Source: a virus. Taken from it: 23,808 nucleotides of DNA. The stretch lies in IMG/VR virus record IMGVR_UViG_3300020473_001313, positions 1 through 23,808 of that record; one strand, 5' to 3'. Within the stretch, counting starts at the first letter, position 1. Every line of letters begins with the position of its first letter. Shown here in pieces: positions 1-23,808 of this stretch. The notes under the pieces were generated by a model. That model saw nothing but the letters and a program-made list of their open reading frames with translations, ran no database searches and was not told where the DNA came from. A program made the position numbers and the translations under genes.

Positions 1-293
1 TATCGTGGTGTAAACAAAATAGAATACACGAACCATTTTTAAATAAACTTTCCAACGAACCTCATTACAGAATAGGTGTATTACCAAAACAAGTCAGAGA
101 AACTATTAAGCAACAGTGGAATAGTTCACCACATTGGAGTCTAAGAAAAGCCACTACGTGGTTAGAAGAAGATGAAAGTGACTTATTTCTTAAATTTAAG
201 AACATTACCAGAGCACATGATCAATACAGACGTGAATCATTTGCTGATACATTTCCAGAACTTAACCAAGCGATTCAACAATCTGCGTCCTAG
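1..293 (+). CDS. C-terminal end of an unknown phage protein (5' partial)
   Basis: An open frame enters from the left edge (codons in register with base 3) and ends at TAG 291-293, giving about 96 residues. The tail is rich in charged and aromatic residues and ends with an FPEL-type segment (residues about 84-87 of the visible part). I do not recognise the family with confidence. The ending vaguely recalls the C-termini of marine phage radical SAM/twitch-domain proteins, but no cysteine cluster is visible in this fragment, so that is only a guess. The gene stops 12 bases before the consensus promoter at 306, so it closes an upstream transcription unit. Confidence 0.6.
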   Translation, partial: SWCKQNRIHEPFLNKLSNEPHYRIGVLPKQVRETIKQQWNSSPHWSLRKATTWLEEDESDLFLKFKNITRAHDQYRRESFADTFPELNQAIQQSAS

Positions 294-305
294 ACACCTA
301 TAGAC

Positions 306-334
306 TTGACATTTCAGTTGAACTATACTATAAT
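306..334 (+). promoter_or_regulatory. Perfect consensus sigma70 promoter
   Basis: TTGACA at 306-311 and TATAAT at 329-334 are separated by exactly 17 bases. Transcription would start near 341, giving a leader of about 25 bases with a GGAG ribosome site before the ATG at 366. Such a strong host-type promoter would suit early expression of a T4-type phage. It also shows that a longer reading frame beginning at 306 is not the real gene start. Confidence 0.85.
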
Positions 335-365
335 TAGATTAACTTTAATGAACGGAGAAAATGTT

Positions 366-596
366 ATGGCAACTTTTAAAGGCACACAACATGAAAAGAT
401 TCTTCATTTCTTCAAAGGTACTGGTAAAACCTTTACAACTAGAATGCTTAAATCTAGGTTTAAAATTTCTAGTCCAGGTGCTAGACTTTGGGAATTGAAA
501 GAAAAAGGCTACGATATTCGTAGTCAAACTATCTCAACTGGATCAGTAGGCCGTCCTGCGTCTGCATATCAAGTTATGAGAAATAGGGTAGCATAA
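366..596 (+). CDS. Small winged-helix DNA-binding protein (HTH_39-like)
   Basis: The protein has 76 residues. Residues about 18-48 (FTTRMLKSRFKISSPGARLW then ELKEKGYDIRS) fit the helix-turn-helix plus wing pattern of short phage and prophage HTH_39-type proteins: a helix, a turn, an SSPGARLWEL recognition helix, then a GYDI strand. A GRPASAYQV tail completes the wing. The start at 366 is chosen because GGAG at 354-357 lies 8 bases upstream and the frame opens with a typical MATFKG; an upstream in-frame ATG at 348 lacks a ribosome site. It is the first gene after the consensus promoter, so an early transcriptional regulator is a reasonable inference. The target is unknown. Confidence 0.75.
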   Translation: MATFKGTQHEKILHFFKGTGKTFTTRMLKSRFKISSPGARLWELKEKGYDIRSQTISTGSVGRPASAYQVMRNRVA

Positions 597-609
597 TGCT
601 ACCAAACAT

Positions 610-633
610 AAGGGCGATGGTTTCATCGCTCTT
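610..633 (+). terminator. Hairpin between the HTH gene and the next gene
   Basis: Bases 610-619 pair with 624-633 (10 pairs, one G-T) around a GTTT loop. The following T run is short (the stem itself ends CTCTTT), so it is either a weak intrinsic terminator or attenuator, or an RNA structure setting the ratio of the HTH gene to the gene at 659. It sits wholly in the intergenic stretch. Confidence 0.5.
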
Positions 634-658
634 TACAATGTCTGAGGAGGCAAACAAT

Positions 659-964
659 ATGGCAAGACCATCAAACAAATATGTAACTTACACTAGAGAA
701 TTCGCTAACGGAAAAATCGGTGTATTTTACGCACCAGCACAACCATTTATGGTAAATGGTTCTGTAAACGGCGGAGCAATCAAGTTCGCTGATCTTAAAA
801 TTAAAAGACAAACACCATCTGGCAAACTAATTGGTAGAGGTATTGACTTTACAGTAAGAGTATTAGGAACTGGTTCAATCACTGAAGCACAAGCACTTAA
901 AAATTCTGTTGTAGGATTATTAAGCAACACAATCGCTTCAACAAAAATTTTGAACGCCGCTTAA
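659..964 (+). CDS. Unknown small phage protein (101 aa)
   Basis: The start at 659 follows a very strong ribosome site, GAGGAGG at 644-650, with 8 bases of spacing; the longer frame from 596 has none and overlaps the preceding stop. The protein begins MARPSNKYVTYTREF, is basic, has no cysteine and no membrane segment, and looks like a compact beta-rich domain with an alanine/serine-rich C-terminal helix. I do not recognise the family. The strong ribosome site suggests abundant product, and it shares the promoter at 306 with the HTH protein. It could be a nucleic-acid-binding or host-modifying early protein, but nothing in the sequence proves that. Confidence 0.7.
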   Translation: MARPSNKYVTYTREFANGKIGVFYAPAQPFMVNGSVNGGAIKFADLKIKRQTPSGKLIGRGIDFTVRVLGTGSITEAQALKNSVVGLLSNTIASTKILNAA

Positions 965-971
965 TCACACA

Positions 972-1247
972 CTAAGACTTTTGTTTGGGGGCAGTCTTTT
1001 TGCTCCCAAGCAATTTCTCTCTTTCACGATATTCGATCACAGTATTAACTTTAGACTTCAGTCTTATAATATCATTATCCAACATACGAATTCTATCAAT
1101 CAAAGCAATCAAAACTGTAGATGCTTCGCCTAGTTTTGGTTTTATTTCTTTTGTCATAAAATTATACACAAAGAATATAAAATATCCCATGGCTACTGAT
1201 GCCAATGTAGGAAAGCCATATTGTTCAACTAAGGCAACAATATCCAT
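972..1247 (-). CDS. Holin-like small membrane protein, paralogue B
   Basis: This 91-residue protein has one N-terminal membrane segment (about residues 10-30, with YGFPTLASVAMGYFIFFVYN) followed by a charged helical, probably coiled-coil tail with RIRMLDNDIIRLKSKVN (about 52-68) and a lysine-rich end. The layout matches small holin-like or BhlA-like phage proteins, though the function is not shown by sequence alone. The start at 1247 has AGGAGAGA just upstream on the minus strand and overlaps the stop of the preceding gene as TAATG, so the two are translationally coupled. It resembles its neighbour at 1247-1528 in architecture and in the R-I-R-x-(L/M)-(D/N)-N-D pattern, which indicates tandem duplication. 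Confidence 0.72.
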   Translation of the reverse strand: MDIVALVEQYGFPTLASVAMGYFIFFVYNFMTKEIKPKLGEASTVLIALIDRIRMLDNDIIRLKSKVNTVIEYREREKLLGSKKTAPKQKS

Positions 1248-1528
1248 TAATCTCTCCTAGCATCTTTCTTGCCATCTGCTCTTGCAATTCTTTCTTCATC
1301 TGGTTTAAGTTCTAGAGCATGACTGATTAACAAATCAAGTTTCATCATATCATTGTTCATCGTCCTGATCCTATTGTCCAATTGTGTAATGATAGCATGA
1401 AGTGTTCCTACTTGACCTATCACAGAGCCAAGTATGTATTTCAAAATGATATAAATGAATACACCCATTACTGCTGAGGAGGCGATTGGCAATCCAAATT
1501 CTGCCAATAATGTAAAGAATGTATCCAT
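1247..1528 (-). CDS. Holin-like small membrane protein, paralogue A
   Basis: The 93-residue product has a single membrane segment near residues 11-34 (FGLPIASSAVMGVFIYIILK), then a helical tail with LDNRIRTMNNDMMKLDLLI (about 50-68) and a very charged end. It is the first gene of the minus-strand pair and is clearly related in plan to the second: (Y/F)G(F/L)P near the N-terminus, a serine/alanine/glycine-rich membrane helix, and an RIR...ND helix. Such pairs in phages can act as holin and antiholin, but that is inference. The promoter is probably the minus half of the inverted repeat at 1537-1553; the ATG lies 8 bases from the TAAATA element. Confidence 0.72.
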   Translation of the reverse strand: MDTFFTLLAEFGLPIASSAVMGVFIYIILKYILGSVIGQVGTLHAIITQLDNRIRTMNNDMMKLDLLISHALELKPDEERIARADGKKDARRD

Positions 1529-1536
1529 TATATGTG

Positions 1537-1553
1537 TATTTATTGGCTAAATA
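1537..1553. promoter_or_regulatory. Divergent late-like promoter pair (inverted repeat)
   Basis: The sequence is TATTTA-TTGGC-TAAATA, a perfect 6-base inverted repeat with a 5-base centre. On the plus strand TAAATA (1548-1553) ends 5 bases before the ATG at 1559; on the minus strand TAAATA (1542-1537) ends 8 bases before the ATG at 1528. TAAATA is the core of the T4 late promoter TATAAATA. Both divergent genes would begin at or very near their transcription start sites. Confidence 0.5.
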
Positions 1554-1558
1554 TCTGC

Positions 1559-1864
1559 ATGTGGGAAATGATTGAAAGAATGGCTTCAGATCGACTATGG
1601 ATTTATACTGCATTGGTAGGATCTTTGTTTGGCCTAGCATTTTCAACATATTTTAAAAGCACAAGATTAGGTCTATGGTTGTATGGACATTTTGATCGTA
1701 TAGCAGATTATCTTGTTGATCGCTGGGGTTGGACATGGCTACAACAACCAGAAGATGCTTGGAGAAAGAAATATCCGTATGTTACAAAAAAGATCGACGA
1801 ACTTGAAAAGAGAATCAAAAAGTTAGAACCTAATGCTGGCAAGTTTAAAAAGTTAGAGAAGTAA
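1559..1864 (+). CDS. Small membrane protein with basic coiled-coil tail
   Basis: The 101-residue product has one membrane segment near residues 13-32 (IYTALVGSLFGLAFSTYF), an amphipathic tryptophan-rich stretch (about 36-62) and a lysine/glutamate-rich helical tail (about 72-101). A start at 1559 is preferred over the in-frame ATG at 1532, because the latter lies upstream of the TAAATA promoter element that ends 5 bases before 1559. The next gene follows directly (TAA then ATG at 1865). No family recognised. Position between a holin-like pair and a curli locus suggests an envelope role. Confidence 0.65.
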   Translation: MWEMIERMASDRLWIYTALVGSLFGLAFSTYFKSTRLGLWLYGHFDRIADYLVDRWGWTWLQQPEDAWRKKYPYVTKKIDELEKRIKKLEPNAGKFKKLEK

Positions 1865-2236
1865 ATGAAAGTTTCTGATAACACATCAATATCCATGCCA
1901 ATGCGTAATTTAATCAGCATTGTTATCGCCGTAGGTATGGGAGTATGGGCATACTTTGGCGTTGTAGAACGTCTTAACAAAATAGAAACTGAACTGCAAC
2001 TAATTGAACAAGACTTATCAGCGGCAACTGAGTTCATTGCAGGAGTTCCAAAAGGTGACATGGTGTCACCACAAATACAAGAATTGTTCATGCTAGTTGA
2101 ATTTGTATCAGGAAATGTTGACAAACTCAGAGCACAAATGGAAGAAGAGATGCCGTTGATACTTAAAAATGATATGGTTATACAGTTTCATGAAGAAAGA
2201 TTAATTGACCTAGAACAAAAGAACGGAACACACTAA
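1865..2236 (+). CDS. Membrane-anchored coiled-coil protein
   Basis: The 123-residue product has a short N-terminal tail, one membrane helix near residues 14-32 (LISIVIAVGMGVWAYFGVV) and then a long acidic helical region with heptad-like spacing (ERLNKIETELQLIEQDL, about 34-50, and LRAQMEEEMPLI further on). This plan would fit an inner-membrane protein with a periplasmic coiled coil, as in i-spanins, but no partner o-spanin is obvious and the call stays open. It starts directly after the stop of the preceding gene and overlaps the next gene at TAATG, so the three genes from 1559 to 2463 are one translational unit. Confidence 0.65.
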   Translation: MKVSDNTSISMPMRNLISIVIAVGMGVWAYFGVVERLNKIETELQLIEQDLSAATEFIAGVPKGDMVSPQIQELFMLVEFVSGNVDKLRAQMEEEMPLILKNDMVIQFHEERLIDLEQKNGTH

Positions 2237-2463
2237 TGATAGAAATGGTTTTTGCAATGTTAATGATTCAAAATGGCACAACCATTGAATATGTACCAAC
2301 TGCTGGTATGACAGATTGTCTACAACAGAAACGTGTGGTGGCTAGATCAATAGGTGAAGATCAAGAAGGCATTTATCTACAATGCACACAACTAAAAGCA
2401 GAATTGTATGAAGACTGTGTCGGCGACACTTGTAGAATGAAAATTAAAAAAATAATAGACTAG
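2236..2463 (+). CDS. Small cysteine-containing, probably exported protein
   Basis: The 75-residue product starts with a hydrophobic stretch (MIEMVFAMLMIQ) that could be a weak signal or membrane segment, followed by a domain with four cysteines (about residues 28, 50, 61 and 66), the last two as C-x4-C. Four cysteines in an otherwise cysteine-poor neighbourhood suggest disulfides in the periplasm, or a small metal site. It is coupled to the upstream gene (TAATG). No family recognised. It is the last gene before the curli locus. Confidence 0.6.
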   Translation: MIEMVFAMLMIQNGTTIEYVPTAGMTDCLQQKRVVARSIGEDQEGIYLQCTQLKAELYEDCVGDTCRMKIKKIID

Positions 2464-2484
2464 TATTAGATTCCTAGGATTTCC

Positions 2485-2492
2485 AATAAATA
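2485..2492 (+). promoter_or_regulatory. Late-like promoter element before csgF
   Basis: AATAAATA at 2485-2492 contains the TAAATA core and ends 5 bases before the ATG at 2498, the same geometry as at 1548 and 10683. No good -35 box is present. It favours the second ATG (2498) over the one at 2492, which overlaps the element. Confidence 0.4.
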
Positions 2493-2497
2493 TGTGT

Positions 2498-2968
2498 ATG
2501 ATAACGAGAATCTTATTAATATTCGTATGGCTAGGATTGACTCCTGCAATGGCTGAAAGTTTGTCTTTTAGTTTTGGGAATCCTGCATTCAGTGGTGAAG
2601 GATATAGTTCACACGTTCTATCTATTGAACAATTACAATATTCACGTGGACAAGACATAGAAGCGGATGCAAAATCTGCTCGTAGTGCCGCTGAACGAGC
2701 AGAAAAAAATACAACAATTAATAAATTTATTGCCAATGTTGAATCTAGAATCTACGCAAATTTGTCAAAGCAGTTGGTAGATAATATGTTTGGCACGACT
2801 TGTGACAGTGAAACAACAACCTGTCCTACGTCTGGCACCGCAAATGTTGAAGGTTCTGTAATTTATTGGGTGAAAGATGCCACTTCTGGCAACATTACAT
2901 TGACTGTCACTGCAACTGACGGAGCAGTAACAACACTGACAGTTCCTGTGGGAGACTTTGTATTCTAA
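2498..2968 (+). CDS. csgF: CsgF-like curli assembly factor
   Basis: CsgF is the small secreted partner that binds the CsgG outer-membrane pore and, in Enterobacteria, plugs its neck with an N-terminal peptide and helps nucleate the curli fibre. This 156-residue product has a signal peptide (MITRILLIFVWLGLTPAMA). The mature protein begins ESLSFSFGNPAFSGEG, matching the CsgF N-terminus pattern (hydrophobic-polar strand, F-x-NP-x-F-x-G). A helical middle and a beta C-terminus with a GSVIYWV segment and an LTVTATDGAVTTLTVPVGDF end match the family. A C-x6-C cysteine pair and an alanine/glutamate-rich helix (about 50-70) are less typical. It overlaps csgG (TAATG at 2968), as expected for partners. 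Confidence 0.88.
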   Translation: MITRILLIFVWLGLTPAMAESLSFSFGNPAFSGEGYSSHVLSIEQLQYSRGQDIEADAKSARSAAERAEKNTTINKFIANVESRIYANLSKQLVDNMFGTTCDSETTTCPTSGTANVEGSVIYWVKDATSGNITLTVTATDGAVTTLTVPVGDFVF

Positions 2969-3798
2969 TGAAAATACTTGCAACCATATTAGCATTGTGT
3001 TGGATAACTGGCTGTGCAACAATGCAACCAGAAAATGTAAAAATAGGGCAGGAGCCATTTGTTACTGCATCCACCACTTCAGTTTTATTGGCACAGATTC
3101 CGCCATTAGATCAACCAAAGATTACTATTGCAGTATATTCTTTTCCAGATCTAACAGGACAACGCAAACCTAATTCAAAATTTTCTTTGCTATCGACAGC
3201 AGTTCCACAAGGATCTGAAGTATGGGTAATACAAGCATTGAAAACTGTGGGCAATGGTGAATGGTTTCAAGTAGTTGAAAGAGGAGGCTTAGACAACCTA
3301 GTGAAAGAAAGGCAACTTATAAGATCAACAAGAGAATTGTATGATGGTGATGATGGCGCAGGGAATGTGCTGAAGCCTATGCTTTTTGCTGGACTAATTG
3401 TCGAAGGTGGCATTGTTGGATATGAGGCAAACACTCAATCAGGTGGTGATGGTGCCAGATACTTTGGCATAGGTGCACATGAAGAATACAGAGTTGACCA
3501 AGTAACTGTATCAATGAGACTGGTAGCAGTACAAACAGGCGAAGTGCTCCTAACACAAGAAGCAACTAAAACCATAGCAAGTATGAAAACTGGTGTAGAT
3601 GCATTTAGATTCTTAGATATGAGTACAAAAGCCTTTGAATTAGAAAGCGGAGTGGCAGTAAATGAACCAGTTATGTACGCAGTTAGATCTGCCATAGAAT
3701 ATGCTTTGTTCGAACTCATTATAGCGGGTGAAAATGATGGCTTCTGGAAGTTTAAATACAACAAACATGTGGGAAATATAGATGAAGTTTTTAACTAA
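2968..3798 (+). CDS. csgG: CsgG curli outer-membrane secretion channel
   Basis: CsgG is a lipoprotein that forms a nonameric outer-membrane channel for curli subunits. The 276-residue product has a lipoprotein signal with lipobox ITGC (Cys16), so the mature chain of 261 residues is almost the same length as Escherichia coli CsgG. Family hallmarks are all present: IAVYSFPDLTGQ (54-65), STAVPQ (76-81), VERGGLDNLVKERQLIR (103-119), GYEANTQSGGDGARYFGIG (151-169) and VNEPVMYAVRSAIE (231-244). The constriction-loop region between GQ and STAVPQ (KPNSKFSL, 67-74) differs from the KPYPASNF of the bacterial protein, so the narrow part of the pore is probably altered. It is coupled to csgF and overlaps the curlin-repeat gene by 17 bases. 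Confidence 0.96.
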   Translation: MKILATILALCWITGCATMQPENVKIGQEPFVTASTTSVLLAQIPPLDQPKITIAVYSFPDLTGQRKPNSKFSLLSTAVPQGSEVWVIQALKTVGNGEWFQVVERGGLDNLVKERQLIRSTRELYDGDDGAGNVLKPMLFAGLIVEGGIVGYEANTQSGGDGARYFGIGAHEEYRVDQVTVSMRLVAVQTGEVLLTQEATKTIASMKTGVDAFRFLDMSTKAFELESGVAVNEPVMYAVRSAIEYALFELIIAGENDGFWKFKYNKHVGNIDEVFN

Positions 3799-4492
3799 TT
3801 TATTAACGATAGCATTCTTTGGAATGTTCTTTTTGTTTGGAATGATGTATGCCGCATCATCCAATGATATCTATGTGACTCAAAGTGGTGGTGGTTCATT
3901 TACATTTGATGTTTTACAAGATGGACAAAACAACACCATAGGTAATTCAACCACTGCATCTACGAACACTGGTGCAACACATAACCTAAATATTGATCAG
4001 GTTGGTAATTCAAACGTATTAACATATCAAGTAAACGGTGCAAGTTTTACAGGTGTGTTTAATACAACTGGTAATTCAAACGACATAGACTTTAATTGTG
4101 ATACAGGTGGATCAAATTCATCTTGTGGTACAGTTAATTCAAATATTACATTCACTGGTAATTCAAATGATATCGACATAGACGTTGGATTGACTGCGGC
4201 GGCAACTGGTTTAGATTTAGATGTAACCGGTGCTTCTGGTTCTGACAGTAACGTGATTGCGGCAACAATTGATGGTACATCAGCAATAATGAACTTGTCA
4301 CTCAACGGTGATACTAACAACTATCTAATTGATATTGATGGCAACGGTGATGTAAATGGACACACTTTAATACACAGCCATACAGGCGGTATTGCAGATG
4401 TGGACATTGTTCAAAGTGGTGTGTATGATAACTATATCGCTCTTACAACTGCTGGTGACAACCATAACATTGACATAATTCAAAGAGACTAA
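3782..4492 (+). CDS. Curlin-repeat protein, candidate curli subunit (CsgA/CsgB-like)
   Basis: The 236-residue product has a hydrophobic signal peptide (residues about 1-25) and then imperfect curlin-type repeats built on G-N/D-S-N-x-(V/I/L)-x-(V/I)-x-Q/D. Clear units include GNSNVLTYQVNG, GNSNDIDFNCDTGG, GNSNDIDIDVG, and the last two, VDIVQSGVYDNYIAL and NHNIDIIQRD. Curlin repeats form stacked strand-loop-strand units in amyloid fibres exported through CsgG. Glutamine positions are often replaced by aspartate, and one C-x7-C pair occurs, so the repeats are degenerate. It overlaps csgG by 17 bases and is the obvious secretion substrate. The related DNA units (GGTAATTCAAA) are coding repeats. 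Confidence 0.85.
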   Translation: MKFLTNLLTIAFFGMFFLFGMMYAASSNDIYVTQSGGGSFTFDVLQDGQNNTIGNSTTASTNTGATHNLNIDQVGNSNVLTYQVNGASFTGVFNTTGNSNDIDFNCDTGGSNSSCGTVNSNITFTGNSNDIDIDVGLTAAATGLDLDVTGASGSDSNVIAATIDGTSAIMNLSLNGDTNNYLIDIDGNGDVNGHTLIHSHTGGIADVDIVQSGVYDNYIALTTAGDNHNIDIIQRD

Positions 4493-4504
4493 TTTAATTA
4501 AATA
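4470..4504 (+). promoter_or_regulatory. Possible promoter before the FecR gene
   Basis: TAAATA at 4499-4504 ends 5 bases before the ATG at 4510. TTGACA at 4470-4475 with TTTAAT at 4493-4498 (17-base spacing) is an alternative sigma70 reading, but the TTGACA lies inside the coding repeat for NIDIIQ and may be coincidental. Either way the mRNA would have almost no leader. Confidence 0.35.
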
Positions 4505-4509
4505 TTGCT

Positions 4510-5619
4510 ATGAAGAGCATTTTTGTAATATTTTTTCTTATGATTCCTAGTCTTTTACATGCAAATTCTATAGGCGATGTGATCATGCATGAAGGGTCCG
4601 GTGTAATAGAACGTAAGGCAAATGGAGAAGAAGTTACGACACAAACGGAACTTGATGTGTTTTCATTTGATACTGTCAAAACTGGCAACGGCAAAACAGC
4701 AATTGAATTTTTAGATGCCACTAGAGTTGATGTTACACAACACAGTAAATTAACAATAGATGATTTTGTGTATGATCCTAACACCAGCACAGGAAAATTA
4801 TCATTAAAAGCATCACTAGGCACAGTCCGTTATGCTTCAGGACAAATTGCTAAAACTAGTCCAACAAATGTAACAATATCAACACCAACAGCAACAATAG
4901 GTGTACGAGGAACAGACTTCTCAATGACAATAGATGAAGTTGGATCTTCTACAATAATTTTATTACCATCATGCAATACAAATGGAATGTGTTATGTGGG
5001 CGAGATATCTGTCGAGTCAGATGCAGGGTTTGTAATAATGAATCAAGCCTTCCAAGCAACTGTGGTTGATACTGTGGCCTCAATACCAATGAAGCCTGTT
5101 ATATTAGAACTTGATGAAGATTTAATTGGCAACTTGATGATTATTTCTAAACCAACAGAAATACAAGAACAACAAGAAGCAGAAGCATACAATCAGGTTG
5201 CATCAGCATTGGACATAGACTTTTTACAATTTGATAACTTGGAGATAGATTATCTAGAAGAGGAGGAAGATACATGGGCAACTGGACTTGACATTGATTT
5301 CTTAGAACAAAACTTTCTTGTTGATGTATTGGTACAAATTAATAAAGAATTAACAAAAGCAATGAAACAGGCAGGCCTTGATCGAAAAGAAACAAAAACT
5401 GACGGAATACAATTAGGTAAAGATCCAGAGACTGGTATTATTATTTTAGACGAAGATCCACAATGGGTCTATTCACGTGAGGGTGCATCAAACTTTTTTG
5501 AATTACGTTTAGACAAAGAACAAGGTTACATTATAAATTTTGTACAAGGCGACTTTGAAGTTGTTGATTATTATTTAGGAGATGGGGACAGTGAAATTTT
5601 TATCATTCAGTCTAATTAG
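4510..5619 (+). CDS. Exported FecR-domain protein
   Basis: The 369-residue product has a clean signal peptide (MKSIFVIFFLMIPSLLHA) and a FecR domain over residues about 20-145: GDV...GSGVIERKANGEE, DTVKTGNGKTAIEFLDATRV, LTIDDFVYDP, GTVRYASG and ISTPTATIGVRGTDFSMTI are the usual landmarks. Unlike FecR of iron uptake there is no cytoplasmic anti-sigma part and no membrane helix, so it is a soluble periplasmic or surface protein. The C-terminal half is very acidic with repeated LDIDFL motifs (about 235-275), possibly a protein- or metal-binding segment. FecR-domain proteins are often found near CHASE2 cyclases in bacteria, and a CHASE2 cyclase lies downstream here. Its exact role is unknown; a sensor or cell-surface ligand role is inferred. 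Confidence 0.85.
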   Translation: MKSIFVIFFLMIPSLLHANSIGDVIMHEGSGVIERKANGEEVTTQTELDVFSFDTVKTGNGKTAIEFLDATRVDVTQHSKLTIDDFVYDPNTSTGKLSLKASLGTVRYASGQIAKTSPTNVTISTPTATIGVRGTDFSMTIDEVGSSTIILLPSCNTNGMCYVGEISVESDAGFVIMNQAFQATVVDTVASIPMKPVILELDEDLIGNLMIISKPTEIQEQQEAEAYNQVASALDIDFLQFDNLEIDYLEEEEDTWATGLDIDFLEQNFLVDVLVQINKELTKAMKQAGLDRKETKTDGIQLGKDPETGIIILDEDPQWVYSREGASNFFELRLDKEQGYIINFVQGDFEVVDYYLGDGDSEIFIIQSN

Positions 5620-6979
5620 TCTTTTGGTCCTTATATTCATGTATGTGCCTAACAAAGCAAATGCAGGATCACTCAACTGGACTGCTTACTCAATTTCACA
5701 TTATGCACCATATGTTGAATCATCTTGTTTCAATAATTATTCTTATCTATCAACCTGTAACAACACAAACTGGGCCTATGTTAATTCAACTGCGATTGCA
5801 TCAGGCACACTGACAAGTATAAATCAAAACTGGAACAGTGGCAGTATCATACCAGATGGAAGCACAAACATAGGATCTAATTCTAGGATGCTAGTAATCA
5901 CAGGATATTGGCAACATCCGGGAACTGCAGGTCAAACATCAACAGTTTATTTTGCCGGACGTAACGATGATGGACTGATCGTAAACATCAATAACACCGC
6001 AGTAATATCTGATTGGGCACAACAAGGTCCAACATATTGGAATTCATATGGCTCATTTACAGGTGTAGGTGGTCAATGGTATCCTATTGTGATCAATTGG
6101 TATGAATGGGGTGGCTCAGCCAATATGGATATTCATTATAGAATAGATGGTAGTAATGGCATTGGTACAACCAGTGGGTGGCTTGACCACAATTCAAATA
6201 TGTTCTCATCTACAGAGCCTAGTGTATCAATCACAGCAGGACAAACTACAATTCTTAACAATGCAATGGGTGTTACAGGTAATGGAGTAAAATTGTCTAT
6301 AGATGGCGATAACAACACCGTAAATATTGAACAAGAAGGTGAAGATAATTTTATTGTTGGCACTGACTGGACATCAAATGCCACGATCAATGGGGATTCA
6401 AACACAGTGACAATCGACCAAGGCAATGTTACAACGTCAGGCTCGCACAGTGACAACAATGGTATTGCAATGGCTATTACTGGTAACAGTAACACTCTTA
6501 CAATAAGTCAAGGAGATGCAAACAATGATAGAGGTGAACACAGAATATGGACAGACATTACAGGTAATTCAAACAATGTTAATATTCTACAAAAAGATCA
6601 TGGCGGTAATTGCTGTCACAGTGAACATTTTCTATCTTTAGATTTGGATGCATCAAGTAACACAATAAACTTGACACAAAAAAATGATGGCAATAAAGTT
6701 ATGTTTTTAGATATTAATAACAATAGCAACACAATTGATATAATGCAACAAAACATAGGAGAACATTATTTAGATTTAACTCTAAGTTCAGGATCTTATG
6801 CACATGACATTGACATTACACAATCAGGTAGTGCCGATAAGTCGGCAAGAATAACTTTGGGTGGTTATTCATATAACTTTGATTTGATACAACAAGGATC
6901 AAGCAGTCAGTCTTATTCAGTTGACAGCACCTGTGGTAGTGCCAGTGGTTGCACACTATCAACGACACAAGGAAACTAA
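5591..6979 (+). CDS. PA14-like domain fused to curlin repeats (secreted adhesin candidate)
   Basis: A signal peptide (about residues 1-26, ending NKANA) is followed by a PA14/GLEYA-like beta domain (about 30-200): TVYFAGRNDDGLIVNINNTA, then YWNSYGSFTGVGGQWYPIVI and a GSANMDIHYRIDG strand, where PA14 domains have DDG and GG-A motifs. From about residue 225 to the end come roughly nine curlin-type units such as GDNNTVNIEQEG, GNSNTLTISQGD, GNSNNVNILQKD, SSNTINLTQKN and NSNTIDIMQQN. So a possible glycan-binding head is joined to an amyloid-type repeat tail. GTG at 5591 is preferred over ATG at 5582: AGGAG at 5577-5581 is 9 bases from the GTG but abuts the ATG. It overlaps the FecR gene by 29 bases. 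Confidence 0.8.
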   Translation: MKFLSFSLISLLVLIFMYVPNKANAGSLNWTAYSISHYAPYVESSCFNNYSYLSTCNNTNWAYVNSTAIASGTLTSINQNWNSGSIIPDGSTNIGSNSRMLVITGYWQHPGTAGQTSTVYFAGRNDDGLIVNINNTAVISDWAQQGPTYWNSYGSFTGVGGQWYPIVINWYEWGGSANMDIHYRIDGSNGIGTTSGWLDHNSNMFSSTEPSVSITAGQTTILNNAMGVTGNGVKLSIDGDNNTVNIEQEGEDNFIVGTDWTSNATINGDSNTVTIDQGNVTTSGSHSDNNGIAMAITGNSNTLTISQGDANNDRGEHRIWTDITGNSNNVNILQKDHGGNCCHSEHFLSLDLDASSNTINLTQKNDGNKVMFLDINNNSNTIDIMQQNIGEHYLDLTLSSGSYAHDIDITQSGSADKSARITLGGYSYNFDLIQQGSSSQSYSVDSTCGSASGCTLSTTQGN

Positions 6980-7209
6980 TGTTCGAAAAAACAAAAGCAC
7001 GTTGGAAAAAACTAATGACAACAGATAACATTATCGATGCTTCTGTTGATGTGTTAATTCTTGTGTTTGATGTGCTGTCTAGTCCTATATTGATTGCGAT
7101 GCGTATCTTTAGATTTTTGTTTAACAAGTTTATAGTTGATCATATTAAAAGTTTCATTAAATACATTGTACACAAATTTGATAAAAATGGAAATAGAAAC
7201 AAACAGTAG
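6979..7209 (+). CDS. Small hydrophobic, basic protein of the curli locus
   Basis: The 76-residue product has a basic start (MFEKTKARWKKLM), a long hydrophobic stretch (about 26-50, VDVLILVFDVLSSPILIAM) and a basic amphipathic tail. It probably sits on or in the inner membrane. The start is set by TAATG overlap with the PA14-curlin gene and AAGGA at 969-973 of the 6 kb line (6969-6973), 5 bases upstream. No family recognised. Its placement between the surface proteins and the cyclase suggests that it belongs to this unit. Confidence 0.65.
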   Translation: MFEKTKARWKKLMTTDNIIDASVDVLILVFDVLSSPILIAMRIFRFLFNKFIVDHIKSFIKYIVHKFDKNGNRNKQ

Positions 7210-7351
7210 AACATTCACATGTGATGGTTTAGTAGCACCAGATATGCATCCATCCGAGGGCCATCCTAAAGTATATCTGACAATGAAAGATGAAGAAACT
7301 GAACATGTGTGTCCTTATTGCAGTACAGTCTTTGTGCTAAAAAATGAATAA
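7187..7351 (+). CDS. zf-CHCC zinc-finger protein (NDUFS6-like)
   Basis: The 54-residue product carries a C-x(n)-H-x(n)-C-x2-C site: FTCDG, GHPKVYLTM and HVCPYCSTVFVL. This is the signature of the small zf-CHCC family, present as a stand-alone protein in alphaproteobacteria and related to the mitochondrial complex I subunit NDUFS6. ATG 7187 is chosen because the family starts just before the first cysteine; the longer frame from 7136 overlaps the previous gene more. It overlaps its neighbours by 23 and 8 bases. It looks recently taken from a host-type genome. Its role is unknown. Confidence 0.85.
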   Translation: MEIETNSRTFTCDGLVAPDMHPSEGHPKVYLTMKDEETEHVCPYCSTVFVLKNE

Positions 7352-9383
7352 AATAATTACACACTGGGCCATGGCTCTAATTACTCTGGTGGTGCTTACA
7401 TTTGTAGGTCTTGAAGATCCCTACGTCAAACAAATTCTTAGATTAAAATCATTTGATCTGTATCAACAATATGAAGACAAAAACTTTTCACAAGATATTG
7501 GAGTCGTAACTATTGACGAAGCAAGTATAGAAAAATATGGACAGTGGCCGTGGAAACGTGATGTGTTAGTAGACATTATTATCAAACTGAGACAGTCGCA
7601 GGTTGGCATTATTGTGATTCCTATTTTGTTTGCAGAGCCAGATAGAATGGGAGGAGATGAAGTATTTGCACAAACTATTCAACAAATGGGTGTGGTGATT
7701 GCACAGGTAGGTACAACACAAATTAATAAAAATTCTGTGCCACGTGGAGTGGCAAAGATAGGAGATCCTTTACCTTATCTTTTTGAATGGCCAGGCATGC
7801 TAGGACCAATACCTGAACTAGGACAGATAGCCGATGGAGTAGGTGTGATTAATACTGCACCTGAAATAGATGGCGTTGTGAGAAGAATACCTTTGATAAT
7901 GAGAGTTGGAGAAGAAACTTATCCTGCTATGGCACTAGAAACAATCCGTGTTGCAACTGGTGACCCGAGTTATCAAATCAAAGCAGGTCCTGCCGGCGTA
8001 CAGGCTGTAAGGGTGCCTGGCTTCAGCACAATAGAAACTGATGCTCATGCTAGGATTTGGTTAAGATGGAACAAAGAATATGAAACTATTTCAGCATCAT
8101 CGGATGACTTTTCTGCTTTTGCTGGACGCACAGTTGTCCTAGGTGTCACTGCTGAAGGACTGGCTAGTGTCATTGCAACACCTACAGGAGAACAATATGA
8201 CTATGTGTTATCTGCATCAACACTTCAAACAGTGATAGATGGGAAGCAATTGACTCGCTATGACATAAGTCATATGTTTGAATTACTAATTGCACTTGCA
8301 GTAGGGGTTATTGTTGTTTTAATGGCTCGATTTACGCCATATTGGGCAGTTGGAGTGTCAATGCTTATCCTTTACGTTGCAGGCGTATATGGCGCTTTTT
8401 ATCTGTTCAAACAACATCTTATGCTGGTAGATGTCAGTTGGATATTAATTACAATTACATTTGTAGGTATGCATTCTATATTCAACAGATTTGTTTTGGA
8501 ATTTAGATTAAAACAACAGATTAGAAAACAGTTTGAACATTACCTTGCTCCTAGTATGGTTGCACAGTTACAAAAAAATCCAAGTTTGTTAAAACTTGGC
8601 GGTGACACTCGCAGACTTACAATGTTGTTTTCAGATCTACGGGGATTTACATCTTTGAGTGAAAAATACAAGGACACACCACAAGAACTTACAAACATAT
8701 TGAACAGGTACATGACTAGAATGTTAAACATTGTTACGGCCAATGAAGGCACAGTTGATAAGTTGATAGGCGATGCTGTCATGGCATTTTGGAATGCTCC
8801 ACTTGATGTTAAAGAACAAGAAGTGAAAGCAGTGAAAACAGCAATACAGATGGAGCACGAATTAAAATTGTTGAACAATGAATTGAAACGTGAAAAGTTA
8901 CCACAACTTGCAATCGGAATAGGTATCAACACAGGAGATGTTGTGGTTGGCAACATGGGATCTGACACAAGATTCGACTACACCGTTATCGGTGACGCAG
9001 TTAATCTAGCGGCAAGACTAGAAGGCCAATCCAAAACCTATGGTGTTTTAGTTGTGTTCGGAGAAGAAACAAGAGATGCATTCCCAGATAGTGAACTGAA
9101 TAAATGTGTGCCTATAGATAAGATCAGAGTCAAAGGTAAAAATGAACCAATCGATATCTATACCTACGATGAAAATCCAAAAGTACATCAAGTTATGAAT
9201 GCCATGCTGACAGCATATCGACAAGCAGATTGGAAAACTGCAACTGCAAGATTAAAAGATATGAGTGTGTTGTGGCCTAAATACCAAACACTTATCAATC
9301 TTTACCTAGAAAGAATAAAACATTACAAGAAAAATCCACCAAACAAAGATTGGGATGGTAGTTTTACTGCATTGACAAAATAA
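7344..9383 (+). CDS. CHASE2-domain class III adenylate/guanylate cyclase
   Basis: The 679-residue product has an N-terminal membrane helix (about 7-22), an extracytoplasmic CHASE2 sensor domain (about 25-305; IGVVTIDEASIEKYGQWPWK at 52-71 is typical), three membrane helices (about 311-328, 332-355, 361-379) and a cytoplasmic class III cyclase domain (about 420-605). Catalytic residues are all present: metal-binding Asp431 (FSDLRGFT) and Asp477 (DKLIGDAVMAF), base-selecting Lys473 and Thr547, and transition-state Asn554 and Arg558 (GDAVNLAARLE). The Lys/Thr pair favours ATP, so cAMP is the expected product. The start at 7344 overlaps the zinc-finger gene by 8 bases. A C-terminal helical tail (about 612-679) follows. 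A sensor cyclase in a phage is unusual; the bound signal is unknown. Confidence 0.93.
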   Translation: MNKIITHWAMALITLVVLTFVGLEDPYVKQILRLKSFDLYQQYEDKNFSQDIGVVTIDEASIEKYGQWPWKRDVLVDIIIKLRQSQVGIIVIPILFAEPDRMGGDEVFAQTIQQMGVVIAQVGTTQINKNSVPRGVAKIGDPLPYLFEWPGMLGPIPELGQIADGVGVINTAPEIDGVVRRIPLIMRVGEETYPAMALETIRVATGDPSYQIKAGPAGVQAVRVPGFSTIETDAHARIWLRWNKEYETISASSDDFSAFAGRTVVLGVTAEGLASVIATPTGEQYDYVLSASTLQTVIDGKQLTRYDISHMFELLIALAVGVIVVLMARFTPYWAVGVSMLILYVAGVYGAFYLFKQHLMLVDVSWILITITFVGMHSIFNRFVLEFRLKQQIRKQFEHYLAPSMVAQLQKNPSLLKLGGDTRRLTMLFSDLRGFTSLSEKYKDTPQELTNILNRYMTRMLNIVTANEGTVDKLIGDAVMAFWNAPLDVKEQEVKAVKTAIQMEHELKLLNNELKREKLPQLAIGIGINTGDVVVGNMGSDTRFDYTVIGDAVNLAARLEGQSKTYGVLVVFGEETRDAFPDSELNKCVPIDKIRVKGKNEPIDIYTYDENPKVHQVMNAMLTAYRQADWKTATARLKDMSVLWPKYQTLINLYLERIKHYKKNPPNKDWDGSFTALTK

Positions 9384-9399
9384 TTTTTTCTGCTACAAT
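9372..9399 (+). promoter_or_regulatory. Sigma70-like promoter, leaderless start
   Basis: TTGACA at 9372-9377 and TACAAT at 9394-9399 with a 16-base spacer. The -10 box ends 6 bases before the ATG at 9406, so transcription should begin at or next to the start codon. The -35 lies in the last codons of the cyclase gene. Confidence 0.75.
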
Positions 9400-9405
9400 A
9401 TCAAT

Positions 9406-9948
9406 ATGACAAAGCACTTAATGATAGACATAGAGACTCTGGCTACAACGCCAGATGCGGCTATCCTCACAGTTGGTGCTGTCAAATTTGATCCATATGG
9501 TGACGACAGAGATAAGGACACTCGCAAAGCAGAAACTTTCTACAGAAGGATTGATTTAGATAGCAACATTGAACTAGGAAGAACTATCAATGAAGACACA
9601 TTAAGATGGTGGTGTGACCAGTCAGAAGATATATCACACGAAGCATTTGTAGATAAAGATAGATACCCCATAACCAACGTGTTGAAAGATTTATACAAGT
9701 TCGGATGGGGTACCAGCAAAGTATGGGGACATGGCTCTGCTTTTGATATGGTTATACTTGAACATGCCTGTAGACAAATACAACAAGCAGTTCCATGGGA
9801 CTACTACAACGTAAGAGATACTCGTACCTTGTATGATTTGACAGACGCTGAACTTCCTAACTTCGCAGGACACCATGCCTTATATGACGCAATGAAACAG
9901 GCTATTGGTGTACAAAACTGCTATAGGAAGTTAGGTTATAATGGTTAA
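9406..9948 (+). CDS. DEDDh 3'-5' exonuclease (DexA-like)
   Basis: The 180-residue protein shows the three exonuclease motifs: Exo I MIDIETL (Asp8, Glu10), Exo II GHGSAFDMVILE (Asp114) and Exo III HHALYDA with the H-x4-D spacing (His156, Asp161). This is the DEDDh fold of phage exonucleases like T4 DexA and of Rv2179c-type exoribonucleases; substrate (DNA or RNA) cannot be told from sequence. It is slightly shorter than T4 DexA. A role in degrading host nucleic acid or in repair is likely. It has its own leaderless promoter and overlaps the sulfotransferase-like gene by 8 bases. Confidence 0.88.
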   Translation: MTKHLMIDIETLATTPDAAILTVGAVKFDPYGDDRDKDTRKAETFYRRIDLDSNIELGRTINEDTLRWWCDQSEDISHEAFVDKDRYPITNVLKDLYKFGWGTSKVWGHGSAFDMVILEHACRQIQQAVPWDYYNVRDTRTLYDLTDAELPNFAGHHALYDAMKQAIGVQNCYRKLGYNG

Positions 9949-10675
9949 GCCAATAGTTTTTCATCACATTCCTAAGACAGGTGGCTCGACATTGCAGATG
10001 AGATTACTGTGGAATGAGGTAAAAGGCAAGTTACCTAAAGGCACCACACTGATAAAATATAATGCAGGAGGACGTGAGTGGGAATATTCTTTGCTGGATG
10101 ATCCTCACTTCACAAAACGTGAACCATTGCATGAACAATTTATTAGGCATCGCGGCAAACAAGATGGTTGGTATGCTGATTGGCCAAAGGATAAAAAAGA
10201 TAAAGTAAAAATTATTGCTGGACATTCAGCAACCATAAAAGACTTTCCAGAACACAAACACGTGGTTGTAATTAGAAATCCATTATGGCGCGATGCAAGT
10301 CATTATCATTATGACACAGGATTACAACGAACTAAATTACCATTCAAGCAATGGATTTTACAGACAGAAACAGATTATCAAGTCAAATGGATATACAAAA
10401 ATATACTTTTGCACACTTCTGAAAAGAGTCCTGCAAGTATGCTGGATGATGTGAAAAGATCAAAACTTGAATTTTATAATCTTGAAGGGTTCGATAAAGA
10501 CTTTTGGAATCCATTTTGCACCAAGAATAAATTGACTAATCATCTAAGTGTTAATGATAATGTTACTCCACGTGATTGGCGAGTAATGGATCGCGATTAT
10601 GTGAACAAAGTGTTGAAAAAGACACATAAAAGTATGAATATATGTGACTGGGCACTTTGGGGTAGCACGATATAA
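9941..10675 (+). CDS. Sulfotransferase-family protein
   Basis: The 244-residue protein starts with FHHIPKTGGST (residues 7-17), the 5'-phosphosulfate-binding loop of PAPS-dependent sulfotransferases, and has VVVIRNPLWRDASHYHY (108-124), the 3'-phosphate-binding element with Arg112 and Ser120 in the expected places. It would transfer sulfate from PAPS to a carbohydrate or similar acceptor in the cytoplasm. The acceptor is not known; surface glycans of host or virion are possible targets. The gene overlaps the exonuclease gene by 8 bases and is probably co-transcribed. Confidence 0.83.
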   Translation: MVKPIVFHHIPKTGGSTLQMRLLWNEVKGKLPKGTTLIKYNAGGREWEYSLLDDPHFTKREPLHEQFIRHRGKQDGWYADWPKDKKDKVKIIAGHSATIKDFPEHKHVVVIRNPLWRDASHYHYDTGLQRTKLPFKQWILQTETDYQVKWIYKNILLHTSEKSPASMLDDVKRSKLEFYNLEGFDKDFWNPFCTKNKLTNHLSVNDNVTPRDWRVMDRDYVNKVLKKTHKSMNICDWALWGSTI

Positions 10676-10680
10676 CACCC

Positions 10681-10688
10681 AATAAATA
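10681..10688 (+). promoter_or_regulatory. Late-like promoter element
   Basis: AATAAATA at 10681-10688 holds the TAAATA core and ends 5 bases before the ATG at 10694. There is no convincing -35 box, as in T4 late promoters. Confidence 0.4.
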
Positions 10689-10693
10689 ATAAT

Positions 10694-11485
10694 ATGCAAC
10701 GAAGATGTTTGAACTGTGACTCATTGTGTCCTGTGGTGCCAGATCATATGGAGCCATTAAAATTTTGCGATGCCCAATGCAGAGCAGAATATAGAGCCTT
10801 GCAAGCCAAGACATTAGATGAACGCAAACAAAGAGAAGCCAAAGGAGATTATAATGGTTCCTGGCGTGATATCAAGGAACCAAGTGTTACAAATTACAAC
10901 GGTCAAAGTAAATCAGATTACAATAAACAAGTTGCAAAAGAAGGAGACTTTTGGATATACGATAAACTAGAAATGTTCAAAAGACAAAATATTGCATGTG
11001 GCACAATGGACACCATGCCCAAAACTCAGGGCGAATATGTAATTCAGCCTTACTCTATATTTGGCAACGGCAACGCACAAAAGGCTACATTATATGCTGA
11101 TTGGGATTGCTACACTGAAGATACAGACTTTTGGTCAGTTGTATTGCAAGGCACAAGATATAAGGTTACGTTTGAAAACGGCACACAGGTTTTGGCAGTT
11201 GAAGCACAACGCGATTCAAATGTAGACTTGAATATTGTAAACAAATGGATAACTGTTAATAAAAAATTTGAATTACCAAATCTCAAACATCAATACAAAA
11301 ATATAACTGTGACATATATAGACAACAAAATAGTTGATATATATTTAGGAAAAAATGATATGTTTTTGTATGGCAATGCACAGGCTATTCCAGTTGCACA
11401 TGGTGTGAGCACAAAGCCACCGGCTGGCTACCAGTATCAACAATTACCAACTCACAAACATTTAGCAGGAATATTTTACAAATAG
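10694..11485 (+). CDS. Unknown protein with N-terminal zinc ribbon
   Basis: The 263-residue product begins MQRRCLNCDSLC and has FCDAQCRAEYR at about 31-41, giving a C-x2-C...C-x3-C site that probably binds zinc. A charged linker with repeated D-Y-N motifs follows (about 50-80), then a beta-rich C-terminal domain (about 105-263). I do not recognise that domain. There are no catalytic motifs I can name and no signal peptide. A short DNA- or protein-binding ribbon joined to a beta domain would fit a structural or regulatory role. The late-like promoter just before it hints at late expression. Confidence 0.7.
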   Translation: MQRRCLNCDSLCPVVPDHMEPLKFCDAQCRAEYRALQAKTLDERKQREAKGDYNGSWRDIKEPSVTNYNGQSKSDYNKQVAKEGDFWIYDKLEMFKRQNIACGTMDTMPKTQGEYVIQPYSIFGNGNAQKATLYADWDCYTEDTDFWSVVLQGTRYKVTFENGTQVLAVEAQRDSNVDLNIVNKWITVNKKFELPNLKHQYKNITVTYIDNKIVDIYLGKNDMFLYGNAQAIPVAHGVSTKPPAGYQYQQLPTHKHLAGIFYK

Positions 11486-11488
11486 ATA

Positions 11489-11517
11489 TTGCTAATTTTA
11501 CTAAAAAGTAGTAAAAT
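11489..11517 (+). promoter_or_regulatory. Promoter with embedded palindrome (operator candidate)
   Basis: TTGCTA at 11489-11494 and TAAAAT at 11512-11517 are 17 bases apart. The spacer and -10 box are covered by a perfect 9-base inverted repeat: ATTTTACTA (11495-11503), AAAAG, TAGTAAAAT (11509-11517). It has one G-C pair per arm, so it is more likely a protein-binding operator than an RNA terminator. The mRNA would have a leader of about 25 bases with AAGGAG before the ATG at 11549. Confidence 0.6.
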
Positions 11518-11548
11518 CAATGTATGTTATATAACAAAGGAGACAACA

Positions 11549-11734
11549 ATGAGTGAAACTCACAATGCAATGTTATCAGCGATAGCAACCTATACTGTTG
11601 AAAACGAAAAATTTACAGACAAAGGTGTCAAAGCGGCTGGCACTAGAGCAAGGAAAGCACTTATGGAGATTGGCAAACTTGTAAAAGCAAGAAGAAAAGA
11701 AATACAAGAAGCAAAAAATTCTGCCACTGTATAA
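11549..11734 (+). CDS. Histone H1-like (Hc1-type) small basic protein
   Basis: This 61-residue protein starts at 11549, behind a strong AAAGGAG ribosome site; the longer frame from 11489 overlaps the promoter. The core, KGVKAAGTRARKALMEIGK then LVKARRKEIQEAKN, matches the short alanine/lysine/arginine-rich helices of Hc1-type histone-like proteins found in chlamydiae and in several marine phages. It would bind DNA without strict sequence preference and may compact phage DNA or help take over the host nucleoid. The strong promoter and ribosome site suggest high expression, and the operator-like palindrome suggests control. Confidence 0.65.
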   Translation: MSETHNAMLSAIATYTVENEKFTDKGVKAAGTRARKALMEIGKLVKARRKEIQEAKNSATV

Positions 11735-11737
11735 GTA
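11730..11737 (+). promoter_or_regulatory. Late-like promoter element before the lysozyme
   Basis: TATAAGTA at 11730-11737 differs at one base from the T4 late promoter TATAAATA and ends 7 bases before the lysozyme ATG at 11745. It overlaps the stop codon of the histone-like gene. Late control of a lysozyme is biologically sensible. Confidence 0.45.
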
Positions 11738-11744
11738 AGCACAT

Positions 11745-12191
11745 ATGAATATTGACCAACTAAGAGAAGATTTAAAAGTAGACGAAGGAGTCAAGTACGA
11801 AATATATCTTGACCACCTAGGCCTTCCAACCTTTGGAATCGGACACTTGGTTACAGAGTCAGACCCAGAACATGGTCAACCAGTTGGGACTTCAGTCTCA
11901 GAAGAAAGAGTCAACAAACAATTTGAATCCGACGTACAACTAGTTCTTAAGGATTGTGTCACAGTTTTTCCTAATTTCGACGCACTTCCAGAGACTGCCC
12001 AACTGGTGATAGCAAACATGATGTTCAATATGGGTAGACCACGTTTTTCAGGATTCAAAAAATTTATTGCTGGCGTAAATGCAAATGATTGGATGGAAGC
12101 CGGCAGACAAATGGAAGATTCCCGTTGGTATCGACAGGTAACTAACAGGGCCAAACGACTAAAAGCAAGAATAGAATCACTAGCAACATAA
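11745..12191 (+). CDS. T4-type lysozyme (GH24 endolysin)
   Basis: The 148-residue product hydrolyses the glycan strands of peptidoglycan at lysis. It has the GH24 catalytic triad in the T4 arrangement: Glu14 (VDEGVKYEIY), Asp23 (YLDHLG) and Thr29 (PTFGIGHL). Further family landmarks are ANMMFNMGRPRFSGF (about 90-104), DSRWYRQVTNRAKRL (about 125-139). It has no signal peptide or membrane anchor, so it needs a holin to reach the wall; the membrane protein pair at 972-1528 is a candidate. Length is close to T4 lysozyme (164). Confidence 0.95.
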   Translation: MNIDQLREDLKVDEGVKYEIYLDHLGLPTFGIGHLVTESDPEHGQPVGTSVSEERVNKQFESDVQLVLKDCVTVFPNFDALPETAQLVIANMMFNMGRPRFSGFKKFIAGVNANDWMEAGRQMEDSRWYRQVTNRAKRLKARIESLAT

Positions 12192-12199
12192 TCAATAAA

Positions 12200-12228
12200 T
12201 TGACTTTTTTTGCATTTCATTATATATA
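12200..12228 (+). promoter_or_regulatory. Sigma70-like promoter, leaderless start
   Basis: TTGACT at 12200-12205 and TATATA at 12223-12228 with a 17-base spacer (TATAAT at 12225-12230 is a second reading with 19). The box ends 6 bases before ATG 12235; the in-frame ATG at 12229 overlaps the promoter and cannot be the start of this transcript. Confidence 0.65.
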
Positions 12229-12234
12229 ATGACT

Positions 12235-13128
12235 ATGCAAGAAGAAAAACTAGAGATACCTGCTTTTTTAAAACGTTCTTCCTATGAAGACTTGTCTTCA
12301 GAAGACAAAATTAAAATTGAGAAAGAAAGAGAAGAAAGAAAAAATGTTCAGAGCACTAGCACTGAGCCTCTTGTTAGGGAATCTACTAAACAAGAAGAGC
12401 CGAAAGAAAAAGTAAAGAAAGTCAAACCAAAAGGTCCCACTATCCGTGAAAGAATGCAAGAAGCAATTCTCACCACAAGGTCGCAACTCGATGATTTGCT
12501 TATAGAGGCGCCACGGCCAAATGTGTATCAATATTTGCAGAAACATGATGTACCTGCAAACTACATGACTGATATCATTGAGTGGTTCACTGAACTGGTA
12601 AGTGAATATGATGATCCCGAAATGGAATATCACGATAGAAAGACTGAGAAACAAAGATATCTCGATGCCATAGACGAAATGACAAATTGGATGGCTTATA
12701 AGAAAAGTCAACGCAAATCTAAAAAACCAAGAGCCATAAATGCAGATAAAATGATTAGCAAAATGAAATATGCACAAGGTAACGAAAAATATAATCTCAC
12801 AAGTGTTGATCCCAGACAAATAATAAAAGCACAGAGTCTATTTGTGTTCAATACTAAAACAAAAAAAATTGCAATCTATAACGCCAGAAACTACGATGGT
12901 CTAAGAGTAAAAGGCACTACTATCAAAGAATTCGATCCTCAAATCAGTGTACAAAAAACTCTACGCAAACCAGAAAAAGTATTACCAAATATTCTCAAAA
13001 CAGATGGCAAAGTTGCAATGAAAAATATTTGGAAAGATATTAACACAGTTGAAACTCCGGCTAATGGCAGAATCAATGCTGATATAATATTATTAAAAAC
13101 AAGCACAGATTATTATAGATTAAAGTAG
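12235..13128 (+). CDS. Unknown phage protein (297 aa)
   Basis: The start is moved to 12235 because the promoter's -10 region covers the ATG at 12229. The N-terminal third (to about residue 75) is highly charged and likely disordered, rich in Lys and Glu. A helical middle (about 78-160) follows, then a basic KSQRKSKKPRA segment (about 155-165) and a beta-rich C-terminal domain with SLFVFNTKTKKIAIYNARNY and a GLRVKGTTIKEFD turn. No enzyme motif is visible. It could be a DNA- or virion-associated protein; I do not know the family. It stands alone between two promoters. Confidence 0.7.
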   Translation: MQEEKLEIPAFLKRSSYEDLSSEDKIKIEKEREERKNVQSTSTEPLVRESTKQEEPKEKVKKVKPKGPTIRERMQEAILTTRSQLDDLLIEAPRPNVYQYLQKHDVPANYMTDIIEWFTELVSEYDDPEMEYHDRKTEKQRYLDAIDEMTNWMAYKKSQRKSKKPRAINADKMISKMKYAQGNEKYNLTSVDPRQIIKAQSLFVFNTKTKKIAIYNARNYDGLRVKGTTIKEFDPQISVQKTLRKPEKVLPNILKTDGKVAMKNIWKDINTVETPANGRINADIILLKTSTDYYRLK

Positions 13129-13157
13129 TTGACACTTTGTATAATCTGTCATAGTAT
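13129..13157 (+). promoter_or_regulatory. Sigma70-like promoter before clpP
   Basis: TTGACA at 13129-13134, right after the previous stop, and TAGTAT at 13152-13157 with a 17-base spacer; the -10 ends 6 bases before the ATG at 13164. The -10 box is a weaker match than at the other promoters, but the position repeats the leaderless pattern. Confidence 0.55.
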
Positions 13158-13163
13158 AAGAAT

Positions 13164-13754
13164 ATGAGTTTAGTTCCAGTAGTAATAGAGCAGACAAGCA
13201 AAGGTGAGAGAAGTTATGATATATTCTCCCGTATGCTCAAAGATAGAATAATTTTTCTTACAGGTGCAATTGATGACAATGTGGCGGCAGTAGTGTCTGC
13301 ACAACTTTTATTCTTAGAGTCACAAGATTCTACAAAAGACATAATGTTTTATATAAATTCTCCAGGGGGATATGTAAGTTCAGGTTTGGCCATGTATGAC
13401 ACAATGCAATTTGTGAAGTGTGATATACAGACACTCTGTATTGGTAGAGCGGCCAGTGCCGGATCATTATTGCTCATGGCTGGTACACCAGGTAAAAGAT
13501 CTATACTACCACATGCAAAAGTTATGATTCATCAACCATCCGGAGGCATGTCAGGACAAGCAACAGATATTGAGATACATGCTAAAGAAATATTGCATAC
13601 AAAAGAAATATTGAATGGATTGTATGTAAAACATTGTGGACAACCTATGGATGTGATACAGCCTGCCATGGAACGGGACAACTTTATGACTGCTGAACAA
13701 GCCAAAGAATTTGGTTTGGTAGATCAAATTGTTGAACAACGACCAGACAACTAA
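13164..13754 (+). CDS. clpP: ClpP-type serine protease
   Basis: The 196-residue product has the ClpP barrel and the full Ser-His-Asp triad: Ser98 in [14 protein letters not shown], His123 in [13 protein letters not shown] and Asp172 in [30 protein letters not shown] (63-80) and the N-terminal axial-loop region ([20 protein letters not shown]) are typical. ClpP forms a 14-mer that needs a Clp ATPase partner; none is encoded in this window, so it would rely on host ClpX or ClpA. Phage ClpP could redirect host proteolysis or process virion proteins. It has its own promoter and heads the coupled run to 17565. Confidence 0.95.
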
Positions 13755-14350
13755 TGAAAATTGTTAATGTAATAGGCAACGGTGAAAGTCGTAAAGGCTT
13801 TGATCTGAACACTCTATCAGGCATCGTCATAGGATGTAATGCAATTTACAGAGATCACACACCAGATATACTGTGTGCTTCTGATCAATCAATGTGTAAA
13901 GAAATAAGAGAAAGTGATTATGCTGGGCCATTGTACACCAGACCAGATTGGAATAAAAAATTCAATGCATTGCCATACAAAGAATTACCGTGGACTGGCA
14001 AACAAAAATATGATGATCCATGGCATATGAACACTGGCCCCCATGCTATAAACATTGCCTGTAAAGAAAATCCTGACAGGATTAACATAATTGGCTTTGA
14101 TATTTCTGGATCACAAGACAACCCAGATAAAATTAACAATTACTACAAAGATAGTGAAAACTATGACAAATCAAGTCATAGAAGAATACCGCCACATCAT
14201 TGGCATCCACAATTGAACAACTTTTTCCGATTGCATCCACACATAGAATTTGTTTATGTGCAACCAAACAATCCTGATATTCCGAAAGAATGGAGCCAAA
14301 ATATAAACCTTATTATAACTGACTATGAAAATATAGGTAAATACACATGA
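13754..14350 (+). CDS. GNGESR-motif protein (DUF115/glycosyltransferase-like)
   Basis: The 198-residue product starts with a Rossmann-like strand and loop, KIVNVIGNGESRKGFDL (2-18), followed by GIVIGCNAIYRDHTPDILCA (28-47) and INIIGFDISGSQDNPDKINN (about 114-133). This pattern is seen in phage and bacterial proteins distantly related to DUF115 or sialyltransferase-like nucleotide-sugar enzymes. The glycine-rich loop suggests binding of a nucleotide or nucleotide sugar. A histidine-rich segment (RRIPPHHWHPQ, about 142-152) is notable. Start overlaps the clpP stop as TAATG. Function not established. Confidence 0.65.
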   Translation: MKIVNVIGNGESRKGFDLNTLSGIVIGCNAIYRDHTPDILCASDQSMCKEIRESDYAGPLYTRPDWNKKFNALPYKELPWTGKQKYDDPWHMNTGPHAINIACKENPDRINIIGFDISGSQDNPDKINNYYKDSENYDKSSHRRIPPHHWHPQLNNFFRLHPHIEFVYVQPNNPDIPKEWSQNINLIITDYENIGKYT

Positions 14351-14586
14351 TGGATTATGAGAATCTCCCTGAAATGGAAGACTTTGTAATTGTTTACAAA
14401 GATAACGACCAAAAAAACTTTGGCTTTATTTTTAAAGAACACTCTTCAGCGAAAGAAGTATTTTACTCAGATTGTATCTGGTCTAATCAACAAGATGCAG
14501 AAGACTATGCCTATCTAAGTGCCTTTGGACGAATGAATAATGATCGTTCATTGGACAAGATATACAAAAAAGCATCCATCCACTAA
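14347..14586 (+). CDS. Unknown small acidic protein (79 aa)
   Basis: The product is acidic and rich in aromatic residues, with no cysteine pair or membrane segment. It overlaps the previous stop (ATGA at 14347). A second in-frame ATG at 14350 lies 6 bases after a TAAATA element (14338-14343), so transcription could also begin here. No family recognised. It may be a small partner of the adjacent enzymes. Confidence 0.6.
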   Translation: MMDYENLPEMEDFVIVYKDNDQKNFGFIFKEHSSAKEVFYSDCIWSNQQDAEDYAYLSAFGRMNNDRSLDKIYKKASIH

Positions 14587-14604
14587 ATCAAAGTAAGTAA
14601 ATGT

Positions 14605-15546
14605 ATGAAAGTTTGGGCAACTAATGGGTGGAATACACTCAAATCTTGTATATTAGGTGATGTGTACGCACCCGACTATTTTCAGCATTTATCTGCTGGC
14701 AAAGTAAAAGACACCATGCAACAGGTATTGGAAGAAACAAAAGAAGACCTGCATCTGATACAAAACAAATTAGAGTCTTTTGGGATCACAATACACAGAC
14801 CATCAGTAGACAATACCTTTGATGGTGAATATCATTCTCCTCCTTTACAACCTAGAGACACACATCTTGTGTTTGAAGATACTTTATTTTACACTGGAGA
14901 TTCTGACAACTACAATCATATACATAAAAATATACCACATGTTATCAAACCTTTTAGTGATGTCTGGGAAGACTGTCCTAGTATCACTAGACTAGATGAT
15001 AATGTCATACTAGACGGATTAGACAAAGATGCATATGATTATTTTGAAAAATATTTTACAGGAAAAAAAATTACAGTACACACACTCTTTAACAAAGGAC
15101 ATTCAGATGGCATATATCAACCTTTAGGCCCTGGAGTATGGATGTCACATGGCCCTGTGTTTAGAAACAAAAATGTATTTGCAGATTGGCAAACTGTAAG
15201 TGTAGAAGAAAATGATTGGACCAAATACCATGACTTTGTCAATTTTAAAAATAAAGCAAAAAGTAAATGGGCAATACCAGGACAAGAATATTCAGATGAA
15301 TTAATTAATTTTGTAGATACCTATATAGAAAATTGGGTAGGATATTGTGAAGAAACAATTTTTGATCTTGGATTTGTAATGGTGTCACCCATTGATGCTC
15401 TTGTGATATCTAAGAATCAAAAGTATGAAGATACCATGTATTCATATGGAATCACTCCACACTATGTTCCCTGGAGGCATAGAACTTTTTGGGACTGTGG
15501 TTTGCATTGTATTATAACAGATTTGGAACGTGATGTATTATCTTGA
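14605..15546 (+). CDS. Amidinotransferase-like enzyme (guanidine-modifying superfamily)
   Basis: The 313-residue product begins like the family, with EW/N-TLKSCILGDVYAPDYF (11-26). It then shows the substrate-binding pair PRD (Arg84, Asp85 in QPRDTHLVFEDTLF), the catalytic His166 in KGHSDGIYQPL and the nucleophile Cys302 in WDCGLHCIITDLERD. These are the signature residues of glycine or inosamine-phosphate amidinotransferases and related enzymes. It could move an amidino group from arginine to an amine, or hydrolyse arginine-like substrates; the acceptor is unknown. A TAAGTA element (14594-14599) ends 5 bases before the ATG. The gene overlaps the radical SAM gene. Confidence 0.82.
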   Translation: MKVWATNGWNTLKSCILGDVYAPDYFQHLSAGKVKDTMQQVLEETKEDLHLIQNKLESFGITIHRPSVDNTFDGEYHSPPLQPRDTHLVFEDTLFYTGDSDNYNHIHKNIPHVIKPFSDVWEDCPSITRLDDNVILDGLDKDAYDYFEKYFTGKKITVHTLFNKGHSDGIYQPLGPGVWMSHGPVFRNKNVFADWQTVSVEENDWTKYHDFVNFKNKAKSKWAIPGQEYSDELINFVDTYIENWVGYCEETIFDLGFVMVSPIDALVISKNQKYEDTMYSYGITPHYVPWRHRTFWDCGLHCIITDLERDVLS

Positions 15547-16354
15547 TAGACTAGACTTTAATATTGCTTATGCCTGTAACCTTTCTTGCAAAGGATGTAT
15601 CAGTTTGAGTAATTTTGATCGCAAAGGTGTAGAACCATTAGATAGTTTGCTATTACAGATCGATACGTGGAAAGAGTTAATTACTCCTAAAGTTTTAACT
15701 TTGTTTGGTGGTGAACCTCTGCTACATCCTAAACTGCATGACTTGATACAGGCCGTAAGAATCGCATGGCCTAAAACAAGAATACGATTAATCACTAACG
15801 GTTATCTGTTGAAAAAACACGATCCTGCCAAATGGTTTGACTACAAGCCTTTTGAAATGCAAGTTAGTATTCATCGTAGTGATCATGCACACATCATAAA
15901 CAAAGAGATTAAAAGAATACTAGATCAGACAACAGAATGGCAGTACAGACGAACAGGTGATAGTGATGATCATAGAGATTTAATTTTTTATATAGACGGC
16001 TTTCAACTTTGGAAAAGTAGATTCAAAGACTTTGTGGAGCCTTATCAATTAGCAGATGGGAAATTAGTTCCGCATAACAGTGACCCAGCAGATGCTCACG
16101 CTTCTTGCGGATCACCGGATACTCCAGTGTTGTATAAAAACAAACTGTACAAATGCCCTCCAGTCTCAAACATACTTGATGTGCAAGAAGATTTTGTGTA
16201 TAATTATGAAGCAGTTGAAAATGAAATTGGTTTGGAAAAATTTGTGAACGATATAGGAAAACCAGAATCAGTGTGTGCCATGTGTCCATCAAATGCAAAC
16301 AATTCAATTGATCATTTCAACAAGGAGAATGTTGTTGTCAAACATATTGATTAG
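15533..16354 (+). CDS. Radical SAM enzyme with cysteine-rich C-terminus
   Basis: The protein (273 residues from ATG 15533; GTG 15530 also possible) carries the radical SAM motif C-x3-C-x2-C (CNLSCKGC, near residues 15-22) and the GGEPLLHP SAM-binding motif (about 59-66). Later cysteines at about 192, 208, 248 and 251 (ASCGSPD, LYKCPPV, CAMCPS) look like a twitch or SPASM-type auxiliary Fe-S site. Such enzymes often modify peptides or small molecules. The start overlaps the amidinotransferase gene, so both should be made together. Substrate unknown. Confidence 0.87.
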   Translation: MYYLDRLDFNIAYACNLSCKGCISLSNFDRKGVEPLDSLLLQIDTWKELITPKVLTLFGGEPLLHPKLHDLIQAVRIAWPKTRIRLITNGYLLKKHDPAKWFDYKPFEMQVSIHRSDHAHIINKEIKRILDQTTEWQYRRTGDSDDHRDLIFYIDGFQLWKSRFKDFVEPYQLADGKLVPHNSDPADAHASCGSPDTPVLYKNKLYKCPPVSNILDVQEDFVYNYEAVENEIGLEKFVNDIGKPESVCAMCPSNANNSIDHFNKENVVVKHID

Positions 16355-16979
16355 TGGTTGTGGTATAACCTTCCAAGGTAAAGATCCAACATGGGCAAAA
16401 GTATTCAGATTGGCCGGTGCACAAATGAAAGACGTAAGCGGTCCGGCAATATCAAACGATTTAATTGTAAACACTTTGTTAGAAGAATTATATCAAAATG
16501 ACTACACACATGTGATTTGTCAACTGACCAATTGGAAAAAATTAGATGTAGAAGTAAATGAATACAATATTGATGTTATGAAAACCGATAGTAGCAGAAA
16601 TTTTTCACATAAAGGCTATTGGCCAAGCAGTACATCAGATGAACATGAATCAAAACAAATGTATTACAAATATCTTTACAGTCCATTAATGGAAGAGCAA
16701 AACACAATCTTCAAGTTGTTGTTATTACAAAAACTTTGTCAAGAGAAAGATACAGAATTAATGATTATTCAAGGATATGAATTGAACTGGACTAATGAAT
16801 TACATAAGCAAATTAAATTATTTGAAGATTTTGTTATATATGATGACTATGTTTCAAGTGAATTTTATGATGGACACAAATACGGATTAGTGCCTCATAA
16901 AGGTTACATGATTTATCTAGCAAAAAAAATTAACACGCATCTAAAACTCAATTTGCCGCTAGAGAAATTCGATGCCTAG
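16329..16979 (+). CDS. SGNH-like phage protein of unknown role
   Basis: The product starts SNILISGCGITFQGKDPTWA after AAGGAG. ATG 16329 is only one base from the SGNH-like ribosome site GGAG, so TTG 16335 is an alternative; both give the same protein minus two residues. The ISGCGIT-x-G loop, WAKVF, a GPAISN segment (about 36-41) and a late YDGHKYGLVPHKGY region recall small SGNH/GDSL-like phage proteins often found near radical SAM and sulfotransferase genes, but the call is from memory of pattern. It overlaps the radical SAM gene by 26 bases and the next gene by 8. Confidence 0.6.
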   Translation: MLLSNILISGCGITFQGKDPTWAKVFRLAGAQMKDVSGPAISNDLIVNTLLEELYQNDYTHVICQLTNWKKLDVEVNEYNIDVMKTDSSRNFSHKGYWPSSTSDEHESKQMYYKYLYSPLMEEQNTIFKLLLLQKLCQEKDTELMIIQGYELNWTNELHKQIKLFEDFVIYDDYVSSEFYDGHKYGLVPHKGYMIYLAKKINTHLKLNLPLEKFDA

Positions 16980-17565
16980 ATATCTTTTTGTTTGTTACAA
17001 TGGAGGCGCTGGCGGAGAACAACTTGCACAAAGAATATCACAACTAGATAAATGTTACACTTTAGACTATCGTATGTGGAATGGTAGGACAATAAATTAT
17101 AATCACTTGAATGATTATCAAGTGTTAGAGAGAGGAAAGCCATTATTATCAACTAATTTATCAGAAAAATATCACGTGATACCAACACATTGTAGGCCAG
17201 AGGATGTGAAGTATGACGGACTTAAAATTACCATAAATTTTCCTACTGACCCTGTGTTGGTAAAAGAATTAGAAGATAATTGCTACAATAAACTTTGGTG
17301 TTTTAATGACATGGATTTTAAAAATAAAATGTCTGAATACACAAGACACGGAGAAATTACACAAGATGTGTATGACATGCTCAAAGACTCAACATGTACC
17401 TATGGGGATATTATACAAAAAGCAAAAGGATTAAATTGGAAACAATGGTGGAATGCATATTTGGAAGAGACATTTGCTTATAAAACCACAGGAGATGTAC
17501 TGGCAATTGAATACATTATACCACAACCTATTGAAATTATTGAACAAATTAATAATATGATCTAG
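16972..17565 (+). CDS. Unknown protein with glycine-rich N-terminal loop
   Basis: The 197-residue product opens with a strand and loop, RYLFVCYNGGAGGEQLAQRI (3-22), reminiscent of a phosphate-binding loop as in sulfotransferase- or kinase-like folds, though it lacks a Walker GK(S/T). Further visible features are HVIPTHCRPEDV (about 68-79), a following strand LKITINFPTDP, and a C-terminal tryptophan-rich segment. A nucleotide- or PAPS-binding role is possible but unproven. It is the last gene of the coupled run from clpP and ends just before a strong promoter. Confidence 0.6.
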   Translation: MPRYLFVCYNGGAGGEQLAQRISQLDKCYTLDYRMWNGRTINYNHLNDYQVLERGKPLLSTNLSEKYHVIPTHCRPEDVKYDGLKITINFPTDPVLVKELEDNCYNKLWCFNDMDFKNKMSEYTRHGEITQDVYDMLKDSTCTYGDIIQKAKGLNWKQWWNAYLEETFAYKTTGDVLAIEYIIPQPIEIIEQINNMI

Positions 17566-17593
17566 TTGACAACTTGGTTTTAGACTGTATAAT
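17566..17593 (+). promoter_or_regulatory. Consensus sigma70 promoter before DNA ligase
   Basis: TTGACA at 17566-17571 and TATAAT at 17588-17593 with a 16-base spacer. Transcription from about 17600 gives a leader of about 20 bases containing AAGG and GAGAG before the ATG at 17621. Unlike most sigma70-type promoters here it does allow a leader. Confidence 0.8.
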
Positions 17594-17620
17594 ACAAATA
17601 TAACAAGGCAGAGAGCATGT

Positions 17621-18937
17621 ATGTGTAACAATATCATTTTAGAACTTGAACAGGACAATTCAAGATTAGTCAAAGAAAGCATCATAGAACGTGAAGTTCT
17701 AGCAAAAAATGACGAATTTTTTGCAGGATGTAAACTTGCACTTGATCCACTTATTACATTTGGAGTAAAACAAGTGCCTATTAGAGAACAACGACAAGCC
17801 ATTGGATATGATTGGTATGATTTTCTTGACCTGTGTAACAAATTATCAACTAGACAACTAACAGGTCATGCCGCCATGGATGCTATTTTGGAGGCAATGA
17901 CAGACTGTGATACTGATGAATGGAACAATTGGTATCGTAGAATATTAATTAAAGATTTGAAATGTGGTGTGTCTGAAAAGACTATCAACAAAGTGTGCAA
18001 GAAAAACAATGCCACAGATTATATGATACCTGTGTTTTCATGCATGTTAGCACACGATTCTGCAAACCACGAAAAGAAACTTGTTGGCAAAAAGATGCTA
18101 GACTATAAATTAGACGGCGTAAGAGTAATAGCAATCTACAACAAAGACATTGACACCTGCACAATGTATTCAAGAAATGGTAAAGAGTTTCATAATTTTG
18201 TGCATATTGAAAACGAAATACGAGATCAATTGGCCTCCAAGTTTACAGAGTCTATGGTGCTGGATGGTGAAATGATCAGCAGTTCATTCCAAGCATTAAT
18301 GAAACAAGTTCATAGAAAAGATAATGTTGAAGCCACAGATGCCAAGTATGCAATATTTGATATGTTGCCTTTGAAAGAATTTTTGGCAGGACAATCTAAA
18401 AAAGGATTGTGGGAAAGGCATCAAGATCTTTTTGCATTGACAAAAGACCTATCACAAGATTCAAACATGTTTATGGTAGAGAAACAACCAGTAGATTTGG
18501 ACACTGAAAAAGGACAAATGTTATTCAAGGATTACAACAAACAAGCAATTGAAAAAGGTTTTGAAGGCATAATGATCAAAGACGAACACGCACCATATGA
18601 ATGTAAACGGAGTCACTTCATGTTGAAAGCAAAACCATTCATCGAAGTATCCTTAGAAGTGGTTGGTGTTGAAGGAGGCACAGGTCGAAATGAAGGAAAA
18701 TTAGGTGCTTTGATATGTGAAGGAGAAGATAATGATAAATTAATTAAAGTCAATGTTGGATCAGGACTTACTGACAAAAACAGAGACGAGTTTTGGACAT
18801 CGCAAAACAAAATACTTAATCAAATTGTAGAAGTAAGAGCAGATGCTATTACTAAAAATCAAGATGATGAGCATTACAGTTTAAGATTTCCAAGGTTTAT
18901 GAGATTCAGAGGATTTGAACAAGGAGAGAAAATATGA
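17621..18937 (+). CDS. ATP-dependent DNA ligase
   Basis: The 438-residue enzyme seals nicks in DNA using ATP. Nucleotidyltransferase motifs are in order: motif I DYKLDGVR (161-168; the adenylated Lys163), motif III YAIFDMLP (243-250), motif IV EGIMIK (315-320) and motif V MLKAKP (334-339), followed by an OB-fold C-terminus (about 342-438). Length and plan match T4/T7-type phage ligases (gp30-like). A helical N-terminal domain covers about 1-130. It has a strong promoter of its own, as expected for an early replication gene, and its stop overlaps the next start (ATGA). Confidence 0.94.
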   Translation: MCNNIILELEQDNSRLVKESIIEREVLAKNDEFFAGCKLALDPLITFGVKQVPIREQRQAIGYDWYDFLDLCNKLSTRQLTGHAAMDAILEAMTDCDTDEWNNWYRRILIKDLKCGVSEKTINKVCKKNNATDYMIPVFSCMLAHDSANHEKKLVGKKMLDYKLDGVRVIAIYNKDIDTCTMYSRNGKEFHNFVHIENEIRDQLASKFTESMVLDGEMISSSFQALMKQVHRKDNVEATDAKYAIFDMLPLKEFLAGQSKKGLWERHQDLFALTKDLSQDSNMFMVEKQPVDLDTEKGQMLFKDYNKQAIEKGFEGIMIKDEHAPYECKRSHFMLKAKPFIEVSLEVVGVEGGTGRNEGKLGALICEGEDNDKLIKVNVGSGLTDKNRDEFWTSQNKILNQIVEVRADAITKNQDDEHYSLRFPRFMRFRGFEQGEKI

Positions 18938-19209
18938 AAGAGCATTATGATTCGATAATGAATGATAAAGTAAACGCATTGAAAGACCTGCCATTTCAGG
19001 TTAAGTTTATGTCGATGCAGGTACTAGCATGGATGTGGTCGGCTGTGTTCGGCATCTACATTGTAGAGAGCATTTATGCATTTGGCATATCTGCTTTTGC
19101 CCATGCAGGACTAATAACCATGACTGTGCTGACTACAATTTATTTCAGACAGGTCAGGAGAAAAAAATTTAATGCGAGTCTAAGAGGTCAGGGCGGTGAA
19201 CACGAATAA
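18934..19209 (+). CDS. Two-helix membrane protein (91 aa)
   Basis: The product has two hydrophobic helices (about residues 28-48 with [20 protein letters not shown] and 53-70 with [13 protein letters not shown]), a short loop and a basic cytoplasmic tail ([13 protein letters not shown]). It starts with ATGA overlapping the ligase stop, and a strong AAGGAGAG site lies just upstream. No family recognised. It could be an inner-membrane protein, possibly holin-like, but it sits among replication and redox genes. Confidence 0.65.
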
Positions 19210-19217
19210 TTATATTA

Positions 19218-19544
19218 ATGACGTATGTTGTAAATGATAAATGCATTCTATGTAAACATACAACCTGCGTTTCTGTGTGCCCTGTTGATTGCTTCTATGA
19301 AGGGCCTAATATGCTTGTTATTAATCCAGATGAATGTATTGATTGTGGAGTTTGCGAGCCTGAATGCCCGGAAGATGCAATCAAACCAGATTCGGATAGT
19401 ATAGTTCATTGGACAGATATCAACAGAGAATATGCTGAAAAATGGATTGATAACCAAATCACAGAAGAAAAACCACCCATGGAAGGCTATGAAGAAGCAA
19501 GAAAAATACCAGACAAGACAGATTTATTCGATCCAGGTGATTGA
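19218..19544 (+). CDS. 7Fe-type ferredoxin (FdI/FdxA-like)
   Basis: The 108-residue protein has the full cysteine pattern of bacterial ferredoxins with one 3Fe-4S and one 4Fe-4S cluster: Cys9, Cys17 and Cys50, and Cys21, Cys40, Cys43 and Cys46, with [20 protein letters not shown] and [12 protein letters not shown]. The length and C-terminal extension agree with Azotobacter FdI-type proteins, with a divergent tail. It would carry electrons at low potential. In this window the radical SAM enzyme is a possible client, which is inference. It looks host-derived. Confidence 0.92.
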
Positions 19545-19568
19545 CAAATTAGTAAAATAGTGTACAAT
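19541..19568 (+). promoter_or_regulatory. Sigma70-like promoter, leaderless start
   Basis: TTGACA at 19541-19546 and TACAAT at 19563-19568 with a 16-base spacer; the -10 box ends 6 bases before the ATG at 19575. The -35 overlaps the ferredoxin stop codon. Confidence 0.75.
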
Positions 19569-19574
19569 TAAGGT

Positions 19575-19916
19575 ATGGCAAAGGTAATTAAGTTCCCGAA
19601 AAAGAAAAAGAATGTAGACAAGGCAAAAGAATCTAAACGCATTGTGTCTGAAATGTTGTATCAATTGATTAAGGTATGTGAAAGTGAAGGATTTGATTTT
19701 ACAAATAATACAATTGAAAATGATCTTGTGCCAGTCATACAACAATTGAGAGCATTAGTTGAAAGACAACTTGGTGCAGATGAAAAGTGGGTAAAGGCTG
19801 TGCAAGAACTAAAAGTGAGAGATTATTGGCCAGATGACAAATATGAATTCACACTTGAGGATGATCCTGAAGGCAACATATTTTCTTTTGAGCCAGATGA
19901 TGAGGACGACAAATGA
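19575..19916 (+). CDS. Unknown acidic-tailed protein (113 aa)
   Basis: A basic N-terminus (AKVIKFPKKKKN) is followed by a helical core (about 20-85) and an acidic C-terminus ending in EPDDEDDK. No cysteine-rich site or membrane segment except one cysteine. The family is not recognised. Basic head and acidic tail recall small nucleic-acid or inhibitor proteins. It is driven by a leaderless promoter and overlaps the next gene (ATGA). Confidence 0.65.
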   Translation: MAKVIKFPKKKKNVDKAKESKRIVSEMLYQLIKVCESEGFDFTNNTIENDLVPVIQQLRALVERQLGADEKWVKAVQELKVRDYWPDDKYEFTLEDDPEGNIFSFEPDDEDDK

Positions 19917-20287
19917 CAATGCATTTAGTTAGACCTTGGTTGTCTACGACAAGATACAACATTAAAAAACCAAAACTTACAAAAAAAGATATTGAAGCAA
20001 GAAAAGAACATGAAAAGTTTCTTAAACAAATGGGTGTTGGTAGAAAGCATTCTTGGAGATTTACAAAGCCTGCCCCTGAGCCTATCAAACCAGTCATACA
20101 AGTAGATGATGTCAAATTAAGCAATAAGATAGGTGGCGGTGGTGGATTCAAAAGATCATTCCAAGAAGAGCAAGACAGATTAGAAGTTTCCAAACAGTTT
20201 GATATTGGGCCTGCTTACAACAAAGGGCCATATCAGGTACTATCAAGAGAGGATTCCAAAGATCCTTCAACTGGTAAAAGGCGTTGA
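19913..20287 (+). CDS. Unknown basic protein (124 aa)
   Basis: The product is lysine/arginine-rich, begins MHLVRPWLSTTRYN (the second ATG, 19919, is an alternative start), has a helical charged part (about 24-45) and a GGGGGF linker (about 74-79), and ends with NKGPYQVLSREDSKDPSTGK. No catalytic motif is visible. It looks like a compact phage-specific protein of unknown function, co-translated with the acidic-tailed protein before it. Acidic and basic neighbours could form a pair, which is speculation. Confidence 0.6.
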   Translation: MTMHLVRPWLSTTRYNIKKPKLTKKDIEARKEHEKFLKQMGVGRKHSWRFTKPAPEPIKPVIQVDDVKLSNKIGGGGGFKRSFQEEQDRLEVSKQFDIGPAYNKGPYQVLSREDSKDPSTGKRR

Positions 20288-20311
20288 CGAAAACAATATT
20301 AATGCTATAAT
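20284..20311 (+). promoter_or_regulatory. Sigma70-like promoter, leaderless start
   Basis: TTGACG at 20284-20289 and TATAAT at 20306-20311 with a 16-base spacer; the -10 box ends 5 bases before the ATG at 20317. It overlaps the preceding stop codon and heads the envelope cassette. Confidence 0.75.
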
Positions 20312-20316
20312 AAAGC

Positions 20317-20661
20317 ATGATTAGATACATTTACAATTTGGTTAGAAGTTTGATAGAAGACTTGATACAAGAGAGATGGTTATGGATGTTAATAATTGCA
20401 GTAATACTGCTTCTTGTATTTCTAAGCAGTTCTAAGGCAAATGTGAATGTGATTCCAAAAACAAACAAAACAGAAATTATAACAGATTCGTCCGCATGGC
20501 AATCCCCGGACGGAAACAGTGATATGATACCAGCAGACTTGTTTATATCACAAGAAGGATGGATGTGCCAAAACAAATTAGTCATATACTATGCAAACGG
20601 ATTACAACAGGCTGGTAGAAAATGTATGATGCCAGATGGTGTATGGCGATTAATTAAATGA
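20317..20661 (+). CDS. Membrane-anchored protein with periplasmic domain
   Basis: The 114-residue product has one membrane helix (about 22-38, LWMLIIAVILLLVFLSS), then a polar periplasmic domain with cysteines in WMCQNK and RKCMMPDG (about 82 and 103) that may form a disulfide. It is the first gene after a promoter and is followed within 8 bases by a lipoprotein gene. No family recognised. The neighbours suggest an envelope-complex component. Confidence 0.65.
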   Translation: MIRYIYNLVRSLIEDLIQERWLWMLIIAVILLLVFLSSSKANVNVIPKTNKTEIITDSSAWQSPDGNSDMIPADLFISQEGWMCQNKLVIYYANGLQQAGRKCMMPDGVWRLIK

Positions 20662-20668
20662 GGAAACT

Positions 20669-21199
20669 ATGAAGAAGTTAATCATAATGTTATCAGGTCT
20701 TGTATTTTTGACGGCTTGTGCCGGCACAGGATTTGTTAATGACAACATAAAAAAACCAAAGTTGACTTTATCAACAGGTACCCAAGCACCTAAATGGTTC
20801 ATGGACTATCCAAAAGATGGTAAAGGCACAATCTATGCAGTAGCAACAGGACAAAGTGATGACCTACAACTTGCTATTGATAAAGCGATGTTGGATGCAA
20901 AGGTATTGTTAGCAGACAAGATGCAAAATAGAGTGAATGCAGATATTAAAACTGTTATCACTGACAATGGCGTCGGTGGTGTTAGCACCAATGTTGAACA
21001 ACAAACCACAAAGATAGAACAAAGTGTTATTGACAAAAATGACATGAGTGGCTATGTAGTGCAAAACAGTATTGTGGTAGCAGAAGGCACAGGGTACAGA
21101 TCATTTGTTCTCTTGTCATATGATACTGAAAACTGGTCACCACCGGTCAAAACTGTTAAGGTTGACCTAAGTGGCATTGCCAGTAGTGTCGTAGAATAA
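20669..21199 (+). CDS. LPP20-type lipoprotein
   Basis: The 176-residue product has a lipoprotein signal peptide with lipobox LTAC (Cys17). The body, APKWFMDYPKDGKGTIYAVA (residues about 41-60), then SDDLQLAIDKAMLDAKVLLA and an IEQSVIDKNDMSGYVVQNSI segment, matches the LPP20/FlgP-like lipoprotein pattern (proline-W, A-V-A-T-G, helix of A-x-x-x-A-K). Such proteins sit in the outer membrane and are linked to flagellar or other envelope assemblies. Ribosome site GAGG precedes the ATG. It is coupled to the small gene that follows and to a DUF4384 protein. Confidence 0.8.
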   Translation: MKKLIIMLSGLVFLTACAGTGFVNDNIKKPKLTLSTGTQAPKWFMDYPKDGKGTIYAVATGQSDDLQLAIDKAMLDAKVLLADKMQNRVNADIKTVITDNGVGGVSTNVEQQTTKIEQSVIDKNDMSGYVVQNSIVVAEGTGYRSFVLLSYDTENWSPPVKTVKVDLSGIASSVVE

Positions 21200-21324
21200 T
21201 GACTAAGACTATACTTGTTTTTGCAGTTGGCATGATTGTAGCATGGAACTGGGTCGATCAACCTATATGGGTGGCTCAGTCTCTGCAGATGTCTGTGGAC
21301 TTTTTAACAAACATCACACGATGA
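21199..21324 (+). CDS. 41-residue membrane protein
   Basis: A short frame opens at ATG 21199, overlapping the lipoprotein stop as TAATG, and closes at TGA 21322-21324, overlapping the next ATG as ATGA. The product (MTKTILVFAVGMIVAWNWVD and a short tail) has one hydrophobic helix (about 5-18). Double stop-start coupling is strong evidence that it is translated and not noise. It is too short to assign; probably an inner-membrane accessory protein of the same cassette. Confidence 0.7.
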   Translation: MTKTILVFAVGMIVAWNWVDQPIWVAQSLQMSVDFLTNITR

Positions 21325-22106
21325 TCAAACGATTGTTAGTAGCAATATTAGGATTTTATATTTTACTAATATTTCTTCCAACCACAGATCTTTACGCAAA
21401 AACTGTTGAAGGCACAGGCTATCATTACTTTGGCCCAGACATCACTGAAAATAGTTCCTGTCTGTTTGCAAAACTAAAAGCAGAAGAAGATGCCATAATA
21501 AAAGGTTCTGGTGAAACAGTCTCAGCACAAGATTGGAAAGTCTGCAACGATCCTGAGTGTGTGCTTACTGAATACCGCTGGACAATGTTGAATGGAATGA
21601 TTCTCCGTTCTACTTTGTTAGAAAAAACTATAACAGAATTTTTTGGACAACAGGTTTGCAAAGTCACCATATTAGCAGAAGTTATGCCAGTTGAAAAAGA
21701 TCCTTCTTTCACTGCTACCATTCATCTTAACACAAATTTATACAATGTAGGAGACAAATTAATTATTAATGTTGATCCTTCACAAAAGATGTATGTGTAT
21801 GTGTTCAGTTGGAATAGTGCAGATTTTGAAACTGTGAATGTACACAGAATATTTCCAAACAAATATGAAACTGCACAGATCAAAAAACAAACAATTATTC
21901 CAAGTAGTGACTATGAATTGGTCATGACATTGCCAAATAATTACACAGACTCTAAACCTATTGATGAATATTTGTTTGTGGTAATGAGCAAAAAGAAAAT
22001 GTCTTTTGCACAAGGATACAAGTTTCCATCATTCAATCAACTATTGTTAGAACTTGATCCTTATGAAACAAATGTAGAAATAGTAGGAATAACCATTGCA
22101 AAATAA
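21321..22106 (+). CDS. Exported DUF4384-type protein
   Basis: The start at 21321 is chosen for its signal peptide (MIKRLLVAILGFYILLIFLP, to about residue 26) and the ATGA overlap. The 261-residue product has an N-terminal helical/beta domain with two or more cysteines (about 30-125) and a C-terminal DUF4384-like beta domain (about 133-225) with YNVGDKLIINVDPSQ, MYVYVFSW and IFPNKYE. In bacteria DUF4384 proteins often occur with LPP20 lipoproteins and CsgG-like proteins, and are thought to act in envelope or flagellar assembly. The neighbouring lipoprotein fits that. The function in a phage is unknown. Confidence 0.75.
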   Translation: MIKRLLVAILGFYILLIFLPTTDLYAKTVEGTGYHYFGPDITENSSCLFAKLKAEEDAIIKGSGETVSAQDWKVCNDPECVLTEYRWTMLNGMILRSTLLEKTITEFFGQQVCKVTILAEVMPVEKDPSFTATIHLNTNLYNVGDKLIINVDPSQKMYVYVFSWNSADFETVNVHRIFPNKYETAQIKKQTIIPSSDYELVMTLPNNYTDSKPIDEYLFVVMSKKKMSFAQGYKFPSFNQLLLELDPYETNVEIVGITIAK

Positions 22107-22124
22107 ATTTAAAATTGTTACAAT
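22096..22124 (+). promoter_or_regulatory. Sigma70-like promoter, leaderless start
   Basis: TTGCAA at 22096-22101 and TACAAT at 22119-22124 with a 17-base spacer; the -10 ends 5 bases before ATG 22130. The upstream in-frame TTG at 22115 overlaps the promoter and is not the start. Confidence 0.65.
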
Positions 22125-22129
22125 TAGAT

Positions 22130-22576
22130 ATGTATAGATCAACAAAGAAAATAGGTCCTATATCAACAGGACACAGACAGTGGCGTGATGATGGACATTG
22201 CAGTTATGTTCATGGCTATGGTCGGTATGTTCAATTCACCTTTGCATCAGACAACCTAGATCACAGAGGTTGGGTGATGGATTTTGGTGGACTCAAAGGT
22301 GTTAAAAAATGGTTAGAAGAACAATGGGATCACAGACTGTTACTTGCTAGTGATGACCCACTCTTAGATGAATTTAGAAAAATTGATGAACTTGGAGGTT
22401 GTAATATTAATGTAATGGATGTTACAAAAGGATATGGTCCAGGCATTGAACAATCTTGTAAATTTGTATATGACCATGTTAATCCTATGATACTAGAAGC
22501 AACTGACAACAAAGCATGGTTAGAGAAAGTAGAAGTTTGGGAACATGAACTCAACTCAGCATTCTACACACCTTAA
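22130..22576 (+). CDS. 6-pyruvoyl/6-carboxy-tetrahydropterin synthase-like enzyme (QueD family)
   Basis: The 148-residue product shows the QueD/PTPS plan: His15 in STGHRQW, GHCSYVHGYGRYVQF with Cys24 and His28, LDHRGWVMDFGGLKGVKKWL (43-62) and the WDHRLLL element (Asp67, His68), with a late VEVWEH glutamate. The usual HGH zinc pair is HGY here (Tyr30), which is also seen in some proteobacterial QueD-like proteins as I recall. It likely converts dihydroneopterin triphosphate in 7-deazaguanine or pterin synthesis; many phages use this for modified DNA. Start set by the leaderless promoter. No other queuosine-pathway gene is in the window. Confidence 0.85.
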   Translation: MYRSTKKIGPISTGHRQWRDDGHCSYVHGYGRYVQFTFASDNLDHRGWVMDFGGLKGVKKWLEEQWDHRLLLASDDPLLDEFRKIDELGGCNINVMDVTKGYGPGIEQSCKFVYDHVNPMILEATDNKAWLEKVEVWEHELNSAFYTP

Positions 22577-22778
22577 GTGGATAGCGACAGCAACACTTAT
22601 AATTGGCACTTTAATTAATTCATTAGGATATTATCCATCAGGCCCTATAATTTTAGCAGTAGGCGGATTTATTTGGTTAGTGGTTAGTGTCATGTGGAGA
22701 GAGCCTGCCCTTATTGTGACTAATGCCGTGTTGTTCATTGTCGGCGTTGGCGGATTAATATATACAAATTTACTATGA
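22545..22778 (+). CDS. Small multi-helix membrane protein (77 aa)
   Basis: The product has about three hydrophobic segments (residues about 12-27, 32-48 and 55-76), with short polar joints and few charges. Similar short proteins occur in marine bacteria as unnamed membrane proteins. It overlaps the QueD-like gene by 32 bases and the next gene as ATGA (22775-22778), so it is translated in a coupled run. Function unknown. Confidence 0.6.
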   Translation: MNSTQHSTHLKWIATATLIIGTLINSLGYYPSGPIILAVGGFIWLVVSVMWREPALIVTNAVLFIVGVGGLIYTNLL

Positions 22779-23808
22779 AATATATTCCAAACACACATAT
22801 CGAAGTAACACTTCGCAATCCTTTGAATAAAAAAGACAGATGGACTTATCAGATTATGCCACTTGATATACCATTGGCCCATGCATGGATAGACAAACTA
22901 AAATTATTACTTGACTCCAATGTGCCAATAGAAAAAAACTATTGTTTTTTTGGCTTTGTGAATAGTCCTCGAAACATAGAATATATCTGCAATGAACTGA
23001 ACAATGTTGTAAATCATCTTAACAAGAATATAGAAAACTATCATATTCCTGAAGTGTTCAGTGAAGAGGCAGTGATACTAGATGATCAATACAAAATAAA
23101 TCATGATATTATGAATAGATTGCATTTGCATTTTGAAACTCTCCAAGGCACCGTTGGCAAAATGTCTGATTACTACAACAAAGCAGATATGGAAACTAGA
23201 TACTGCATCAGACAACTAAACAATCTATGTCACGAACTTGAATCTTATATCTTAAGCAAAAGAAAATTTGTAAAAGCACCCAAGTGGAGTCAGACACATC
23301 AGATAACCACTTTCCTTAATGCTCCAAGATATCCACTTGAAGATGAATTTTACGATGGTTTCTTAACAAATGGATATGATCGAGAGTATGGCGGAGTGTA
23401 CATGCATTGGGCACAGATAGGAAAAACACATAAAGAAGTATTCGATGATGAAGATGGCAAGCCAGTTGATGATGTTATATGTTCAGCAATCACACCATTA
23501 AGATATTACTCAGGAGAGTTCGATGTTACATTTGCTAGAGACACAAAGGAAACTCCAGAGCATGAAGAAGATATGCAAGTGTATTACCAGTGGCTGGAAG
23601 ACAATGGATTCGATCGCAAGGACAAAAAATTAAGTTTAGGCTATTTGAAAATTGGACAAGTAAACACAGGATCAATTCAACCAGAATCAATGTGGGAAAA
23701 CATAAGTGGACATTTGGACATTTACAAGATTGCAATATTTGAAGATTATGTATCTGTGGCAGAAAATGTTTTTGATTATTGTTGGTCCGATACAGACTTC
23801 AAACAAAA
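22775..23808 (+). CDS. Large unknown phage protein (3' partial)
   Basis: An open frame starts at ATG 22775, overlapping the previous stop, and runs without a stop to the window end (at least 344 residues). It starts MKYIPNTHIEVTLRNPLNKK. The early part is helical and the middle has HWAQIGKTHKEVFDDEDG (about 212-229). Its tail has a GYLKIGQVN segment. It is rich in aromatic and acidic residues and has no signal peptide. I do not recognise it. The length suggests a sizeable cytoplasmic or virion protein. Confidence 0.75.
   Translation, partial: MKYIPNTHIEVTLRNPLNKKDRWTYQIMPLDIPLAHAWIDKLKLLLDSNVPIEKNYCFFGFVNSPRNIEYICNELNNVVNHLNKNIENYHIPEVFSEEAVILDDQYKINHDIMNRLHLHFETLQGTVGKMSDYYNKADMETRYCIRQLNNLCHELESYILSKRKFVKAPKWSQTHQITTFLNAPRYPLEDEFYDGFLTNGYDREYGGVYMHWAQIGKTHKEVFDDEDGKPVDDVICSAITPLRYYSGEFDVTFARDTKETPEHEEDMQVYYQWLEDNGFDRKDKKLSLGYLKIGQVNTGSIQPESMWENISGHLDIYKIAIFEDYVSVAENVFDYCWSDTDFKQ

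Follow-up and report, generated by a model that had tools for sequence, protein, structure and literature searches.

A viral curli module whose second curlin may display an exchangeable lectin-like head

Described curli systems and the phage locus

The E. coli curli system (csgBAC-csgDEFG) combines the CsgG pore, CsgF and curlin-repeat substrates with CsgC, CsgD and CsgE, the last being the known plug of CsgG. A viral type VIII secretion system (T8SS) module was reported in part from pelagiphages (PMC7029224), and in 2022 as a set with FecR and cyclase genes in myo- and podophages (PMC9599517). It has the gene order csgF, csgG, curlin, FecR, second curlin and adenylate cyclase, without CsgC, CsgD and CsgE (PMC9599517). 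Why abundant marine phages carry curli genes has drawn several published guesses: capture of siblings, a lysis pore (PMC9004378), an ungated CsgG pore that takes up nutrients or cofactors (PMC7029224, PMC9599517), and defence against superinfection (PMC9599517).

The stretch of DNA analysed here (hereafter the window; 23,808 nt of virus record IMGVR_UViG_3300020473_001313) encodes the same genes in the same order on its plus strand: its ORF list gives csgF, csgG, curlin 1, FecR, curlin 2 and a CHASE2 adenylate cyclase at 2492-9383. By ORF coordinates most neighbouring genes overlap, the overlaps spanning 1 to 38 nt; a 17-nt gap separates curlin 1 from FecR. A prior sequence-only reading had described this mostly overlapping run of csgF, csgG, two curlin-repeat proteins, a FecR protein and a CHASE2 cyclase, and ORFs, Pfam and profiles bear it out. 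It had also claimed that CsgE is missing, and indeed searches of the window and of 12 related phage records gave no CsgE match, the E. coli control being positive; CsgC and CsgD were not seen in the window module. The module further differs from E. coli curli in that the operon includes FecR and the CHASE2 cyclase and one curlin bears a foreign head.

The six-gene order is kept in Pelagibacter phage HTVC008M (gp014-gp019), in Methylophilales phage Melnitz (gp99-gp104) and in nearly all complete contigs. Both isolates correspond to the window one to one, with CsgG and FecR each 65% identical in HTVC008M and each 54% identical in Melnitz. Pore, own curlin-type substrates and cyclase thus form one conserved module, as had been proposed; the novelty attached to a complete phage curli system does not hold, however, because a module with curlins, FecR and cyclase was already published (PMC7029224, PMC9599517; HTVC008M and Melnitz records). 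Melnitz has been stated to be without csgA and csgB (PMC9004378), but its record and our searches contradict this claim of missing curlin subunits: two curlin-repeat genes occupy the usual places. A match to Salmonella phage S.Kent was set aside as likely contamination, the contig being 1.5 kb, low-coverage and unverified.

A bacterial chromosome is an unlikely source of the window, since all of it belongs to a single virus record and the remaining genes have matches among phage families. The label "T4-type" given to the contig earlier is unsupported, as no T4 core genes were recognised in the window. Assignment through ligase and ClpP was rejected, both genes being uninformative, and the T4 late promoter TATAAATA occurs 0 times in the window versus 2.4 expected by chance. 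HTVC008M-like capsid or terminase genes were recognised neither in the window nor in its closest relatives by gene content, the L006 and L010 contigs (fragments of 50 and 115 kb).

Pore, constant curlin, sensor and neighbouring proteins

The csgF homologue (2492..2968, +; 158 aa, signal peptide) matches Pfam CsgF at 2.9e-12 (47.3 bits vs. cut-off 25.8) and phrog_35372 at 2.4e-61, and is 74% identical to its HTVC008M counterpart over 131 aa. The csgG homologue (2968..3798, +; 276 aa), a predicted outer-membrane pore lipoprotein with the lipobox TGC, matches Pfam CsgG at 2.8e-49 (167.7 bits vs. cut-off 20.8), and its Cys16 is invariant in alignment A3. The missing CsgE does not bar the module from membership of type VIII secretion, because CsgE is likewise missing from viral and alphaproteobacterial modules (PMC9599517); it does leave export efficiency and gating without an explanation.

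The curlin label is, on sequence, the weakest assignment in the module. Curlin 1 (3782..4492, +; 236 aa), the constant curlin-repeat protein, has a signal peptide followed by an NDIYVTQ repeat; the window protein has no Pfam match, and that of curlin 2 scores 15.8 bits, below the Pfam cut-off of 20.7. With the window proteins themselves below cut-off, the label comes from homologues, solved curlins and motifs. In the curlin 1 alignment (A5), 9 of 16 sequences match Curlin_rpt (best 8.6e-6); curlin 2 homologues match it at 5e-8 to 7.5e-8, and the curlin 2 stem profile matches the PDB curlins 8c50 (1.2e-9) and 8enq (0.003). Strand-Q motifs number five in curlin 1 (shuffle mean 0.54) and eight, spaced 23-30, in the curlin 2 stem (shuffle mean 0.8), counts reached in 0 of 5000 shuffles in either case. 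Every complete phage operon retains curlin 1, and almost every one retains curlin 2.

The secreted FecR-domain protein (4510..5619, +; 369 aa) matches Pfam FecR at 5.7e-9 and phrog_37870 at 3.7e-146, and the domain is matched in 16/16 alignment members. Its last residues (N-x-I-x-I-x-Q) resemble a curlin repeat, but we rejected this reading, profile comparison being no better than for other FecR segments. The CHASE2-sensor class III adenylate cyclase (7344..9383, +; 679 aa; Pfam CHASE2 1.6e-39, Guanylate_cyc 5.5e-21) appears catalytically intact by its metal, substrate and transition-state residues: the metal residues Asp431 and Asp477, together with Lys473 and Arg558, are conserved in 49/49 sequences and Asn554 in 46/49. 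Given that homologues of the two proteins adjoin in at least 17 alphaproteobacterial genomes (loci read by eye), they probably constitute one sensor unit. In the alphaproteobacterial loci examined the pair lies apart from csg genes, whereas in the phage both genes belong to the curli operon and flank a curlin gene. Sinorhizobium SMc02177 is similar to the phage arrangement in that an extracytoplasmic FecR-domain protein is encoded near a CHASE2 cyclase, cyaD1, and there the FecR gene is dispensable for signal perception (PMC5498481).

Between curlin 2 and the cyclase lie a small ORF (6949..7209, +), with homologues in a few related loci (L005, L006, L007, L009, L047), and a gene for a small zinc-finger-like Cys/His protein (CPYC; 7136..7351, +), with homologues in five (including L040/L144, L044 and L094/L143). 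On the minus strand are small membrane protein 2 (972..1247; 91 aa; phrog_18771 7.8e-31), with one N-terminal transmembrane stretch and then a likely coiled coil, and its paralogue, small membrane protein 1 (1247..1528; 93 aa; phrog_18771 1.2e-32; BLAST between the two 8.9e-13), 63% identical to HTVC008M gp011. A related pair occurs in 107 fetched loci, usually directly ahead of csgF and in the same orientation; the pair of the window is inverted relative to csgF. The curli module genes and these two proteins are kept together across many phages. The genes preceding the viral T8SS module have been named histidine kinases (PMC9599517), and we infer that these are probably the two small membrane proteins, which have no Pfam domain and no histidine-kinase signature; this probably bears on the published account in which histidine kinases open the module.

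Head, stem and exchange of curlin 2

Curlin 2 (5582..6979, +) is modular: a signal peptide, a PA14 lectin-like head (about residues 28-211; 5663..6214, +) and, from about residue 216, a curlin-repeat stem with a C-terminal Cys pair (6227..6979, +). The head lies before the first curlin repeat, a place where headless forms have nothing. Its profile (A8) matches the PA14 domains of RsgI3 (3.9e-13) and an RTX adhesin (8.8e-5) in the PDB, Pfam PA14 is found in curlin 2 homologues at 2.7e-6, and Foldseek of the head returns Flo1, Flo5 and MpPA14 (E about 1e-4, prob 1.00) as well as Epa1. Ten heads share an invariant Asp129-Asp130, several invariant Trp and Gly, and a mean column identity of 63%; in PA14 lectins the Asp-Asp pair (DcisD) holds the Ca2+ that binds sugar (PMC8092209). 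The head is, on these comparisons, a PA14 lectin-like domain and a putative sugar binder. It resembles known PA14 lectins (MpPA14 of Marinomonas, PMC8092209; yeast Flo1/Flo5) in its beta-sandwich and Asp-Asp pair, but sits on a phage-encoded curlin stem rather than on an RTX or wall-anchored adhesin. AlphaFold2, run on an alignment restricted to sequences from the window and the loci, predicted beta-hairpins in the stem (pLDDT mostly 73-87 from about residue 320, lower and mixed upstream) and gave the head low confidence (pLDDT mostly 35-70); the PA14 identification is therefore mainly sequence-based. The curlin 2 of HTVC008M likewise bears a PA14 head, which is 40% identical and unrecognised in the HTVC008M record, whereas Melnitz curlin 2 is headless (341 residues).

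Over 72 distinct operons the N-terminus of curlin 2 is PA14 in 13, ThuA-like and in frame in 24, and absent in 19, and in 16 the whole protein is short. The name "ThuA-like" is tentative (Pfam ThuA 4.7e-4 in one member), because no PDB fold match was significant. In the small sample of alphaproteobacterial and other csg loci examined, neither head was found on bacterial curlins.

Different second curlins occur in operons whose csgF, csgG, curlin 1 and FecR are 97-100% identical; L106 and L111, for example, have distinct curlin 2 proteins despite identities of 100, 97, 99 and 99%, respectively. L010 and L063 share the head (89%) more than the stem (40%), while L076 and L095 share the stem (87%) and have unrelated heads. 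On the FecR tree, curlin 2 type switches at least 23 times, against a minimum of 3. These patterns indicate that heads and stems recombine and that the head is repeatedly swapped or lost. The operons are mostly metagenomic contigs, so that assembly chimeras could fake a few swaps, but the difference between HTVC008M and Melnitz is between isolates and is no such chimera. Curlin 2 modularity, as head plus stem with exchange, was not found in the literature searched, and the main text of PMC9599517 and PMC7029224 mentions neither PA14/ThuA-like heads, curlin 2 exchange nor the CHASE2 sensor.

Candidate roles in the infected cell

We favour, by a modest degree over even odds, a viral curli module with which the infected cell displays an amyloid-anchored, exchangeable adhesin. 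Curlin 1 would form or nucleate a fibre; the curlin 2 stem would join it with the head shown outside; the head may bind sugars on cells or particles, whether to capture siblings, to attach or to mask against other phages; and FecR and CHASE2 would signal periplasmic conditions to the cytoplasm through cAMP. Recurrent exchange fits a surface-exposed recognition part, unlike a pore. Against this, a head of about 190 residues would have to pass unfolded through the CsgG pore and acquire its fold outside; further counts against it are the absent CsgE, the dispensable Sinorhizobium FecR (PMC5498481), the low-confidence head model and the metagenomic origin of the operons. Melnitz-infected cells also showed no clumping (PMC9004378), a result tempered by the headless curlin 2 of that phage.

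Adhesin display has more support than a lysis pore acting on its own. In a proposal based on a CsgGF model and on where the genes lie in Melnitz (PMC9004378), CsgG and CsgF would time lysis by forming a gated channel in the outer membrane, or an analogue of a pinholin, that aids progeny release; the curlins would then be remnants, and the two accompanying one-transmembrane small proteins could be holin-like. We consider this lysis role unlikely: remnants would not persist as curlin 1 and curlin 2 do across phage operons, the supposedly csgA/csgB-less Melnitz has two curlin-repeat genes, and repeated head exchange is unfit for a pore-only role. Of the uses proposed earlier from sequence, tethering fibres gain from the exchangeable lectin-like head, and pore-only lysis or leakage has lost support. 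Similarly unlikely is superinfection exclusion, in which exported curlins coat the infected cell, hide or occupy receptors and keep rival phages out (PMC9599517); variable heads would be in keeping with an arms race between competing phages, but PA14 lectins of adhesins mediate attachment (PMC8092209).

It is improbable that the curlin 2 variants are non-adhesive, the products of domains shuffling freely within a minor component of the fibre at a recombination hotspot, with heads kept by drift: the head is dispensable, since curlin 2 is just a short curlin in 16/72 operons and headless in 19/72, but the conservation of PA14 heads, with their invariant Asp-Asp, Trp and Gly, and the open frame of the ThuA-like heads are unexpected under drift. 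More doubtful still is uptake, which the absence of the CsgE plug and the occurrence of FecR domains in iron-siderophore signalling would suit, but which leaves conserved curlins and exchangeable heads unexplained; a further count against it is that the FecR homologues found are paired with CHASE2 cyclases.

In its fuller form, which we hold at somewhat less than even odds, the adhesin-display reading extends to several phage backbones, each encoding a cassette-exchange adhesin: a curlin stem exported via its own CsgG/CsgF, bearing a lectin or other head and coupled to a FecR/CHASE2 cAMP sensor, with heads swapped between phages like tail-fibre tips. The lectin-like head and the repeated exchange of curlin 2 point to surface recognition, and, if the cassette-exchange adhesin is real, infected cells would stick to chosen partners.

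Module genes and published precedents

The curli locus proposed by the sequence-only reading (pore, curlins, FecR and CHASE2 cyclase) is borne out in gene content: csgF, csgG, curlin 1, a FecR-domain gene, curlin 2 and a CHASE2 adenylate cyclase gene lie on the plus strand at 2492-9383 of the 23,808-base window, which is one entire virus record, and most adjoining genes overlap. Assignment of the two predicted curlins is weak from the window proteins alone and firm via homologues: Curlin_rpt is matched by 9 of 16 proteins in the curlin 1 alignment; the best such match among curlin 2 homologues is 5e-8; the profile of the curlin 2 stem, its curlin-repeat part, matches solved curlins; and the strand-Q motifs of the window curlins lie above every one of 5000 shuffles. 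A small zinc-finger-like protein (7136-7351; HPKVYLTM...CPYC), with relatives in five other loci, is encoded between curlin 2 and the cyclase.

The module as such is already known. Pelagibacter phage HTVC008M carries all six in this order as gp014-gp019, as does Methylophilales phage Melnitz as gp99-gp104, and the entire set with FecR and adenylate cyclase, without CsgE, was reported in podo- and myophages in 2022 (PMC9599517). This removes the proposed novelty of a complete system, and the earlier interpretation as a whole is partly supported. csgF and csgG with unnamed adjoining genes were described in 2020 (PMC7029224), and Melnitz csgGF, with a proposed lysis role, in 2022 (PMC9004378). 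The latter study's statement that csgA and csgB are absent, leaving Melnitz without fibre genes, conflicts with the Melnitz record and our searches.

In 107 loci the module is accompanied by a pair of membrane proteins (phrog_18771), paralogues of about 92 residues each. In 86 of these loci the pair immediately precedes csgF and shares its strand; it is inverted in the window, L005, L006 and L010, and downstream in L007 and L009. PMC9599517 places "histidine kinases" at this position, by which we infer the pair is meant; as a Pfam search of the pair gave no domain above cut-off, that annotation is probably wrong. In the set L098-L119 both csgG (about 295-318 codons) and curlin 1 (364-387) are longer, and in several of these operons another small ORF takes the place of the pair; the set stands apart as a subgroup and may correspond to the podophage type already published.

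Heads, stems and exchange of curlin 2

Its sequences show curlin 2 to be modular. The 117 viral loci, 21 genome-collection loci and two isolates yielded 72 different operons in which the gene at the curlin 2 position is complete: 13 encode a PA14-like head and curlin stem (including the window and HTVC008M), 24 another head of about 200 residues with weak likeness to ThuA, 19 a protein of 241-341 residues without a head (Melnitz among them), and 16 a short form of 109-121 residues. The head follows the signal peptide and precedes the first curlin repeat. Some operons have an extra, unnamed gene between fecR and curlin 2 (L076 5739-6482, L091 9022-9765, L089 1059-1802), whose 247-residue product begins with what resembles a signal peptide.

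The PA14-like head is matched by Pfam PA14 in five of eight proteins tested (best 2.7e-6), and its profile finds RsgI3 (3.9e-13) and an RTX adhesin (8.8e-5) among PDB sequences. Foldseek with an AlphaFold model returned Flo1, Flo5, MpPA14 and Epa1 (E about 1e-4, probability 1.00), a fold match that supports the PA14 identity but does not prove it, because model confidence is low in the head. PA14 lectins hold Ca2+ and sugar with an Asp-Asp pair (PMC8092209), which is kept in all ten heads compared.

Operons L106 and L111 are nearly identical in csgF (100%), csgG (97%), curlin 1 (99%) and FecR (99%), yet one has a ThuA-headed and the other a headless curlin 2; the same holds for L011 and L012, where identities are 94-97%. 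Recombination also occurs between heads and stems: L010 and L063 share heads (89% identity) on stems only 40% identical, whereas L076 and L095 share stems (87%) under unrelated heads. On the FecR tree (72 rows) the four curlin 2 states cannot be explained by fewer than 23 changes, where three would be the minimum. Chimeric assemblies could account for single cases, but can hardly be the source of so many swaps, and cannot explain the difference between the isolates HTVC008M and Melnitz. The pattern resembles the way phages exchange tail-fibre tips and would be expected of a surface recognition part. No description of a modular curlin 2 was found in the literature searched on the module; as far as that literature and the collections searched show, the exchangeable headed curlin is a new variant.

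Probable sensor unit and phage background

All 49 cyclase homologues keep the two metal aspartates, the substrate lysine and the arginine of the transition state, and 46 keep the asparagine; judged by known class III cyclases, the CHASE2 protein is therefore probably active and makes cAMP. In at least 17 alphaproteobacterial genomes, comparison of two lists of matches by eye places homologues of FecR and of the CHASE2 cyclase about 0.1-3.2 kb apart; in a Polaromonas genome the two genes overlap or abut, with csg genes on a different contig. As neighbours in these genomes, FecR and the CHASE2 cyclase probably represent a sensor unit of bacterial origin that was added to a curli operon, not a regulator of iron. 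Sinorhizobium has a FecR gene next to its CHASE2 cyclase gene cyaD1, but that gene was dispensable for signal perception (PMC5498481). The place of the cyclase gene is not fixed, since in L010 (6546-8585) it sits upstream of csgF on the opposite strand.

No T4 core genes were recognised in the window, which had been read as a T4-type phage. Its relatives L006 and L010 share genes outside the module, among them ClpP (69-70% identical), and their contigs (fragments of 50 and 115 kb) contain neither an HTVC008M-like capsid nor terminase gene; on that of L010 there are genes for a ribonucleotide reductase and a tail-spike-like protein. Such a capsid does occur in other module loci (L017, L055, L071, L108). 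A further phage lineage thus probably carries the module, although the contigs are fragments and the window may still be of T4-type. The ClpP-like protease (13164-13754) has an almost full-length Pfam match (5.8e-79), with radical SAM (15530), exoribonuclease (9406) and ferredoxin (19218) genes nearby. At 20669-22106 a gene for an LPP20-like lipoprotein precedes one for a DUF4384 protein; relatives of both lie near each other in Melnitz (L003 4628-6050), and LPP20-like relatives also occur in HTVC008M and Mosig. The two genes may form a second unit of these phages related to the envelope. Whole phage-type modules in contigs of Flavobacteriaceae and Rhodobacteraceae bins (L122, L123, L125) are likely misbinned phage DNA.

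Proposed working of the module

Gene content, domains and curlin 2 exchange are results; the reading built on them, of export, fibre assembly, glycan binding and benefit, is in our judgement slightly favoured. FecR and CHASE2 would signal conditions in the periplasm through cAMP. The two curlins would leave the infected cell via CsgG and CsgF, gated in some way other than by CsgE, curlin 1 making or starting a fibre to which curlin 2 would attach through its stem, and the displayed head would bind glycans on cells or particles.

Follow-up and report, generated by a model that had tools for sequence, protein, structure and literature searches.

The DNA under study, a 23.8-kb piece of a viral contig (the window, by which the whole of this stretch is meant), carries near its 3' end a run of four consecutive genes, g1 to g4, which encode a signal-anchored protein, an LPP20-type lipoprotein, a short membrane peptide and an exported DUF4384 protein (Table 1). 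The genes are closely coupled: g1 and g2 are separated by 7 nt, g2 and g3 overlap in TAATG, and g3 and g4 overlap in ATGA; the sequence GAGGAAAC precedes g2. The overlap of g3 with g4 assumes that g4 starts at 21321, which was preferred over the mechanical ATG at 21243. The boundaries of the four-gene cassette proposed in the original prediction (20317-22106) hold with these gene starts.

Table 1. Promoter and genes of the cassette, in window coordinates
Feature	Position	Strand	Basis
Sigma70-like promoter, TTGACG-16-TATAAT	20284..20311	+	5 nt 5' of the g1 ATG
g1, signal-anchored protein, 114 aa	20317..20661	+	ORF; one TM segment near residues 23-40
g2, LPP20-type lipoprotein, 176 aa	20669..21199	+	Lipobox LTAC17 with lipid-attachment Cys17; homologues; fold
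g3, single-TM membrane peptide, 41 aa	21199..21324	+	ORF; N-terminal TM
g4, exported DUF4384 protein, 261 aa	21321..22106	+	Pfam PF14326; signal peptide ends near LYA

A single leaderless promoter had been predicted for the cassette, and the sigma70-like promoter found directly 5' of g1 agrees with this. The arrangement recurs in the window, as four ATG codons (9406, 13164, 19575, and 20317) each lie 3-8 nt past a strong sigma70-like -10 box, against 0.15 such promoter-ATG units expected, and none of 100 shuffled sequences reached four. Near-leaderless starts thus appear to be a trait of this phage and not of the cassette alone; the sequence can fairly be read as placing a near-leaderless start at g1, and phages of this group may commonly make early transcripts with almost no leader. 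In related phage loci, strong sigma70-like sites were found upstream of 50 of 734 ORFs, compared with 6 of 1290 random 80-mers, and these sites include those of g1 and of the g4-type gene of loci L022 and L046. The T4-type late promoter TATAAATA does not occur in the window.

The window also contains a full phage curli locus (2492-9383) with genes for CsgF, CsgG, two curlin-repeat proteins, FecR, and a CHASE2-adenylate/guanylate cyclase. Since phages HTVC008M and Melnitz carry a curli locus likewise, the window was assigned to the pelagimyophage-like T4-type phages, whose likely hosts are of the SAR11/OM43 type. By eye, the N-terminal part of the last curlin protein of the locus resembles a PA14-type domain. 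Directly 3' of the cassette lie a gene for a QueD-like 6-pyruvoyl-tetrahydropterin synthase (22115-22576; PF01242, 2.9e-22) and one for a small DUF6552 protein with hydrophobic segments (22545-22778).

The four products and their bacterial relatives

The match of g2 to the Pfam LPP20 family (PF02169; E 0.079) scores 13.8 bits, below the gathering threshold of 25.9, so the protein is named LPP20-type and is not counted as a curated member. Its predicted LPP20 identity is nonetheless borne out, and the kinship shown, through sequence homologues and the modelled fold. The g2 homologue of Terasakiella, with which g2 shares 32% identity (4e-19), passes the Pfam model at 27.5 bits, and the lipid-attachment Cys17 of the lipobox is conserved without exception in the 39 phage homologues aligned. 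An AlphaFold2 model of g2, made from the phage alignment, has a mean pLDDT of 72 and a core of 85-97. The top structural match of this model is Helicobacter pylori Lpp20 (5OK8), with a Foldseek E-value of 3.9e-4 and a Z-score of 10.1 (rmsd 2.8 over 103 residues), where unrelated rows score Z 4-6; sequence identity between the two proteins is 16%. In BFVD, the model also matches proteins that are labelled "LPP20 lipoprotein" and belong to uncultured Caudovirales and to Campylobacter phage CP8. The LPP20 family is not covered by PHROGs, which gave no match for HTVC008M or Melnitz and only a weak partial match (0.008) for Mosig. A match of g2 to phrog_1119, the Cor exclusion protein (E 0.07), covers residues 1-20, which is the signal peptide, and was dropped as evidence for exclusion.

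Lpp20, FlgP, and FlgT are known to be related in fold (PMC12222027), and g2 resembles both H. pylori Lpp20 and the SHS2-like FlgP/FlgT/dodecin proteins in being a lipoprotein with a beta-alpha...beta-beta fold. The insert that in FlgP is a ring-forming beta-hairpin, between the helix and the second strand, is present in g2 but is modelled as helix, and g2 has no flagellar context.

The identification of g4 as a DUF4384-type protein, also part of the original prediction, was confirmed by Pfam (PF14326; E 4.8e-8, 33.4 bits against a cut-off of 27). The protein consists of an N-terminal beta-alpha-beta-beta domain and a C-terminal beta-sandwich, which is the DUF4384 domain, and has four invariant cysteines. 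Its structural model is weak (mean pLDDT 63). Foldseek and VIA-align returned only generic beta-sandwich matches to the C-terminal half; the low-confidence model of the N-terminal domain matched a Campylobacter jejuni periplasmic scaffold at E 0.14, and FlgT was absent among the listed structural matches. The Terasakiella homologue of g4 is 29% identical over its full length (2e-36), and its gene adjoins that of the LPP20 protein. In a tree of g4 homologues, the window sequence sits on a very long branch, and its exact placement is not settled by the tree.

The remaining two products are tied to counterparts elsewhere by motif, size, and position. The C-terminus of g1 has a two-cysteine motif, C...RKCMMPDGVW, that resembles one in exported proteins of the 17-kDa-antigen type whose genes adjoin LPP20 in other phages. 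An HMM built from this motif ranked g1 first among 143 window ORFs (E 3e-4, the next at 1.3), and homology to these proteins is suggested by this short motif. Pfam gave no match of g1 to the 17-kDa surface antigen family (PF16998), and the exported proteins near LPP20 in HTVC008M and Mosig match this family at 2e-4 to 5e-4, below the cut-off. In size and composition, the g3 peptide agrees with the one whose gene lies immediately 5' of LPP20 in other phages. It matches phrog_20849 (E 2e-4), and an HMM built from the peptides of other phages did not recover it. It may be viewed as their analogue by position and, at most, as a putative homologue.

Bacterial chromosomes carry the same pair of genes. 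In all eight proteobacterial genomes recovered with a related LPP20, a g4 homologue is encoded on the same strand no more than about 3 kb away; a g4 profile built from phage sequences alone matched all eight of these loci (E 2.8e-21 to 6e-64) and also two Bacteroidota loci, in one of which the gene is 14 nt from LPP20. The g4 and g2 homologues of the Rhodospirillales (Terasakiella brassicae, L188; Rhodospirillaceae, L183-L187) are adjacent or within 3 kb on the same strand. The T. brassicae operon encodes a caspase-domain lipoprotein, a TPR-trypsin, DUF4384, and LPP20, that of Rhodospirillaceae LM-1 encodes a TPR-trypsin, DUF4384, a TPR/GNA1162-like lipoprotein, and LPP20, and a betaproteobacterial version includes a MORN-caspase. 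Such operons, which join exported TPR-trypsin and/or caspase proteins to the DUF4384-LPP20 pair (L188, 1932-6401; L187, 3888-8495; L192, 3327-7039), look like an undescribed envelope protease system. The phage cassette, on the other hand, is without the exported caspase, the TPR-trypsin, and the GNA1162-like TPR lipoprotein of the Rhodospirillales operons, and adds the membrane peptide and g1. The kinship of phage g2 and g4 with the bacterial pair is shown at the level of sequence. In a tree of LPP20 sequences, those of phages fall on one side (91/94), next to Rhodospirillaceae-type sequences, which favours a single acquisition from that quarter.

Distribution of the cassette in phages

Using the homologues from Melnitz, Mosig, and HTVC008M as queries, relatives of g2 were found in 513 IMG/VR stretches, and the lipoprotein is widespread among marine T4-like phages; viral scans with g4 or g2 as single sequences gave no match, and relatives came up only once sequences from four phages had been aligned. 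The lipoproteins HTVC008M gp178, Mosig 00167, Melnitz gp76, and the "LPP20 lipoprotein" proteins of CP8 (gene at 49720-50244; profile match at 49864-50229, E 2.9e-4) and uncultured Caudovirales are of the same type as g2, so that phage LPP20 genes were known earlier, annotated merely as hypothetical or as LPP20. At 43 non-redundant loci, the lipoprotein gene is mostly preceded by a gene for a single-TM peptide of 38-53 aa (38-47 aa in HTVC008M, Mosig, and Melnitz, where it is directly 5'), the two genes abutting or overlapping, for instance by ATGA or by 11 nt. Upstream of the peptide gene lies a g4-type protein, often the N-terminal domain alone, or another small exported protein. The usual companions of the lipoprotein in marine T4-like phages are thus a short inner-membrane peptide and small exported proteins of the disulfide type. 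The window differs from these loci in its order (g1, LPP20, peptide, DUF4384), with LPP20 ahead of the membrane peptide, and in retaining a complete DUF4384 partner. An independent scan with g4 recovered ten other phage contigs, all ten of which contain LPP20, adjacent in several of them; the intervals at L093 and L094 are 15 and 33 nt. These results show, from gene content and order, that g2 and g4 form a real gene pair. LPP20 is probably not universal among T4-like phages: it was absent from all five contigs of 42-181 kb in a terminase-based sample, which held few large contigs and in which the position of a fragment could explain an absence.

In Melnitz, a gene for a SleB-type cell-wall hydrolase (gp77; L002, 12507-13034) abuts the LPP20 gene and shares one base with it; the sole lysin-like gene according to the Melnitz paper is gp67. 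In other marine phages, a GTP cyclohydrolase I or beta-ketoacyl synthase gene directly follows LPP20 (L006, L031; L013, 10612-11769).

The residue that follows the lipid-attachment cysteine also varies. According to the E. coli rule, an aspartate at this position retains a lipoprotein in the inner membrane. Such an aspartate (CDKTP) is present in 9 of 42 phage lipoproteins (L030, L039, L045, L046, L055, L057, L065, L073, and L081), a count taken from an automatic table in which a few other rows take the wrong cysteine. The location of the lipoprotein may therefore differ among phages.

Independence of the cassette from CsgG

The original prediction held that LPP20 and DUF4384 proteins of bacteria tend to travel with CsgG-like proteins and that the cassette may thus be a partner of the curli locus. 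The link to the curli locus is not supported, and the premise fails in the closest bacteria. CsgG was absent from all eight proteobacterial genomes with a linked LPP20-DUF4384 pair, and among 19 LPP20-bearing bacterial genomes, DUF4384 was found in 16 and CsgG in 6. Across 120 genomes from the order to which Terasakiella belongs, DUF4384 was present in 6 of 18 genomes with CsgG and in 25 of 102 without it, and no contig carried the two within 500 kb of each other. In the two of these genomes that have an LPP20 at Pfam level, this gene lies 1.7 kb from DUF4384, and CsgG is absent.

The co-occurrence of the cassette with phage csgG, which had been proposed as a check, proved to hold in one direction. 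Every CsgG-positive contig of at least 40 kb carries LPP20 (5/5, one of them HTVC008M), and the four CsgG-positive contigs that were examined have the same peptide-LPP20 unit together with small cysteine-containing exported proteins. In the other direction it failed, as none of 30 LPP20-positive IMG/VR contigs (16-128 kb) encodes CsgG, nor do G061 and G062, which have both the g4 homologue and LPP20, for a total of 0/32 metagenomic contigs; these are fragments, several of which hold at least 20 kb on both sides of LPP20. The complete phages Mosig and CP8 are likewise without CsgG, so that phages with the cassette and no CsgG-type gene, named beforehand as one part of what would speak against a curli link, do exist. 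The cassette does not occur only with CsgG and does not lie in or next to a csg operon, as an accessory factor of curli would; in CsgG-positive phages, LPP20 and CsgG are 9-21 kb apart, with LPP20 on either side (17 kb in the window). A search with PF12236 for podoviral curli phages among 40 CsgG contigs gave no match, and its positive control was likewise unmatched.

The phage curli (T8SS) module described from pelagiphages (PMC7029224, PMC9599517, PMC9004378) is found in the same phage as the cassette and is of alphaproteobacterial origin as well, but the two have no genes in common and are not adjacent, and LPP20 is frequent without curli. Neither LPP20 nor DUF4384 is mentioned in the principal publications about phage curli, and the literature search yielded no paper in which LPP20 is connected to DUF4384 or DUF4384 to CsgG. 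These data show, by gene content and linkage, that the cassette is independent of CsgG.

Proposed function of the cassette

Taken together, the export signals, the lipid anchor, the four invariant cysteines of g4, and a promoter of the early type suggest that an envelope assembly is made early in infection. We consider it possible, with a probability of about 0.4, that the cassette is a self-standing, early-expressed envelope module for remodelling or superinfection exclusion, and not an accessory of curli. This reading sides with the envelope location given in the original prediction and with its alternative of a separate outer-membrane complex. Transcription from the early promoter would be followed by export of all four products, of which g2 would receive its lipid and be attached by it to the periplasmic side of the outer membrane, or perhaps, in some relatives, held in the inner membrane. 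The domain of g2 would then bind g4, with g3 and g1 in the inner membrane, and an envelope-spanning assembly would form during infection. Localisation, complex formation, and early expression are all inferred here from features of the genes and their products. The likeliest use would be to alter the cell envelope of the infected host, for instance by blocking superinfecting phages or by readying the outer membrane for later steps. Superinfection exclusion and envelope remodelling are only proposed, by analogy with known phage envelope lipoproteins such as T5 Llp and Cor. The literature searched gave no function for any DUF4384-LPP20 pair, and this last step is thus built on analogy. Some loose functional connection with curli is possible, given that all CsgG-positive contigs of at least 40 kb carry LPP20.

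The main rival, which we hold to be unlikely, is a spanin-like role in lysis, in which the inner-membrane peptide and the outer-membrane lipoprotein would work together like a two-component spanin to disrupt the outer membrane at the final stage of infection. Overlapping peptide and lipoprotein genes recall spanin pairs, the g2 and g3 genes being neighbours joined by the TAATG overlap, and no spanin is named in the Melnitz paper. The cell-wall hydrolase gene directly 3' of LPP20 in Melnitz would also suit lysis, and counts against the envelope module proposed above. However, only about 20 residues of g3 lie outside the membrane and they contain no coiled coil, so that the peptide (38-53 aa among relatives) could not span the distance to the outer membrane, whereas g2 is a folded domain akin to proteins encoded on bacterial chromosomes. 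The window's endolysin lies 8.5 kb from the cassette, the promoter is of the early type, and the aspartate in 9 of 42 relatives would, by E. coli rules, keep the lipoprotein in the inner membrane.

It is highly improbable that the phage pair serves as a decoy or regulator, a protease-free version of the chromosomal system that would block or capture a putative host caspase/TPR-trypsin-DUF4384-LPP20 system and, as a decoy or dominant negative, disarm or rewire it early in infection. The operons of Terasakiella, Rhodospirillaceae LM-1, and the betaproteobacterial MORN-caspase type do combine the pair with proteases, and protease genes are absent from the phage cassettes examined. The protease parts of the bacterial operons also gave weak to moderate PADLOC matches, but these are to generic protease and caspase domains. 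If this were true, an undescribed envelope protease system would be a phage target.

Very unlikely, finally, is a role for g2 and the DUF4384 protein as periplasmic or outer-membrane accessory factors of the CsgG/CsgF pore encoded 17 kb upstream, for although the window, Melnitz, HTVC008M, and each large CsgG-positive contig carry LPP20 and both modules look alphaproteobacterial by origin (PMC9599517 for curli), this is countered by the LPP20-positive phages without CsgG, by the variable distance and side, by the proteobacterial pairs in genomes without CsgG, by the lack of association or linkage between DUF4384 and CsgG in the Rhodospirillales-type order, and by the absence of LPP20 and DUF4384 from the published description of the phage curli module.

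The pelagimyophage papers treat the curli genes at length and leave this second envelope module unmentioned, yet its lipoprotein is encoded by hundreds of marine phage contigs. The tempting link of LPP20 and DUF4384 to curli is removed as unsupported. Instead, two widespread families of unknown function gain a common genetic unit that is found in Bacteroidota, Proteobacteria, and phages, and of which the phage cassette represents a small, testable version.
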